The notes under the pieces: generated by a model
Told to the model about the DNA's origin: nothing
Seen by the model: only the letters and a program-made list of their open reading frames with translations
The model's database searches: none
Made by a program: the position numbers and the translations under genes
NCBI RefSeq assembly: GCF_002847345.1
Contig: NZ_LXFV01000010.1
Coordinates: 124,001-188,000 of the forward strand
Source of the DNA: Pectobacterium peruviense
GTDB taxonomy: Bacteria; Pseudomonadota; Gammaproteobacteria; Enterobacterales; Enterobacteriaceae
Direction of reading: 5' to 3'
Length of the DNA stretch: 64,000 bases
In this document: positions 1-64,000 of the stretch, piece after piece
How positions within the stretch are numbered: position 1 is the first letter of the stretch
Layout of the letters: each line of letters starts with the position of its first letter

Positions 1-1
1 G

Positions 2-400
2 CTGAACAAATACTATCCGCAAGCGGGTAAAGCCTGGACGAAAGGTGCGGTACTGCCGGGCGGTGATATCGCTGGCACACGTGATGACTACGCCGCTGCG
101 CTGCGTCGCCGCTTCAATCTGCCGGAATCACTGACGCGCCGTTACAGCCGTACCTACGGTTCAAACAGCGAACTGATTCTGACAAACGTGAAAGGCCTCG
201 GCGATCTGGGTGAAGATTTCGGTCATGACCTGTATGAAGCGGAACTGCGCTATCTGGTTGAGAAAGAATGGGCCGTCACATTGGACGACGTCATCTGGCG
301 CCGCACCAAACTGGGCATGCGCTTTGATGACGCGCAGAAACAGCGCATCGGCGACTGGTTAGCCAGCTACCGCCAACAGCAAATGGCAAAAGCGGGTTAA
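2..400 (+). CDS. glpD: aerobic glycerol-3-phosphate dehydrogenase, 3' end
   Basis: This is the last 132 residues of a protein entering from the left edge, so the start is outside the window. The frame reads LNKYYPQAGK... to QQQMAKAG and matches the C-terminal domain of GlpD as I remember it. GlpD is the membrane-associated FAD enzyme that oxidises sn-glycerol-3-phosphate to dihydroxyacetone phosphate and feeds electrons to ubiquinone. It sits directly before the glycogen operon, as in E. coli, which supports the call. The catalytic FAD domain cannot be inspected here. Confidence 0.88.
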   Translation: MNKYYPQAGKAWTKGAVLPGGDIAGTRDDYAAALRRRFNLPESLTRRYSRTYGSNSELILTNVKGLGDLGEDFGHDLYEAELRYLVEKEWAVTLDDVIWRRTKLGMRFDDAQKQRIGDWLASYRQQQMAKAG

Positions 401-437
401 TTAGCCCTTACCGCGCTCCTTTTACTTCAAATATAAA

Positions 438-468
438 AGCGCCGTAGGTTTTGCCTACGGCGCTTTTT
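438..468. terminator. bidirectional terminator between glpD and glgP
   Basis: A perfect 11-bp stem (AGCGCCGTAGG / CCTACGGCGCT) with a 5-nt loop is followed by five T on the plus strand and preceded by AAAA. The minus strand therefore also has a T-tract. It can end glpD transcription from the left and glg operon transcription from the right. Confidence 0.85.
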
Positions 469-486
469 CATATCATCAACGCGCAA

Positions 487-2934
487 TCACAACCGTATCG
501 GTTTGATATTCCAAATATCTTCTGCATATTCGCCGATGGTGCGGTCAGACGAGAAATAGCCCATGCTGGCAATATTCTGGACAGCACAGCGCGCCCACTC
601 GTCTTTGTTCTGATACAGCTCATCAACCCGATCCTGCGTATCCACATAGCTGCGATAGTCTGCCAATAGCTGGTAGTAATCGCCAAAATTCACCAGTGAA
701 TCAAACAGATCGCTGTAGCGTCGGCTATCATCAGGGCTGAAGACACCCGTGGTGATTTGCGTCAGCACACGGTGTAGCTCTTCATCCTGATCGTAATATT
801 GCCGTGGGTTATAGCCGTTCTGGCGTAGTGCTTCGACCTGATCGGCCGTGTTGCCGAAGATAAACATATTCTCTTCGCCAATATGTTCCAGCATTTCGAC
901 ATTCGCCCCATCCAACGTGCCGATCGTCAGCGCGCCGTTCAGTGCAAACTTCATGTTACTGGTCCCAGACGCTTCCGTTCCCGCCAGCGAGATCTGTTCA
1001 GAAAGATCCGCCGCCGGAATGATCAGCTGTGCCAGGCTCACGCTATAGTTAGGAATGAAGACGACTTTCAGCCGCTCGTGCAGTGTCAGATCGTTGTTGA
1101 TCACCTTCGCAACGTCGTTGATCAAGTTAATAATGTGCTTCGCCATGTAATAGGCCGATGCCGCCTTGCCCGCAAAGATGACGACGCGCGATACACGCTC
1201 AACCTCTGGGTCATCCTTAATGCGGTTATAGAGTGTGATGACGTGTAACACGTTCAGCAGTTGCCGTTTGTATTCGTGAATACGCTTAATCTGCACATCA
1301 AACAGTGATTCTGGATTAACCACAATATTCAGATTTTCCGCCATATAGGTCGCTAAACGCACTTTGTTCTTCAGCTTCACTTTGCGGATTTTCTGCACAA
1401 ATGCCGGATAATCGATGTGCTGTTTCAGTTCGCTCAATTGGCTCAGATCGGTACGCCAGGTCTGCCCAATGGTGTCATCCAGCAGCTTGGAGAGCGACGG
1501 GTTGGCCAGCGCCAGCCAGCGCCGCGGCGTCACACCGTTGGTTTTATTGCAGAACCGGTTAGGGAAGAGACGGGCGAAATCAGCAAACAGAGACTGCACC
1601 ATCAGATCCGAATGCAGCTCCGATACGCCGTTCACCTTATGGCTGGCAACTACGGCCAGCCACGCCATGCGTATTTTACGCCCGTTGTTTTCATCAATGA
1701 TGGAAACCCGCGCCAACAGTTCGTTGTCATCGGGGACTTCTTTCTGCACGTACTCCAGAAAATGTTCGTTAATTTCGAAAATCAATTGCAGATGGCGCGG
1801 CAGGATTTTACCCAGCATATCAACCGGCCAGGTTTCCAGCGCTTCCTGCATCAGCGTGTGGTTGGTGTAGGAGAAGACTTTCCTCACCACGGTCCACGCC
1901 TCTATCCATTTGAATTTATGCTCATCGATCAGCAAACGCATCAGCTCTGGGATAGCCAGTACTGGGTGAGTATCATTCAGGTGGATAGCAAATTTTTCCG
2001 CCAGATTGGCGTAGGTCTTATGCATCATCCAGTGGCGGTTGAGAATGTCCTGCACCGTGGCGGAAACCAGAAAGTATTCCTGACGCAGGCGCAGCTCGCG
2101 GCCAGAGTAGGTGGAATCATCGGGATACAGCACGCGCGACACGTTTTCCGAGTGGTTTTTATCTTCCACCGCCGCAAAATAGTCGCCCTGATTGAATTTA
2201 CCCAGATTGATTTCGTTACTGGCCTGCGCCCCCCATAGACGCAAGGTATTGGTGGCGTCGGTATCAAAACCGGGAATGATTTGGTCGTAGGCACAGGCGA
2301 TAACCTCTTCCGTTTCCAGCCAGCGCATTTTGCTGCCTTCCTGCTGGATTCGACCGCCGAAGCGCACTTTGTATCGCGTGCTGTGACGCGGGAATTCCCA
2401 CGCATTACCGTATTCCAACCAGTAATCCGGTGACTCCGCCTGTTTGCCATTAACAATGTTCTGTTTGAACATGCCGTATTCGTAGCGAATACCGTAGCCG
2501 CGCCCCGGCAGCGCCATCGTCGCCAGCGAATCAAGGAAGCAGGCCGCCAGACGCCCCAGACCACCGTTACCTAAGCCAGGGTCATTTTCTTCCTGTAGCA
2601 GATCGTCCAGTTCCAGCCCCATACCATCCAGCGCCGCTTTCAGATCATCATACAATCCCATCGCCAGCAGCGCGTTCGACAGCGTCCGCCCCAGCAAAAA
2701 CTCCATCGACAGGTAATACACCTGCCGCACATCTTGCGAAAGTTGCGCGCGGTTCGAGCGCAGCCAACGTTCTACCATTCGGTCGCGCACGGCCAGCAGC
2801 GTAGCGTTCAGCCAGTCATGTTTATTCGCAATCGAGGGATCTTTCCCTACGCTAAACATGAGCTTGTAAGCAATAGAGTGTTTCAGCGCTTCCACACTGA
2901 GCGTTGGTGAAGTATAGATAAACGGCGAGTTCAT
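487..2934 (-). CDS. glgP: glycogen phosphorylase
   Basis: GlgP releases glucose-1-phosphate from the non-reducing ends of glycogen using phosphate and pyridoxal phosphate. The 815-residue length equals E. coli GlgP. The PLP-binding lysine lies in SGTSNMKF at residue 662, near the C-terminus. I chose the ATG at 2934 ([10 protein letters not shown]...) over the upstream TTG at 2949: it gives the family length and has GGGA 8-9 nt upstream. It is the last gene of the glgBXCAP operon, 75 bp after glgA, and ends at the shared terminator with glpD. It is a cytoplasmic enzyme. Confidence 0.96.
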
Positions 2935-3009
2935 AATATTCATTCCCAAGTGAGTGTTACCCTACCCTGTCGTTTTCAGGTTGCACACGGATGACGGGCA
3001 GCGAGAAAG

Positions 3010-4449
3010 CTAGTGGGTATACAAGCGTTGATATAGCGCACTATAAGCCTGAGCAGAAACCTGCCAACCAAAGTCCATCGCCATCGCCTGACGCTGCACA
3101 TAGCGCCATAGCGTAGGTCGGGACCACAACACGAACACACGACGAATCGCGCGGGATAGCGATCCCACACTGCAATCATTAAAGACAAACCCGCTTGCCA
3201 GACCATCTGCCAGATTCTCCAGCGAACAGTCTGATACCGTATCTGCCAGCCCGCCGGTTCGGCGCACCAGCGGCAACGTGCCATATTTCAAGCCGTAGAG
3301 CTGCGTTAGCCCGCAGGGCTCAAATCGGCTGGGCACCATGATGACATCCGCCCCGCCAATGATGCGGTGCGAGAAGGCTTCGTGATAGCCAATCTGTACG
3401 CCAACCTGACCGTGATATTCCGCAGCGGCGGCTAAGAAACCTTCCTGCAAATCGGCATCCCCTGCACCCAGCACCACCAGTTGCCCACCCTGCTCCAGCA
3501 AATCCGGTATCGCACTTAACGCGATATCGAGCCCTTTCTGGCTGGTCAGGCGACTGACGATGGCAAAAATCGGTGCCTTTTCGTCTACCTTCAAGCCCAT
3601 CGCCGTTTGCAGACGTCGTTTGTTTTCCGCTTTGTTTGCCAGCGCATCGCGGCTGTAGTGGCTGGTGAGTAAAGGATCGTGCTCCGGATTCCAAATCGTC
3701 TCGTCTACACCATTGAGGATACCGGACAGCCTCCCTTCCTCTTCACGCGCCTGTAGCAAGCCTTCCATGCCGTAACCATAGGCTGGCAACGTGATCTCAT
3801 GCGCGTAGGTCGGGCTCACGGTCGTAATATGATCCGCGTAGAACAATCCCGCTTTGAGGTAGGAAATCTGGCCGTAAAACTCCAGTCCGTAGACCTGAAA
3901 GAAGTCGCTCGGCAAGTGGAGATTCTCCATATGTCGGGCATCAAACAACCCCTGATAGGCAAGGTTGTGAACAGTGAAGATCGACTTCGCCGGACGGTTA
4001 CGCGCCGCTAGATAGGCACAGGTCAGCCCCGCATGCCAATCATGGGCATGCACAATATCGGGCCGCCAATAGTGATCCAGACCGCACGCCATTTCGCATC
4101 CCATCCACCCCAGTAGCGCGAATCGCAGGTAGTTATCGGCATAAGCGTACAGCGCCGGGTCATGATAAGGGCTACCCGCGCGTTCATAGAGATCGGGCAC
4201 ATCAATCAAATAAATACCGACGCCGTTAAAATGGCCAAACAGCAAGGTCACGTGTCCGGCGAACGTATCCAGCTCACGCACGACCTGTAGGTTAGCGATG
4301 CCTTTTTTCAGATCGGGGAAGGCAGGCAAGATGACGCGGACATCCATCCCCGCCGCAATCTGCGCGCCGGGTAACGCACCAGCCACATCCGCCAGTCCAC
4401 CGGTTTTCAGTAGTGGAAATAGCTCTGAACAAACATGTAAGACCCGCAT
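3010..4449 (-). CDS. glgA: glycogen synthase (ADP-glucose)
   Basis: GlgA is the GT5-family glucosyltransferase that extends alpha-1,4-glucan chains from ADP-glucose. The N-terminal KTGGLADV signature (Lys15) binds the ADP-glucose phosphate. The C-terminal domain has [10 protein letters not shown] and [10 protein letters not shown] near residues 375-405. The open frame extends 40 codons upstream, but the ATG at 4449 ([10 protein letters not shown]) has GGGAG just before it and gives 479 residues, close to the 477 of E. coli. It lies 28 bp after glgC in the same operon. Confidence 0.96.
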
Positions 4450-4477
4450 TATTACTCCCGTTTTGTTCCGATGGTGT

Positions 4478-5755
4478 TTATAGCTTTTCCAACATCGATC
4501 GCGTGACCAGTACGATCCCCTCTTCCGAACGGTAAAAACGGCGGCTATCCTCTTCCGCGTTTTCACCAATCACCATGCCTTCTGGCAAGTGGCAGGCGCG
4601 ATCGATCACGCAACGGCGTAAACGACAGGAGCGCCCCACGTTGACATCTGGCAGGATCACCGTCGAATCTATGCTGCAAAACGAATTGACCCGCACACGC
4701 GGGAATAGCACCGAATGCGTGACAACCGAACCGGAGACGATGCAGCCCCCCGATACCAGCGAATTCATCGTCATGCCATGGCTGCCGGAACGATCCTGAA
4801 CAAATTTGGCTGGCGGCAGCGATTCAATCGCGGAACGAATCGGCCAGTGTCGATCGTACACATCCAGCTCCGGCGTGACTGACGCCAGATCGAGATTGGC
4901 GCGCCAGTAAGCCTCTAGCGTGCCGACATCCCGCCAATACTGGTGTTCATCCTCACCCGACGTCACGCACGACAGGGTAAAAGGATGGGCCCAGGCCAAA
5001 CGCTGCGAAACGATCTTCGGGATCAGATCCTGGCCGAAATCGTGGTTAGAGTCCGGTGCGTTGCGATCCCCCTCCAGCAATTGATAAAGATAGTCCGCAT
5101 TAAAAACATAGATCCCCATGCTCGCGAGCGCCATATCCGGGTTATCCGGCATCGGTGTCGGGTTATCCGGTTTTTCGGAAAAATCGAGGATACGATGCTG
5201 TTTGTCCACGCTCATTACGCCAAAGGCACTAGCTTCTTCCAGCGGCACGGGCAAGCAGGCGACCGTACATTCCGCCCCCTTTTCCACGTGATCAATCAGC
5301 ATACGTGAGTAGTCCATCTTGTAGATGTGATCGCCCGCGAGGATCACCACATACTCCGCACGGTAGCGCCGGATAATGTCGAGATTCTGGCAAACTGCAT
5401 CCGCCGTTCCCCGATACCAGTGATCGGTAGAATGACGCTGCTGCGCGGGGAGTAAATCCACAAATTCATTCATCTCTGCATTCAAAAACGACCAGCCGCG
5501 CTGAATGTGCTGCACCAGCGTATGCGACTGATATTGCGTAATCACGCCAATGCGGCGTATGCCGGAGTTCAGGCAGTTAGAGAGCGCGAAATCAATAATG
5601 CGAAACTTGCCGCCAAAGTGGACGGCGGGCTTGGCACGCAGTGCCGTCAGCCCTTTTAGTCGCGTTCCACGGCCTCCGGCCAAAATTAATGCCACGGATT
5701 TTAAAGGGAGCTGTCTTGCCAACATCAGAGGGTCATGCTTGTCGTTGTTCACCAT
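4478..5755 (-). CDS. glgC: glucose-1-phosphate adenylyltransferase (ADP-glucose pyrophosphorylase)
   Basis: GlgC makes ADP-glucose from glucose-1-phosphate and ATP, the committed and allosterically controlled step of glycogen synthesis. The nucleotide-binding motif GGRGTRLK is at residues 27-34, followed by [15 protein letters not shown]. The catalytic-region motif GDHIYKMDY follows later, and a C-terminal left-handed beta-helix region is expected. The length of 425 residues compares with 431 in E. coli. AGGAGATA precedes the ATG. It lies 35 bp downstream of glgX. Confidence 0.96.
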
Positions 5756-5790
5756 GGCTATCTCCTGATTATTCTTTTAATGGCTTGCGC

Positions 5791-7767
5791 TTAGGCGGTC
5801 TGTTTTATCAAGACGCCTACCGCCTGCGCTTGTCCGTGCCAGATTCCGCCCTCAGGCGGGTTCGTCTCATCAAACGGCGGTGAAACCTGCCAGTGGCCTT
5901 CTGGCAAAATGAATGCGCCGGCATGCAGGCTGGCGTTAACCAGCACAAGCCAACGACTAGAAAGCAAAATCTGTAGCTGATGCTCCCCCTGCTCCCACTG
6001 CGACGGCGTCAAAGGCTGTCCTTCTCTATTCAGCCACTGCACCGCGCCGTCCCCTTCTTGCCACCACGTTTCCTGCTGTAACGCCGGGATCGTGCGACGC
6101 AGTTGGATCAATCCGGCGACAAATTCACGTAAGCCACGATCCGCATGATCCCAATGCAGCCAGGTTAATTCGTTGTCCTGACAGTAAGCGTTGTTGTTAC
6201 CCTGCTGGCTATGCCCCAGTTCATCACCCGCCAGCAGCATCGGTGTTCCCTGCGACAGAATCAGCGTCGTCAGCAGTGCCTTCTGGCTCGCCAGTCGGCG
6301 TTGACGGATATCGTCGTCTGCCTCAAGCCCTTCTGTGCCGTGGTTATTGCTGAAGTTACTGTCTGTGCCGTCGCGGTTGCCCTCGCCGTTGGCGTCATTG
6401 TGCTTGTGGTTGAAACTCACCAGATCGCGCAACGTAAAGCCGTCATGGGCCGTCAGTTTGTTGATCGAGGCGTAAGGCAGGCGGTCGCGCTGCTGGAAGA
6501 TGTCGCTGGAGGCGGCAAAACGGCAGGCAAATGCGCCGAGGGAAATGTCACCATGCAGCCAAAAGCGGCGCATATCGTCACGATAACGGTCGCTCCATTC
6601 GGCGAACGGCGTCGGAAATTGACCCAGTTGATAGCCGCCATGCCCGATATCCCACGGTTCGGCGATCAGCTTGCAGCCCTGCAAGCGGCTATCGTTTTTC
6701 ATAGCGGACAGCAGCGGCGCGGCAGCGGTAAAGTCAGGAGTGCGACCCAGCACCGTTGCCAGATCGAAACGAAAACCATCAACGTGGCAGACCTCACGCC
6801 AGAAGAGCAGGCAGTCCATCACCCAGTCGATCACCGCTGGATGATTCAGGCGCAGCACATTGCCGCAGCCAGTCCAGTTGTGGTACTCACCGCTTTCGCC
6901 CAGCCAGTAATAACTGCGGTTGTCGATGCCGCGCTGGCACAGCGTAGGGCCTTCAACGTCCAGTTCCGCGCTGTGGTTGAATACCACATCCAGAATGACC
7001 TCAATACCCGCGCTATGCAGCGCTTTCACTGCATCTCGGAATTCGTTCAGCGCGTCATCGCCTGCGGCCAGACTGTTATCCACCGCAAACGGCAGCAATA
7101 CGTTATAGCCCCAGTAATTACGCAGCCCAATCTGTTGAAGTCGGGGTTCATCGGCATGCTGCTGCACCGGAAGCAGTTCCAACGCGGTGATGCCCAGCGA
7201 TGTCAGATAATCAATCATCACCGGGTGACCCAACGCCGCATAGCTGCCACGAATATCTTCGGGAATATCAGGGTGCAGTTGCGTCAACCCGCGAACATGC
7301 GCCTCATAAATTACCGTCTGGTTCCAAGGCGTTTGTGGATGTTGGTCATCCTGCCAGTCGTAATCCTCTACCGTAACCACGCACTTCGCCATAATCTCAG
7401 CGCTATCGCGTTCATCCCGCTGGTCAATTCCGCCTTGCAGGCTAGCGTCATCCACCACCCAGCCATCAAGCTGGCGGGCGCACGGGTCTAACAGCAGCTT
7501 ATGCGGGTTGAAACGTAAACCCTGTGACGGCTCGAACGGCCCATCGACCCGGAAACCGTAACGCAAGCCAGGCTGCGCATCGGGAAGATAGCCGTGCCAG
7601 ATATCGCCGCTGCGCGCGGTCAGCACGATGCGCTGTTCCTGCTGACGCTCATCAAACACGCACAGCTCTACCCGCTCGGCATCGGCGGAAAACAGAGCGA
7701 AATTCACGCCGTTACCGTCAAAACTTGCCCCCAGCGGCGTCGGCTTACCCGTCTGCAATTCCGCCAT
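5791..7767 (-). CDS. glgX: glycogen debranching enzyme (isoamylase type)
   Basis: GlgX hydrolyses the alpha-1,6 branches of limit dextrin left by GlgP. An N-terminal CBM48-type domain (roughly residues 10-100) precedes a GH13 barrel. The catalytic triad is visible as Asp335 in GFRFDLATV, Glu370 in LIAEPWD and Asp442 in TAHDGF. The length of 658 residues fits the family. Its ATG directly follows the glgB stop codon (TAA-ATG), and AAGGAG lies inside the glgB end, so translation is probably coupled. Confidence 0.95.
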
Positions 7768-9945
7768 TTACGTCTCCTTCACCAGATACAGCGTGGCGAG
7801 CGGTGGAATGGTCAGAACAAGGGAGTGCTGGCGTTGATGACTACCCCACTCCTCGCTATAAATCGTCCCGACATTGCCCTGATCGCTACCGTTGTAGTGA
7901 ACAGAATCGGTGTTCATGACTTCACGCCAGCCGCCGGGCTGGTTGATGCCAATCCGATAGCCGTAACGTGGCACAGGCGTAAAGTTGCTGATCACCAGCA
8001 CTTCATTGCCTTGTTCATCGCGTCGAATAAAAGCGAAGACCGAGTTTTCCCGATCGTCCACCACCAGCCATTCAAAGCCCTGCGGCTGAAAATCCAGCTG
8101 ATACAGCGACGGCTGCTGGCGATAGTAATGGTTAAGATCGCGCACCAGCGCCTGCACACCACGATGCCACCCTTCTGGTTCATCCAACAGATGCCAATCC
8201 AGACTGGCGTCGTGATTCCATTCACGCCCTTGCGCAAATTCGCAGCCCATAAACAGCAGCTTCTTGCCGGGATAGGCCCACATAAAGCCGTAATAGGCAC
8301 GTAAATTAGCGAATTTCTGCCACACATCACCGGGCATGCGATCCAGCAGCGAACGCTTGCCATGTACCACTTCGTCGTGAGACAGCGGCAGCACAAAATT
8401 CTCGCTATAGGCGTATAACATGCCGAATGTCAGCAGATCGTGATGGTATTTGCGGTGAACCGGATCGAGCTGCATATAGGTCAGCGTGTCGTGCATCCAG
8501 CCCATATTCCACTTGTAGTGAAAGCCCAAACCGTTGCAGTCAGGCGGCAGCGTGACACCCGGATAATCAGTGGACTCTTCGGCAAGCGTAATCGCAGCGG
8601 GTGCCGCATGACCCAGCATGTGGTTGGTGTAGCGTAGAAACGCGATGGCTTCGAGGTTCTCTTTACCGCCGTAATGGTTCGGCACCCACTCGCCTTCACT
8701 GCGGCTGTAGTCGCGATAAATCATGGAGGCCACGGCGTCTACCCGCAGCCCATCAATGCCATAGCGCTCCATCCAGAACAGCGCGTTACCCGCCAGATAG
8801 TTACGCACCTCATGGCGGCCATAGTTATAAATCAGCGTGTTCCAGTCCTGATGATAACCTTCGCGCGGATCGGCGTACTCATAGAGCGCAGTGCCGTCAA
8901 ACTGTGCCAAGCCGTATTCGTCACCGGGAAAATGCCCCGGCACCCAGTCCAGCAAGACGTTGATTCCCGCACCATGAAGCGCATCAACAAACGCTCTAAA
9001 CTCTGATGCTGTACCGAAACGGCGCGTTGGTGCATACAGCCCTAGCGGCTGATAACCCCAACTGCCATCGAACGGGTGTTCGTTAATCGGCATCAACTCA
9101 ACATGGGTGAAGCCCATGTACTGCACATAATCAATCAGTTGGTTCGCCAATTCCTGATAGCTCAGCCAGAAATTGTTATCCGTATGCCGCCGCCAGGAAC
9201 CGAGGTGGACTTCATAAATGGAGATAGGAGAGCGCAGGCTATTCGCCTCGCGACGAGCCTCATTAGTTGGGACTTTCTCAGGCAGCGGCGTAATCAGCGA
9301 TGCGGTATCTGGGCGCATTTGCGCTTCAAATGCATAAGGATCGGCCTTCAGCCGGACGCTACCGTGGCTGTCGATCATTTCGTATTTGTAGAGCTGGCCT
9401 GCTTTCACATCAGGTAGAAACAGCTCCCAAATGCCGTTTTCCTTGCGTAGCCGCATCGGGTGACGTCGGCCGTCCCAGAAGTTGAACTGCCCCACCACCG
9501 AAACACGTTGAGCGTTCGGCGCCCAGACGGCAAAGCGCGTGCCTTCAACGCCATCTAGCGTTTCCAGATGTGCACCTAGCCGCTCGTAAGGTCGCAGGTG
9601 GGTACCTTCGGCTAAAAGCCAAATGTCCATATCCTGCAACAGCGGGCCAAAACGGTAAGGATCTTCAATCACCCAGGTTTCTTCACGCCAGGTCACAGCC
9701 AACTGGTAGTGAAAAGCGTGTTTCCGACGCGGCACAAGACCACAAAAAAAACCGCGTCCATCGACACGTTCCAGCTCGACAATTTTTTGTCCATTGCTGG
9801 CATCAACAACCCAGGCAGCCTCCGCATCCGGCAGTAACGCTCGAACTTCAAGACCTTTGGAGGAATGATGCATACCTAACAGCGAAAACGGATCGGCATA
9901 ATGCCCGGAAATAAGTGAATTAATCGCCTCAGAAAACGCTGACAT
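7768..9945 (-). CDS. glgB: 1,4-alpha-glucan branching enzyme
   Basis: GlgB moves an alpha-1,4 oligoglucan onto an O-6 position to create the branches of glycogen. N-terminal N1/CBM48 modules are followed by a GH13 barrel with [13 protein letters not shown] (nucleophile Asp), AEEST (acid/base Glu) and [10 protein letters not shown] chose the ATG at 9945 ([12 protein letters not shown]): AGAGGA lies about 8 nt upstream, while the ATG at 9954 almost touches it. This gives 725 residues against 728 in E. coli. It is the first gene of glgBXCAP and is transcribed away from btsS. Confidence 0.95.
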
Positions 9946-10316
9946 GGTATCCATCCTCTGATTAACCATTTGAATTAAATAAATAAGCTATATAAAAAAC
10001 GCATCACGTTGCGTTTATATTCTTCCGTCACTTATTTTTAACAAAAATCCAATAAAAATAATGAGTTATTAGCTTGCTAATGAATAACGGCGACGTGTAA
10101 AAATAATGAATACTATGAAAGAGTTCTTGAACAACGCGCCCTAATTTAGCGTAGTCAAAGAACGGAGAAATATCTGAGAACTGATGAAATTTTTCCGTTT
10201 ATATTTATATGAATAAGTTATGACGCGGGATAATTAGCATCTTTTGTTTAAAGATCGATTCGTCCGCTAGCAAAAAGCAGTACAATTTGGCGATTGTGCA
10301 TGTTGAGACCCCGTCC
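9946..10316. other. divergent intergenic region between glgB and btsS
   Basis: This 371-bp AT-rich stretch must hold the glg operon promoter (minus) and the btsS promoter (plus). I saw no gene, clear CRP box or stable hairpin in it. Many A/T runs are present, but no promoter could be assigned with confidence. Confidence 0.5.
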
Positions 10317-12035
10317 ATGGTTAGCCAGGTTGATCTGATTCTTTCCCTGTTACAGCAGATGTGTGTTTATCTGGTTATCGCCTATCTGCTCAGTAAAACA
10401 CCGCTGTTTATCCCGCTGATGCAGGTCACCATCCGCCTGCCGCACAAGCTGGTCTGCTATCTGGTTTTTTCCGTGTTTTGCATTATGGGAACCTACTTCG
10501 GTCTGCATATAGACGATTCTATTGCCAATACCCGCGCGACGGGCGCAGTGCTCGGCGGTATGTTGGGCGGCCCTTCCGTTGGCTTTCTTGTCGGGTTGAC
10601 TGGCGGGTTACACCGCTATTCGATGGGCGGTATGACAGCGCTGGCCTGTATGCTATCGACCATTGCCGAAGGTCTGCTCGGCGGGCTGCTACATCGCTAT
10701 CTGGCACGCCGTAACCGTATCGATCTGCTCTTTAAGCCCCTCGTCGTTGGCCTGACCGCGCTGGTTGCGGAGATACTACAAATGGCGATTATTCTGCTGG
10801 TTGCTCGACCGTTTGATAACGCCGTTGAACTGGTGAGGGATATTGCGCTACCGATGATGATCACCAATACCATTGGTTCCGCCATGTTCATGCGCATCCT
10901 GCTCGACAGGCGCGCTATTTTCGAAAAATACACCTCCGCTTTTTCCGCCAAGGCGTTGCAAATCGCGGCACGCGCCGAAGGGGCACTGCGTCAGGGGTTC
11001 AACCCGCAAAACAGTATGCGCGTTGCCCGTATTTTGTATGAAGAGCTGGGTGTCGGTGCCGTGGCGATTACCGATCGCGACAAACTGCTGGCCTTCATTG
11101 GGTTGGGTGATGACCACCACAATGTCGGTGCGCCCATCACGTCATCACACACGCGCCGGGCGATAGACAATAATCAGGTGGTGTACGCCGACGGTAACGA
11201 GGTGTCTTATACCTGTTCAGTGTCATCACACTGCAAACTCGGCTCCACGCTGGTGATTCCGCTACGCGGCGAAGATCAGCGCGTTGTCGGCACGATCAAG
11301 CTTTATGAGCCCAAGAATAAGCTATTTTCCAGCATTAACCGTACGCTGGGAGAAGGGATCGCTCATCTACTTTCCGCACAGATTCTGACAGGCCGTTTTG
11401 AACAACAGAAACAGCTGCTGGCGCAGTCGGAAATCAAGCTACTGCACGCACAGGTCAACCCGCATTTTCTGTTTAACGCACTCAATACGCTGTCCGCAGT
11501 GATACGACGCAATCCCGATCACGCCCGCCAGTTGGTGCTGTCTCTGTCGACGTTTTTCCGTAAAAATCTCAAGCGCAGCAACGATGAAGTGTCGCTCAAT
11601 GACGAGCTGGAGCACGTTAACGCCTATCTGGAAATCGAAAAGGCACGCTTTGCCGATCACCTGACGGTAGAAATCTCGCTACCGGAGGCGCTGCGTGAAG
11701 CGCGACTACCGGCATTTTCCCTGCAACCGATTGTCGAAAATGCGATTAAGCACGGCACCTCGCAGATGATTGAACACGGACACATCCACATTAGCGGACG
11801 TCTGCACGCCAACACGCTGGAACTGTCAGTAGAAGATAATGCTGGCACCTATCAACCCCGCAGCGGTGGCGATGGGCTAGGCATGAATCTGGTCGACCGC
11901 CGTATTAAAGCGCGCTACGGCAACCGCTATGGCATCACGGTAGTCAGCGAAACAGATAAATTCACCCGGGTCGAAGTACGCGTCCCGCTGATTTCAGCGC
12001 GCAAGGCATTGGAAAAACTGGATAGCGTGGCGTGA
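10317..12035 (+). CDS. btsS: LytS-family sensor histidine kinase, BtsS (YehU)-like
   Basis: This inner-membrane histidine kinase matches E. coli BtsS closely along its length. In E. coli BtsS senses pyruvate and acts with BtsR. Residues 1-200 form the multi-span 5TM-LYT sensor region. A GAF-like part follows (about 215-365), with cysteines in SYTCSVSSHC. The His_kinase domain has HAQVNPHFLFNALN (phospho-His about 383) and an ATPase N-box PIVENAIKHG. I chose ATG 10317 (MVSQVDLILSLLQQ) because it aligns with the E. coli start; an upstream TTG at 10287 is possible. No LytTR response regulator gene lies beside it. Confidence 0.85.
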   Translation: MVSQVDLILSLLQQMCVYLVIAYLLSKTPLFIPLMQVTIRLPHKLVCYLVFSVFCIMGTYFGLHIDDSIANTRATGAVLGGMLGGPSVGFLVGLTGGLHRYSMGGMTALACMLSTIAEGLLGGLLHRYLARRNRIDLLFKPLVVGLTALVAEILQMAIILLVARPFDNAVELVRDIALPMMITNTIGSAMFMRILLDRRAIFEKYTSAFSAKALQIAARAEGALRQGFNPQNSMRVARILYEELGVGAVAITDRDKLLAFIGLGDDHHNVGAPITSSHTRRAIDNNQVVYADGNEVSYTCSVSSHCKLGSTLVIPLRGEDQRVVGTIKLYEPKNKLFSSINRTLGEGIAHLLSAQILTGRFEQQKQLLAQSEIKLLHAQVNPHFLFNALNTLSAVIRRNPDHARQLVLSLSTFFRKNLKRSNDEVSLNDELEHVNAYLEIEKARFADHLTVEISLPEALREARLPAFSLQPIVENAIKHGTSQMIEHGHIHISGRLHANTLELSVEDNAGTYQPRSGGDGLGMNLVDRRIKARYGNRYGITVVSETDKFTRVEVRVPLISARKALEKLDSVA

Positions 12036-12127
12036 CGAGGTGGATAAACATGTCAGGTCGTCAGAATAAAATCAGGCTAATGAAAACTGCCTGAAAGCAG
12101 GAGACGACGCTTAGTCTGACGGGTGAT

Positions 12128-12613
12128 TCAAGCCGGATGCATCTTCGATTGATATATATCGGGACGCGTAATCGTCCAGACATAGTTTTCTTTGTTAATC
12201 GGAGAATATCCTGCTTTTTCATAGAGCCATGGTGCAGTTGATGTTAGTAGCATAATACGCCGCAACCGCTTAAGTACTGGGTGGTCGAGGCAGCATTCCA
12301 TTAACCAGCTTCCCAACTTTTGCTGCTGATATTCTTCCAGTATATAAACATCACAGAGATAACCGAAAGTCGCAAAATCCGTCACGACTCGCGCCAACCC
12401 AATCTGCTTATCGTCAGTAAATAAACCGAAATTAAGGCTGTTAGTGATAGATTCCCGAACCGTATCGATATCAATGCCTTCTGCCCAACTTGAACGCGTT
12501 AAATAACAATGTATGGCATGAATATCCAATAGATCATTATTCGTCGTAACAACAAATTTCTGATTTTTCCATGTCAATACTCGTGACATATCCTGTTCAC
12601 TGTTGGTATGCAT
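12128..12613 (-). CDS. GNAT-family N-acetyltransferase
   Basis: This 161-residue protein has the GNAT fold signature: a beta strand LCDVYILEEYQ followed by the acetyl-CoA loop QQKLGSWLME in the place of the usual Q/R-x-x-G-x-G/A. The C-terminal part TAPWLYEKAGYSP is also typical. The acceptor is unknown. The start is uncertain: ATG 12613 has no visible ribosome binding site, and ATG 12589 (MSRVLTWK) has AGGA only 2 nt away. It stands alone between btsS and asd, convergent with btsS. Confidence 0.75.
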   Translation of the reverse strand: MHTNSEQDMSRVLTWKNQKFVVTTNNDLLDIHAIHCYLTRSSWAEGIDIDTVRESITNSLNFGLFTDDKQIGLARVVTDFATFGYLCDVYILEEYQQQKLGSWLMECCLDHPVLKRLRRIMLLTSTAPWLYEKAGYSPINKENYVWTITRPDIYQSKMHPA

Positions 12614-12717
12614 TCGTTGATGTTCTCGATATGACCTGAGTATGAAACTGGCGCAACACCAATCGATGTCGCGCCAGAAAGCAGGAGAACTATAGCAAGA
12701 TAACTATAGCGAGATAA

Positions 12718-13821
12718 CTACAACAGGATGCGCAGCATACGGCGCAGCGGTTCAGCGGCTCCCCACAGCAGCTGATCGCCGACCGTGAAGGCGGACAGGT
12801 ATTCCGGCCCCATGTTCAGCTTACGCAGACGACCGACCGGCGTAGAAAGCGTGCCGGTTACCGCGGCAGGTGTCAGTTCACGCATGGTAATATCGCGATC
12901 GTTCGGGACCACTTTCACCCAGTCGTTGTGGGTTGCCAGCAGTTGTTCAATTTCCGGCAGCGCGACGTCTTTTTTCAGTTTGATGGTGAACGCCTGGCTG
13001 TGGCAGCGCAGTGCGCCGACGCGCACGCAGAGACCATCAACAGGAATGACGCTGCTGGTGCTCAGAATCTTGTTAGTTTCCGCCTGACCTTTCCACTCTT
13101 CACGGCTCTGGCCGTTATCCAGCTGTTTGTCGATCCACGGAATCAAGCTACCTGCCAACGGTACGCCGAAGTTATCGGTCGGCAGCGAACCGCTACGGGT
13201 CAGCGCTGTCACTTTACGTTCGATATCCAGAATCGCAGAAGCCGGATCTTGCAGCTCTTTCGCGACTTCGCCGTGCAGGGCGCCCATCTGAGCAAGCAGT
13301 TCACGCATGTGACGCGCACCGCCGCCAGAAGCCGCCTGATACGTCGCAGCAGAAACCCACTCCACTAAATTGTTAGCAAACAGGCCGCCCAATGACATCA
13401 GCATCAGGCTGACGGTACAGTTACCGCCTGCAAAGGTTTTGATACCTTTATCCAGACCCTGTTGAATCACCCCGTGGTTCACCGGATCCAGGATAATAAT
13501 CGCATCATCTTTCATACGCAGTGAGGATGCGGCATCAATCCAATAACCCTGCCAGCCACTTTCACGCAGCTTTGGGTACACTTCATTGGTATAATCGCCG
13601 CCCTGACAGGTAATGATGATGTCCAGCGCGCGCAATGCTTCGATATTATAAGCATCCTGCAACACGCCTTGATGGCCGCCCAGCGCAGGTGCGGGTTCGC
13701 CATGCTGAGAAGTCGAAAAGAATACCGGGTGAATCACATCAAAGTCGCGTTCTTCGACCATGCGCTGCATGAGAACCGAGCCGACCATACCGCGCCAGCC
13801 AATAAAACCAACATTTTTCAT
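12718..13821 (-). CDS. asd: aspartate-semialdehyde dehydrogenase
   Basis: Asd reduces aspartyl-4-phosphate to aspartate semialdehyde with NADPH, the branch point to lysine/diaminopimelate, methionine and threonine. The N-terminal GWRGMVG motif (residues 8-14) binds NADP. The catalytic cysteine is Cys135 in [10 protein letters not shown], the same number as in E. coli. The length of 367 residues is normal for the family. It is a single gene, divergent from yhgN. A weak CTGGCGC/GCGCCAG stem-loop about 40-70 bp past its stop could end transcription. Confidence 0.97.
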
Positions 13822-14118
13822 GGTAACTGTCCTGCTTTGGGGGTAACAAAAAGAATTCTGGCTAACGTCGATAGCGCTTAGTTATTGCTGACTCAGTGAT
13901 CTGCCGCAGAGGCTGCGCGTGTCGTGTCGTAAACCTGTAAATTATCGTGTCGTTCAACCTTACAAAATGTACATAAAGTCGCAAGTGAATTTATTCGATA
14001 GTACGGCATTTTTCAGCAGTCATTCTAATATCATCAACCTGACACAGGATAATAACGTTGGCCAGTCCATAAAGATGGCCCCGGTCAGGAAACACGGTTT
14101 TGGGAGTAAAGAACCAAC
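13822..14118. other. divergent asd/yhgN promoter region
   Basis: This 297-bp intergenic stretch separates asd (minus) from yhgN (plus). It is AT-rich around 13970-14060, consistent with promoters for both genes. I recognised no specific operator, small RNA or leader peptide. Short GTCGTGTCGT repeats occur near 13920-13950 without obvious meaning. Confidence 0.45.
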
Positions 14119-14712
14119 ATGACAGAAATGATCTCCGCAACGGTACTACTGTTGCTCATAATGGACCCACTCGGCAACCTGCCGATTTTCATGTCCGTAC
14201 TCAAGCACCTCGACCCTAAACGCCGACGTGTGGTGCTGATCCGCGAAATGCTGATTGCACTCGGGCTAATGCTGATTTTCCTGTTCGCCGGTGAACACAT
14301 TCTGGCGTTCCTGAATCTGCGCACCGAAACCGTGTCTATTTCCGGCGGTATCGTGCTGTTCCTCATCGCAATTCGGATGATTTTTCCTTCGCAAGAAGGC
14401 AACAGCAGCGGATTGCCAGCAGGAGAAGAACCGTTTCTGGTGCCAATGGCGATTCCACTGGTGGCGGGGCCATCGATTCTGGCAGCGTTGATGCTGCTTT
14501 CCCACCAGTATCCCAATCAGTTATCCCACCTGACGCTGGCGCTGTTTATCGCCTGGACGATCTCCTTCATCATCCTGCTGATGTCTGATTTGTTCTTGCG
14601 GTTGCTGGGTGAGAAAGGCGTGAGCGCGCTGGAGAAATTGATGGGCCTGATTCTGGTGATGCTATCGACGCAGATGTTCCTCGACGGCATACGTGCTTAT
14701 ATGAAGTTATAG
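14119..14712 (+). CDS. yhgN: MarC/UPF0056-family inner-membrane protein
   Basis: This 197-residue protein is almost entirely hydrophobic, with about six membrane segments, and opens with the family-typical LLLIMDPLGNLPIF. The loop FPSQEGNSSG and the PMAIPLVAGPS segment are also characteristic of the MarC family. No transport substrate is established; E. coli YhgN is annotated as a putative antibiotic transporter without firm evidence. Its place beside asd and the gnt genes is as in E. coli. Confidence 0.9.
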   Translation: MTEMISATVLLLLIMDPLGNLPIFMSVLKHLDPKRRRVVLIREMLIALGLMLIFLFAGEHILAFLNLRTETVSISGGIVLFLIAIRMIFPSQEGNSSGLPAGEEPFLVPMAIPLVAGPSILAALMLLSHQYPNQLSHLTLALFIAWTISFIILLMSDLFLRLLGEKGVSALEKLMGLILVMLSTQMFLDGIRAYMKL

Positions 14713-14777
14713 CCGCGTCATTCTCCCCTGTGTCTTATACATAACTGCGCAAATTATTATGAGGGTTGACGTTATCC

Positions 14778-14925
14778 GGCGTAAAAATTATGCAGCGGTG
14801 GGCATGACCACCGAGTGAGCGGCAGGGACGCCGCGAAAGACGGTGCCGCGCCGGGAGCGCGTCACCGTCGGCTCGAAAGGTGGTCATGAACGCTGATGGC
14901 ACCGCGTAGCGGCATAATTTATGCC
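14778..14925. repeat. nested imperfect palindrome, MITE-like
   Basis: A roughly 148-bp element has successive inverted-repeat arms: GGCGTAAAAATTATGC against GCATAATTTATGCC at the ends, then perfect CATGACCACC (14803-14812) and GGTGGTCATG (14879-14888). Inside are GACGGTG (14839-14845) with CACCGTC (14863-14869) and a small GCGGC/GCCGC hairpin at 14819-14834. The layout is that of a non-coding dispersed palindromic element. No open frame fits it. Confidence 0.7.
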
Positions 14926-14939
14926 AGAAGCCTGGGGGT

Positions 14940-14997
14940 CATGGGGCGAGCGGCGTTTGAGCCGTCCCATGTCGGGCGCGTGCTACGAAGTAGCATG
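14940..14997. repeat. additional hairpins after the nested palindrome
   Basis: Two further stem-loops follow: CATGGG (14940-14945) pairs with CCCATG (14966-14971), enclosing GAGCGGC/GAGCCGT, and TGCTAC-GAA-GTAGCA forms a perfect 6-bp hairpin near 14981-14995. They may be part of the same dispersed element or a second one inserted beside it. Confidence 0.5.
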
Positions 14998-15055
14998 AAA
15001 ATAACGACATTCTCGCGCACGAAACCATCTCTTAGTCGGCATAAAAAATGTGACT

Positions 15056-15082
15056 AAAATCCCCCCGCCACAAGGTGGGGGT
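15056..15082 (-). terminator. probable terminator of the gluconate permease gene
   Basis: Read on the minus strand, CCCCACC-TTGT-GGCGGGG forms a 7-bp stem with one mismatch, followed by ATTTT. It lies 9 bp beyond the permease stop codon. Confidence 0.6.
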
Positions 15083-15090
15083 TAAACACA

Positions 15091-16467
15091 TTAGAGGAAA
15101 ATACTCCCCACTAACGCGATCAGGAAGGCGATGGTGCCGAGCAGCGTTTCCATCACCGTCCAGGTTTTCAGGGTTGTTTTCTCGTCCATTTCGAGGAAAC
15201 GGCCAACCAGCCAGAAGCCTGAGTCATTCACATGCGACAGCACGGTCGCACCACCCGCAATCGCCACCACAATAAAGCAGAGATCGAACTGGCTCAGGCC
15301 GGGGGTCGCCGCAACCGCAGGCGCCATCAGCGCCGCCGTGGTCGTCAATGCCACCGTCGCCGAACCCTGCGCGACACGCAGTGCCGCAGAGACCACAAAC
15401 GCGGCCACAATCACTGGCATACCTGTATCCGCCAACACGCCAGACAGCGCATCGCCAATACCGCTAGAACGCAGAACACCACCGAACATCCCGCCCGCAC
15501 CGGTTACCAAAATAATCGAGCAAACAGGCCCCAGTGCGCCTTCACAGATCTTCTCAAGGTGTCTACGGCTATGCTGGCCGCTAAACATAATCATGGCAAA
15601 CAAGACGGTAATCAGCAGCGCAACCGGCGTTTTCCCCAGCATTCGCAGGAACTGCACCAGACTGCTATCATCACTGATGACACCCATTACCGTCAGGGTA
15701 TTCAATCCCGTATCGAGGAAAATCAGGATCAGTGGCAGCAACAGCACCCACATCACCACGCTGAACGGAGGCGGCGTATGCTGCTCATCCGCTTTGACTT
15801 CAGTCAGGAAGGTTGACGGCAATGGTAAATGGAATTTTTTACCCGCCCACAGGCCGAACAGATAACCGCCAAAATACCAGGTAGGGAAAGCAATCACGGC
15901 CCCCACCAACACCAGCAGACCAATGTTGGCACCCAGCAATTCACTGGCAGCAACCGGGCCGGGATGTGGCGGCAGCAAGGCGTGCATAACGGCAAAGGCA
16001 CCCGCCGCTGGGAACGCATAGGTCAGCGTTGAACCGCCAAAGCGTTTCGCCACGCTGAAAATAATCGGCAACATCACGATCAGCCCAGCGTCGAAAAAGA
16101 TCGGGAAGCCGAACAGCAGAGAGGCAAGGCCCAGCGCGAAAGGCGCGCGTTTCTCACCAAATTTATTAATTAGCGTATCCGCCAGCACATTCGCACCACC
16201 GGTGACTTCCAACAGGCGGCCAATCATTGCCCCCAGACCAACCAACAGGGCAACAGATGCCAACGTGCTGCCGAAACCACTGAGCAACGTAGGAACAAGT
16301 TTCTCGAAAGGCGTTTTTGTCGCCAGCGCCGTGATCAAGCTCACCAGCGTCAACGCTAGGAATGCGTGGACACGGAAGCGCATAATCAGCACCAGTAACA
16401 GTGCGACCGAACCTGCGGCGATGGTTAATAGCACACTGGCGCTATAAGCGGATGTTATTTCTGTCAT
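15091..16467 (-). CDS. gluconate:H+ symporter, GntP family
   Basis: This 458-residue protein has about 12 membrane segments and the GntP-family hallmarks HAFLALTLVS, LLPPHPGPVAA, GSATVALTTTAALMAP and SHVNDSGFWL. It should import gluconate or a related sugar acid with a proton. It occupies the gntU place next to gntK and gntR, but its HPGP motif and N-terminus look closer to GntP or GntT than to E. coli GntU, so I leave the symbol open. It is divergent from gntK, and the shared control region has a CRP site and GntR operators. Confidence 0.88.
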   Translation of the reverse strand: MTEITSAYSASVLLTIAAGSVALLLVLIMRFRVHAFLALTLVSLITALATKTPFEKLVPTLLSGFGSTLASVALLVGLGAMIGRLLEVTGGANVLADTLINKFGEKRAPFALGLASLLFGFPIFFDAGLIVMLPIIFSVAKRFGGSTLTYAFPAAGAFAVMHALLPPHPGPVAASELLGANIGLLVLVGAVIAFPTWYFGGYLFGLWAGKKFHLPLPSTFLTEVKADEQHTPPPFSVVMWVLLLPLILIFLDTGLNTLTVMGVISDDSSLVQFLRMLGKTPVALLITVLFAMIMFSGQHSRRHLEKICEGALGPVCSIILVTGAGGMFGGVLRSSGIGDALSGVLADTGMPVIVAAFVVSAALRVAQGSATVALTTTAALMAPAVAATPGLSQFDLCFIVVAIAGGATVLSHVNDSGFWLVGRFLEMDEKTTLKTWTVMETLLGTIAFLIALVGSIFL

Positions 16468-16513
16468 CGTTAATAATCTCTTTAGGGCACCCAGTCTGGA
16501 TTGGCTGATTGTT

Positions 16514-16529
16514 TGTGAGGTGTATCACA
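16514..16529. promoter_or_regulatory. CRP-binding site, perfect core
   Basis: TGTGA-GGTGTA-TCACA has the exact CRP core with 6-nt spacing. It lies between the divergent permease and gntK genes, so cAMP-CRP activation of gluconate use is expected. Confidence 0.85.
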
Positions 16530-16537
16530 TCATCATT

Positions 16538-16565
16538 TGATACCGGTAACATGATACGGGTAACA
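16538..16565. promoter_or_regulatory. two tandem GntR operators
   Basis: TGATACCGGTAACA (16538-16551) is followed at once by TGATACGGGTAACA (16552-16565), a 14-bp direct repeat. Each resembles the ATGTTACC-GGTAACAT-type operator of E. coli GntR. They sit 60-88 bp before the gntK start, downstream of the CRP site, where GntR would repress until gluconate binds. Confidence 0.8.
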
Positions 16566-16625
16566 TGTTAAAGTCTGGAACCATTAAGTATCATTTAATT
16601 TACAGTTTGCGATAGAGATCAAATT

Positions 16626-17138
16626 ATGTCAGGTCGAAGCATTATTCTGATGGGCGTATCAGGCAGTGGAAAATCCTCAGTTGGCGCTGAACTTGGCCGC
16701 GCCATTCAGGCAAAATTTATTGACGGTGACGATCTGCATCCGCGCGCCAATATTCAGAAAATGGCCAGCGGTACACCGTTGAATGACGATGACCGCGCTC
16801 CGTGGCTGGAGCGGCTCAGCGATGTCGCCTACAGCCTGGCGCACAAAAACGAGACTGGCATCATCGTCTGTTCCGCGCTGAAAAAGCGTTACCGCGATCG
16901 CCTGCGCGAAGGGAACGAAAAGATGGTGTTTATCTATTTGAAAGGCAGCTTTGAACTGGTTCTGGAGCGTCACAAAGCCAGAGCAGGACACTTCATGCCG
17001 ACAGACCTGCTGAAAAGCCAGTTCGATGCGCTGGAAGAACCGGGCAGCGATGAGCCGGATGTCCTGAAGGTCGATATTGACGGCACTCGAGAAGATGTGG
17101 TGCAGCGCTGCGTTGAAGCACTGCGCGCAGCAGGCTAA
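16626..17138 (+). CDS. gntK: gluconokinase
   Basis: GntK phosphorylates gluconate to 6-phosphogluconate for the Entner-Doudoroff and pentose phosphate routes. The P-loop GVSGSGKSS is at residues 10-18, followed by the family motifs DGDDLHP and CSALKKRYRD. The length of 170 residues compares with 175 in E. coli. It is convergent with gntR, with only 9 bp between the stop codons, and is controlled from the permease-gntK region. Confidence 0.95.
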   Translation: MSGRSIILMGVSGSGKSSVGAELGRAIQAKFIDGDDLHPRANIQKMASGTPLNDDDRAPWLERLSDVAYSLAHKNETGIIVCSALKKRYRDRLREGNEKMVFIYLKGSFELVLERHKARAGHFMPTDLLKSQFDALEEPGSDEPDVLKVDIDGTREDVVQRCVEALRAAG

Positions 17139-17147
17139 CGCCAAGGC

Positions 17148-18146
17148 TTAGAGGCTTTCGCCGTCCAGCACGGTAAAACCGACATCGACCATTTCCAGCT
17201 CCACCGGCTCGCCTCGCAGGCGGGCCAGCAGGCGCTCGGTGCCGACGCGTCCCATGTGTTCACGCGGCGTCAATACACTAGCCAACTTCGGCACCATCGC
17301 CTGCCCGATATCGTGACCGTGGAAACCAGCGACGCCGATGTCTTCCGGCACGCGTAGCCCCTGCCGCTGGCATTCAAACATCGCGCCGACGGCTAAGTCG
17401 TCATTGGTGCAAAACACGCTATCGACCTGCGGGTATTCCGCCTGCGTCTGCCGCAGTAGTTCACCACCGAGCGAATAAGAAGACGCCCGCTCGCTCATCA
17501 CGCAATAACTCTTGAGATCGCTTTCCCACATCGCCTGCTCGTAGCCGCGACAGCGCATAATCGTACGCTCATCCTGTCGCGCGCCGAGATAGACAATATG
17601 ACGATGCCCCAGTGCGACCATGCGCAGCGTCATCTGTCGCGCGGCTTCGACGTTATCAAATCCGACAGCCATATCCAGACAGGGTGAAACGGAATCCATC
17701 AGCTCCACCACCGGAATACCGGCGACGTCCAGCATCTGACGCGTTCGCGGCGTGTGGGTGCGCTCAGCCAGAATAAGCCCGTCAATGTGATACGACAGCA
17801 GTGAAGTCAGACGCTGCTCTTCTTTGTCAGGATGGTAGCCATAGTGCGCCAGCATGGTCTGGTAACCGTGCGCTTCTGCCGTGCGCTCAATCCCGCGCAG
17901 TACCTCAGCGAAAACCTGATTGGTTAATGATGGCAGCAGTACGCCAATCGCCCGACTGGTCGAGCTGGCGAGCATATTGGGTGCGAGATTAGGGATATAG
18001 CCCAGCTCATCCAACGCAATGGCGATCTTTTCCTGCAACGCGGCTGACACCTGAGCGGGATTACGCAAATAGCGGCTTACCGTCATTTTGGTAATCCCAA
18101 CGCGATCGGCAACATCCTGGAGAACGGGTCTTTTTTTCTTCATCAT
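17148..18146 (-). CDS. gntR: LacI-family gluconate repressor
   Basis: The N-terminal helix-turn-helix (residues 9-30, LQDVADRVGITKMTVSRYLR) and hinge are LacI type. The rest is a periplasmic-binding-like sugar domain with VFCTNDDLAVG and GVAGFHGHDIG. It represses the gnt genes and releases DNA when gluconate binds. The length of 332 residues matches E. coli GntR (331). Its own promoter region has no obvious operator, as expected for a constitutively made repressor. Confidence 0.95.
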   Translation of the reverse strand: MMKKKRPVLQDVADRVGITKMTVSRYLRNPAQVSAALQEKIAIALDELGYIPNLAPNMLASSTSRAIGVLLPSLTNQVFAEVLRGIERTAEAHGYQTMLAHYGYHPDKEEQRLTSLLSYHIDGLILAERTHTPRTRQMLDVAGIPVVELMDSVSPCLDMAVGFDNVEAARQMTLRMVALGHRHIVYLGARQDERTIMRCRGYEQAMWESDLKSYCVMSERASSYSLGGELLRQTQAEYPQVDSVFCTNDDLAVGAMFECQRQGLRVPEDIGVAGFHGHDIGQAMVPKLASVLTPREHMGRVGTERLLARLRGEPVELEMVDVGFTVLDGESL

Positions 18147-18258
18147 CGACTAAAAGCGTCTGAAAAACAGTGCTCTAAGTCTAGCAAAAAAAACGTAAAG
18201 AAAGTAAAGGCAAAGAAACAGAATCTAAAGGATAGCGTGAAGCTTTTAAGAGAATAAA

Positions 18259-18286
18259 AAGCCCGCGTCCTTACCTACGCGGGCTT
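18259..18286 (-). terminator. terminator after the pirin gene
   Basis: A 10-bp stem (AAGCCCGCGT/ACGCGGGCTT) is followed on the minus strand by TTTTTATTCT. It ends transcription of the upstream yhhW gene before gntR. Confidence 0.85.
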
Positions 18287-18308
18287 ATCCGTTATTCCTT
18301 CGCCGTCG

Positions 18309-19004
18309 TTATACCGGCGGTAAATCAAACAGCAGAATTTCACTGTCTTCGCTGGCGTGTACGGAAATAGCCGTTTCATCCCAGACCGCAAATGCATCGC
18401 TGGTTTCGGCTTTCTGGCCGTTAATCTCTACACTGCCACGCACCACCTGAACCCAAACGCGACGATCGGCCTGAATCTGATACTCCGCCTGTTCCTGCGC
18501 TTTCAGCGCCCAGCGCCACAGCGTCATGTCCTGAAAGACTTTCAGCGAGCCTTCACGCGCATCTGGGGAGAGCACCAGTTGGCGACCTTGAAGCACATCA
18601 AAGCGCTTCTGCTCGTAGCGCGGCGTCAGCCCGGTTTTTTCCGGGATAATCCAGATTTGATACAGGTGCAGCTGTTCATCCTTACTGGCATTGTACTCAG
18701 AGTGACGAATGCCCGTTCCCGCGCTCATAATCTGGAATTCGCCCGCTGGCACCTGCTCTTTATTTCCCATGCTGTCCTGATGCTCAACCGCACCGGATAA
18801 AACATAGGTCAGAATTTCCATATCTTTATGCGGGTGCGTGCCAAAGCCCTGACCACCTTCGATAAAGTCTTCGTTAATAACGCGCAGTGCTGAGAATCCC
18901 ATGAAATCAGGATCGTAATAATCAGCGAATGAGAATGTATGCCAGCTGTCGAGCCAGCCGTGATTAGCATGTCCGCGATCTTGCGCTTGACGTAAATAGA
19001 TCAT
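18309..19004 (-). CDS. yhhW: pirin-family protein, quercetin 2,3-dioxygenase
   Basis: This 231-residue bicupin has the complete pirin metal site: His57 and His59 in GTHPHKDME, and His101 and Glu103 in IRHSEYN. These positions equal those of E. coli YhhW, which has quercetinase activity in vitro; the natural substrate is not settled. A flavonoid-cleaving role would make sense in a plant pathogen, but that is inference. It is a single gene with its own terminator, upstream of gntR as in E. coli. Confidence 0.9.
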   Translation of the reverse strand: MIYLRQAQDRGHANHGWLDSWHTFSFADYYDPDFMGFSALRVINEDFIEGGQGFGTHPHKDMEILTYVLSGAVEHQDSMGNKEQVPAGEFQIMSAGTGIRHSEYNASKDEQLHLYQIWIIPEKTGLTPRYEQKRFDVLQGRQLVLSPDAREGSLKVFQDMTLWRWALKAQEQAEYQIQADRRVWVQVVRGSVEINGQKAETSDAFAVWDETAISVHASEDSEILLFDLPPV

Positions 19005-19172
19005 GTTCTTTCCTCCTGCGTTTCTGATAAGGAAAGTGTAACGGGCGGAGGAAAATAAGATAGCGCAAAAAACTCACCGCTCTGTTCGAAAAATCAGAAC
19101 GGGATGCTGCATTGGGGAATGGGGTACAACACACACTCATTTGTATGGAAAATTGTATATGGAACAATTTCG

Positions 19173-19203
19173 CACGGAACCAGAGATTAACTCCAGTTCC
19201 GTG
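19173..19203 (-). terminator. possible terminator after the lyase locus
   Basis: CACGGAAC (19173-19180) pairs perfectly with GTTCCGTG (19196-19203) 9 bp past the end of the second lyase frame. The T-tract on the minus strand is weak. Confidence 0.4.
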
Positions 19204-19211
19204 TTTGATGA

Positions 19212-19550
19212 TTACTTAACAACACCTACCGCTGTTGGGTCGGGATATAACATAGTCCACCGACCATTATCATTGTTAACGCTGGTTCCGGTCGCTGAAA
19301 GTTGATAGGTATCCGCATTCATTACAACATAGCGACGATTAGACAGAGCAAGCAACGTACCGTTGCCATTACCAGAATCGGTATAAATGAACGACTCGCT
19401 GTCGGTCACATTGTCAGCAGACGCTAATAAACGCCCTTCAGCAGAAACAGAAATATATTTACCCGTCTGTATCGAACGAAAAGCGAATCTATTCTGATTA
19501 ATGTAAACAGCTTGAATCCCACTATTTACCGACGGATTGACCCCATTCAC
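19212..19550 (-). CDS. C-terminal beta-trefoil (fascin-like) domain fragment of the lyase
   Basis: This 112-residue frame opens at a GTG that overlaps the lyase stop codon as GTGA. The sequence FRSIQTGKYISVSAEGRLLASADN...FIYTDSGNGTLLAL looks like one unit of a fascin/actin-crosslinking-type beta-trefoil, a carbohydrate-binding accessory domain in secreted enzymes. There is no signal peptide and no ribosome binding site. On its own it could not be exported, so it is more likely the C-terminal domain of the preceding lyase separated by a frameshift. Translational coupling through GTGA is the alternative. Confidence 0.55.
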   Translation of the reverse strand: MNGVNPSVNSGIQAVYINQNRFAFRSIQTGKYISVSAEGRLLASADNVTDSESFIYTDSGNGNGTLLALSNRRYVVMNADTYQLSATGTSVNNDNGRWTMLYPDPTAVGVVK

Positions 19551-20869
19551 GGTAATGCACCGGTGACGGCAGCCAGCGTTCCCGTATTATCCTTATTCAG
19601 AGATTTACTGACGGACTGCAACACAATATAAATATTGCTTGATGAAGAAGAATTCATGGCATTAATTAATCCTTCATAGGAAGGATGGTCAAAATAGAAT
19701 TTCCCTATCGGCATACGGCTAATGACTTCTTTCGTGTACGGTAGCTTGGTTTCAGCAACGCCGGCAGCAGTAAATAAGCTGAGAATCCCCCGATATATTG
19801 GTCTGAACTCGCCACGAAACGCAGAAGAGATAGTCAGGCCGGGGATCCATGAACGTCCTTTTCCCATATCAGCAAGCGTATAACCTTTACCAGGAATCGG
19901 CGTATAGGGAACCGTATATCCCAAGTTATATTTCGCTGTATACTCCGCCGCCTTAACGAGTGGATAGCTATTATTCGGGTAGCTCACCATCTCTGCGCCA
20001 TTAGTGTGATATTGACGCTGGTTATAGCCAATCTGTGCGGCCATCACTAATAATCCTAATCCCCCTTGCGCATGCGCCTGATCCCGACCACTCTCCTGCA
20101 GTTGGCCATTATCATTTTGTATATAATGGATAACCGAACCGTTGCCTTCACCCTGTTTAAAATACGTTACGGCATTATCATATATTTCAGAATCGTTCAG
20201 CCAGACACCTAAGCTCAAGTTAAATACCGTGTCGGCCGCATCCCAATTGCCATTCGCCCAACCGCCATTCACCTGACCATACGTTTTGGTTAATGGGTAA
20301 AATACGTTGGTCATCATTTTACTAAACTGCGCAATATCAGCCGACGACCAACCGCTGCCGCTATAGCGTAAAATTTCAGCCGCATTAAGCAATTTATAGC
20401 CATAAAGGCTGGCGGCAAGTTGTGCGTCGTTGCCCTTAATTTCCGTTAATGTTGCTGACCAGCCGTTAAGAATTTTTATCGCCGCATTAGCATAAGCGGG
20501 ATTTTTGGTAATCGCCCATTCAATTGCAAGGGACAATGCGGCTGAAGCACTATTCTGTAATTCGCCATTTCCCGCACTTCCATTTGTGGGGTCGTTTCGG
20601 TATACCACCGCTTTAGGCGTGACCGAATAAGTGGAACCTGCCAAATAGTGAGATTGCAGCAGTTGCCAATCTGAATACCAAGGTTCCTGCTTATTATTGA
20701 CCCCTGCCTTCATCCGCTCCAAATCGGCTTGCGTATAAAGCATACCTGGGTGCAGGAACGCTTTATCATTAGCCGCAGCGTGGCTCACAGTTAGTCCGCC
20801 TAAAAACAGACTCAACAACATAATTATTAAGACAAATACACTTTTTTTCCTACTCATGCAGATATCCAT
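19547..20869 (-). CDS. secreted alginate-lyase-family polysaccharide lyase
   Basis: This protein of about 440 residues begins with a signal peptide (KK, then VFVLIIMLLSLFLGG, cleavage after SHA near residue 32). The body is an alpha/alpha toroid typical of the alginate/chondroitin lyase fold, with GNWDAADTVFN and the family motif QESGRDQAHAQGG carrying the likely catalytic residues. The substrate is unknown. I chose the ATG at 20869 because AAGGGA lies about 8 nt upstream; ATG 20857 is also possible. It looks AT-richer than its neighbours and is absent from this place in E. coli, which suggests transfer. Its C-terminal domain is out of frame. Confidence 0.75.
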   Translation of the reverse strand: MDICMSRKKSVFVLIIMLLSLFLGGLTVSHAAANDKAFLHPGMLYTQADLERMKAGVNNKQEPWYSDWQLLQSHYLAGSTYSVTPKAVVYRNDPTNGSAGNGELQNSASAALSLAIEWAITKNPAYANAAIKILNGWSATLTEIKGNDAQLAASLYGYKLLNAAEILRYSGSGWSSADIAQFSKMMTNVFYPLTKTYGQVNGGWANGNWDAADTVFNLSLGVWLNDSEIYDNAVTYFKQGEGNGSVIHYIQNDNGQLQESGRDQAHAQGGLGLLVMAAQIGYNQRQYHTNGAEMVSYPNNSYPLVKAAEYTAKYNLGYTVPYTPIPGKGYTLADMGKGRSWIPGLTISSAFRGEFRPIYRGILSLFTAAGVAETKLPYTKEVISRMPIGKFYFDHPSYEGLINAMNSSSSSNIYIVLQSVSKSLNKDNTGTLAAVTGALP

Positions 20870-21080
20870 ACACAGTTTCCCTTTTATCAATAGATGTCTA
20901 TGCCGAAGCGATACCAGTCCATTTTTCCAGAACAGTATCATCAATAATCGCGCGGCAGGGCAATCGCCAGCACGATGTATCGGTTCGACACCAGAGAATA
21001 ATTGATAGCGATGGAATCAAGGCAAGGGGTTTCGGAAGATCAAAGCAGGGTTGTCTGTCTGGGAGCGTTGTTCGACAGGC

Positions 21081-21254
21081 AAAAAAAAGCCAGCACCCGA
21101 GCTGGCTAAATAATACTGGAAGCAATGTGAGCAATGTCGTGCCTTCACAGGGAAGCTGGATCGTCGTGAACACCCTTAACAAATCATCGTTAAACAATTT
21201 ATCGTTAAACAACTCATCATTAACACAGGTACATGACATCGTTCCCCGGAACGC
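21081..21254 (-). ncRNA. ryhB: RyhB small RNA, extended form
   Basis: The minus strand carries the RyhB core almost unchanged: GCACGACATTGCTCACATTG beginning at 21142, then CTTCCAGTATT and AGCCAGC...GCTGGCT with eight T as terminator (21081-21108). RyhB is the Hfq-dependent, Fur-repressed RNA that lowers iron-rich proteins when iron is scarce. The promoter has TTTACA (21285-21290), an 18-bp spacer and TATTAT (21261-21266), placing the start near 21254. The transcript would then be about 174 nt, roughly twice the 90 nt of E. coli. The location downstream of yhhW in this orientation is also conserved. Confidence 0.88.
21181..21230 (-). repeat. 15-bp tandem repeats inside the RyhB 5' part
   Basis: On the minus strand TTGTTTAACGATAAA and TTGTTTAACGATGAT are adjacent 15-bp units. 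A diverged unit precedes them (TGTTAATGATGAG) and a partial one follows (TTGTTAAGG). They fall in the segment that E. coli RyhB lacks. Confidence 0.75.
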
Positions 21255-21256
21255 AC

Positions 21257-21275
21257 AGCAATAATAATCATTATC
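21257..21275. promoter_or_regulatory. Fur box of ryhB
   Basis: AGCAATAATAATCATTATC matches the 19-bp Fur consensus GATAATGATAATCATTATC at 15 of 19 positions. It overlaps the -10 element and part of the spacer of the ryhB promoter, so iron-loaded Fur would block transcription. Confidence 0.8.
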
Positions 21276-21356
21276 ATTCGCACTTGTAAAGTGCTTTTTG
21301 CGATAAATTCTTATTCTCAATACGGACTGCAGAACAGCCCGTTTTACTCCATACCG

Positions 21357-21435
21357 ATCGTTTAAAAACCGAGATACACGGAGCGACCACGGGGCGAGGT
21401 ATCCCTACGGGAACCTCATCCCCGTGTTTCTCCTA
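21357..21435 (-). repeat. dispersed hairpin repeat, copy 1 (after glpC)
   Basis: On the minus strand the segment runs GAAACACGGGGATGAGG, then TCCCGTAGGGATACCTCG, then CCCCGTGGTCGC and GTATCTCG. CACGGGG/CCCCGTG and GAGGT/ACCTC form a strong stem-loop. A clearly related copy, in the opposite chromosomal orientation, lies at 28491-28556. Confidence 0.75.
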
Positions 21436-21485
21436 AAATGAGGATTACGTGAGCTGCATTAACCGTTTTGCTCCGCTTCTGCTTT

Positions 21486-22697
21486 TTACTCTGGCTGCGC
21501 TAATGACCTCGCCAGCAGCGTGATCGGGTGCTCACACCGTTTGCTGGTCGACATCTCAATCTGCCATTTACAGGTTTCGCAGTCCGTCACCACGATATCG
21601 ACGCCGCTCTCTTCAATCTGCTGGAACAGCGGAGCGCCAATGCCCTGCGACGTGGCGTAATTCTCTTTCTTAAAGCCGTAAGTACCCGCAATACCGCAGC
21701 ACTGGGAATCCAGCATCACCAGTTCAAGACCGGGGATGCGTTGCAGCAGCGCTAAGGTATACGCCGTCCAGCCCATCCGTTCCAAGTGGCAAGGTGTGTG
21801 ATATGCCACCCGCAGCGGCAATTTACGCAGCGGTAGCGTTCGCCCTTCTTCTTCCAGCAGGCGATAGAGCTGACGCGTCACGAGTTCGATACCATCACGC
21901 ACGTGGCCGTTGTCCACACCCAGCAGATGTGGATACTCGTCCCGCAGCGTGAACGTACAGCTGGATGACGTTGCGACTACGGGCAGGGATTTCTGATTGA
22001 TCGCCTCATCCAGTGATTTGATATTCGCGTGCGCCTGCTTTCTGGCTTTGTCGTGAAAACCATTGGCGATCAGAGGCACACCACAGCATTTCTCTTTATT
22101 CAGCAACTGAACGCCAATCCCCATCGCATTAAAGACCTGAACCAGATCTTTACCCAGTTGCGGATGGTTGTAGTTCACATAACAGCCGTGGAAATAAGCG
22201 ACTTGCTCATCATAAGCCTGCTGCTTTGCTGCCTGCTGGCGATACCAGCGCCGAAAGGTGCCGAACGAGTATTTTGGCAGTTGGCGACGGTGGTCGATTT
22301 TCAACGCCTTATCCAGCAGTTGGCGCACCGGTTTCAGGCTGGTAGCCGTATTGACCAGCGGCGCAAACGGCGTGGCAATCGACCCCATGAAGTCGGTATG
22401 ACTAAGAATCGCGTCGCGCAGCGTCGGCTTATGATTACTGTGCGTCGCTTTCGCACGCTGAATGATGTCACCAATTTTGACATCCGACGGGCACGCGACT
22501 TCACAGCGTTTGCAGTTGGTGCAGTATTTCAGCGCATCGTCGTACAGCGCCGGATCCTTGCGGCGCAGGCGCTCGCCGTCCGGCCCAGCCTGTTTCGGAC
22601 CAGGATAAAGCGGATTCACACGCGAAACCGGACAGTACGTGGTACAGACCGTACATTTGATGCAATCTTCAAAACTGTTATCGCTAAGCAGGCTCAT
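21486..22697 (-). CDS. glpC: anaerobic glycerol-3-phosphate dehydrogenase subunit C
   Basis: GlpC anchors the GlpAB dimer to the membrane and passes electrons to the menaquinone pool. It has two [4Fe-4S] motifs, Cys12/15/18/22 and Cys59/62/65/69. Two CCG-type motifs follow (KEKCCGVP and DSQCCGIAG). I chose ATG 22697 (MSLLSDNSFEDC), which overlaps the glpB stop by 4 nt and has GGAGGG upstream; the longer open frame lacks these signs. The length of 403 residues compares with 396 in E. coli. It is the last gene of glpACB. Confidence 0.95.
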   Translation of the reverse strand: MSLLSDNSFEDCIKCTVCTTYCPVSRVNPLYPGPKQAGPDGERLRRKDPALYDDALKYCTNCKRCEVACPSDVKIGDIIQRAKATHSNHKPTLRDAILSHTDFMGSIATPFAPLVNTATSLKPVRQLLDKALKIDHRRQLPKYSFGTFRRWYRQQAAKQQAYDEQVAYFHGCYVNYNHPQLGKDLVQVFNAMGIGVQLLNKEKCCGVPLIANGFHDKARKQAHANIKSLDEAINQKSLPVVATSSSCTFTLRDEYPHLLGVDNGHVRDGIELVTRQLYRLLEEEGRTLPLRKLPLRVAYHTPCHLERMGWTAYTLALLQRIPGLELVMLDSQCCGIAGTYGFKKENYATSQGIGAPLFQQIEESGVDIVVTDCETCKWQIEMSTSKRCEHPITLLARSLAQPE

Positions 22698-23956
22698 GGG
22701 TTGCCCTCCTTCAGGATCTGTTCGGCAACATGGAGCGCGCTGAGTAAGGAAACGCCAGCCCCACATCCCTGCACAATCGGGTCGAAACCTTCCAGTACTG
22801 CGCCAATCGCGTACAGATTGTTGACCGTCTCACCCGCGATACGCGGATGCAGATGTTCATCGACGATCGCACCAAATTGCATATAGGGCTGAGGTGCAAA
22901 CACGTCCTGCTGGCTCCAGCCCTCGCGCTGCTCAGCAAACCGAATGTCTAGCCCAAAGACCGGCTCAGTCACCCGATCAAACTGTGTCACTAGCCCGTTA
23001 CTGAAGAAGCTACCGCTCGCCAGCACCGCGTGTTTCGCCCGCAGCGGAATATCGCGGTGATGATGGCTATGAATCGCAATTTCTTGCGGAGACAGCGAGG
23101 CGCGCACCGCGCGATCGCCCGGCATCACCATGCCACCCAATTGGCGAAAACGCTGTGACAGCGCCTGATGCAAACGTAACCCGAGTACTGACGGCGGTAA
23201 TGTCGGTAACAGCAGCACCGGTTTACCTAACGCATCAGAGAGTTCACGCACGATCTCAGGGCTGTCCAATCCCAGACAGGCAGGCATGATGATGGCATCG
23301 TTACCGTTAGCCAGAAGCGATAGCTCTTCCACCAGCGCCGCGCGGTTTTCTGGTCGATCCAGCACGCGGGCAATATTTACCGCGCGGAATTCGCTAGGAT
23401 TTTGACGCAACCGATCCAGCACGGGCAGTTTGAGTTCATCACTACGTGCCGCGATACCCTGCGTCTGAAGCGTGCCAGCCACAATTCGGGACTGAAAATC
23501 CAGAAAGCCCTCAATACCAGCAATGAGCGGATTGTCACCAAAATGAGAATCCGGCAGGCCACGTGTGACACCGTCAACCGGGCTTAGCCAGCATGCACGA
23601 AACTTACCTAACGGCGTCATACGCCAGTGATTCTGCTGATGATTGCCCAACAGGGAAATATTGCTGCGTTCCAACAATGCCTCGACCTGTGGTAACAGTG
23701 CGGCAACTGCCGCCGCCCCCATACGAGAATAAGGGTGATGAGGTGCCTGACGCGCCAGCTCGCCCAGCGCATCGAGTGGCTGGCTAACGGGCTGTCCGTC
23801 AGGGAGATGAGAGAGTAAATCCAGCGCGCCGGAAGAAAAATGCAGTGCATTCTGCCCAGCGCTGACAATCGCGCAGCGTTTTCCCTGTTCTGCCAAGCGG
23901 ATGCCGCAGGTCAGCCCTGCCAGTCCGCCGCCAATAATCACAACGTCATAGCGCAT
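22694..23956 (-). CDS. glpB: anaerobic glycerol-3-phosphate dehydrogenase subunit B
   Basis: GlpB is the FMN-associated subunit of the GlpABC complex, which oxidises glycerol-3-phosphate with fumarate or nitrate as terminal acceptor. The dinucleotide-binding motif IIGGGLAGLTCGIRLAEQG starts at about residue 7. The length of 420 residues is normal. It overlaps glpA by 11 nt and glpC by 4 nt, so the three are translated as a coupled operon. Confidence 0.95.
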   Translation of the reverse strand: MRYDVVIIGGGLAGLTCGIRLAEQGKRCAIVSAGQNALHFSSGALDLLSHLPDGQPVSQPLDALGELARQAPHHPYSRMGAAAVAALLPQVEALLERSNISLLGNHQQNHWRMTPLGKFRACWLSPVDGVTRGLPDSHFGDNPLIAGIEGFLDFQSRIVAGTLQTQGIAARSDELKLPVLDRLRQNPSEFRAVNIARVLDRPENRAALVEELSLLANGNDAIIMPACLGLDSPEIVRELSDALGKPVLLLPTLPPSVLGLRLHQALSQRFRQLGGMVMPGDRAVRASLSPQEIAIHSHHHRDIPLRAKHAVLASGSFFSNGLVTQFDRVTEPVFGLDIRFAEQREGWSQQDVFAPQPYMQFGAIVDEHLHPRIAGETVNNLYAIGAVLEGFDPIVQGCGAGVSLLSALHVAEQILKEGNP

Positions 23957-25616
23957 GACGATCCTCCTGACTGTCGCTGGCCGTCAAGCCGCACAATCCC
24001 TGATAAATCCAGCTGGTAAACTCGCTTTCGCGCAGCGCATTACCCCACGCGATGGGGCGAATGCCTTTCCAACGTTCGTTCAAAAACTGGCTGAGCTGCG
24101 TGAGCGACTGCTCTGGTGTCGCGGTGCCCAGACGGCACAACAGACCTGCCGCACGGCAGGCGCACAGCTCACCCTGACAGGTGCCCATGCCAACACGAGT
24201 ACGCCGACGTAAATCAATCAGGTTATTCACCTGCAATGATTCCACGGCGTAGCGCACTTCCCCCGCCGTCACGGCCTCACATTCGCACACCAGACTGCGG
24301 TCCAGACGTTCACCGGACAGCATTCGCCCAGCGCGTTCACCGTGGCGATAGATCGCCGAACCACGTAGCGGCGCAGAGAGCGGTTTTGCCGCGGGATACG
24401 CTGACAGAGCGTGGGGGGCGGTTTTCACTTCACTCAGCGATTCAGAACCGGGTAACGGCGTCTGCGCCGTCGAACAAGCGACGTCATGACCCAGCTTTTT
24501 GCAGATAGCGTCCGTCACCCATTCCGCCATCAGGCGATAGGTCATCAGCTTGCCGCCAGTGATGGTAATAAATCCTTCCAGCCCATCGCGGCTGGCATGG
24601 TCGAGCAGCACAATGCCGCGACTCACGCTACGCCCGCTGGGATCGCTATCGTTGGCAACCAGCGGTCGGACGCCCGCATAGGCGCGTAGAATTCGCGTGC
24701 TTGCCAGCGAGGGAGCCAGCATCGAACCTTCCCGCATCAGCGTTTCCACTTCAGCAGGCGTCACCAGCATATTGTCGATCTGATCGTAGTCGATGTGGGT
24801 TGAGGTGGTACCAATCAGCGAAATGGTATCGCCCGGCACCAGAATGTCGGCATCGGCCGGTTTGCGGCAACGGTTGATCACCATGTTGTTGATGCGGTGC
24901 CCGAGAATCAGCAGCGCGCCCTTTGCCGGGAACATGCGCACACGCAAATCGGCATATTCCGCAATGTGTTGTCCCCAGATACCACCGGCATTAACCACTA
25001 CCTGCGCGTATATTTCTGTTTCTACACCTTTTTTATGGTCGAAAACGCGCACGCCGGTAATACGGTCACCCTGACGAATCAGCCCGATGACCTCATGATA
25101 GGTCAACACTTCCGCACCGTGCTCGCAGGCATCAATCATGTTGGCCGCTGTCAGGCGAAAAGGATCCACAGAGCCATCCGGCACGCGCACCGCGCCAATC
25201 AGTGTCGGGTTTGCTGCGGGTTCCAGCCGCAGCGCTTCCTGCGGATCCAGCGCCTGCGCGCCAATCCCAGCCTGCTGGCAAGCGGTAATGAATTGCGCCT
25301 GCCAACCGAGATCGTCTTCCGGCAAGGTGATAAACAGACCGTCAGTAGGCTCAATACAGTGCCGGGCGATCCGCCGAAGAATTTGGTTCTCTTCAATACA
25401 TTCGCGGGCAGATTCACCATCCGTCACTGCATAACGGGCGCCGCTGTGTAATAAGCCGTGATTACGCCCGGTCGCACCGGTCGCAATATCATAACGTTCA
25501 AGTAACAGGCAGCGCAGTCCGCGCAGGGCACAGTCCCGTGCTGTACCCGCGCCCGTCGCACCACCGCCAATGACAACCACGTCAGTTTCACGCCAGTTCC
25601 CAGTGTTTTGCTTCAT
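23946..25616 (-). CDS. glpA: anaerobic glycerol-3-phosphate dehydrogenase subunit A
   Basis: GlpA is the catalytic FAD subunit. The motif VVIGGGATGAGTARDCALRG near residue 14 binds FAD. The C-terminal BFD-like [2Fe-2S] domain shows VCECE...GTCQGELCAC. I chose ATG 25616 (MKQNTGNWRETD) because GGAG lies 7 nt upstream and the 42 extra upstream codons do not resemble the family. The length of 556 residues compares with 542 in E. coli. Expression is probably controlled by GlpR, CRP and oxygen regulators from the glpA-glpT intergenic region. Confidence 0.95.
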   Translation of the reverse strand: MKQNTGNWRETDVVVIGGGATGAGTARDCALRGLRCLLLERYDIATGATGRNHGLLHSGARYAVTDGESARECIEENQILRRIARHCIEPTDGLFITLPEDDLGWQAQFITACQQAGIGAQALDPQEALRLEPAANPTLIGAVRVPDGSVDPFRLTAANMIDACEHGAEVLTYHEVIGLIRQGDRITGVRVFDHKKGVETEIYAQVVVNAGGIWGQHIAEYADLRVRMFPAKGALLILGHRINNMVINRCRKPADADILVPGDTISLIGTTSTHIDYDQIDNMLVTPAEVETLMREGSMLAPSLASTRILRAYAGVRPLVANDSDPSGRSVSRGIVLLDHASRDGLEGFITITGGKLMTYRLMAEWVTDAICKKLGHDVACSTAQTPLPGSESLSEVKTAPHALSAYPAAKPLSAPLRGSAIYRHGERAGRMLSGERLDRSLVCECEAVTAGEVRYAVESLQVNNLIDLRRRTRVGMGTCQGELCACRAAGLLCRLGTATPEQSLTQLSQFLNERWKGIRPIAWGNALRESEFTSWIYQGLCGLTASDSQEDRHAL

Positions 25617-25682
25617 ATTCTCGCTCCAGGCGGAGGATATAGAGGGTATGTATGTTGCTATTGGGACACAAAAAGAAGGGTT

Positions 25683-25702
25683 AATGTTTGATAAAGAGCA
25701 AA
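25683..25702. promoter_or_regulatory. GlpR operator near glpA
   Basis: AATGTTTGATAAAGAGCAAA matches the remembered GlpR consensus WATGTTCGWTWWCGAACATW with three clear mismatches. It lies 67-86 bp before the glpA start. The following AACGAACA/AAACGAAAG stretch may hold further half-sites. Confidence 0.6.
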
Positions 25703-25746
25703 AACGAACACTAAACGAAAGCAAAGGGGAGTTTAAAAACAATAAG

Positions 25747-25762
25747 TGTGATTTGGGTCACT
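25747..25762. promoter_or_regulatory. CRP site in the glpA-glpT intergenic region
   Basis: TGTGA-TTTGGG-TCACT matches the CRP core at 9 of 10 positions. Weaker half-sites (GTCACAG near 25812 and TCACAC near 25851) lie further towards glpT. Confidence 0.7.
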
Positions 25763-25882
25763 AAAACCACACTGTGGAATTTTCCTATTCTGTTAACATG
25801 AGCGCAAAAATCGTCACAGTTTCATAAAAGTGTAACATTAGCGTCATGAATCACACTCATTTGTACGCTAGCCCCTTACAAT

Positions 25883-25902
25883 AACGTTCGTAATAGAACA
25901 AA
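25883..25902. promoter_or_regulatory. GlpR operator near glpT
   Basis: AACGTTCGTAATAGAACAAA matches the GlpR consensus at most fixed positions, with clear TTCG and GAAC half-sites. It lies 35-54 bp before the glpT start, a position suited to repression. Confidence 0.65.
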
Positions 25903-25936
25903 AAAGCTATCGTTTTTTTTCGCATTGGAGATATCT

Positions 25937-27286
25937 ATGCTGAGTATTTTTAGGCCCGCCGCCCACCAGCCACGCGTGTCGCAAGATCACGTCGATCCGC
26001 TCTATCGTCGCCTGCGTTGGCAGATTTTCATGGGGATCTTTTTTGGCTACGCCGCCTACTATCTGGTACGCAAAAACTTCACCTTGGCGATGCCTTATCT
26101 GATTGAACAGGGCTTCTCGCGCGGTGACCTTGGCTTTGCACTGTCCGGCATCTCCATCGCCTACGGTTTTTCCAAATTCATCATGGGTTCGGTCTCTGAC
26201 CGTTCAAACCCACGGGTTTTCCTGCCTGCTGGTCTAATTTTGGCGGCTGCCGTCATGCTGTTCATGGGTTTTGTACCGTGGGCAACCTCCAGCATTGCCG
26301 TCATGTTCGTCCTGCTGTTCCTGTGCGGCTGGTTCCAGGGTATGGGCTGGCCACCGTGCGGACGTACTATGGTTCACTGGTGGTCACAGAAAGAACGTGG
26401 TGGCATCGTGTCCGTATGGAACTGTGCGCATAACGTCGGCGGCGGACTTCCACCTCTGCTCTTCCTGCTGGGTATGGCCTGGTTTAACGACTGGAAAGCA
26501 GCACTCTACATGCCTGCCTTCGCCGCCATTCTGGTTGCACTCATCGCATTTGCCTTAATGCGTGATACCCCGCAATCCTGTGGTCTACCGTCAGTTGAAG
26601 AGTACAAAAACGACTATCCAGTTGATTACAATGAAAAAGATGAAGAAGAACTGACAGCTAAGCAGATCTTCATGCAGTACGTTTTCCCGAACAAACTGTT
26701 GTGGTACATCGCTATCGCCAACGTCTTCGTTTACCTGCTGCGTTACGGCATCCTCGACTGGTCACCGACTTACCTGAAAGAAGTTAAACACTTCGCACTG
26801 GATAAATCGTCCTGGGCGTACTTCCTGTATGAATACGCGGGTATTCCGGGCACGCTGCTGTGCGGCTGGATGTCTGATAAGGTGTTCAAAGGTAACCGTG
26901 GTGCAACGGGCGTATTCTTCATGGTACTCGTTACCATCGCCACCATCGTTTACTGGATGAACCCAGCCGGTAATCCGGGTGTGGATATGGCATGTATGAT
27001 CGTCATCGGCTTCCTGATTTACGGCCCGGTTATGCTTATCGGTCTGCACGCGCTGGAACTGGCACCGAAGAAAGCGGCAGGCACAGCGGCAGGCTTCACC
27101 GGTCTGTTCGGCTACCTCGGTGGCTCCGTTGCCGCCAGCGCCATAGTCGGCTACACCGTTGACTTCTTCGGTTGGGACGGCGGCTTCATGGTGATGATTG
27201 GCGGCAGCATTATGGCTGTGCTTCTGTTGATTGTTGTTATGCTGAATGAGAAAAAACATAAAGCAGAGTTAGCCAATCGCGCCTAA
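25937..27286 (+). CDS. glpT: glycerol-3-phosphate:phosphate antiporter
   Basis: GlpT is a 12-span MFS protein that exchanges internal phosphate for external glycerol-3-phosphate. The sequence follows E. coli GlpT from MLSIFRPA through [21 protein letters not shown] chose the ATG at 25937, with GGAG 8 nt upstream, rather than the ATG 12 nt earlier. The length of 449 residues is close to 452. It is the first gene of glpTQ, divergent from glpACB. Confidence 0.96.
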
Positions 27287-27309
27287 CCCGCTCTTGTAAG
27301 CATCCCTCT

Positions 27310-27335
27310 GGCGGCGTCCTGATGACGCCGCCTTT
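27310..27335 (+). terminator. hairpin between glpT and glpQ
   Basis: GGCGGCGTC-CTGAT-GACGCCGCC is a perfect 9-bp stem followed by TTTCTC. It may weaken readthrough or protect the glpT message, making glpQ less expressed. Confidence 0.6.
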
Positions 27336-27361
27336 CTCTCAACAGAAAGAGGTTTGATCGC

Positions 27362-28447
27362 ATGAACGTTACCGTAACATCTCTGATCTCCGCCCTCGCG
27401 CTCTCCGTGTCCTTTAGTGCTTCTAGTAACGCCGACACTTCCGCTTCATCAACCGATAAAATTGTCATTGCCCACCGTGGTGCCAGCGGTTATCTGCCTG
27501 AGCATACGCTTCCGGCGAAGGCGATGGCCTACGCTCAGGGTGCCGATTATCTGGAACAGGATTTGGTACTCACTAAAGATAACGCGCTTATTGTCCTGCA
27601 CGATCACTATCTGGATCGCGTTACCGATGTGGCAGAACGTTTCCCACAGCGTGCCCGCAAAGATGGACGTTTTTACGCTATCGACTTTACGCTGAAAGAG
27701 ATCAAATCACTGAAATTCACCGAAGGGTTCGACATCAAAGACGGCAAGCATGTACAGAGCTACCCAAACCGTTTCCCGATGTGGAAATCCGACTTCCGCA
27801 TTCATACCTTTCAGGAAGAGATTGAATTTATTCAGGGTATGAACCACTCAACTGGCAAGAACATCGGCCTCTATCCTGAAATCAAAGCACCGTGGTTTCA
27901 CCATCAGGAAGGGAAAGACATCGCACGCGAAACGCTGACCGTGCTGAAGCAGTATGGCTATACGGAGAAAAGCGATAAGGTCTTCCTGCAATCGTTTGAT
28001 GTTGCAGAGTTAAAGCGCATCAAAACCGAATTACAGCCACAGATGAAGATGGATCTGAATCTGATTCAACTGGTCGCCTATACCGACTGGCATGAAACCT
28101 ACGAAAAACAGGCCGATGGGGCGTGGGTGAATTACAACTACGATTGGATGCAAAAGCCCGGTGCAATGAAACAGATTGCGACCTATGCCGACGGTATCGG
28201 CCCGGACTACCACATGCTAGTTCAAAAAGGGTCGACGCCTGGCAACATCACCTTTACCGATATGGTGAAGGAAGCCCATCAGCACAAACTTCAGGTGCAC
28301 CCGTTTACGGCAAGAGCCGACAGGCTACCGACGTACGCCAAAGATATCGATCAGCTCTATGACATTCTCTACTATCAGGCGGACGTTGACGGCCTGTTTA
28401 CCGATTTTCCCGACAAAGCAGTCGATTTTCTGAAAAAGCCGCGCTGA
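27362..28447 (+). CDS. glpQ: periplasmic glycerophosphodiester phosphodiesterase
   Basis: GlpQ hydrolyses glycerophosphodiesters from phospholipid breakdown to glycerol-3-phosphate, which GlpT imports. A signal peptide covers roughly the first 24 residues (SLISALALSVSFSASSNA). The GDPD signature IAHRGASGYLPEHT and the LEQDLVLTKD/LHDHYLDR metal-site segments follow. The length of 361 residues fits. It is the second gene of glpTQ, 75 bp after glpT. Confidence 0.95.
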   Translation: MNVTVTSLISALALSVSFSASSNADTSASSTDKIVIAHRGASGYLPEHTLPAKAMAYAQGADYLEQDLVLTKDNALIVLHDHYLDRVTDVAERFPQRARKDGRFYAIDFTLKEIKSLKFTEGFDIKDGKHVQSYPNRFPMWKSDFRIHTFQEEIEFIQGMNHSTGKNIGLYPEIKAPWFHHQEGKDIARETLTVLKQYGYTEKSDKVFLQSFDVAELKRIKTELQPQMKMDLNLIQLVAYTDWHETYEKQADGAWVNYNYDWMQKPGAMKQIATYADGIGPDYHMLVQKGSTPGNITFTDMVKEAHQHKLQVHPFTARADRLPTYAKDIDQLYDILYYQADVDGLFTDFPDKAVDFLKKPR

Positions 28448-28490
28448 AGTTATCATGCTGGTCACTTAAGCATGGATTTAGAGGGAAACA

Positions 28491-28556
28491 CGATGATGAG
28501 GCTCCCGCAGGGATGCCTCGCACCGTGGTCGCCCTCGGTATCTCGATCCTCAAACG
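28491..28556 (+). repeat. dispersed hairpin repeat, copy 2 (after glpQ)
   Basis: GGGAAACACGATGATGAGG, CTCCCGCAGGGATGCCTCG, then CACCGTGGTCGC and GGTATCTCG align base for base, with few differences, to the minus strand of copy 1 at 21357-21435. It lies just past the glpQ stop codon, in the same orientation relative to its upstream gene. Confidence 0.75.
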
Positions 28557-28625
28557 AGCGCTGAAGTTCAAAGTTATCATCGGGCATCGCGTGCCCGATG
28601 ATACATCGTTTCAATAATGCACCGC

Positions 28626-29426
28626 TTACTTCAGAAACAATTCCCGCAGGTAATTCGGCACCGCACTGTCTGCATTAGAACCAATTACTTCGCGATCCGG
28701 TAGCAAATCTTTCAAGCGCTGATGCGCGTTCTCCATGACGCAGCCTTTCCCGGCCATCGACAACATTTCGTAGTCGTTCATGCCATCGCCAAACGCTACG
28801 CACTCTTTGAGCGAGAATCCGATAATCTTCGCTACCTGCTCCAGCGCATGGCCTTTAGACACGCCGCCTGCCATCACTTCCAGACAAGTGAGGGTCGAAA
28901 AACTCACGTTGACGCGGTCGCCCCAACGCGCGTTGATCGCTTCTTCAAACGGAAGCAGCTGTTCATGAGAATCGCAGGTAAAGAACACCTTGCTAACGCC
29001 ATCGGTCTCAAGCAGTGCAGGCTCGAACAGCTTGTATTTAAAGATCGACTCTTTGAAGAAACGCTCTTCTTCCGCACGCGGACGGTTCATAAACCATTCG
29101 TCATCACGGTAAACGTGCGTCAGCATATCGGGGTTAGTGTGCACAATGCTGTAAAGGTCGCGGGCAATATCCTGATCCAGATTGTGACTGAAAATCAGCT
29201 CGCCCTGCGAGTTGTGTACGCGCGCGCCATTCGAGGTAATCATAAACGCGCTGATACCGAGATTATCGCGGATTTGCGCGACATCCATGTGATGCCGTCC
29301 AGTCGCGAACACAAAGTGAATCCCTTTCTCCGTCAGCAGCCTGAGGGTTTCTTTCGCATACGGGGACAGCGAGTGGTCAGGTGACAGCAGTGTGCCATCT
29401 AAATCGGAAGCAACGACATGGTACAT
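28626..29426 (-). CDS. yigL: HAD-family phosphatase YigL
   Basis: This 266-residue Cof-type HAD phosphatase has the catalytic DLDGT at residues 8-12 and the metal loop GDGMND later, with a C2-type cap between. It is nearly co-linear with E. coli YigL, which dephosphorylates pyridoxal phosphate and sugar phosphates and takes part in the sugar-phosphate stress response. It follows pldB on the same strand, as in E. coli. Confidence 0.93.
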   Translation of the reverse strand: MYHVVASDLDGTLLSPDHSLSPYAKETLRLLTEKGIHFVFATGRHHMDVAQIRDNLGISAFMITSNGARVHNSQGELIFSHNLDQDIARDLYSIVHTNPDMLTHVYRDDEWFMNRPRAEEERFFKESIFKYKLFEPALLETDGVSKVFFTCDSHEQLLPFEEAINARWGDRVNVSFSTLTCLEVMAGGVSKGHALEQVAKIIGFSLKECVAFGDGMNDYEMLSMAGKGCVMENAHQRLKDLLPDREVIGSNADSAVPNYLRELFLK

Positions 29427-29526
29427 AACGATGAGATCTCACTTCTGGTGTATTGGCGGCACGCGCCGCAAAAAATGAACGAGGTTGCTGGCAGTATCCG
29501 TTGAGCGATTTGCCAACAGTCTAAAA

Positions 29527-30564
29527 TTAATGATAGCGCGCAAAGTGCGCAAAAATCAGCGCAAATGCATGAGCGCGGAGACTATCCGTCTCAAATAGAA
29601 TTTCATGCCGCGCGCCGTGGATAACCTGCAAAACGCCGTTCGAATTGGCATCACCGCTCTGCGTCAGTGTCTGGCAAAACGCATTCTGACTGCGATTATC
29701 CACCACCCGCTCCTCTCCCGCCTGTAGCAGCAGAAGCGGCGTCGTCACGGCGCTGGCCTGTGCCAACAGCTGTTTCCCAGCCTGTATCGCCTCACGCACC
29801 CAATGGTAAGTAGGGCCACCAACACGCAAATCTGGCGAATCCGCGTAAAATCGAATACTACGCTGGTAGCGTTCGCGGCTGTGCGTCAGCACATTCATTC
29901 GGTAAGGCAGAGGACGCCACTGTCCCGTGCCTATAGCGTAATAATCACGTATCGCTGGGCGACGTTCCGCCCAATCGACGATCCACTCGGCCACGCAATG
30001 AGGAAGCGGTAAACGAATGCCGAACATCGGCGCACACAGCGCCGCCGCATCAAACATCGTAGGTTGGCGAACCAAAAGCTGTCCCAAAATCGCGCCGCCC
30101 ATGGAATGCGCCAGCGCAAACCGGCGGATATATCGCGCCGGATCAATGTGCTGCTGGCACAGCGTTTCAGCATCATCGACATAATCACTGAAACGTTGTA
30201 CGTGTCCGCGATGGCCATCTTGCAGCACCCGCCCAGACCGCCCCTGCCCACGGTGATCCATGATGAGCACATCATAGCCGCAATGAAAGAGGTCATACGC
30301 CACTTCACTATATTTAACGTAACTTTCGATGCGGCCAGAAAAAACTACGACAATTTTGTCGTGCTGCGGCGCGGTAAAGCGAACAAACCGGATCGGCACA
30401 TCATCCACGCCAGAGAATTCACCCTCTTCGCGCTGACGCCAGAAATCCAGTAATTCTCCGGTAGCAAAAGCGGCAAACTGCGCTTCTCGCGTTAACAGGC
30501 CTGCCGTTAACGATTCAGGTGTTAACCGTTCCGACGTAAACAACGTATTGCGGCGTTGAATCAT
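29527..30564 (-). CDS. pldB: lysophospholipase L2
   Basis: PldB is an alpha/beta-hydrolase acting on lysophospholipids at the cytoplasmic membrane. The nucleophile elbow is AHSMGG in LAHSMGGAILG, and the shared motif DHRGQGRSGR is present. The late His lies in HEILFETDSLR. I chose ATG 30564 because GGAGAGG lies 4 nt upstream; the longer frame to 30594 has no such site. The length of 345 residues compares with 340 in E. coli. Divergent from rhtB. Confidence 0.92.
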   Translation of the reverse strand: MIQRRNTLFTSERLTPESLTAGLLTREAQFAAFATGELLDFWRQREEGEFSGVDDVPIRFVRFTAPQHDKIVVVFSGRIESYVKYSEVAYDLFHCGYDVLIMDHRGQGRSGRVLQDGHRGHVQRFSDYVDDAETLCQQHIDPARYIRRFALAHSMGGAILGQLLVRQPTMFDAAALCAPMFGIRLPLPHCVAEWIVDWAERRPAIRDYYAIGTGQWRPLPYRMNVLTHSRERYQRSIRFYADSPDLRVGGPTYHWVREAIQAGKQLLAQASAVTTPLLLLQAGEERVVDNRSQNAFCQTLTQSGDANSNGVLQVIHGARHEILFETDSLRAHAFALIFAHFARYH

Positions 30565-30696
30565 CACACCTCTCCGGTGACACAGGGAAAACAAAGCTAG
30601 CGGAAGAACATGACAAGCGGTGGATCACGAGCGTATTGTGACATAAAAAACAGACAGACTCTCGTAATACAGAACGTGATTCAGGAGCAGGATTTC

Positions 30697-31317
30697 ATGA
30701 CATTGGATTGGTGGTTAACCTACTTACTCACAACACTTATTCTCAGCCTGTCGCCCGGTTCGGGTGCCATCAACACCATGAGTACGGGGATTAGTCACGG
30801 CTATCGCGGCGCGGCGGCCTCGATCTGTGGTTTACAGGTCGGGCTGGCTATTCATATCGTGCTGGTCGGTATTGGGTTAGGCGCATTGCTTAACCAGTCT
30901 GTGCTGGCTTTCGATGTGCTGAAATGGCTGGGCGCGGCTTATCTGATTTGGCTAGGGATTCAGCAGTGGCGTGCCGCCGGGGCACTCGATCTTCAGGCGC
31001 TCGCCAGTGCGATGCCGCGTCGCAAACTCTTTAAACGTGCAATATTGGTGAACCTGACCAACCCCAAAAGTATTGTGTTTCTGGCAGCGCTGTTCCCACA
31101 GTTCATTATCCCTCACCAGCCGCAGGCCGCACAGTATTTGGTGTTGGGGATCACCACCGTTGTTGTTGATATTATCGTGATGATTGGTTACGCCACGCTA
31201 GCCACACGTATCGCCGGATGGCTGAAAGGTCCACGGCAGATGAAAACACTCAACCGGATATTTGGATCGCTGTTCGTGCTGGTCGGCGCGTTACTCGCCA
31301 CAGCGAGAAAGGCCTGA
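30697..31317 (+). CDS. rhtB: homoserine/homoserine lactone efflux protein, LysE family
   Basis: RhtB exports homoserine and its lactone. The protein has about six hydrophobic segments and the LysE/RhtB signature [13 protein letters not shown] near residue 20, with [18 protein letters not shown] later. I chose ATG 30697 ([11 protein letters not shown]), which matches the E. coli start and has AGGAG upstream; the frame is open 29 codons further. The length of 206 residues is normal. Confidence 0.94.
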
Positions 31318-31324
31318 TTAAGAC

Positions 31325-31355
31325 AGCGCGCCGTATCAAATCACGGCGCGCTTTT
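31325..31355 (+). terminator. terminator between rhtB and rhtC
   Basis: AGCGCGCCGT/ACGGCGCGCT forms a 10-bp stem followed by TTTTATTT. It separates the convergent rhtB and rhtC genes. Confidence 0.85.
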
Positions 31356-31388
31356 ATTTCTCCACCGGACACTCTCTAAGGGGGAAGG

Positions 31389-32012
31389 TTAGCGAGAGAA
31401 GATCAGGTGCAAGCCGAAACCGGTAAACAATACGCCCGCCACACCATCCACCCACTTCGCCAGACGCTGATAACCACGACGCATCGTAGGTAGTGCGAAC
31501 ACGATTGCGACCAGACTAAACCACAACAGCGTTTCAATTGAGATCAGCGCAAACAGCCCCCAGCGCGCACCACTGCCAACGCTGTCGCCGACAAACAGTG
31601 AAAACACGCTGCCGAAGTAGATCAGTGCTTTTGGGTTCGCCAGATTCGTCAATAATCCACGCATAAAGGTTTTACCGCGCTGCGGCAGCACAACCGCCGT
31701 TTCCTGCGTGGTTTCCAACTGTGCTTTACTCCGTGCAGAACGCAGCATCTGCCAACCCATCCAGCACAGATACAGTCCGCCACCGACGGTAATTGCCGTA
31801 TGCAGCCAGGCCATTTTTTGCAACAGCAGGTGCAGCCCCAACAGCGCGATAGCCGCCCAGACCACCACACCCAGAGAAATGCCCAACACACCCATCATCG
31901 CTTCACGGCGCGACCGGCTAGCTGCGGTTTGTGAAACGAAAAAGAAATCCGGCCCCGGGCTCATCAGCGCAATGAAATGCACCAGCGCCACCGTCAGAAA
32001 TAGCATCAGCAT
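31389..32012 (-). CDS. rhtC: threonine efflux protein, LysE family
   Basis: RhtC exports threonine. Six hydrophobic segments and the signature ALMSPGPDFFFVSQTA near residue 15 identify the family, and the sequence is close to E. coli RhtC throughout. AGGA lies 8 nt before the ATG. The length is 207 residues. It is 42 bp downstream of recQ on the same strand and probably co-transcribed with it. Confidence 0.94.
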   Translation of the reverse strand: MLMLFLTVALVHFIALMSPGPDFFFVSQTAASRSRREAMMGVLGISLGVVVWAAIALLGLHLLLQKMAWLHTAITVGGGLYLCWMGWQMLRSARSKAQLETTQETAVVLPQRGKTFMRGLLTNLANPKALIYFGSVFSLFVGDSVGSGARWGLFALISIETLLWFSLVAIVFALPTMRRGYQRLAKWVDGVAGVLFTGFGLHLIFSR

Positions 32013-32054
32013 GTTGGTTTTCCTGTATTTAAATGCAATCAGACAAGACGAGCA

Positions 32055-33881
32055 TCACTCGTCATCATTATCGACATGATCGCGAATCATGTTCATGAAA
32101 GGCGCGCCGAAACGTTCAAGTTTGCGGTGGCCGACCCCGTTGATATTCAGCAGCTCGCCCGCCGTGATCGGCATCAGTTCTGCCATCTCCAGCAGCGTGG
32201 CATCGCTGAATACCACGTAAGGCGGAATGTTGTCTTCGTCCGCGATGGATTTACGCAGTTTACGCAATTTGGCAAACAGCTTGCGGTCGTAATTCCCACC
32301 GTAAGATTTTTGATTAGCGCGAGGTTTCAGGTTAATCACACGCGGCACAGCCAGTTGTAGCGACATTTCCCCCCGCAATACTGGACGTGCAGATTCAGTA
32401 AGCTGTACGGCAGAGTGCATCGTAATATTTTGGTTCAACAAACCCAGATGAATCAGTTGGCGCAGCACGCTGACCCAATGTTCCTGCGATTTATCCTTAC
32501 CAATCCCGTAGACCGGCAATTTGTCATGGCCGAAATCGCGGATACGTTGGTTATTCGCACCGCGCAGCACCTCGACGATATACCCCAGGCCAAAGCGCTG
32601 TCCGACCCGATACACGCAGGAAAGTGCCTTTTGTGCCTCAACCAGCCCGTCGTAGCGCTTCGGCGGATCAAGACAAACATCGCAGTTGCCGCAGGCCTCT
32701 TGGCGTCCTTCACCGAAATAGTTCAATAGCACCAGACGGCGGCAGGTCTGCGCCTCGGCAAACGCGCCCATCGCATTGAGCTTATGACGTTCAATATCCA
32801 ACTGCGGCCCGGCGGGTTTCTCTTCCAGACAGCGACGCAGCCACGCCATATCCGCCGGATCGTAGAACAGTGCGGCTTCGGCAGCGAGGCCATCACGCCC
32901 GGCACGTCCCGTTTCCTGATAGTAAGATTCGATGTTGCGCGGAATATCAAAATGCACCACGAATCGCACGTTAGGCTTGTTGATACCCATACCAAACGCG
33001 ACGGTCGCCACCACCACCTGAAGATCGTCACGCAGGAACGCTTCTTGTACCTGTGCGCGTCGTTCATTATCCAGCCCGGCATGATAAGCCCCCGCACTCA
33101 GCCCACGGGCCTGCAAACGGGCGCTGATATCTTCCACGCGGGAACGGCTATTACAGTAGATGATGCCGCTTTTTCCGCGCTGCGCCTGCACGAACATCCA
33201 GAGCTGATCGAGCGGTTTGAACTTCTCCACCAGCGTGTAGCGAATATTCGGGCGGTCAAAACTGCTGATCTGAATCAGCGGCGACTGAAGATCCAGCAAG
33301 CGAACGATATCGTTCCGCGTGGTCTCGTCGGCGGTAGCCGTCAGCGCAATAAAAGGAAGATGAGGGAAACGCTGTTTAATCTGCCCCAGCGCGCGGTATT
33401 CAGGACGGAAATCGTGTCCCCATTGGGAAATGCAGTGCGCTTCATCCACCGCGATCAGTGAAATCTGCCAGTAGCCGAGGTGTTCGAGAAAGCTTTCTGT
33501 CGTCAGGCGTTCTGGCGCAATATAAAGTAGCTTAATCTGACCAGTACGACAGCCCGCCATCACCTCAAGCTGCTGTTCGCGCGTCTGCGTCGAATTGAGG
33601 CACGCTGCGGAGACGCCGTAAGCCTGGAGCTGATCGACCTGATCTTTCATCAGAGAAATTAGTGGCGACACCACCAGCGTCAGCCCGTCCATCACCAAGG
33701 CGGGGATTTGGTAGCACAGCGATTTACCGCCGCCTGTCGGCATAATAACCAGACAATCCTGCCCACTGAGCGTCGCGCTGATAATTTCCTGCTGACCCGG
33801 TCGGAATTGCTGGTAGCCGAACGTGTCCCGTAGAACCTGAACCGCCAGCGCTTCCTTATTCAATACTTCCGCCGTAGACAC
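32055..33881 (-). CDS. recQ: ATP-dependent DNA helicase RecQ
   Basis: RecQ is a 3'-5' helicase of the RecF recombination pathway. The P-loop PTGGGKS is at residues 48-54 and DEAH at 146-149. The RecQ zinc-binding cysteines are in [12 protein letters not shown]...CGNCDVC, followed by winged-helix and C-terminal HRDC domains. The start is GTG (33881), preceded by GGGGAAGG. The length of 608 residues equals the family norm (609 in E. coli). Confidence 0.97.
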
Positions 33882-33979
33882 GCCTTCCCCAATTCAATGA
33901 AATCAAACAGGCGCTATTTTCAGCGCCGTCGGGTAAAACTGCAATGGTTAAAAACCGCAATCGCTAAAACACACGTTAG

Positions 33980-34846
33980 TTAGAACATATCGTTCAACGT
34001 CACCCCAACGCCGAAGCGGGTTTGACGATGATTGTAGTCAATCAGGGATTCACCGTAGCCGCTAAAGACCTTGGTGTAAAAACGGACATGACGCGTTAGT
34101 GGATAGCTCCAGCCCAGTTCGCCGCCGCCGTAACCGCTATTCCAGTTATAACGGCCTTCCGCGCTAAACACGCTGTCGCCCCACACATAACCGACGCGTA
34201 AACGATAATGTCCCATGTATTTAATGATATCTGGGTTATCGTCCTGACTGTCGGAGAAACGCACCCACGGCTTCACATCAACCTGCCAGTTGCCGTTCTG
34301 CGCCATCAGACGCATATAAGCACGGTTCCAACTGCGGGACGTTGGATCAGAACGGCCGTTAGACTGGTGATTAAAGCCCATCTCTACATCCCGCAGCGTC
34401 CAGCCTGCTAATGTGTAGTGGGTTGCCCAGCCCAGGAAGACCTGTGGCTCATAGTTGGTTTCACGAAACGGAGAAGACTCGCTTTTATTAGACAGTTGCC
34501 ACCAGGAACGCTGTGTATAGGACGCGCCCAGCAGCGAATTATCACCCAAAATTCCACGCCAGATCGGGAACCCGAGGCTCAGTTGATAGTGCACTTCGTC
34601 TTTACGCGCTTCATCACCCCAGTTATAGCTCTGTATCGCCGTCTTATTGATGTTACTGGTATAGGTATAAAGTAAGTAGTTGCTTTCATAAGGATAAAGA
34701 ATAAACGGGGTGTCGTGCTCTTGTAACAAGCTGGCGATAATGCTGCCACGTACCGCCGGTTGGTTCGGCGCAGGTGCATTTGTTATATCTTCAGCATGAG
34801 CCTGTGCCATCAATAATGCTGCCAGTGCGAGTACTATTTTACGCAT
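33980..34846 (-). CDS. pldA: outer-membrane phospholipase A1
   Basis: OMPLA is a 12-strand beta-barrel that hydrolyses phospholipids misplaced in the outer leaflet and works as a calcium-dependent dimer. The signal peptide ends after AQAHA (residue 18). The catalytic His160 and Ser162 are in NHQSNGRSDP, and Asn174 is in RSWNRAY, each two less than the E. coli numbers. The C-terminal residue is Phe, as expected for barrel insertion. Length 288. Confidence 0.96.
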   Translation of the reverse strand: MRKIVLALAALLMAQAHAEDITNAPAPNQPAVRGSIIASLLQEHDTPFILYPYESNYLLYTYTSNINKTAIQSYNWGDEARKDEVHYQLSLGFPIWRGILGDNSLLGASYTQRSWWQLSNKSESSPFRETNYEPQVFLGWATHYTLAGWTLRDVEMGFNHQSNGRSDPTSRSWNRAYMRLMAQNGNWQVDVKPWVRFSDSQDDNPDIIKYMGHYRLRVGYVWGDSVFSAEGRYNWNSGYGGGELGWSYPLTRHVRFYTKVFSGYGESLIDYNHRQTRFGVGVTLNDMF

Positions 34847-34867
34847 TCATTTTCTCCGCCATTTTTT

Positions 34868-34903
34868 TATACGACGTTCGTTTTAACCGACGTTCGTTTA
34901 ACC
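34868..34903. repeat. short direct repeat upstream of pldA
   Basis: GACGTTCGTTTTAACC is followed at once by GACGTTCGTTTAACC, two near-identical units of 15-16 bp, 22-57 bp before the pldA start. Function unknown. Confidence 0.5.
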
Positions 34904-35097
34904 AGCTTGTGGTGAGTATTTCCCCACTCAAACCCGCCATTCTACACAGTTCAGCGGCGTTTGAATTACCGTTCCCTCGTTTCTTGGCTTTTTCTGGAAA
35001 GAAACAAAAACAACGCATAAAATAAACACCTGAATAACTTTATTGCATCAAATAAAACACATTTATTGCGTATCTCTTATCCGGACGGGAAACGACT

Positions 35098-35586
35098 ATG
35101 GCTGACGTACCATCATTTCAGGGAACCACATTAACCAGAGATACTGTGCGCCAGCTCGTGGGTGAGATTTTCATTTACAAGATGCCGTTCAACATCGAGC
35201 TTGGCCTTGAATTACAGCAGTTTGAAGCCGACAAAGCCGTCTTGACGTTCGCTCGGCAAGATAAACTCATTGGCAATGCGGCACAAAAGATTCTGCACGG
35301 CGGCGTGATTGCTGCGGGGTTGGACGTTGCCGCTGGATTAGTCTGCGTCGGTAACACGCTGCTGCGCCATGAGACGATCAGCGATCAGGAGTTTCATCAC
35401 CGGCTCGCACGCATGGGCACCATCGACATGCGGGTGGATTATCTACGTCCGGGCTACGGGGAACGCTTCACCATTACCAGCACACTGCTGCGCGGTGGTA
35501 ATAAAATCGCCGTCGCACGTGCCGAATTGCATAACGAACAGGGTTCGCATCTGGCCAGCGCCACCGCAACCTATATTGTCGGATAG
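35098..35586 (+). CDS. yigI: hotdog-fold thioesterase YigI
   Basis: This 162-residue protein has the 4HBT hotdog motif [17 protein letters not shown] near residue 60-75. It matches E. coli YigI, a medium/long-chain acyl-CoA thioesterase. It is divergent from pldA and followed by rarD, the conserved order. Probably cytoplasmic. Confidence 0.9.
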
Positions 35587-35719
35587 CATTTATCGTTGGC
35601 GAACATCCGTTATTAGCGAACATCCTTCATTGGCAAACCGTGTCATGAACACTTTACGTGAAAGCGCTCACAGTTTTGGGTAAACTTAGCGTTTTCCCGC
35701 CGTCCTTATCGAGTCACCC

Positions 35720-36649
35720 ATGAACGCGCAACAAACCCGTGAGGGGATCTTTTTCGCCCTCGCCGCGTATTTTATTTGGGGAATTGCTCCCGTTTACTTC
35801 AAGCTGCTTGAGCACGTTCCGCCCAATGAAATACTGACGCACCGTATTATCTGGTCATTCTTCTTTATGCTGATCCTGCTGACGGTCGGTCGGAAATGGC
35901 GTCAGGTGAGCCATGCCTGCCGCAACGTCAAACACCTGTTTCTGCTGGCATTAACGGCGGTGCTTATTGGCGGGAATTGGCTGTTATATATCTGGGCGGT
36001 TAACAATCATCACATGCTGGAAGCCAGTCTGGGGTATTTTATCAACCCGCTGGTCAACGTCATGCTAGGTATGATCTTTCTGGGCGAACGCTTCCGCCGC
36101 CTGCAATGGCTGGCCGTGCTGCTTGCCGTGACTGGCGTACTGATTCAGCTGTGGACATTCGGCTCGCTGCCGGTTATCGCGCTCGGGCTGGCATTCAGCT
36201 TCGCGTTATACGGCCTGCTGCGTAAAAAAATTGGTATCGACGGCCAAACCGGCATGCTGATCGAAACGCTGTGGCTGCTGCCAGTTGCCGTCATTTATCT
36301 GTTTTTTATTGCCGACACGCCGAGCAGCCATCTGACAGCCAACCCCTGGTCGCTGAATCTGCTGCTGCTCTCGGCGGGTATCGTCACCACAGTACCGCTG
36401 TTGTTCTTTACCTCGGCGGCCATGCGCCTGCGCTTGTCGACGCTCGGCTTTTTCCAGTATCTCGGCCCCACCATCATGTTCATGCTGGCAGTGGTGTTCT
36501 ACGGTGAAACATTCAGCAGCGATAAGCTGGTGACGTTTGCCTTCATCTGGGGTGCACTGGGCCTATTTATTCTGGATGCGCTTTATACGCAGCGTAAGCT
36601 ACGGCGCACGCCAGCTACAGCGTCCCAGCCTCAACACGACGGGAAATAA
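35720..36649 (+). CDS. rarD: EamA-family transporter RarD
   Basis: RarD has about ten membrane segments arranged as two EamA repeats. It matches E. coli RarD from GIFFALAAYFIWGIAPVYFKLL onwards. The transported compound is not settled; overexpression in other bacteria has been linked to chloramphenicol tolerance. The length of 309 residues is slightly longer than in E. coli because of a charged C-terminal tail. That tail overlaps the convergent next gene by 35 bp. Confidence 0.92.
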   Translation: MNAQQTREGIFFALAAYFIWGIAPVYFKLLEHVPPNEILTHRIIWSFFFMLILLTVGRKWRQVSHACRNVKHLFLLALTAVLIGGNWLLYIWAVNNHHMLEASLGYFINPLVNVMLGMIFLGERFRRLQWLAVLLAVTGVLIQLWTFGSLPVIALGLAFSFALYGLLRKKIGIDGQTGMLIETLWLLPVAVIYLFFIADTPSSHLTANPWSLNLLLLSAGIVTTVPLLFFTSAAMRLRLSTLGFFQYLGPTIMFMLAVVFYGETFSSDKLVTFAFIWGALGLFILDALYTQRKLRRTPATASQPQHDGK

Positions 36650-37673
36650 AGCGCGATAAGATCGGGCTGAACAACAGTGTCGAAAACAGCCGCAGCGTCT
36701 GCATGGCAATAACAAACGCCATATCGACCCGACTGCCTGCGGCGATAATCGCAATCGAATCCAGCCCGCCAGGGCTGGTCGCCAGAAAGGCGGTCAGCAT
36801 ATCCACCGGCATCATTTTCGTCACCATCCACGCCATCCCGCCACACAGCAGCATCAATCCGACAATCGACGTCATCATGTAAGGCAACGTACGTATCGCC
36901 AGCAAAAAGATCGGGCGGGTGAAACATAAACCCACGCTCCATCCAATCACGGCATAGGCCAACGCCAGCAGCCATTCCGGCGTTTGCAGTTGTAATGTAC
37001 CGCTGGCATGCAGCATCGACCCGATAATCATCGGCCCCAGTAACGCCCCAGAGGGAATACGTAAACGCCTTGCTAACCAAGCGCTACCGAATGCCACACC
37101 GAGCGTCGCGAGAAAACGCCAGTCCAGCGAAGGGAACCACACTAGCATCGCGCTGTTTTCTGCCGCGTCGTCGCCCAAACTCAGGCGTGCCACGAACGCG
37201 GCCGAAGCGGTCACCATCAACACCCGTAAATATTGCATGAAGGCAACCAGCCGCACGTCCGCGCCGAACTCTCCAGACATCGCGACCATGGCAGACGCAC
37301 CGCCCGGCGATGCTCCCCAGGTCCCAGTCGTTCCGGGCAGTTCGCTAAATTTGACCAGTAACCAGCCAGATAATCCGCTGGCAGCCAGCGTCGCCAACAG
37401 AATGAACAGCACCAGCGGCCATTCGTTCAGCAAAGGCGTCAGGATAGAAAATGACAGACTTTGTGCAACTAGACAGCCCAAAACGGCATTACTGCCCGCA
37501 AAGCCGACGGGCGGGATGCGAATCGTCGCGCCATTTAGCCCCATGACGACACCGACCATCATTGGCCCCAGCAACAGCGCGGCAGGAACGTGGTAAACCT
37601 GTAGCCCAAACCCCAGAATTAATGAGACCGACAGCAGGATTCCCCATTGCACCCACGGTGACATCCCTTTCAT
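36615..37673 (-). CDS. AbrB-family (duplicated) inner-membrane protein
   Basis: This protein of about 352 residues has about ten membrane helices in two similar halves, each with an ALLLGPM(M/I)xG motif (ALLLGPMMVG and ALLGPMIIG). That is the AbrB duplication family, once named ammonia monooxygenase-like, with unknown transport function. ATG 37673 is chosen; GTG 37679 and ATG 37664 are alternatives. It is not in this place in E. coli and overlaps the 3' end of rarD on the opposite strand. Confidence 0.8.
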   Translation of the reverse strand: MKGMSPWVQWGILLSVSLILGFGLQVYHVPAALLLGPMMVGVVMGLNGATIRIPPVGFAGSNAVLGCLVAQSLSFSILTPLLNEWPLVLFILLATLAASGLSGWLLVKFSELPGTTGTWGASPGGASAMVAMSGEFGADVRLVAFMQYLRVLMVTASAAFVARLSLGDDAAENSAMLVWFPSLDWRFLATLGVAFGSAWLARRLRIPSGALLGPMIIGSMLHASGTLQLQTPEWLLALAYAVIGWSVGLCFTRPIFLLAIRTLPYMMTSIVGLMLLCGGMAWMVTKMMPVDMLTAFLATSPGGLDSIAIIAAGSRVDMAFVIAMQTLRLFSTLLFSPILSRFISRRVEAGTL

Positions 37674-37857
37674 GTACACGACCTGTTTTTAATAAAAGTA
37701 AGAACAGAAAAGCGATTCGCCATTCTAAACAGAATAATTGGAGAATAAACAGGAATAGTAAGGTCGCAAACGATCAGGCAGGAAAGGGGTTTTACATTAA
37801 AGGGAAGGAGCGTTATGCGCCTGATGGGTAATCTCCATCAAGCGCATCGGTAAAAAT

Positions 37858-38808
37858 TTAAAGCCAGTTTTTACGTTTGAAATAGAGGTACGGTGCCAGT
37901 CCGGCAAGAATCATCAGTACAATCGCACCTGGATAGCCAAACGACCACCTCAGCTCCGGCATAAACTCGAAGTTCATCCCGTAGCTTGATGCCACCAGCG
38001 TCGGTGGCAGGAATACCACGGATACCACCGAGAAGATCTTGATAATCCGGCTCTGCTCGATGTTGATGAAACCCATCGCCGCCTGCATCAGGAAGTTAAC
38101 CTTCTGGAACAGGGATTCGTTGTGCGGCAGCAGAGATTCGATGTCGCGCAGAATTTCGCGCGCCTGCTCCAACTGGCCGGATGGCAAACGAGCTTTACGC
38201 ACCAGGAAGTTCAGCGCACGCTGAGTATCCATCAGACACAGGCGAACTTTCCAGCCCACGTCTTCCTGTTCCGCCAGCGTGGACAGCGCGTCGTCGTACT
38301 CTTCACCCTGACGCCCTTCCATAATGATGCGGCTCAGCGATTCCAGATCGCTGTAGATGTTCTCGATTTCATCCGCCAACTGCTCAATTTTCGTCTCAAA
38401 GAGATCGAGCAGCAGTTCGTAAGCATTACCGTCAACCAGCGTTTGATTACGGGCGCGCATGCGGTACAGACGGAACGCAGGCAGTTCACGCTCGCGCAAG
38501 GTATACAGGCGACCATCGCGAATGGTAAACGCCACGGTAGAGTTACCGGCGTGATCTTCCGCGTCTTCAAAAAAGAAAAAGGAGTGAATATGCAGGCCGT
38601 CTTCATCTTCAAAAAAACGTGCCGACGCTTCAATGTCTTCCAGTTCCGGACGGGTTGCCAGGCTTTGTCCCAGTTCGGTTTGTACTTTCTCACGCTCATC
38701 GTCTTCCGGCTCGATCAAATCAACCCAAATTGACGTGGTGAGATCATCGGAGTCATCCAATTCCAGACGAGATAAACGGCAATTATCCAGTTTAAATGCG
38801 CTCAGCAT
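37858..38808 (-). CDS. corA: magnesium/cobalt transporter CorA
   Basis: CorA is the main constitutive Mg2+ channel. A large acidic cytoplasmic N-terminal domain with long helices precedes two C-terminal membrane helices. The selectivity motif GMN lies in [12 protein letters not shown], and the basic tail KRKNWL is conserved. I chose ATG 38808 ([10 protein letters not shown]), which gives 316 residues like E. coli and has GGGGAG upstream; the frame opens 17 codons earlier. A long leader precedes it. Confidence 0.96.
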
Positions 38809-39218
38809 GGGCCATAGCTCCCCTTTCAGTAGCAGAGATGGACAACGCAATTGAAGCACAGAAACAGAGGTGAGGTGTCACCAGCAGGTTTCAGTCCGTT
38901 CGACGGATCTGACTCATAGCGACAAAAACAGCATCGCTGACAACCACGAAGGGTATCAGCAGAGGAAGATAACCTTAGAAGTTGTACCTAATGAACAGGT
39001 TAGTGAGCCAGTATCGACTGGGTGTGTCCAAGGCGTTAGTCCTCCGAGAATAATGATGCGCGCATGTTACGCTGAGATGAAAAAGACTTCAACTTTAAAA
39101 CCGCGGCTGAAACACGCTGTAAAATATTGGTCAAATGGATGAGCTTTATCCAGTAAATCCGTCGCTGAAATCAGTAAAAACGCAGTCCCCCAAAACAAAA
39201 AGGAACCGCGTATATGTA
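38809..39218 (-). promoter_or_regulatory. long corA leader region
   Basis: About 400 bp separate corA from the cyclase gene stop codon. On the corA strand it contains a 9-residue open frame (39036-39065) and small hairpins such as TCCG-TCGA-ACGGA near 38890-38912 and CAGTCGATACTG near 39010. Salmonella corA is known to be regulated by a leader peptide (CorL) and Rho, so a similar arrangement is likely. The plus-strand open frame here has no family features. Confidence 0.5.
39036..39065 (-). CDS. possible corA leader peptide
   Basis: ATG at 39065 starts the nonapeptide MRASLFSED, ending in TAA at 39036-39038, about 230 nt before corA. The ribosome binding site is weak. It is proposed as a CorL-like leader peptide because of its position in the long corA leader; the peptide itself could be chance. 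Confidence 0.4.
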   Translation of the reverse strand: MRASLFSED

Positions 39219-39971
39219 CTAAGCGTTGTCCGGTAAATAGGCAATGGCACGGACGGGGAAGCCAGGTGCACCGGCGAAATTAGGGTAGCTGACATGAATA
39301 TAAGCGCCAGTAGGCGGCAGTTGATGCAGATTATTCAGCACCTCGACCTGCCAGGCATTTTGGTTCAGCACGAAGAACTCGCCAATAAGCCCATTGTTAC
39401 GACGGAAATCGGCAGCGGAATCTGTATCCAGCGTTTCGTGCCCTACCGCGCTAATACCGCGCTCTTCAAACAGGAACGTTAGCGCCTCAAGTGACCACCC
39501 CGGCGTATGACTGTTTCCCTGTTCGTCTTTATTCGCAAAGGCGTCAATATCAGGCCAGCGCGTACTCCAGCCGCTGGCAAACGCGACAAAACTTCCTGAC
39601 GGAATGTCCCCGTGCTCACGTTCAAACGTCAGAATGTCTTCGACAGAAAGGCGATAATCGGGATCGAGCGCGACCGCGTCTTGTTTGTGGATCACCACCA
39701 GCGGCAACAACAGTTCTTTATTATCAATCCGATCCAAATAACGTTTGCCCGCCACAAAATGCCCCGGCGCATCAATGTGCGTCCCTGTCTGTGTGGCAAA
39801 CGTCACGGCCTGTGCATAAAACCCATGATCTTCAACATTGAATAAGGTCTTGCGCTGCAACACGCCTTCAAACGCACCAAAAATAGGGATCGACTCTGTA
39901 ATCGTATGCGTAAGATCGACCCATTTTTTCTTCTGTAACTCGGCAATAATCTGGTCTAACGTCATGGGCAT
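39219..39971 (-). CDS. cyclase-family metal-dependent hydrolase
   Basis: This 250-residue protein belongs to the cyclase/kynurenine-formamidase-like family (PF04199). The metal-binding signature HxGTHxDxPxH appears here as TGTHIDAPGHF near residue 63, with Gln at the first His position. A second motif HETLDTDS follows. The substrate is unknown; relatives hydrolyse formamides or lactone-type bonds. It sits between uvrD and corA on the same strand and is an addition relative to E. coli. Confidence 0.8.
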   Translation of the reverse strand: MPMTLDQIIAELQKKKWVDLTHTITESIPIFGAFEGVLQRKTLFNVEDHGFYAQAVTFATQTGTHIDAPGHFVAGKRYLDRIDNKELLLPLVVIHKQDAVALDPDYRLSVEDILTFEREHGDIPSGSFVAFASGWSTRWPDIDAFANKDEQGNSHTPGWSLEALTFLFEERGISAVGHETLDTDSAADFRRNNGLIGEFFVLNQNAWQVEVLNNLHQLPPTGAYIHVSYPNFAGAPGFPVRAIAYLPDNA

Positions 39972-40093
39972 GCTCCTTTTTTATTGTGATACCACACATC
40001 CATGGATACGCGGCAGGCCACCTAGCATTGTCGAAAATGACGAGAAAGATTAATACAGGATTTTTATAAGTTATGCTGCCACACGCGTGACGA

Positions 40094-42256
40094 TCACATC
40101 GTTTCCAGTCTGGCGTAGGCGGCAACCAGCCATTTAATACCCTGCCCCTGAAACGCGACCTGAAGACGGGCGTGATCGCCGCTGCCTTCCAGATTCACGA
40201 TGGTACCTTCGCCGAATTTCGCATGACGAACTCGTTGTCCCAATTTGTAGCCGCTGTCATTTTGCGTTATCGGCGTGCCAAGGCGCTGGTGATTGACCGG
40301 GCGGGAGACGCTGGCGCGTAACCGCACTTCTTCAACACACTCTTCAGGCAGTTCCCCGACGAATCGGGAAGGCCGATGATAGACTTCTTTGCCATATAAA
40401 CGGCGGGATTCAGCGTAGGTTATCGTCAGCTTTTCCATCGCGCGCGTGACGCCAACATAGGCCAGACGACGCTCTTCTTCCAGACGTCCGCCTTCATCCA
40501 GCGACATCTGGCTAGGGAACATGCCTTCTTCCATGCCGACGATAAACACCTGCGGGAACTCCAGCCCTTTCGCCGAGTGCAACGTCATAAGCTGCACCGC
40601 GTCCTGATTGGCATCCGCCTGACCCTCACCCGCTTCCAGCGCAGCATGCGACAGGAATGCCTGAAGCGGCATCAGATCCTGATCTTCTTCCTGATAGCTG
40701 AACTGGCGCGTAGCCGTCACCAGTTCCTCCAGGTTTTCTACTCGCGCCTGTCCTTTCTCGCCTTTTTCCTGTTCGTACATGCTCCACAGGCCAGAATCTT
40801 TAATCGCCCGGTCGGTTTGCACATGCAGCGGTAGTTCAGAGGTTTCATAGGCCAGCGCATCGATCAATTCGATAAAGCGTTGCAGCGATGCCGCCGCACG
40901 TCCGGCCAGCACCTTCTCCTGCAACAGCACGCGAGTAGATTGCCACAGCGTCAGTTGACGATCGCGCGCCGTCTGGCGCACCACGTCGAGCGTGCGATCG
41001 CCAATTCCGCGCGTCGGCGTATTCACCACACGCTCGAACGCCGCATCGTCATTACGATTGGCGATTAGGCGCAGATAAGATAGCGAATCTCTAATTTCCT
41101 GACGTTCGAAGAAGCGCATTCCGCCGTAGATGCGGTACGGCATACTCTGCTGCAACAGCGCCTCTTCCAGTACGCGCGACTGGGCGTTGCTTCGATACAG
41201 AATGGCGTTATCTTGCAGCGCACCACCGTTTTCCTGCCAGGCTTTAATCCGGTTGACGACGTAGCGTGCCTCATCCAGTTCATTGAACGCGCAGTAAAGC
41301 GAAATCAGTTCACCCTCGACACCATCCGTCCATAGGTTCTTGCCAAGCCGCCCGCCGTTGTGGGCAATCAGGGCATTCGCTGCTTTCAGGATATTGCTGG
41401 TCGAGCGATAGTTCTGCTCCAGACGGATCGTTTCTGCGCCAGCGAAATCTTTCAGGAACAGTTGAATATTTTCGACCTGCGCTCCACGCCAGCCGTAAAT
41501 CGACTGATCGTCATCTCCAACGATCATGACCTTGGCGCTATCACCCGCCAGCATGTGGATCCAGGCGTATTGAATACGGTTGGTATCCTGAAATTCGTCC
41601 ACCAGAATATTGGTAAAACGCTCACGATAGTGATTCAGCACATGCGGCTTGTTCAGCCACAGTTCATGCGCACGCAGCAGCAGTTCGGCGAAGTCCACCA
41701 ATCCGGCGCGATCGCACGCTTCCTGATAGGCTTGATAGACACGCTGCCACGTTTGCTCTATGGGATTGCCGTAGCTTTCAATGTGCTGCGGACGTAAACC
41801 TTCGTCTTTCTTACCGTTGATGAACCACATCGCCTGACGCGGCGGCCACTGCTTCTCATCCAGATTCAGCGCCCGAATGAGCCGTTTTAGCAGGCGCAGC
41901 TGATCGTCGCTGTCCAGAATCTGGAAATCCTGCGGCAGATTGGCATCCATATGGTGCGCGCGCAGCAGACGGTGTGCCAATCCATGGAAGGTGCCAATCC
42001 ACATGCCACCCTGACTGGTGCCGATCAAGTGGTTGATACGATGACGCATCTCCGCTGCGGCTTTGTTGGTAAACGTCACCGCCATGATGGAGTACGGCGA
42101 ACAGTTTTCGACGGACAATAGCCAGGCAATACGATGAACCAGTACCCGAGTCTTGCCGCTGCCTGCCCCTGCCAGCACCAATAAATTGCTGCGCGGCGCG
42201 GCTACCGCGTCACGCTGTTTGTCGTTGAGGCCATCGAGCAGATCAGAAACGTCCAT
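40094..42256 (-). CDS. uvrD: DNA helicase II
   Basis: UvrD is a superfamily 1 3'-5' helicase that removes the incised strand in nucleotide-excision and mismatch repair. Walker A LAGAGSGKT is at residues 29-37, Walker B is DEFQDTN, and the later motifs YGWRGA, QNYRST and TLHSAKGLEF are visible. The length of 720 residues equals E. coli. A LexA-like box lies 54-69 bp upstream. It follows yigB with 82 bp between. Confidence 0.97.
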   Translation of the reverse strand: MDVSDLLDGLNDKQRDAVAAPRSNLLVLAGAGSGKTRVLVHRIAWLLSVENCSPYSIMAVTFTNKAAAEMRHRINHLIGTSQGGMWIGTFHGLAHRLLRAHHMDANLPQDFQILDSDDQLRLLKRLIRALNLDEKQWPPRQAMWFINGKKDEGLRPQHIESYGNPIEQTWQRVYQAYQEACDRAGLVDFAELLLRAHELWLNKPHVLNHYRERFTNILVDEFQDTNRIQYAWIHMLAGDSAKVMIVGDDDQSIYGWRGAQVENIQLFLKDFAGAETIRLEQNYRSTSNILKAANALIAHNGGRLGKNLWTDGVEGELISLYCAFNELDEARYVVNRIKAWQENGGALQDNAILYRSNAQSRVLEEALLQQSMPYRIYGGMRFFERQEIRDSLSYLRLIANRNDDAAFERVVNTPTRGIGDRTLDVVRQTARDRQLTLWQSTRVLLQEKVLAGRAAASLQRFIELIDALAYETSELPLHVQTDRAIKDSGLWSMYEQEKGEKGQARVENLEELVTATRQFSYQEEDQDLMPLQAFLSHAALEAGEGQADANQDAVQLMTLHSAKGLEFPQVFIVGMEEGMFPSQMSLDEGGRLEEERRLAYVGVTRAMEKLTITYAESRRLYGKEVYHRPSRFVGELPEECVEEVRLRASVSRPVNHQRLGTPITQNDSGYKLGQRVRHAKFGEGTIVNLEGSGDHARLQVAFQGQGIKWLVAAYARLETM

Positions 42257-42309
42257 AGGTACGGGTTATCCGGTGACGGGAAACACCGCGCACATAAGGG
42301 GCGTTTCCA

Positions 42310-42325
42310 CTGGTAATTTATACAG
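42310..42325. promoter_or_regulatory. LexA-like box before uvrD
   Basis: CTGGTAATTTATACAG fits CTGT-N8-ACAG with one mismatch. Its place between yigB and uvrD suits SOS control of uvrD, known in E. coli. Confidence 0.6.
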
Positions 42326-42338
42326 ACTAATGCGGTGA

Positions 42339-43055
42339 TTATAGCAATGCCGACAGCGATGCCAACCGCGAAATTTCAATATGCGGTAGCAGCCGAGCGT
42401 CACCAATCTGTGTCAGGCTGCCTTCACGCAGGTTAATCCAGCAGGCTTGCATACCGCAGCGGATCGACCCCGCGACATCGGTCGTGAGATCGTCGCCGAC
42501 ATGCAGGATCTCATGCAAAGGCAGGTTGAGTTTTTCCGCCGCCAGATGGTACATATCGTCAAACGGCTTGGCGCGACCGTGCGGGCCGGCACGCAGGATG
42601 AAAGAAAAATAGCGATCGAGACCAAACCGATGCGGCTCAGCATTGCCATTGGTAATCGCCGCCAGCGGCACTTTCTCGGCTAATGCTGCCAACGTCTGGT
42701 GCGTCTCTTCCGTAATCGTAATCTGACTACGCCAGTGGGCAAAGTTTTCCATTGCCGCTTTTGCGCCACTCTTCGACTCCGCGGCACTCAGGCCACGTTC
42801 TAACATTGCCAGCTCAGCCGCACGGCGACGCCATTCAGTGACGTCGTGATAGATGTCCGGCTCGCGTTCCAGCAAGGTCTGGCGTAAGTTTTGGAAATCA
42901 TCCGCCTGAAAATCACGAAGCGCAGGATGGTACTCTTGCAAGAAGCGGATTGACTCTTGCCCCGTGCGTCGAATGACGTCCGCGTTATCGTACAGCGTGT
43001 CATCCAGATCGAACGTGATCGCACGGATCGGGCCAAGAGATCGGTAAAAATGCAT
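42339..43055 (-). CDS. yigB: HAD-family flavin mononucleotide phosphatase YigB
   Basis: This 238-residue HAD phosphatase has the catalytic DLDDTLYDN near residue 16 and [10 protein letters not shown] near the C-terminus. E. coli YigB hydrolyses FMN and other phosphates. Its start overlaps the xerC stop by one base (TGATG), so it is translated with the dapF-yigA-xerC operon. Confidence 0.93.
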
Positions 43056-43990
43056 CAGGGTTTCCCTCGTTTGGCGCGTGGATGCGCAGCATCGTACACG
43101 GAGGCTAAATGTTGAAAATCAAGATGGGTATAAATCTGCGTCGTAGTCAGATTGGCATGACCGAGCAGCTCTTGAACTGCACGTAAATCACCGCTGGATT
43201 CCAGCATGTGCGTCGCAAAGGAGTGGCGTAGCTTATGCGGGTGAACATGGCTATTGATACCCTGCTTAACGCCCCATTCGGCAAAACGCTTTTGCACGTT
43301 GCGCATCGAAATGCGTCGCCCCTGATTGGAGATAAACACGGCATCATCCTGTGGACCGAACAGTTCGCGCAGCGCCAGCCAGCGTTCCAGCCAGGTTACT
43401 GCCGTTTTTCCTATCGGTAATTTTCGCTCTTTGCTGCCTTTCCCCATTACCCAGACTTCGCCGCTTGCCAGATCGATATGCTGATAATCCATGCCGACCA
43501 GCTCTGCCAGACGAAGGCCCGCGCCGTACATCACTTCCAGCATCGTACGGTCACGCACCGCAAGGGGATCGTCCAGATCGATCTCCAGCAGGCGATTCAC
43601 CTCATCGACATCCATATTCTTTGGCAAAGGACGTCCGGCTCTCGGCGTGGATACCCCTTTGGCTGGGTTTGCCGTCAGTACACCGCGTGACACCATCCAG
43701 TCGAGAAAGCTGCGCAACGCCGATAAACGGAGCGCCAGACTTCCTGAATGTAACCCATCGCGCTTACTGCGGGACACCACGGCGCGCACGCCAGAAGCAT
43801 CCAGCTTGCGCCAGTCAGCGACACCTGCAGCGGAGAGTATTGTGATAACCGCAGATAATTGGCGCGAATAGCTGGTCAGTGTCAACGGGCTTAACTGGCG
43901 TTCTACTTTCAGATAGCGCAGGAACGCATCAACATCGGTTTGTAGAGGAGAAGAGGAAGGTGCCTCCGATGATGCAGGCTGTCGGCTCAT
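43055..43990 (-). CDS. xerC: tyrosine recombinase XerC
   Basis: XerC with XerD resolves chromosome dimers at dif sites. A SAM-like N-terminal DNA-binding domain is followed by the catalytic core: Arg in [10 protein letters not shown], the [10 protein letters not shown] box with His and Arg, [10 protein letters not shown] with His, and nucleophile Tyr287 in QIYTHLD. The length is 311 residues. It overlaps yigA by 4 nt (ATGA). Confidence 0.96.
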
Positions 43991-44691
43991 ACCCGCTCAA
44001 CCCAGCGCGCCAGCATCGCTGGTAGCATCATGGCCATTTGCTGTAGCAGTACGGTTCCCATGCCATCCTGATAATGATGGCTGTCACGGCTGCTGAAAAT
44101 CAGCACGCCCAAATCGTGATAGTTTCCCATCAGCGACAGCGCAACCGAACCAACCTGCCGAGCCTGCGGTAGCAGAAGCAACAGCTCCGGCCCATTCAGG
44201 CTGCCAAGGTAGTGGTTCTGTTGTCCGAAGCGCTGAATGCGCAACGGCTCAAACGTGGAACGGTTTAACCCAAGGTGGGTAAAGCCGGAAGGTGCACCAA
44301 TGCGCCATTTGTCGCTAAACAGACGAACCGTTGCCCCCGCCAGACCAAGCTGACGCGCCCAGCGCTGCAAGCGGTCCAACATGTCTGTCAGGCTTTCCGC
44401 CGATGCCAATTCAGTTTGTAGCCCAAGCAGGCGATTGAACAGCACCTCGTTTGCGCCCGCTTGCTCCATCAACAGCGTGATTTCTTCCTCAAGCTGAGTG
44501 ATGTGGTTACGCTGGCGTGCTAGTTGCCATTCCACCAGCGACACGGTTCCCCTGACAGGATGAGGAACACGCATCTGCTCGACGGGACGCGCATTGCGGA
44601 TAAAAAAATCAGGATTTTGTTGCAGGAACTGCAAAACCATCTCGTCACTGAGTGCGATCTCGCGTTCTGCCTGTTCCTCGACATTCTTCAT
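43987..44691 (-). CDS. yigA: DUF484 family protein
   Basis: This protein of 234 residues is a DUF484 (GAF-like) protein always found between dapF and xerC in enterobacteria. The function is unknown. A predicted coiled coil ([20 protein letters not shown] region) precedes a GAF-type domain. I chose ATG 44691 ([10 protein letters not shown]), which overlaps the dapF stop by 4 nt; the much longer open frame runs back inside dapF in another frame and is not real. Confidence 0.9.
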
Positions 44692-45512
44692 AAATGAATA
44701 AATCCATCGTAGACATGCGTTGCAGGCCCGGTCATGAATAACGGATGTCCCGGCCCATCCCACTGAATATCCAACTCCCCGCCCGGCAGCGATACGCGAA
44801 CTTTCGCGGACAATAACCCCTGCTGGATCCCAACCGCCACGGCCGCACACGCACCGCTACCACACGCCTGCGTTTCTCCCGCACCGCGCTCGTACACACG
44901 CAGACGGACAGTCTGGCTATCGACGATCTGCATAAAACCGATATTGGCGCGCTCAGGAAAACGCTCGTGACTTTCCAGCAGCGGCCCTAGTGTTTCCACC
45001 TTCGCTGTTGCCACATCCTCAACCTGAATCACACAGTGCGGGTTGCCCATCGACACCACGCCACACAGTACCGTGTGTTCGTCGGCACGCATGATGTAGG
45101 TTTTCTCCGCCTTGACCGCGCGAAAAGGCACCTGTTGCGGCTCGAAATTCGGTTCGCCCATGTTGACGCGAACCAGTTCATCGTCGGTCACAGACAGCAC
45201 CATTCGGCCAGTCTGCGTACTGACGGCGATATCACGCTTGTTGGTTAACCCTTTCAAGCGAACAAAGCGAGCAAAGCAGCGCGCGCCATTACCGCACTGC
45301 GCCACTTCGCTGCCATCCGCATTAAAAATACGGTAATGAAAATCCAGCTCAGGATCGTAGGGCGGCTCAACCACCAACAGTTGATCGAATCCCACACCAC
45401 AGTGTCGATCCGCCAAGCGGCGAATCAATTCGGGTGAAAAATAAACGTTTTGCGTAACGGCATCAACAACCATGAAATCGTTGCCTAACCCGTGCATCTT
45501 AGCGAACTGCAT
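44688..45512 (-). CDS. dapF: diaminopimelate epimerase
   Basis: DapF interconverts LL- and meso-diaminopimelate for lysine and peptidoglycan. It is a cofactor-free racemase with two catalytic cysteines: Cys73 in AQCGNGARC and the second in [10 protein letters not shown] near residue 217. The length of 274 residues equals E. coli. It heads the dapF-yigA-xerC-yigB operon and lies about 77 bp after lptM. Confidence 0.97.
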
Positions 45513-45589
45513 TATCCTGACTCCCCCGCTTGCTTAACCGGGCGCGATAAACATCTACGTGACCTGTTATTTATTATTACCGTCACGCA

Positions 45590-45757
45590 TTAAGGACGTA
45601 TTGACGCTTTATTTTGTGGCGGCTGGTTCTCATTCTGCTGAGTCGTTGACGCACCGGATTTGCCGTCGGCAGGCATATACAGCGGACCTTTCAGGCCACA
45701 ACCCAATAAACTCACTACTGCTAACACCAGAAAAAATGGGCGAAGTACGTTCTTCAT
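45590..45757 (-). CDS. lptM: small outer-membrane lipoprotein LptM (YifL)
   Basis: This protein of 55 residues has a signal peptide with lipobox LLGC (Cys20) followed by GLKGPLYMP, the conserved LptM core. LptM stabilises oxidative maturation of the LptD/LptE lipopolysaccharide translocon. I chose ATG 45757 (MKNVLRPFF) rather than 45775. It is co-directional with dapF and divergent from cyaY, as in E. coli. Confidence 0.88.
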   Translation of the reverse strand: MKNVLRPFFLVLAVVSLLGCGLKGPLYMPADGKSGASTTQQNENQPPQNKASIRP

Positions 45758-45834
45758 CACGTTAAGACCTGTCATTAATACTCGTATGTTCTCTATAATC
45801 GCAGGTGGATCATGAAAATCAATAGGAATCGAAA

Positions 45835-46155
45835 ATGAACGATAGCGAGTTCCACCAATTAGCCGACGAACTCATGCTTCAGTTGGAAGAAACGCTGGAT
45901 CGATTTGAGGGTGATGCCGACATTGATTACGAGATCAACGGCGGCGTGATGACGCTGAGTTTTGAGAACGGCAGCAAAATCGTGATTAATCGGCAGGAAC
46001 CTCTGCACCAAATTTGGCTGGCGACCAAAACGGGCGGTTATCACTTTAGCCTTCAGGAAACGCGCTGGATATGCGATCGCAGCGGTGAGGATTTTATCGC
46101 GCTGCTGTCATCAGCCTGTTCGGCTCAGGCTGGGGAAACCGTCCACTTCGAGTAA
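45835..46155 (+). CDS. cyaY: frataxin homologue CyaY
   Basis: This 106-residue acidic protein of the frataxin family binds iron and modulates the cysteine desulfurase IscS in Fe-S assembly. The N-terminal acidic helix ([22 protein letters not shown]) and the conserved strands [25 protein letters not shown] are clear. It is a single gene, divergent from lptM. Confidence 0.96.
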
Positions 46156-46207
46156 CCTTCTCTGTCTTCATGGCACCGCAACTCATGGTATTGCGATGCC
46201 TCGAACA

Positions 46208-47374
46208 TCAGCGCCGTCCCAGCACTATCAGCGCCAGTACCAGCAGCATGCCGATACCGACCATATTCACCAGCGGCCAGCCGCTGGCCAGCGCCATCAT
46301 GCTACCGGCAGACAGCGAAGCCAACGCGTTAGGCACATACACCACCAGCGAGTTAATGCCCTGCAAACGGGATTTATGCACTGAATGCGTAAAGGCGTTC
46401 AGCATAAATGTCCCGCCGTTGAACATAAACGCCCACCCGATACCAAACAGCACCAGCGCAAAAAGGAAGTGCCAAAACGTTAAACCACTCAGCGCTACCG
46501 CCACACCGACAACGTTACATACCATGCCGATCGCCACGACCTGAACCGGCGTCAGCCGCTTCGCCAACAGCACGAGCAACAGAGCGGGGGCATACATCGC
46601 AACAAAATGCCATTGCAAAACCGTCGCGCTATGGCTGACGGAAAAATGGTGCTGATGCATCGCTAGCGGCGCTGAGTTCATGAGCAGTGTCATCACCACA
46701 AATCCGACAGAACAGCTTACCGTGCCTAACACAAACGCCCGATTTTTCAGGATCGCCGCCAGCGACTCACTACGCTGAGCACTAGCCGTAACAATCGGCA
46801 TCGGGGGTAACTTAAGGCCAAGCAGCAGCAATGACGTGATAACGCAGATAACCCCAGCAGCGATAAAACTGCCGAGAAACGGGTATGAAGTCCAAAGCTG
46901 AGAAGCCTGACTGGCCGCGAACGGGCCAAGGAAGCCGCCCAAGATACCCCCGCTGATCACCCATGATATCGCCCGGTTTTTCTGCTGATTCTCAGTAAAG
47001 ATTTCGGCAGCCGCGAAACGATAATATTGATTGAAGGCGCAGGACATCCCCAGAACAAACGTTGAAAACACAAAGAATGAGAAGCTGTGTAGCACAATCG
47101 CCAGCGCCGCCAAAAGCGCCCCCGCCAGCCCCAGTAGCGTGCCGATGATGAACGTATTGCGCCTGCCATATTTCGTCATCAATGAAGAAACGGCGTAAAT
47201 CATCAGCGCCGCGCCACATACCGTCGCAGTAATCGGTAATGTAGTCAGCAGCGGAACTGGCGTCATCGATACGCCAACCAGCGTGGAACACAGCGTCATC
47301 AGGGAAATAATACTGCCGGTCAGCCCTTGTCCGAGCGCCAGCAGTATCAGATTTCGGCGTTGCAACGAATCCAT
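46208..47374 (-). CDS. MFS transporter of unknown substrate
   Basis: This protein of 388 residues has about 12 membrane helices and an MFS loop-2/3 motif SSLMTKYGRRNTFI near residue 65-75. The substrate is unknown; it looks like a YbjJ/UMF-type or sugar-type facilitator. ATG 47374 has AGGA about 8 nt upstream; a TTG one codon earlier was not used. It lies 48 bp after cyaA on the same strand, so it may be transcribed with it. It is absent from this place in E. coli. Confidence 0.8.
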   Translation of the reverse strand: MDSLQRRNLILLALGQGLTGSIISLMTLCSTLVGVSMTPVPLLTTLPITATVCGAALMIYAVSSLMTKYGRRNTFIIGTLLGLAGALLAALAIVLHSFSFFVFSTFVLGMSCAFNQYYRFAAAEIFTENQQKNRAISWVISGGILGGFLGPFAASQASQLWTSYPFLGSFIAAGVICVITSLLLLGLKLPPMPIVTASAQRSESLAAILKNRAFVLGTVSCSVGFVVMTLLMNSAPLAMHQHHFSVSHSATVLQWHFVAMYAPALLLVLLAKRLTPVQVVAIGMVCNVVGVAVALSGLTFWHFLFALVLFGIGWAFMFNGGTFMLNAFTHSVHKSRLQGINSLVVYVPNALASLSAGSMMALASGWPLVNMVGIGMLLVLALIVLGRR

Positions 47375-47422
47375 CAATACATCCTTTTCTGAATGCGCTG
47401 AAAGCCGAGTGTCAGGACGTGA

Positions 47423-49978
47423 CTATAAGATTTGTAGCCGCTGCTTCATCGTCATCACCTCATCATCCACCACGGGCGTAATGCACAGATGAGAAAGCGC
47501 GCTGCTGCGGAACGGAATCACCTGCGTGCGGCCGTCCAACTGTACGATCTGGTAGAACTGCGGCAGGTTGAAATTGATAAAGCTAGAACCGTAAGTAAAG
47601 CGGTCATGCGAAGACGAATAGAAGCGGCTGACATCGCGCACCAGCTCTTCTTTACTGCCTTCACAATGGTGATACACCTCGACGCGATTCGACTCATCCA
47701 GAATATAGATATTAAAGCCCTGATTTTCCGTCAGATCTTCAAAGAAGAATTGGATGATCCCTTCGCTAGCAACACCATCGACTACTGGCGGTAAATGCAC
47801 ATGGTTGGTTTCAACCTGAACCGGCTGGCCTTGCAGCTTGTTGTTGGAAATCGCGCCATAAAATTCTACGGCATTTTCCAGCTTCTGTACCGACACACTC
47901 AGCCGCTCAAAGAACAGCCCCCAGGTTTGGCCTGCGACTTTCACCGCTTTGAAGCGACCTGGCTCCTGACGTGTACTGGTCAAACGCAGCTCAATGCATT
48001 CGGAAACCAGCTGCTGCACGCGAGTACGGATCAACCCACGTAGGTGCTGGCTATAGCAGAACACTTCCAGTGATTCCGGCAGCGCGGCATCCTGATGCAT
48101 TTTGCCCAGAATGGTTTTCAATGCTTCCAACACCGCCTGCTCGCCGCTGAAATGTAGCGTACGCACTTCGTTCCACGAGTTGCGATACAGCAGGTCGATA
48201 CTGCCAACCAGACACTGCTGCTGTTGGCCGAAGCTGAACACGTCCAGATGACGGAAATCGAAATGCACCACCTGATTGCGGAAAGCTGCCGTCGGATCGT
48301 GTTCCAGATTGACGATAATCGCCAGATGACGAATTTCACACGGGCTGTACAGCGCCTTCGGCGTTGGTGCAGGCAGGCGTAGTGGGAAGTGGCTGGCGAC
48401 ATCGTCCACCAGCGCTTGCAGGCGCGTGATGTCACACAGTTCATTACCTTTGATGTACAGACGCGTGCTCGGCGTCAGCAAACCATTAAAATACGCCCAC
48501 GCCACCAGCTTGTTCAGGTAACGGTTATATTCCAGCGGCTGATGGCTGATGATCGCATCCATCGACGGAGCCTGATTGTACAGGTACCAGCCGGAACGGT
48601 TCGCTCGACCAGGCGGAACATAAATAAAGGTTAAATTTGGCTCTGACAAATCGGGCGAAATTTGTGGGTTCAGCAGGGTAACTTTACCCGGCAGTGCTTC
48701 AAACGCGGCGTACAGTTTACGGGTCAACACACCGATATCCTGGGGGCTAGCGCTGACGCTCAGATTATTACGGCGAGCGAAGCGAATCAGGTTGCGGTAA
48801 GTCTGCATCATCGCATCCAACAGCTCATTATGCGCTTCGCGTACCTGTTCGATTTTCCAGTTAGCGCGGTTATCCAGCATTGCCAGATGTTCGTCGCTCC
48901 AGCCCCACTCTTGTACTAGTTGGCTCAGAATCTGGCGACGCCAGCCGACGCAGGCTTGTTCTCTGGAGAGCTTTTCACACACTTTTAAATAGAAACATCG
49001 ACGCGCCAGATCGAGGCGCGTGGGATCGTTGATCGCCGTCAGATAGTGCGTTACGCGATCCAACATCATGCAGTAAGGATCGAGACCGAAAGAGACAATT
49101 TCGCCGTCATGCAGCCGTTTTTTAATTTCGGTCGAAAGCAGGCTAGTATCTGGGTATTCCCAAGAATAGGCTTCCAACAGCAGTGTTTTCAGTACCGCTT
49201 TATACGGAGAATCGATGCTTTTATAGAGCTGCCAGAGGCTCGCGCCGAAATACTCTTCCGCCGACAGCGTACTTAAGCCACCTAAATCCATCCACTCGTT
49301 CGGTGCCAGTGCCCCCTGCGAGTACAGCGACAGCACATATTCGTCGTAGTGGGATTCTTCTTCGACCGGCACCATGTTCCACAGAATGCGTTTACCGGCC
49401 ATACGCACGGCAGTACGGTAGAATTCGTCGAGTAACAGGATGTGCTGCATGGTGCCGCAGTCTTCACCACCCAGGCTACCACTTTCATTGTGACGGAAAC
49501 GGCTTTCATCCATCAGGAAGAAGCTAACCTCAGCGCCCTGAGAGGCTGCCCACTGCTCTAGCAGCGTACATTTCTTCTGTAGGAGTTGGCGTTCTTCGCT
49601 ATCAAGCCAAGATTGGTGGCACACCCAGATATCGAGATCGGAGCTACAGCTCTGCCCGATAGACGAGGTGCTCCCCATTGAATAGATGCCTGTGATCGGC
49701 AGTTCGCCCTGCGGATGAGAACTGTCAAACTGACCCCAGCGCAATGCGATGCCATCAAGGTACTGTTGTTGCTTTTCATCAGGCGCGTGAGTGCAGATAC
49801 CGTGAGGCACCTTGCCTTCAAGGTAGCCGGGCATCAACGGGTGATGATGATGTAATAAAATGGGCAGAAGACTGTAAACCTGCTGAAAAGCGGGCTTCAT
49901 TGCTCCCAGAGCACGGTCAACACGCAGTTGGTTGATCGCATCCAGTCTTTGCTTCAAAGTCTCGATGTAGAAGTACAA
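47423..49978 (-). CDS. cyaA: class I adenylate cyclase
   Basis: CyaA makes cAMP and is activated through phosphorylated EIIA-Glc. The catalytic signature [19 protein letters not shown] lies near residue 95-115 in the N-terminal half. The 851-residue protein follows E. coli CyaA except for the last 25 residues, which differ completely. The start codon is TTG (49978), as in E. coli, preceded by AGGCGAG; weak initiation is known to limit CyaA. A CRP site lies about 100 bp upstream for negative feedback. Confidence 0.96.
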
Positions 49979-50076
49979 GACGTCTCGCCTGATTTATCCC
50001 AGTGCCTAGAAAAACCCCGTGTTCCAAATTCGCCAATGATAAAATTAGAAGAATGTTTAGCGAATTATTGCTGGAA

Positions 50077-50097
50077 ACGTGATCAATTTAACACCTT
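50077..50097. promoter_or_regulatory. CRP site of the cyaA promoter
   Basis: On the minus strand AGGTGTTAAATTGATCACGTT is nearly identical to the remembered E. coli cyaA P2 CRP site. It lies 99-119 bp before the cyaA TTG start, allowing repression by cAMP-CRP. Confidence 0.75.
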
Positions 50098-50194
50098 GCT
50101 GATTGGGCGTAAAGAAAGTAAAGAAAGTTAGACTTACCTATCTTGCTTTATTACGAATTTCTCTACCCGACTGCATCAGCACGGCTTCCTTACT

Positions 50195-50316
<122 letters not shown>

Positions 50317-50435
50317 CTAGATTTGCGGCACCCAAATTTCAGACCGTTTTAAAGGCGCACCGCGAATGCCCACAACCTGACACCAACGCACCATCAGTGA
50401 TACGATGGCGGAAAATGATAAAAACGGTATCAAGC

Positions 50436-51377
50436 ATGTTAGCCAATATTATTAGAATTGCCACCCGACAAAGCCCGCTAGCCTTATGGCAAGCACGATA
50501 TGTTCAGCAGTGTTTGAACCATCTCTATTCCGATTTACAGGTGGAACTGGTGCCGATGGTAACCCGCGGCGACATCATCCTGGATACGCCATTGGCAAAG
50601 GTCGGTGGTAAGGGATTGTTTGTTAAAGAGCTGGAATTGGCGCTGCTTGAAGGACGCGCTGATATCGCCGTCCACTCCATGAAAGATGTGCCTGTCGAAT
50701 TCCCCGATGGCCTCGGCCTGACCACTATTTGCGAACGCGACGACCCGCGCGACGCTTTTGTTTCCAATCATTACGACAGCCTCGAGCAATTACCGGAAGG
50801 CAGCTGTGTTGGTACGTCCAGCCTGCGCCGCCAGTGCCAACTACGCGCTCGACGTCCCGATCTGGTGATTCGTGATTTGCGCGGCAATGTCGGAACGCGT
50901 CTGGCAAAATTGGACAACGGCGAGTATGACGCCATTATTCTTGCTGTCGCCGGCCTGAAACGTCTTGGCCTTGAAGAACGTATTCGCTGCGCGTTAAGCC
51001 CGGAAGAGTCTCTGCCAGCCGTCGGACAAGGCGCTATCGGCATCGAATGCCGTTTAGATGACGATCGCATTCGCCAACTCCTTGCCCCACTCAATCACAC
51101 CGATACCGCTGCCCGCGTACTGGCTGAGCGTGCGATGAATGTGCGCCTTGAAGGCGGCTGTCAGGTGCCGATTGGCAGCTACGCCGAACTGGAAGGCGAT
51201 ACGCTGTGGTTACGCGCACTGGTTGGCGCACCGGATGGCAGCCAAATGATCGTCGGTGAGCGGAAAGGAAGCGTCTCAGACGCTGAAAAAATCGGCACTG
51301 AACTGGCTGAAGAACTGTTGGCAAAAGGAGCCAGCGCAATCCTTCAGGCCGTTTATCAAGGGCAAAGCTCATCATGA
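50436..51377 (+). CDS. hemC: porphobilinogen deaminase (hydroxymethylbilane synthase)
   Basis: HemC joins four porphobilinogens into hydroxymethylbilane. The dipyrromethane cofactor is attached to Cys242 in [11 protein letters not shown], the E. coli position. The conserved [21 protein letters not shown] and GTSSLRRQ motifs are present. I chose ATG 50436 ([10 protein letters not shown]), matching E. coli; codons back to 50397 are open. The length is 313 residues. First gene of hemCDXY, divergent from cyaA. Confidence 0.96.
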
Positions 51378-52114
51378 CTATTCTGGTTACCCGTCCGTCA
51401 CCAACTGGCGAACAACTGGTGACCCGTTTAAGAAAGCTCGGCTACCACGCTTGGCACAGCCCGCTGATTGAATTTTCGCCCGGACGAGAACTCGTAGGCC
51501 TGCCTGCACAATTATACGCGCTGCACGCCGACGATCTGGTGTTTGCTCTCTCACAACACGCGATTCATTACGCAGACCCTATGCTGGTACGTACGGGCAC
51601 AAGCTGGCCTGCGCACCTCGCTTATTATGCCATTGGCCGTACCACGGCACTGGCACTGCATAAAATCAGCGCACACCCCGTTACCTATCCACCCGAGCGT
51701 GAAACCAGCGAAACACTTTTACAACTCCCTGAACTGCAAGATGTTGCGGGGAAACGTGCACTATTATTACGCGGCAACGGCGGAAGAGAACTACTGGGAG
51801 AAACGCTAATTGAACGGGGCGCTCAGGTGACCTACTGTGAATGCTATCAGCGCAGAGACGTTCACTATGATGGACCGGAGCAAAGCCGCCATTGGCAGCA
51901 AATAGGCATCGACAAACTGGTGATTACCAGCGGAGAAATGCTACAACGGATCTATACTTTAGTACCTGATTACTATCGGGCTTCCTGGTTACTCGGTTGC
52001 CAGTTGATCGTCGTCAGCGAACGACTGGCAGAACAGGCGCGTCAGCTCGGCTGGCGCGATATCCGAGTCGCCGATAACGCCGATAACGATGCGCTCGTGC
52101 GCGCACTACAATAA
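51374..52114 (+). CDS. hemD: uroporphyrinogen-III synthase
   Basis: HemD closes hydroxymethylbilane with inversion of ring D to give uroporphyrinogen III. The 246-residue sequence starts [16 protein letters not shown] and contains [16 protein letters not shown] and VITSGEML, typical of this poorly conserved family. It overlaps hemC by 4 nt (ATGA), so translation is coupled. Confidence 0.95.
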
Positions 52115-52137
52115 ACCTGATCATGGGATGTACCATT

Positions 52138-53262
52138 ATGACGGAACACAATACCCCCACAGCCCCATCCGACGAGGTTGCTGAACGGGTTGAACCCGCG
52201 CATCAGCAGCAAGATCCTACACCGCAGCCCAAGCGCAGCGGGGCCATGCTAGGAGCGATCGCCATCGTGATTGCGCTGGCAATAGGCGCGGGATTGTATT
52301 ACCACGGCCACCAGCAGGCACAGCGAGAAACCGCATCGCTTCAACGTCTGGAATCACAGCTAAACGCATTGCAGCAACAGCACAAGCAGGAACAACAGCA
52401 ATGGCTGGACGCTCAACAGCAGCAAAGCAAAGTGCAGGACAGCGCAACACAGCGTCTTGAAGCACTAACGCGTCAGTCAGATGAGCTACGCGATAAACTG
52501 GCGGCGCTTTCCAGCCATGACACCAATACCTGGCTGATCGCTCAGGCGGATTTTCTGGTAAAACTGGCAGGACGTAAGCTCTGGAGCGACAAAGACGTCA
52601 CCACCGCAGGCGCATTGCTGAAAAGCGCGGATGCCAGCCTCGCGGAAATGAACGACCCTAGCCTGATAGAAATCCGCCGTGCGTTAACCAATGATATCGG
52701 TGCACTGGCAGGCGTTAGTCAGGTCGACTTTGACGGTATCATCCTGAAAGTGAACCAACTTACCGATCAGTTGGACAACTTGCAGCTCGCCGACAACAAC
52801 ACTGATGAAGCGCCGATGGATGCCAACAGCACAGAGCTGTCCGCTTCTTTAAGCGAGTGGCGACAAAACCTGAGCAAGAGCTGGCACAATTTCCTGGCTG
52901 ACTTTATCACCATTCGTCGCCGCGACAGCGCTGCTGAGCCATTGCTGGCACCAAATCAGGACGTATATCTGCGTGAGAACATCCGCTCACGCCTGCTGGT
53001 TGCCGCACAGGCAATTCCTCGCCACCAGAATGAAGTGTACAAACAGTCGCTGGAAACAGCAGCAACCTGGGTTCGCGCCTACTTCAATACCACCGACCCT
53101 ACGACGCAGGCCTTTTTGGATCAGCTTGATGCCTTAAGCCAGCAGTCGGTTTCACTGGATGTTCCAACGGAACTACAAAGTCAGGCTCTGTTGGAAAAAC
53201 TGATGCAAACGCGCGTTCGTAACCTACTGGCTCAAGCGCCAGCCACACAGCAGGGAGAGTGA
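52138..53262 (+). CDS. hemX: HemX protein (putative uroporphyrinogen-III methylase-like, membrane anchored)
   Basis: This protein of 374 residues has a short cytoplasmic N-terminus, one membrane helix ([20 protein letters not shown], about residues 38-57), a Gln-rich coiled coil (60-120) and a conserved periplasmic-type domain with [21 protein letters not shown]. The methylase name is historical; activity is not shown. ATG 52138 matches the E. coli start (MTE...). Confidence 0.93.
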
Positions 53263-53264
53263 AC

Positions 53265-54458
53265 ATGCTGAAAGTCTTATTGCTGTTCCTGATCCTGATC
53301 GCTGGCGTTGTGATCGGCCCGATCGTCGCGGGTCACCAAGGCTACGTTCTGATCCAGACAGATAACTACGACATTCAAACCAGCGTGACCGGTCTCGTCA
53401 TTATGCTGGTGCTGTTTTTCCTCGCCTTTTTGGCGGTGGAATGGGTGCTGCGCCGACTCTTTCGAACTGGATCTCGCACACGCGGCTGGTTTCTTGGCCG
53501 CAAACGCAGCCGAGCCAGAAAACAGACCAAAGCCGCGCTGCTCAAGCTGGCCGAAGGGGATTATTTACAGGTAGAGAAACTGCTGACTCGCAATGCCGAT
53601 CATGCCGAGCAGCCCGTGGTTAACTACCTTCTGGCAGCCGAAGCCGCTCAACAGCGCGGTGACGAGTTCCGCACCAAGCAATACCTGGAGCGTGCCGCCG
53701 AGGTTGCAGATACCGATCAGCTTCCGGTGGATATTACGCGCGTGCGCATTCAGCTAGCACGTAATGAAGATCATGCTGCGCGTCACGGCGTGGACAAATT
53801 GCTGGAAGTCGCACCTCGCCATCCTGAAGTGCTGCGTTTAGCGGAGCAGGCTTTCCTACGTACCCAAGCCTACAGTGCGCTTCTGGATATTCTGCCTGCG
53901 ATGCGCAAAATCAATCTGTACCCTGAAGCGCGTTTGCTGGATCTGCAACAGCAGGCGTATATCGGTCTGATGAATCAAGCGATGGCGGATGGTGGCAGTG
54001 AAGGGCTGAAATCGTGGTGGAATAATCAGAGTCGCAAAGTGCGTAATGAGATCCCACTTCAGATCGCGATGGCTGAGCATTTGATCGAGTGTGACGATCA
54101 TGATACTGCCCAGAAGATCATTCTTGATGGTCTCAAACGTCAGTATGACGAACGTTTGATCCTGCTGATGCCACGCCTCAAGGCTGGTAACCCAGAACAG
54201 CTGGAAAAAATGCTGCATCAGTACATCAAGCAACATGGCGCAACGCCGCTGCTAAGCAGTACGTTAGGCCAACTGCTGATGAAACACGGCGAATGGCAAC
54301 AGGCCAGCGATGCTTTCCACACCGCGTTGGAACTGCGCCCAGACGCTTATGATTACGCCTGGCGCGCCGATGCACTAGAGCGGTTGCATCTGCCGGATGA
54401 AGCGGCACAAATGCGGCGTGAAGGGCTGTTACTCACGCTACAGCAACCGGCCAACTAA
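53265..54458 (+). CDS. hemY: HemY, membrane-bound TPR protein of the hem operon
   Basis: This protein of 397 residues has two N-terminal membrane helices (LKVLLLFLILIAGVVIGPIV and about residues 40-60) separated by GHQGYVLIQTDNYDIQTSV, then TPR-type helices. E. coli HemY is an inner-membrane protein linked to haem synthesis without a defined catalytic role. ATG 53265 has GGGAG 5-6 nt upstream; a GTG at 53259 overlapping the hemX stop is an alternative. Last gene of hemCDXY. Confidence 0.93.
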   Translation: MLKVLLLFLILIAGVVIGPIVAGHQGYVLIQTDNYDIQTSVTGLVIMLVLFFLAFLAVEWVLRRLFRTGSRTRGWFLGRKRSRARKQTKAALLKLAEGDYLQVEKLLTRNADHAEQPVVNYLLAAEAAQQRGDEFRTKQYLERAAEVADTDQLPVDITRVRIQLARNEDHAARHGVDKLLEVAPRHPEVLRLAEQAFLRTQAYSALLDILPAMRKINLYPEARLLDLQQQAYIGLMNQAMADGGSEGLKSWWNNQSRKVRNEIPLQIAMAEHLIECDDHDTAQKIILDGLKRQYDERLILLMPRLKAGNPEQLEKMLHQYIKQHGATPLLSSTLGQLLMKHGEWQQASDAFHTALELRPDAYDYAWRADALERLHLPDEAAQMRREGLLLTLQQPAN

Positions 54459-54479
54459 TCACTGCATCATCCCTTTCAT

Positions 54480-54511
54480 AAGGCTCCTTCTTTGGAGCCT
54501 TATTTATTTTT
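54480..54511 (+). terminator. hemCDXY operon terminator
   Basis: AAGGCTCC-TTCTT-TGGAGCCTT is a perfect 8-9-bp stem followed by ATTTATTTTTT, 22 bp past the hemY stop. Confidence 0.85.
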
Positions 54512-54553
54512 TATGTCTCGTTAGCAAGCTGTACCGGGCATTTTCATCAGACG

Positions 54554-54764
54554 AAAAAAAAACGCTTACCGATAAACGGTAAGCGTTGAAAATATCAGGT
54601 CTGTCAGACAACAGAATGGTGCCTCACTCAACGTTATGTCCGGAAGGCCCGATGGAGATTTGCATCTTCATCTGGAGTTGGACGATAGGCACCTCAAATT
54701 GGCTCTGCGTCATTCCCAGGATTATGAAGCCGAAGCAAGCATAGAAGGTGGAATGAGCATCTAC
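54554..54764 (-). ncRNA. glmZ: GlmZ small RNA
   Basis: The minus strand begins GTAGATGCTCATTCCA at 54764, as E. coli GlmZ does. It keeps GAATGACGCAGAGCC, TATCGTCCA and the glmS-pairing part ACGTTGAGTGAGGCACC (about 54615-54640), and ends in the stem AACGCTTACCG/CGGTAAGCGTT with a long T run (54554-54562). The length of about 211 nt compares with 207. GlmZ base-pairs with glmS mRNA, with Hfq, to raise glucosamine-6-phosphate synthesis; RapZ and RNase E inactivate it. The location after hemY is conserved. Confidence 0.92.
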
Positions 54765-54774
54765 CCGCTTATTT

Positions 54775-54792
54775 AAGCACAAATTATGCCAA
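54775..54792 (-). promoter_or_regulatory. sigma-54 promoter of glmZ
   Basis: TTGGCATAATTTGTGCTT has the GG-N10-GC spacing of -24/-12 elements and lies 12 nt before the GlmZ start. TTAAAT overlapping its downstream edge could be a sigma-70 -10, as the E. coli glmZ region has overlapping promoters. Confidence 0.8.
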
Positions 54793-54925
54793 CATGCATA
54801 ATTTTATTGCCGCGGCCTCATCAATTCAATTTAACTAGCTAATAGTAAATACTATTTTTATTTATCCGTCGGAGGGGAAGCAACAACACACTGGGTGGTA
54901 AAAACGAGATCGAACTCACAAATCC

Positions 54926-54943
54926 TGTCGCCATTCAGAGACG
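54926..54943. promoter_or_regulatory. GlrR-type activator site 1 of glmZ
   Basis: TGTC-GCCATTCAGA-GACG fits TGTC-N10-GACA with one mismatch at the last base. It lies about 160-180 bp upstream of the glmZ start. Confidence 0.6.
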
Positions 54944-54988
54944 AATTTATCAGATAAAATATTAATCATTATTAATCAATAAATTAAA

Positions 54989-55006
54989 TGTCTCCTTTTT
55001 GCGACA
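54989..55006. promoter_or_regulatory. GlrR-type activator site 2 of glmZ
   Basis: TGTC-TCCTTTTTGC-GACA is a perfect match to TGTC-N10-GACA, the site for the GlrR (QseF) enhancer-binding protein of GlmY/GlmZ promoters. Confidence 0.8.
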
Positions 55007-55021
55007 GCAGATCCCCCCAGG

Positions 55022-55039
55022 TGTCGTGTTTTTCCGACA
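55022..55039. promoter_or_regulatory. GlrR-type activator site 3 of glmZ
   Basis: TGTC-GTGTTTTTCC-GACA is a second perfect match, 33 bp (three helical turns) from site 2. It ends 7 bp before the stop codon of the next gene. Confidence 0.8.
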
Positions 55040-55045
55040 GTCCTG

Positions 55046-55696
55046 TCAAAGCTGCTGATTCAACATACTTAGCCGGGCGCGATAACCATTACGAATATGC
55101 TGGCAGGCTGCTTCTTGCGCCCCGTCCTTATCACGCCGCACCAGTGCTTCCACAATCGCCTGATGTTCGCGCCGCGCTTCTTCGGTACGTTTCGTCGACT
55201 CATAAGTGGTTCCACGCAGTAGCGACAGATGAATACGCAAGTTTTCCAACATCTCGTTCAGATAGGGATTATGGGTCGCCCGATAAATCTGCCGATGAAA
55301 AAGGCGGTTGTGATCGTGCAGTTGCTGGCTGTCGGTAAGCGTTTTCTCCACGTTGACCATATCCTGCAACAACTCCAGTTCTTCTGTCGAAGCAGAAGCC
55401 ACTGCCAGTTCCATCGCCAACCGCTCTAACCCTTCACGCACGGCGAAAAGCTGACGCAGCCGCTCATAGCTGATCTGCGCAATCATCAGCCCACGCTGCG
55501 GACCTGGCTCCACCAACCCCAACGCCTCAAGCCGATGCAGTGCCTCACGAATCGGCGTGCGGCTAAGCCCAAACTGCTGTGCCAGCCGTGTTTCCTGCAA
55601 GCGTTCACCTGGCAGTAACTCGCCCTTCTCGATCGCGTTAATCAGTATCTCGAACGGCGACAGCGCCATCTTTTTGTCGGTAAGTGTTAAGTTCAT
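55046..55696 (-). CDS. GntR-family transcriptional regulator, FCD subfamily
   Basis: This 216-residue protein has an N-terminal winged helix (about 15-75) with LAQQFGLSRTPIREALHRLEALGLVEP and a C-terminal FCD all-helical ligand domain (about 85-210). The metal/acid-binding residues are in HDHNRLFHRQIYRATHNPYL and the later REHQAIVEAL. FCD regulators usually sense carboxylates or amino acids. It is divergent from the MmgE/PrpD genes and probably controls them through TGTATACA sites. The ligand is unknown. Confidence 0.88.
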   Translation of the reverse strand: MNLTLTDKKMALSPFEILINAIEKGELLPGERLQETRLAQQFGLSRTPIREALHRLEALGLVEPGPQRGLMIAQISYERLRQLFAVREGLERLAMELAVASASTEELELLQDMVNVEKTLTDSQQLHDHNRLFHRQIYRATHNPYLNEMLENLRIHLSLLRGTTYESTKRTEEARREHQAIVEALVRRDKDGAQEAACQHIRNGYRARLSMLNQQL

Positions 55697-56031
55697 AATC
55701 CCTTGATATATGGTGTGACGATCAGGATGGCTTCACACGCAAGCGGGTAACACACCTCGCCTTTATAGCGATTCTGATGTTCACGCTGCGCCACGGATCG
55801 TCATGTATTGAGAAAAATTCAAGTTTGCCCGACGCCCTGCCTTTAGCAAGATATCGCATCGCATATTTTGTGCTTAGCTTAGCGAAAAAGCGTCTTTGTC
55901 ACTGAATGGACGATTGAATATGCTTTTCGCCACACTGTATACAAATGCATTCAACAAGACAAAACGCGAATCCCAAAACCAATCGGCTTTGCTGGCAATG
56001 TCATCGCGTTTTCGTCTAAGGAGCTCCTACG
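55697..56031. other. divergent control region of the catabolic cluster
   Basis: This 335-bp stretch holds the promoters of the GntR regulator (minus) and of the first MmgE/PrpD gene (plus). The plus side has a plausible TTGAAT-18-TATACA promoter at about 55913-55942 overlapped by a TGTATACA palindrome. AAGGAG lies just before the ATG at 56032. No small RNA or leader peptide was seen. Confidence 0.6.
55936..55943. promoter_or_regulatory. predicted GntR/FCD operator, site 1
   Basis: TGTATACA in the context CTGTATACAAA is an exact palindrome of the T-GT-x-AC-A type bound by FCD-class GntR proteins. It overlaps a likely -10 element, so binding would repress. The same core occurs before aapJ. Confidence 0.55.
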
Positions 56032-57384
56032 ATGCCCGCCACTCCGACGTTTCCTCGCGGTAACGCACTCAACCAGTTTATTCACACTGCGCCTACGATG
56101 GCGATTCCCGATGCCGTCTGGCACGAAGCCAAACGAGCGCTCATTGACTATCTAGGCGTCTCTATTGGCGCAGCAGGAGATGATGCCGCCAACGCGGTTC
56201 AACGCATGGCACAACGGTGGCAGGCTCAAGGTAACGCACAAATCATTCTCGGTGCAAAAACCACACCGGCACTGGCAGCACTGATCAATGGCACACTTTC
56301 TCATGCAGCCGACTATGACGATACGCATCCCGCTGGCGCGGGGCATCCCAGTGGCCCTTGCTGGTCTACCGCTTTAGCAATGGCGCAACACTACGGCGCA
56401 GACGAACGCACAACGCTTATCGCTTTTATTACCGGATTTGAAGTCATGGCCAGACTGGGCGGCGGCTGGGTGCCCGGCGTAGGCCGTAACCTACAACGTC
56501 GCGGTTTTCACCCAACGTCGATTGTTGGACGTGCCGGGGCAGCCGCCGTCGCCGCTTCCATTTTACGCCTCGAACCCAATGCCATCGCCAATGCGCTGGG
56601 AGCGGCCGCGACCATGATGGGAGGATTGCAAAAATCGTCCGGCACGCACGGAAAACCGTTTCATGCTGGCAAAGCGGCAATGGACGGCATCACGGCAGCG
56701 GAACTGGCTGACGAAGGCTTTATCGCTGCCCATCACTTTTATGAAACCGATGGTTGGGTGAAAACCTTTGTGCAGGATGGTAGCGCCATTATCCCGCCGC
56801 TCGATTTTGGCGACAGTTGGGAGCTATTGGGTAACGGCTACAAGCTGTATGCCAGCTGTCGGGGAACCCACGCATCAATTGAAACGGCACTTAAGCTCTA
56901 CCCACAACTGAAAGGCCGCGCTATCGCCCGTATTCATGCCAAAGTCCATCCAATGGGCATGGTGAACGCCGGGATCGCCAACCCGCAAAACCCACTGGAG
57001 AGTAAATTCAGTATTCCGCACTGCATTGCGCTGGCATTGAGCGGCTACCGTCTCAACGATACAGACTTCACTCAGCACGCCGTTGACGACCCCGCGCCGC
57101 GCCAACTGCTGTCGCGCTTGCAGATCAATGCAGTAGAAGGACAATCGGCCAGTTCCGCCTTTATCGACATCGAACTGGAAGACGGAGAAAAACTGCACGC
57201 GGAAACCGACGTGTATCGCGGTCATCCGCAAAATCCGCTGACCGACGCCGAACTGCGCGCCAAATTTGATGCCCTGACCCTCCCCATATTAGGGGAAACC
57301 CGTAGCGATCGGCTCTATCAGGCGGCTTTTCACTTTGAGCAGCCTGGCTCGCTTGCCGTTCTCACCGAGCTATTAGCGAGCTAA
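56032..57384 (+). CDS. MmgE/PrpD-family protein, first copy
   Basis: This 450-residue protein has the MmgE/PrpD fold: an N-terminal helical domain with LIDYLGVSIGAAGDDAANAV and the active-site segment HAADYDDTHPAGAGHPSG near residue 90-105, then a C-terminal lid domain. The family includes 2-methylcitrate dehydratase, cis-aconitate decarboxylase and iminodisuccinate epimerase, so reaction cannot be deduced from family alone. No prpB or prpC lies nearby, arguing against the methylcitrate cycle. It is followed after 77 bp by a second family member. Confidence 0.88.
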   Translation: MPATPTFPRGNALNQFIHTAPTMAIPDAVWHEAKRALIDYLGVSIGAAGDDAANAVQRMAQRWQAQGNAQIILGAKTTPALAALINGTLSHAADYDDTHPAGAGHPSGPCWSTALAMAQHYGADERTTLIAFITGFEVMARLGGGWVPGVGRNLQRRGFHPTSIVGRAGAAAVAASILRLEPNAIANALGAAATMMGGLQKSSGTHGKPFHAGKAAMDGITAAELADEGFIAAHHFYETDGWVKTFVQDGSAIIPPLDFGDSWELLGNGYKLYASCRGTHASIETALKLYPQLKGRAIARIHAKVHPMGMVNAGIANPQNPLESKFSIPHCIALALSGYRLNDTDFTQHAVDDPAPRQLLSRLQINAVEGQSASSAFIDIELEDGEKLHAETDVYRGHPQNPLTDAELRAKFDALTLPILGETRSDRLYQAAFHFEQPGSLAVLTELLAS

Positions 57385-57461
57385 CGCGCTTCAGCTCGAC
57401 ATAAACAATTCGATGTAAGCAATTCAACATAAAAATTTCACGATAACGACAGGACGCTTTC

Positions 57462-58787
57462 ATGACCATTGCCCGCCAGCTTGCCCATAATCTGCTGGAA
57501 TTTTCTCGCCAGACATTCCCTGCCGACGCATTGGCACACGCACGAACCGCTGTGATTGACACGCTGGGCGTCACGCTTGCGGGAGGCATTCAGGACGGTG
57601 CGCAAAAACTCAGAGCGGTGATCGTTCCATCAGCCGCCGTAGGGAAAAGCCGGATTTTCGGTACGGACCTCAAACGCAACGCGCTGGATGCCGCGTTGCT
57701 AAACGGCACATCCGCCCATTTACTCGATTTCGACGACTCCAATTCCTGGCTGCACGGGCATATTTCTGTCGCCGTGCTTCCAGCTCTGCTGGCATTGGCA
57801 GACGAGCTGGACGCCAACGGGAAAGCGATCCTGCACGCCTATCTGTGCGGCTATGAAACCGCGGTGCGCATGGGAAAAGCCGTCAGCCCTTTTCAGTATC
57901 GTAACGGCTGGCATCCGACAACCTCCGTTGGCATTTTCGCAGGCGTCGCCGCCTGCGCGGTGCTGCTGAAGCTTAGCGAAGAAGAAACGGCGACCGCCTT
58001 TGCCATCACCGCATCGCTGGCCTCCGGTATCAAATCCAACTTTGGCAGCCAGACGAAATCACTGGCGGTCGGTCACGCCAACCGCAGCGCCGTCATGGCG
58101 GTATTATTGGCGCGTCAAGGTTTCAGCGCAGGTGATACCGCGTTTGAACATCATCACGGCTATTTCAATGTCTACAACCGCGCAGATGAAAACGTCGACA
58201 CCACGCCGTTAACCGAACCCTGGTCTGCGCCGTCCCACATCCTGGATCCAATAAAAGGGAATAATTTTAAATATTTCCCCTGCTGCTACGCCATTCTGGC
58301 ACCGCTAGACGGGCTGCTGGCGCTGCGCGAGGAAACCAAACTGGCTCCCGAATCGCTGGAGCGTATTCAGATTGCCATCCACCCTATTCGCTTCCCGCAC
58401 ATCAACATCCCAACACCGGACACACCGCTGGCAGGGAAATTCAGCCTGCACTACTGCATCGCTCGCGCTTGGGTGCAGGGGAAGCTGACGCTCGACGATT
58501 TTATTGACGAGGCAGCGCTGCACGACCCCACAACACAGTCGCTAATGGCACGCGTTGAACTGATCTGCCATGACGAAAGCACCACGCACACGGCACACGT
58601 CACATTAATGACCCGTGATGGCCGCACTTATCACCGTCGTGTGGCAGGCGCGCTAGGCTCCAGCGCAGAAAATCCGCTGCCGGATAATCTGATCGCGGAG
58701 AAGTTTATCGACTGCGCCAGTCAGGCTCTGCCTCGTACCGAGGCACAGGAACTGTATCAACGGCTGCTGCGCGACGATTATCGTTAA
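57462..58787 (+). CDS. MmgE/PrpD-family protein, second copy
   Basis: This 441-residue protein is a diverged paralogue of the preceding gene. It keeps VIDTLGVTLAGG and the active-site segment HLLDFDDSNSWLHGH near residue 85-100, but has FKYFPCCYAILAPLDGLLAL where the first copy has KLYASCRGTHASIETAL. The differences suggest another substrate or a consecutive step. ATG 57462 has AGGA upstream. It is probably co-transcribed with its neighbours; the next gene follows closely. Confidence 0.88.
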   Translation: MTIARQLAHNLLEFSRQTFPADALAHARTAVIDTLGVTLAGGIQDGAQKLRAVIVPSAAVGKSRIFGTDLKRNALDAALLNGTSAHLLDFDDSNSWLHGHISVAVLPALLALADELDANGKAILHAYLCGYETAVRMGKAVSPFQYRNGWHPTTSVGIFAGVAACAVLLKLSEEETATAFAITASLASGIKSNFGSQTKSLAVGHANRSAVMAVLLARQGFSAGDTAFEHHHGYFNVYNRADENVDTTPLTEPWSAPSHILDPIKGNNFKYFPCCYAILAPLDGLLALREETKLAPESLERIQIAIHPIRFPHINIPTPDTPLAGKFSLHYCIARAWVQGKLTLDDFIDEAALHDPTTQSLMARVELICHDESTTHTAHVTLMTRDGRTYHRRVAGALGSSAENPLPDNLIAEKFIDCASQALPRTEAQELYQRLLRDDYR

Positions 58788-58862
58788 CGGCGGAAAGGGT
58801 GCTTGATACGCATTGATCGCATCAGGCATTATCATTTGCTCGACCACGCGATGGGTTTCACC

Positions 58863-59624
58863 ATGCTACATCTTGTTCCGCCCGACATTTCTCCGCTCTT
58901 TGCCGGTATCCTGATTTTTTGCAGCTTTTTGACGTCGGCGTTAACGGCAGCGCTGGGGCTGGGCGGCGGCGTCACGCTACTGGCGATCATGGGGCTCGGA
59001 ATGCCAGTCAGCAGCCTGCTGCCGGTTCACGGCATCGTCCAACTCGGTTCTAACCTGAGCCGCAGCCTGATTCAACGTTTGTATATTGTCTGGCCGCTGG
59101 CACTGTGGTTTTTTATCGGTAGCGTCATTGGCATCGCAGTAGGCACGCCCGTCGCCGTTTGGATCCCAGACAGCGTGGCAAAAATCGCGCTGGCCAGTTT
59201 CATTCTGTGGTCGGTTTTCCGTAAACGCACCGCACCAAAACCGGTTAATCGATTGTTCTTCGTTCTCGGCGGTGCGCTCACCAGCCTTGGCACCATGATC
59301 GTCGGTGCAACCGGCCCGATGGTCGCCGGACTTATCAGTTCTCAAGGGGTAACCAAACAGCCGCTTATCGCCACGCATGCGCTCTGCATGGTGTTACAAC
59401 ACGGCTTGAAGATACTGGCATTCGGGATGATGGGGTTTGCCTATCACGACTGGCTGCCAATGCTGGCTGCGATGATTGTCAGCGGAGTATTGGGAACCTG
59501 GCTAGGCACGCGCCTGCTGGATAATCTGCCCGAAAAGCTATTCCGCACCACCTTTCGCCTCACCATGTTGATCCTCAGCACCCAACTCATGTGGCAAGGC
59601 GTACAAGGCCTGCTCGCCCGCTAA
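58863..59624 (+). CDS. TauE/SafE-family sulfite exporter-like permease
   Basis: This protein of 253 residues has about eight membrane helices and the TauE/SafE halves, with AALGLGGGVTLLAIMGLGMP and GATGPMVAGLI motifs. Family members move sulfite, sulfoacetate or other organic acids, so it may export a product or take up a substrate of the cluster. The start is uncertain: ATG 58863 is chosen because membrane sequence follows soon after, but TTG 58803 with GGAAAGGG upstream, only 15 bp past the previous stop, is a good alternative. Confidence 0.82.
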   Translation: MLHLVPPDISPLFAGILIFCSFLTSALTAALGLGGGVTLLAIMGLGMPVSSLLPVHGIVQLGSNLSRSLIQRLYIVWPLALWFFIGSVIGIAVGTPVAVWIPDSVAKIALASFILWSVFRKRTAPKPVNRLFFVLGGALTSLGTMIVGATGPMVAGLISSQGVTKQPLIATHALCMVLQHGLKILAFGMMGFAYHDWLPMLAAMIVSGVLGTWLGTRLLDNLPEKLFRTTFRLTMLILSTQLMWQGVQGLLAR

Positions 59625-59634
59625 ATCATCCCTC

Positions 59635-59672
59635 TGTGCCTTGCTTACTGCGCAAGGCACAGCCCCTTTTTA
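59635..59672 (+). terminator. terminator after the TauE/SafE gene
   Basis: TGTGCCTTGC/GCAAGGCACA forms a perfect 10-bp stem with a 7-nt loop, followed by CCCCTTTTTATC. It separates the enzyme/permease unit from the ABC transporter unit. Confidence 0.85.
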
Positions 59673-59766
59673 TCTTTCGAATCGTCCCCGAAATAGCTAT
59701 ATCCATTATTCAGCTTTAGATAGAGAAATATGCTATTTGCCATTTACAAGCAACATTGAGAACATT

Positions 59767-59774
59767 TGTATACA
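59767..59774. promoter_or_regulatory. predicted GntR/FCD operator, site 2
   Basis: TGTATACA, extended to the perfect 12-bp palindrome TTTGTATACAAA at 59765-59776, lies 120-129 bp before aapJ. It shares TGTATACAAA with site 1 upstream of the first MmgE/PrpD gene. Confidence 0.6.
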
Positions 59775-59825
59775 AAAGGACGCATTACAATAAAAACAAT
59801 TAATTACAACAAATTAGCCCCAAGG

Positions 59826-59841
59826 TAATTCGAGTTGCAGG
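59826..59841. repeat. fragment of the dispersed palindromic element in the aapJ leader
   Basis: TAATTCGAGTTGCAGG matches, at 15 of 16 bases, the reverse complement of the right end of the element at 50195-50316. It is probably a solo remnant. Confidence 0.5.
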
Positions 59842-59893
59842 CAGCTTGAAATCTGATGGGCATAAAACAACACCGACCATTCTGAGGATACTT

Positions 59894-60940
59894 ATGCTGA
59901 GAAAATTACTCTTATTGACGACCGCCACAGCGCTGACTTTAGGGAGTCTTCTGTTGCCTGTTGCCAATGCCGCTGACGCTGGAAACGGTGAAACGCTCAA
60001 AAAGATCAAAGCACGCGGTGAACTGGTTTGCGGCGTACACCCCGCGCGCCACGGCTTTTCCGCGATTGATAGCAAAGGGCAGTGGACAGGGCTGGACGTC
60101 GATTACTGCCGTGCGTTAGCCGCCGCTATTTTTGGCGATGCCAGCAAAGTACGTTTTGCTGCCCTTTCCACCGCGCAGCGTTTCCCAGCGATTCAGTCAG
60201 GTGAAGTTGACGTGCTATCACGCAATATCACCGCCGATTTGTCTCGCGACACCTCACTTGGGTTGAACTTCGCCCCGCCGACGTTCTATACCGGAACAGG
60301 CTTCATGGTGCGTACCAGCGCCAATGTGAAGAAGGTGGAAGATCTGGACGGCGCGACCGTCTGCATCACGCCAGGCAGCAGCACTGAACGCAACGTCGCG
60401 CAGATTTTTGCGTCACGCAACCTGCATTACACTCCGGTGGTCATCGAGAACAATAAAGAGTACGTCGCAGCCTATCTGTCTGGGCGTTGCGACGTCATCG
60501 CTCGCGATAAAGTCGCCCTGCCCGGCGTGCGCACCTTTGATGCGGAAAAGCCCGCTGACCATGTGATTCTGCCGGGAATTTACTCAAAAGAGCCGCTGGC
60601 GATGGCAGTCCGTCAGGGTGATGACCAGTGGTACGACATCGTGAAATGGGTGGTTTACGCCACGTTCAACGCGGAAGAGATGGAAATCGGCCAACAGAAC
60701 GTAGAGAGCAAACTCAAATCGACAGACCCGGATATACAAGCATTGCTGGGTACCACTGGCGATTATGGTCAAAAGCTGGGGCTGAGTAACCAGTGGGCTT
60801 ACAACCTGATTAAGCAGGTAGGGAATTACGGCGATATTTATAACCGCCACTTCGGGCCAGACACACCAGCTCCGCTGGAACGCGACCTGAATAATCTCTG
60901 GACGAAAGGCGGTTTGCTCTACGGTCTGCCCATTCGTTAA
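59894..60940 (+). CDS. aapJ: amino-acid ABC transporter periplasmic binding protein, AapJ type
   Basis: This protein of 348 residues has a signal peptide (LLLLTTATALTLGSLLLPVANA, cleaved near residue 26) and a family 3 solute-binding domain with RGELVCGVHPARHGFSAID and GLDVDYCRALAAAIFG. The length above 330 and the sequence are typical of AapJ, the general L-amino-acid binding protein of rhizobia and relatives, rather than of the shorter HisJ type. ATG 59894 has GAGGA upstream. First gene of aapJQMP; the real ligand may be a special amino or imino acid. Confidence 0.9.
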   Translation: MLRKLLLLTTATALTLGSLLLPVANAADAGNGETLKKIKARGELVCGVHPARHGFSAIDSKGQWTGLDVDYCRALAAAIFGDASKVRFAALSTAQRFPAIQSGEVDVLSRNITADLSRDTSLGLNFAPPTFYTGTGFMVRTSANVKKVEDLDGATVCITPGSSTERNVAQIFASRNLHYTPVVIENNKEYVAAYLSGRCDVIARDKVALPGVRTFDAEKPADHVILPGIYSKEPLAMAVRQGDDQWYDIVKWVVYATFNAEEMEIGQQNVESKLKSTDPDIQALLGTTGDYGQKLGLSNQWAYNLIKQVGNYGDIYNRHFGPDTPAPLERDLNNLWTKGGLLYGLPIR

Positions 60941-60954
60941 TTAACCCCACCCTC

Positions 60955-60986
60955 GGCGTCAACTCGGAAAAATTCGGGTTGACGCC
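60955..60986 (+). terminator. hairpin between aapJ and aapQ
   Basis: GGCGTCAACTCG pairs with CGGGTTGACGCC over 12 bp (one wobble) with an 8-nt loop, and has no T-tract. Such hairpins protect the binding-protein message so that it exceeds that of the membrane subunits. Confidence 0.6.
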
Positions 60987-60994
60987 ATGCCATC

Positions 60995-61039
60995 GCATTC
61001 ACGCATTCACGCATTCACGCATTCACGCATTCACGCATT
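60995..61039. repeat. 8-bp tandem repeat (GCATTCAC)n
   Basis: Five exact copies of GCATTCAC followed by GCATT form a 45-bp simple repeat between aapJ and aapQ, straight after the hairpin. Copy number probably varies between strains. Confidence 0.85.
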
Positions 61040-61098
61040 ACCGTCATTAGCGATGTGCGTTGAGAATCGGTAACGACCAGAAGAAAAGATCGCCAGTA

Positions 61099-62322
61099 AT
61101 GAAATCATCAGACAAGACGCTACTGCCAACCTCGGCAACACCGTGGTCGGGAACGCCATCTCATTCGCACCGTCTGCTCAACGCGTTTGGCAGCAAGTCC
61201 CTGCGCGCCTGGATTTATCAGGGCCTGCTCGGCCTCCTGATCGTCGCATTCAGCTACTGGCTGTACGCCAACGTAGTCGAAAACCTGCGCTCGCAAAATA
61301 TTGCCACTGGCTTCGGTTTTCTCGATCACACCGCACAGTTTGAGATTGGCGAGAAACTCATCGCCTTTACCCCACGCGACAGCTACCTGCGTGCGCTTGG
61401 CGTCGGCTTACTGAATACCCTCTACGTCACGCTATGCGGCATCGTACTTGCCACGCTGCTGGGTTTCTCCGTCGGCATTGCTCGTGTCTCCCGTAACTGG
61501 CTGCTGGCGCGGCTCGCTGGGGGATACATCGAGATGATGCGCAATATTCCAGTGATCTTGCAGGTGATTTTCTGGTCGGTGGTTATCCGTAACTTGCCCT
61601 CACCACGGGATGCCATCGAGCTTGGCAATCTGGGTTTTCTGACCAATCGCGGGCTATCTTTTTCTGTCCCCGCCGCGCATCACGGCTGGCTGTGGACCAC
61701 CATCGCCCTACTCGCTGCCGCCCTGATTAGCCTGATCCTGAACCGCGTGGCGCGCTACCTACGGGAAAATACAGGGCGTTCTCTGCCTACAGGCCGTCTG
61801 ACGCTGTTAGCACTTATCGGGTTACCGCTGCTGGTGTGGTGGCTTTCCGGCGCACCGGCAGAACTCGATCGCCCGATTCTCCGCGGCTTTAACTTTCGTG
61901 GCGGCTTTACCGTCAGCCCTGAATTCACCGCGCTGTTGCTCGGTATTGCGCTCTATTCTTCGGCATTTATCGCGGAAATCGTGCGGGCAGGGATTCAGTC
62001 GATCCCCAAAGGCCAATTGGAAGCGGCACGCGCGCTGTCCTTTTCACCGTGGCACATGATGCGCCACATCATCATTCCACAGGCCATGCGCGTCATCGTT
62101 CCGCCGCTGACCAGCCAATATGTCAGCCTGTCGAAAAACAGCTCGATCGCGGTCGTAGTCGGCTACCCCGAGCTGGCGAACATCAGTAACACGTTGATGA
62201 ACCAAACCGGTCAGGCGCTCGAAGTGATTGCCATCATGATGGTGGTTTACCTGACGGTCAGCATCGTGACGTCGCTGCTGATGAACCTGTTTAACCGCGC
62301 CGTCGCCATCAAAGAGCGTTGA
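61099..62322 (+). CDS. aapQ: amino-acid ABC transporter permease, AapQ type
   Basis: This protein of 407 residues has one early membrane helix, then the HisMQ-type permease core ALGVGLLNTLYVTLCGIVLATLLG and the EAA loop GQLEAARALSFSPWHMMRHIIIPQA near the C-terminus. The size above 390 residues, with an inserted central region, is typical of AapQ. ATG 61099 is chosen although its ribosome binding site is weak; TTG 61060 is open upstream. It pairs with AapM to form the membrane channel. Confidence 0.87.
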   Translation: MKSSDKTLLPTSATPWSGTPSHSHRLLNAFGSKSLRAWIYQGLLGLLIVAFSYWLYANVVENLRSQNIATGFGFLDHTAQFEIGEKLIAFTPRDSYLRALGVGLLNTLYVTLCGIVLATLLGFSVGIARVSRNWLLARLAGGYIEMMRNIPVILQVIFWSVVIRNLPSPRDAIELGNLGFLTNRGLSFSVPAAHHGWLWTTIALLAAALISLILNRVARYLRENTGRSLPTGRLTLLALIGLPLLVWWLSGAPAELDRPILRGFNFRGGFTVSPEFTALLLGIALYSSAFIAEIVRAGIQSIPKGQLEAARALSFSPWHMMRHIIIPQAMRVIVPPLTSQYVSLSKNSSIAVVVGYPELANISNTLMNQTGQALEVIAIMMVVYLTVSIVTSLLMNLFNRAVAIKER

Positions 62323-62332
62323 GGAGCACTGA

Positions 62333-63442
62333 ATGTTATTTCCAGCACTGTCACTCTCCGCCGTTCCCAACCGCCTGCGCACGCCGCAGCTGTGGCTGCG
62401 CCGTCATCTTTTCAGCAGCGTGCCACAAACCGCACTCACACTAGTACTGGCTGTGCTGATGTGGAATGTCGGCAATAAACTACTGCACTGGGGCATCCTC
62501 AATGCGGTGTGGTACACCAGCGATCCAGATGTCTGCCGTGCGGCGGCGGGTGCCTGTTGGGCAGTGATCGTGGAAAAACATCGCCCCATCCTGTTTGGCC
62601 TTTATCCTTACGATGAACACTGGCGTCTGGTGCTGGCGATGGGGATCTGGTTTCTGGCTCTCGGTCTGTCGCTGATGCCACGTTTCTGGCATTCACGCAT
62701 CCTCTTACCGCTGTGGATTGCCGCAGTAATCGGCATTGCCATCCTGATGTCCGGTGGCGTGCTTGGCTTATCTTACGTGCCTTCCAGCGAATGGGGTGGC
62801 CTGCCACTGACGATTCTGCTGTTTAGCGGCACCGTCGTCATCGGTATGCCCGTTTCGGTTTTGCTAGCGCTAGGGCGGCGCTCACCGCTGCCTTTTCTAC
62901 GCGGTCTGTCGGTGATTTTTATCGAGGGGCTACGCGGCGTACCGCTCATCACGATCCTGTTCGTTGCCGTTAACGTCTTTCCGCTATTCCTGCCCGCAGG
63001 CATGGAAATCAACAAACTGCTACGCATCATCATCGGTATCGCGCTGTTTTTCGCCTGCTATCAGGCCGAGGTCATTCGCGGCGGTTTGCAGTCCGTACCA
63101 CGCGGACAATACGAAGCGGCGACAGCGCTCAATCTCAGCTATTGGCACACGACGACTAAAATCATCCTGCCGCAGGCGCTGCGTATCTGTCTGCCCGCCA
63201 TGACCAACCATATTATCGCCGCCATGAAGAACACCTCGTTCGTCATCATTATTGGGCTATTCGACATCCTCACCGCCACCAGCTCGGTGATGCAGGACCC
63301 AATATGGCGACGCTATTACATTGAAACCTATATTTTTATCTCGGCTATCTATCTGCTGTTTGGCTTCTTGCTCTCACGCTACGCGCTGTGGGTAGAAAAA
63401 CGCATCGATGCCAGCCGTAATCCAGAAACGTATCACGGTTAA
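62333..63442 (+). CDS. aapM: amino-acid ABC transporter permease, AapM type
   Basis: This 369-residue permease has several N-terminal membrane helices and the HisMQ core with LRGVPLITILFVA and the EAA loop GQYEAATALNLSYWHTTTKIILPQA. It follows aapQ after 10 bp, with GAGGAG before the ATG, so the two are translated together. It forms the inner-membrane pore with AapQ. Confidence 0.88.
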   Translation: MLFPALSLSAVPNRLRTPQLWLRRHLFSSVPQTALTLVLAVLMWNVGNKLLHWGILNAVWYTSDPDVCRAAAGACWAVIVEKHRPILFGLYPYDEHWRLVLAMGIWFLALGLSLMPRFWHSRILLPLWIAAVIGIAILMSGGVLGLSYVPSSEWGGLPLTILLFSGTVVIGMPVSVLLALGRRSPLPFLRGLSVIFIEGLRGVPLITILFVAVNVFPLFLPAGMEINKLLRIIIGIALFFACYQAEVIRGGLQSVPRGQYEAATALNLSYWHTTTKIILPQALRICLPAMTNHIIAAMKNTSFVIIIGLFDILTATSSVMQDPIWRRYYIETYIFISAIYLLFGFLLSRYALWVEKRIDASRNPETYHG

Positions 63443-63484
63443 GCGATAGCCGTTGATGAAAACACCGACAGGAGCTTTTTTATC

Positions 63485-64000
63485 ATGAGCTTAGCCGCAG
63501 ACACTTTAGTTACAAGCAAGGCAGTTACAAACCATAGCGTTACAGACAGTGTAGTGACAGACAACAACGTCATCATTGAGATCGACGCGGTCAGCAAATG
63601 GTATGGCGCGTTTCAGGCGCTGAATAACGTGACGCTTAACGTGCAGAAAGGCGAGCGCGTGGTGATTTGCGGCCCTTCCGGCTCCGGTAAATCCACGCTC
63701 ATCCGCTGTATTAACCGATTGGAAGAACACCACGACGGCCATATCCGCGTGAATGGCATCGAAGTTAACGACAACATTAAGAACATTAACCGCGTACGTT
63801 CCGGTATCGGTATGCTGTTTCAGCAGTTCAACCTGTTCCCCCACCTGAGCGTGCTGGATAACCTGACGATTGGCCCAACACTGGTCAAACAGCGTAAGAA
63901 GCAGGAAGCCATTGATTTAGCGATGCACTATCTGGAAAAGGTGCACATCGCGAATCAGGCGCATAAATTCCCGCTACAGCTCTCTGGCGGCCAACAGCAG
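63485..64000 (+). CDS. aapP: amino-acid ABC transporter ATPase, AapP type, 5' part
   Basis: The first 172 codons are present and the gene runs off the window end. Walker A is GPSGSGKST near residue 63, the Q-loop region is GMLFQQFNLFPHLSV, and the ABC signature begins LSGGQQQ at the edge. The N-terminus is about 25 residues longer than usual and contains repeated Val-Thr units before IIEIDAVSKWYG. AGGAG lies about 10 nt before the ATG. It powers the AapQM permease. Confidence 0.9.
   Translation, partial: MSLAADTLVTSKAVTNHSVTDSVVTDNNVIIEIDAVSKWYGAFQALNNVTLNVQKGERVVICGPSGSGKSTLIRCINRLEEHHDGHIRVNGIEVNDNIKNINRVRSGIGMLFQQFNLFPHLSVLDNLTIGPTLVKQRKKQEAIDLAMHYLEKVHIANQAHKFPLQLSGGQQQ

Follow-up and report, generated by a model that had tools for sequence, protein, structure and literature searches.

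Length is not treated here as defining a RyhB RNA, since transcripts of 168 to 233 nt bear the name, as the accessible portions of PMC2964681 and PMC11790442 make plain. The RNA of E. coli (RF00057) is annotated at 95 nt in NC_000913.3, and RyhB1 and RyhB2 of Yersinia enterocolitica measure 108 and 109 nt according to an extract of PMC10342277. RyhB of Shewanella oneidensis is 168 nt long by RACE and that of Vibrio cholerae 215 nt (PMC2964681, in the part available), and Vibrio parahaemolyticus RyhB reaches up to 233 nt (PMC11790442, excerpt). For V. cholerae, a stabilizing role of the long 5' part has been proposed, and the authors of PMC11790442 call it unclear why longer RyhBs occur. In Erwinia amylovora, RNA-seq gave lengths of 140 nt for RyhB and 135 nt for Hrs15, both Hfq dependent in the available passages of PMC4070566. 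Pectobacterium atrosepticum has a RyhB paralogue, ryhB2, of 106 nt that goes up under starvation (PMC4710047, in extract), and the half-lives of Yersinia pestis RyhB1 and RyhB2 differ without Hfq (PMC4003864, likewise in extract).

Here, we consider a RyhB gene of Pectobacterium peruviense, located in the window, i.e., the whole stretch of 64,000 nucleotides that was analyzed. The presence of the gene is confirmed and the feature is real. Most likely it is one of two RyhB genes in this genome, repressed by Fur and transcribed from 21254 into a primary transcript of about 174 nt, in which 79 extra bases lie within stem-loop 1 (SL1) and are followed by an unchanged core and terminator; it probably acts like other RyhBs, with the long hairpin most likely protecting the RNA or tuning its stability.

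The RyhB gene next to glpC

The gene lies between glpC, whose product carries 4Fe-4S and CCG domains, and an alginate-lyase-like gene (domain score, 35.4 bits). A covariance search of the window matched RF00057 at 21081-21146 on the minus strand with 88.9 bits (E 1.5e-15), compared with a gathering score of 55, and the core begins at 21142 with GCACGACATTGC. This agrees with the earlier note, which had been made from the letters of the window and had put core and terminator at 21081-21142. Counted from the start of the core, 56 bases are without any difference across the 25 copies of this locus in our genus sample of one genome per species, and an intrinsic terminator with a U-run (Hfq tail) is present. 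Because of the core, identical in 25/25 copies, the Fur box, and the terminator, a Fur-repressed, Hfq-dependent RyhB is to be expected, and genes for both Fur and Hfq were found in the genome. Elsewhere in the window, the small RNA GlmZ (54556-54764, minus strand; 193.7 bits) is ordinary.

The promoter and Fur box described in the earlier note were likewise recovered (Table 1). With its 18-nt spacer the promoter scores 10/12, although by itself the scan is weak proof, as it covered 801 bases in both directions and returned two sites against 1.5 expected. The Fur box, sought with a 14-base palindrome as the pattern, is the only site in the window at up to two mismatches (0.15 expected); in the 4.78-Mb genome, 14 places have at most one mismatch, while the reversed-pattern control gave none. 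Promoter and Fur box are retained in all 25 genus copies, among which mean pairwise identity is 97% from -45 to -1, 60% from -160 to -61, and 41% over the 100 bases 3' of the gene.

In E. coli K-12 (NC_000913.3), the promoter GTGCGAATGAGAATGATTATTATTGTCTC precedes the annotated +1 GCGATC; in the window, GTGCGAATGATAATGATTATTATTGCTGT precedes GCGTTC at equal spacing. Since the two promoters are nearly identical and the annotated first G lines up with G21254, the start at 21254 appears well placed, directly 3' of the putative Fur-box promoter, and the primary RNA is predicted to be 174 nt long. The proposal of the earlier note that transcription starts here is thus borne out by the E. coli alignment, by the promoter kept in 25/25 copies, and, as described below, by a 5' end that can pair with the stretch immediately before the core. 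Transcription from 21254 under Fur repression would yield the RNA at low iron.

Table 1. Features of the RyhB locus in window coordinates
Feature	Position	Strand	Basis
-35 hexamer TTTACA	21285..21290	-	Promoter scan; unchanged in 24 distinct genus rows
-10 hexamer TATTAT	21261..21266	-	Promoter scan; unchanged in 24 distinct genus rows
Fur box, 1 mismatch to TGATAATNATTATCA, overlapping the -10 region	21262..21276	-	Pattern search
Inferred transcription start, G of GCGTTC	21254	-	Alignment with annotated E. coli K-12 ryhB 5' end
Enlarged SL1, predicted single long hairpin reaching two bases into the core	21141..21254	-	Folding and comparison
SL1 conserved basal stem, 5' arm	21242..21254	-	Comparative pairing
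SL1 conserved basal stem, 3' arm	21141..21154	-	Comparative pairing
15-bp tandem repeats, 3.1 copies, 83% matches, apical SL1	21178..21223	-	Repeat search
RyhB core with target-pairing stretch	21108..21142	-	RF00057 match; genus identity
Intrinsic terminator hairpin and U-run	21081..21107	-	RF00057 match and scan

Two RyhB matches above the cut-off occur in 25/25 genus genomes. Measured from the base matching 21254 through the last base of the U-run, the window-type copy has a predicted length of 131 to 139 nt in 22 of them, 159 nt in P. zantedeschiae (L030), 174 nt in the window, and 175 nt in L026; the comparison across Pectobacterium that the earlier note called for therefore finds this copy in all 25 genomes, and it is not unique to the one under study. 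The second copy has a predicted length of about 103 to 106 nt in 22/25 genomes, its start being less sure, and the length of P. atrosepticum ryhB2 fits this second copy (about 105 nt) and not the copy in the window (PMC4710047, in the portion available). Two more genomes have a second copy with a slightly different -10 region that the pattern missed, and in another (L085, G013:C1) its terminator is interrupted. The interruption follows GTGCT and begins with an inverted repeat, perhaps of an insertion sequence.

A glpC match stands in the flank of the window-type locus in 23/25 genomes (flank of 1.5 kb, or 0.5 kb for L067), with none matched in L011 and L024. Among the best 80 named glpC loci listed, a search with a 26-base core allowing four substitutions placed RyhB near glpC in 5/5 Pectobacterium and 3/3 Brenneria loci and in 0/72 others, one of which (L101) is almost without downstream flank. 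The window GlpC is 97 to 99% identical to the five named Pectobacterium loci.

For a wider comparison, the start was set by exact Fur-box and -10 matches in 77 loci, some places being represented twice, which gave 59 distinct sequences. These came from the genus, the named loci, a family search (92/149 genomes matched; among the best 29 further loci, 14 were used and 15 left out because the box was inexact or the promoter differed), and genomes hit by a promoter pattern that demanded TTCY near the start (53/392 hit, 30 used). Their predicted RNAs span 92 to 179 nt, a few lengths being slightly short through a broken U-run, with 31 to 115 nt before the core. In a genome of another family, two weak RyhB-like matches below the cut-off (L211 and L213, G412:C1; 36.1 and 32.6 bits) lie about 370 bases apart, with Fur-like boxes of three and four mismatches. 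At a predicted 174 nt, the RNA of the window lies outside the range of about 90 to 110 nt seen in E. coli and Yersinia. Its description in the earlier note as about twice the usual length holds against E. coli, but the family spans 92 to 179 nt and RyhBs of 135 to 233 nt are already published (PMC2964681, PMC11790442, and PMC4070566, each in its accessible part).

A predicted enlargement of the first hairpin

The stretch before the core is 112 nt long in the window and 33 nt in E. coli, so that the roughly 80 extra nucleotides of the earlier note measure 79. In the predicted fold, the 5' end would pair with bases just before the core, generating a long 5' hairpin that is followed by the core and then by the terminator. 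For SL1 of the window, the folding energy is -36.2 kcal/mol (z -2.66; 2/200 shuffles as good), and for the whole RNA z is -2.00 (6/200). Both the extra part and the repeats within it are mostly paired in this fold. Within the genus, the 5' arm of SL1 shows 90% identity, and no region of the RNA is less conserved than the middle of the extra part, with 56% identity when gaps are counted and 77% when they are not.

The base of the hairpin is shared far more widely. In 59/59 distinct sequences, with 31 to 115 nt before the core, bases 1, 2, 4, 5, and 6 can form standard pairs with bases ending two bases inside the core; when the partners are slid by one to four bases, 22 to 61% of the cells at the same five positions pair. 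As these five pairs are almost invariant, the comparison speaks for conservation more than for covariation. A 41-row alignment, chosen from the 59 for long hairpins or starts like GCGTTCCG, extends the basal stem to 12 pairs, of which 97.2% of the cells are paired (at most 67% when slid) and 12 cells have both sides changed, compared with 3.6 in shuffles; 0/500 shuffles reach either of these values, and two out of five measures exceed the shuffles only moderately (30/500 and 28/500). When the comparison is limited to the 24 distinct genus rows, every cell of the basal stem is paired and all changes are one-sided, and covariation within the genus is not above shuffles (score, 131/500; cells paired, 75/500) because the stem hardly varies. 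Partition-function folding gave the basal stem a probability of at least 0.5 in 22/24 genus RNAs and 29/35 others, compared with 2/590 controls with shuffled pre-core parts; another fold was predicted for two genus RNAs (L015 and L016) and six of the others. Prediction and comparison both point to a hairpin at the 5' end whose base lies at the core.

Because the five basal pairs close the pre-core stretch into one 5' hairpin in all 59 sequences, the extra sequence, including the 15-bp repeats that the earlier note had correctly seen, is most readily understood as the distal portion of an enlarged SL1. We reject an independent or free tail, because the predicted fold joins the extra part to the 5' end. 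In the sense of an enlarged SL1, the other structure that the note had envisaged is supported by the folding model. So the core would stay at the base of the hairpin at any SL1 length. Length would drift at the tip, the site of the 15-nt repeat, and would not move the core away from the hairpin base.

The repeats are present in the same number in L026 and with one unit fewer in L030, and none of the remaining 22 genus copies has them. Selection of the repeat unit for self-complementarity finds no support, shuffled units being as good in 570/2000 cases for two copies and 527/2000 for three. An alignment of the apical part of L030 with its counterpart in L045, a locus of another genus (z 8.3; 0/500 shuffles), makes a simple recent insertion of the repeat doubtful; three comparisons of apical parts with Brenneria-type copies gave no signal (154/500, 235/500, and 132/500 shuffles did as well). 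Because of the L030/L045 alignment, the long tip may be ancestral, and the shorter class may stem from a deletion between GTTAATG copies. In a glpC tree of 26 rows out of 29 loci offered (L011 and L024 had no glpC match, and L067 contributed only 321 bases), the window groups with L026 and with L014, which lacks the repeats (98/95), and L030 is unplaced. The three repeat carriers are not grouped alone in this tree. A more far-reaching idea, which we regard as improbable, is that SL1 is an evolvable length element: species, and perhaps strains, would come to differ in hairpin length because slippage at the tip removes sequence between GTTAATG repeats or adds 15-nt units, tuning the stability or dosage of one RyhB paralogue while leaving the seed untouched.

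Targets and alternative readings

The classical and best-known target of RyhB is sodB. This gene was not found in the window genome, whose one Fe/Mn superoxide dismutase (L214, G000:C15:82268-82531) is closest to Mn enzymes. Fe/Mn superoxide dismutase matches number one in 24/25 genus genomes and two in G011; as judged from these matches, with the enzyme of the window genome as the one that was typed, nearly all of the genus may lack sodB. Neither the core nor SL1 paired with the sodA leader above shuffles (83/300 and 267/300 shuffled queries as good, respectively), and pairing runs on the correct strand of the sdh region reached at most 10 pairs, a figure that comes without a control. The RNA would be bound by Hfq and pair with mRNAs through its core.

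Conceivably, the active species has the usual RyhB length, arising from an internal promoter near 21175 or from trimming of the 174-nt RNA by RNase E to about 90 nt or less. There is a precedent in ArcZ, which is cleaved to 55 to 60 nt (PMC11331407, in the excerpt available), and RNA-seq of P. atrosepticum detected a 106-nt ryhB2, though one matching the other copy of the genome (PMC4710047, in extract). We consider this unlikely. Between 20800 and 21600, the scan found no second promoter-like site on the same strand; the conserved 5' arm of the hairpin (90% identity) would be lost if transcription began near 21175; and the promoter at 21290-21261 is equivalent to that of E. coli ryhB. Very unlikely, in our view, is a gain of targets by this copy through extra target-pairing sequence in the enlarged part, as the earlier note had ventured, even though the SL1 arms and the CCTGTGTTA stretch are kept in most genus rows and divergent 5' parts have been suggested to confer distinct targets on the Salmonella siblings and different activity or stability on those of Yersinia (PMC4211561, in the passages available). 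Added targets find no support here, given that the predicted fold leaves little of the extra part unpaired and that its middle is the least conserved region of the RNA, and they are further disfavored by the occurrence of the repeats in 3/25 species and by the shuffle-level pairing of SL1 with the one leader compared, that of sodA.

A dual-function RNA, in which SL1 encodes a small peptide, is barely credible. SgrS/SgrT is an example of such an RNA. The 15-nt period is divisible by three and nested open reading frames of 13 to 16 codons occur in the window SL1; yet start codons, frames, and stops vary, and 2/25 copies lack any open reading frame of at least eight codons starting in SL1. With no frame common to the 25 copies, a conserved small open reading frame in SL1 is rejected. 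A Fur-repressed RyhB with an enlarged first hairpin remains the reading that we prefer, its 5' hairpin being expected to shield the RNA from decay that starts at the 5' end. The interpretation given in the earlier note, taken as a whole, is partly supported.

Comparison with described RyhB RNAs

The likely biological effect is modest. The fixed closing bases of the first hairpin and the fixed core, together with a tip that spans some 80 nt, locate the length variation of RyhB in the family, and the resulting natural series of RNAs with one seed and differing 5' hairpins can be used to probe the role of the first hairpin in the stability and activity of Hfq-dependent small RNAs. In the openly licensed PMC literature, as far as its accessible text goes, we found no description of a 131- to 175-nt Pectobacterium RyhB or of its hairpin.

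E. coli RyhB resembles the RNA of the window in its core, the type of terminator, the Fur-box promoter, and the spacing to the start, and its 5' end can likewise pair with bases at the start of the core, with A-A at one of the five basal pairs. It differs in having 33 nt rather than 112 before the core and no reported tandem repeats. In Yersinia there are two paralogues, as in the window genome, but neither is long, and no RyhB lies beside glpC in the Yersinia loci examined, among them L101, where downstream flank is all but missing. Erwinia amylovora, another plant-associated enterobacterium, is similar in possessing two RF00057 RNAs that are longer than that of E. coli, but its loci are pspF/sapA and EAM3277/EAM3278 and not glpC, according to the accessible part of PMC4070566. 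The long RyhBs of Shewanella and Vibrio share the core together with a long 5' part but belong to other lineages. Long RyhBs are therefore already known, and what stands out in Pectobacterium peruviense is the unusually long, repeat-bearing first hairpin that is predicted.
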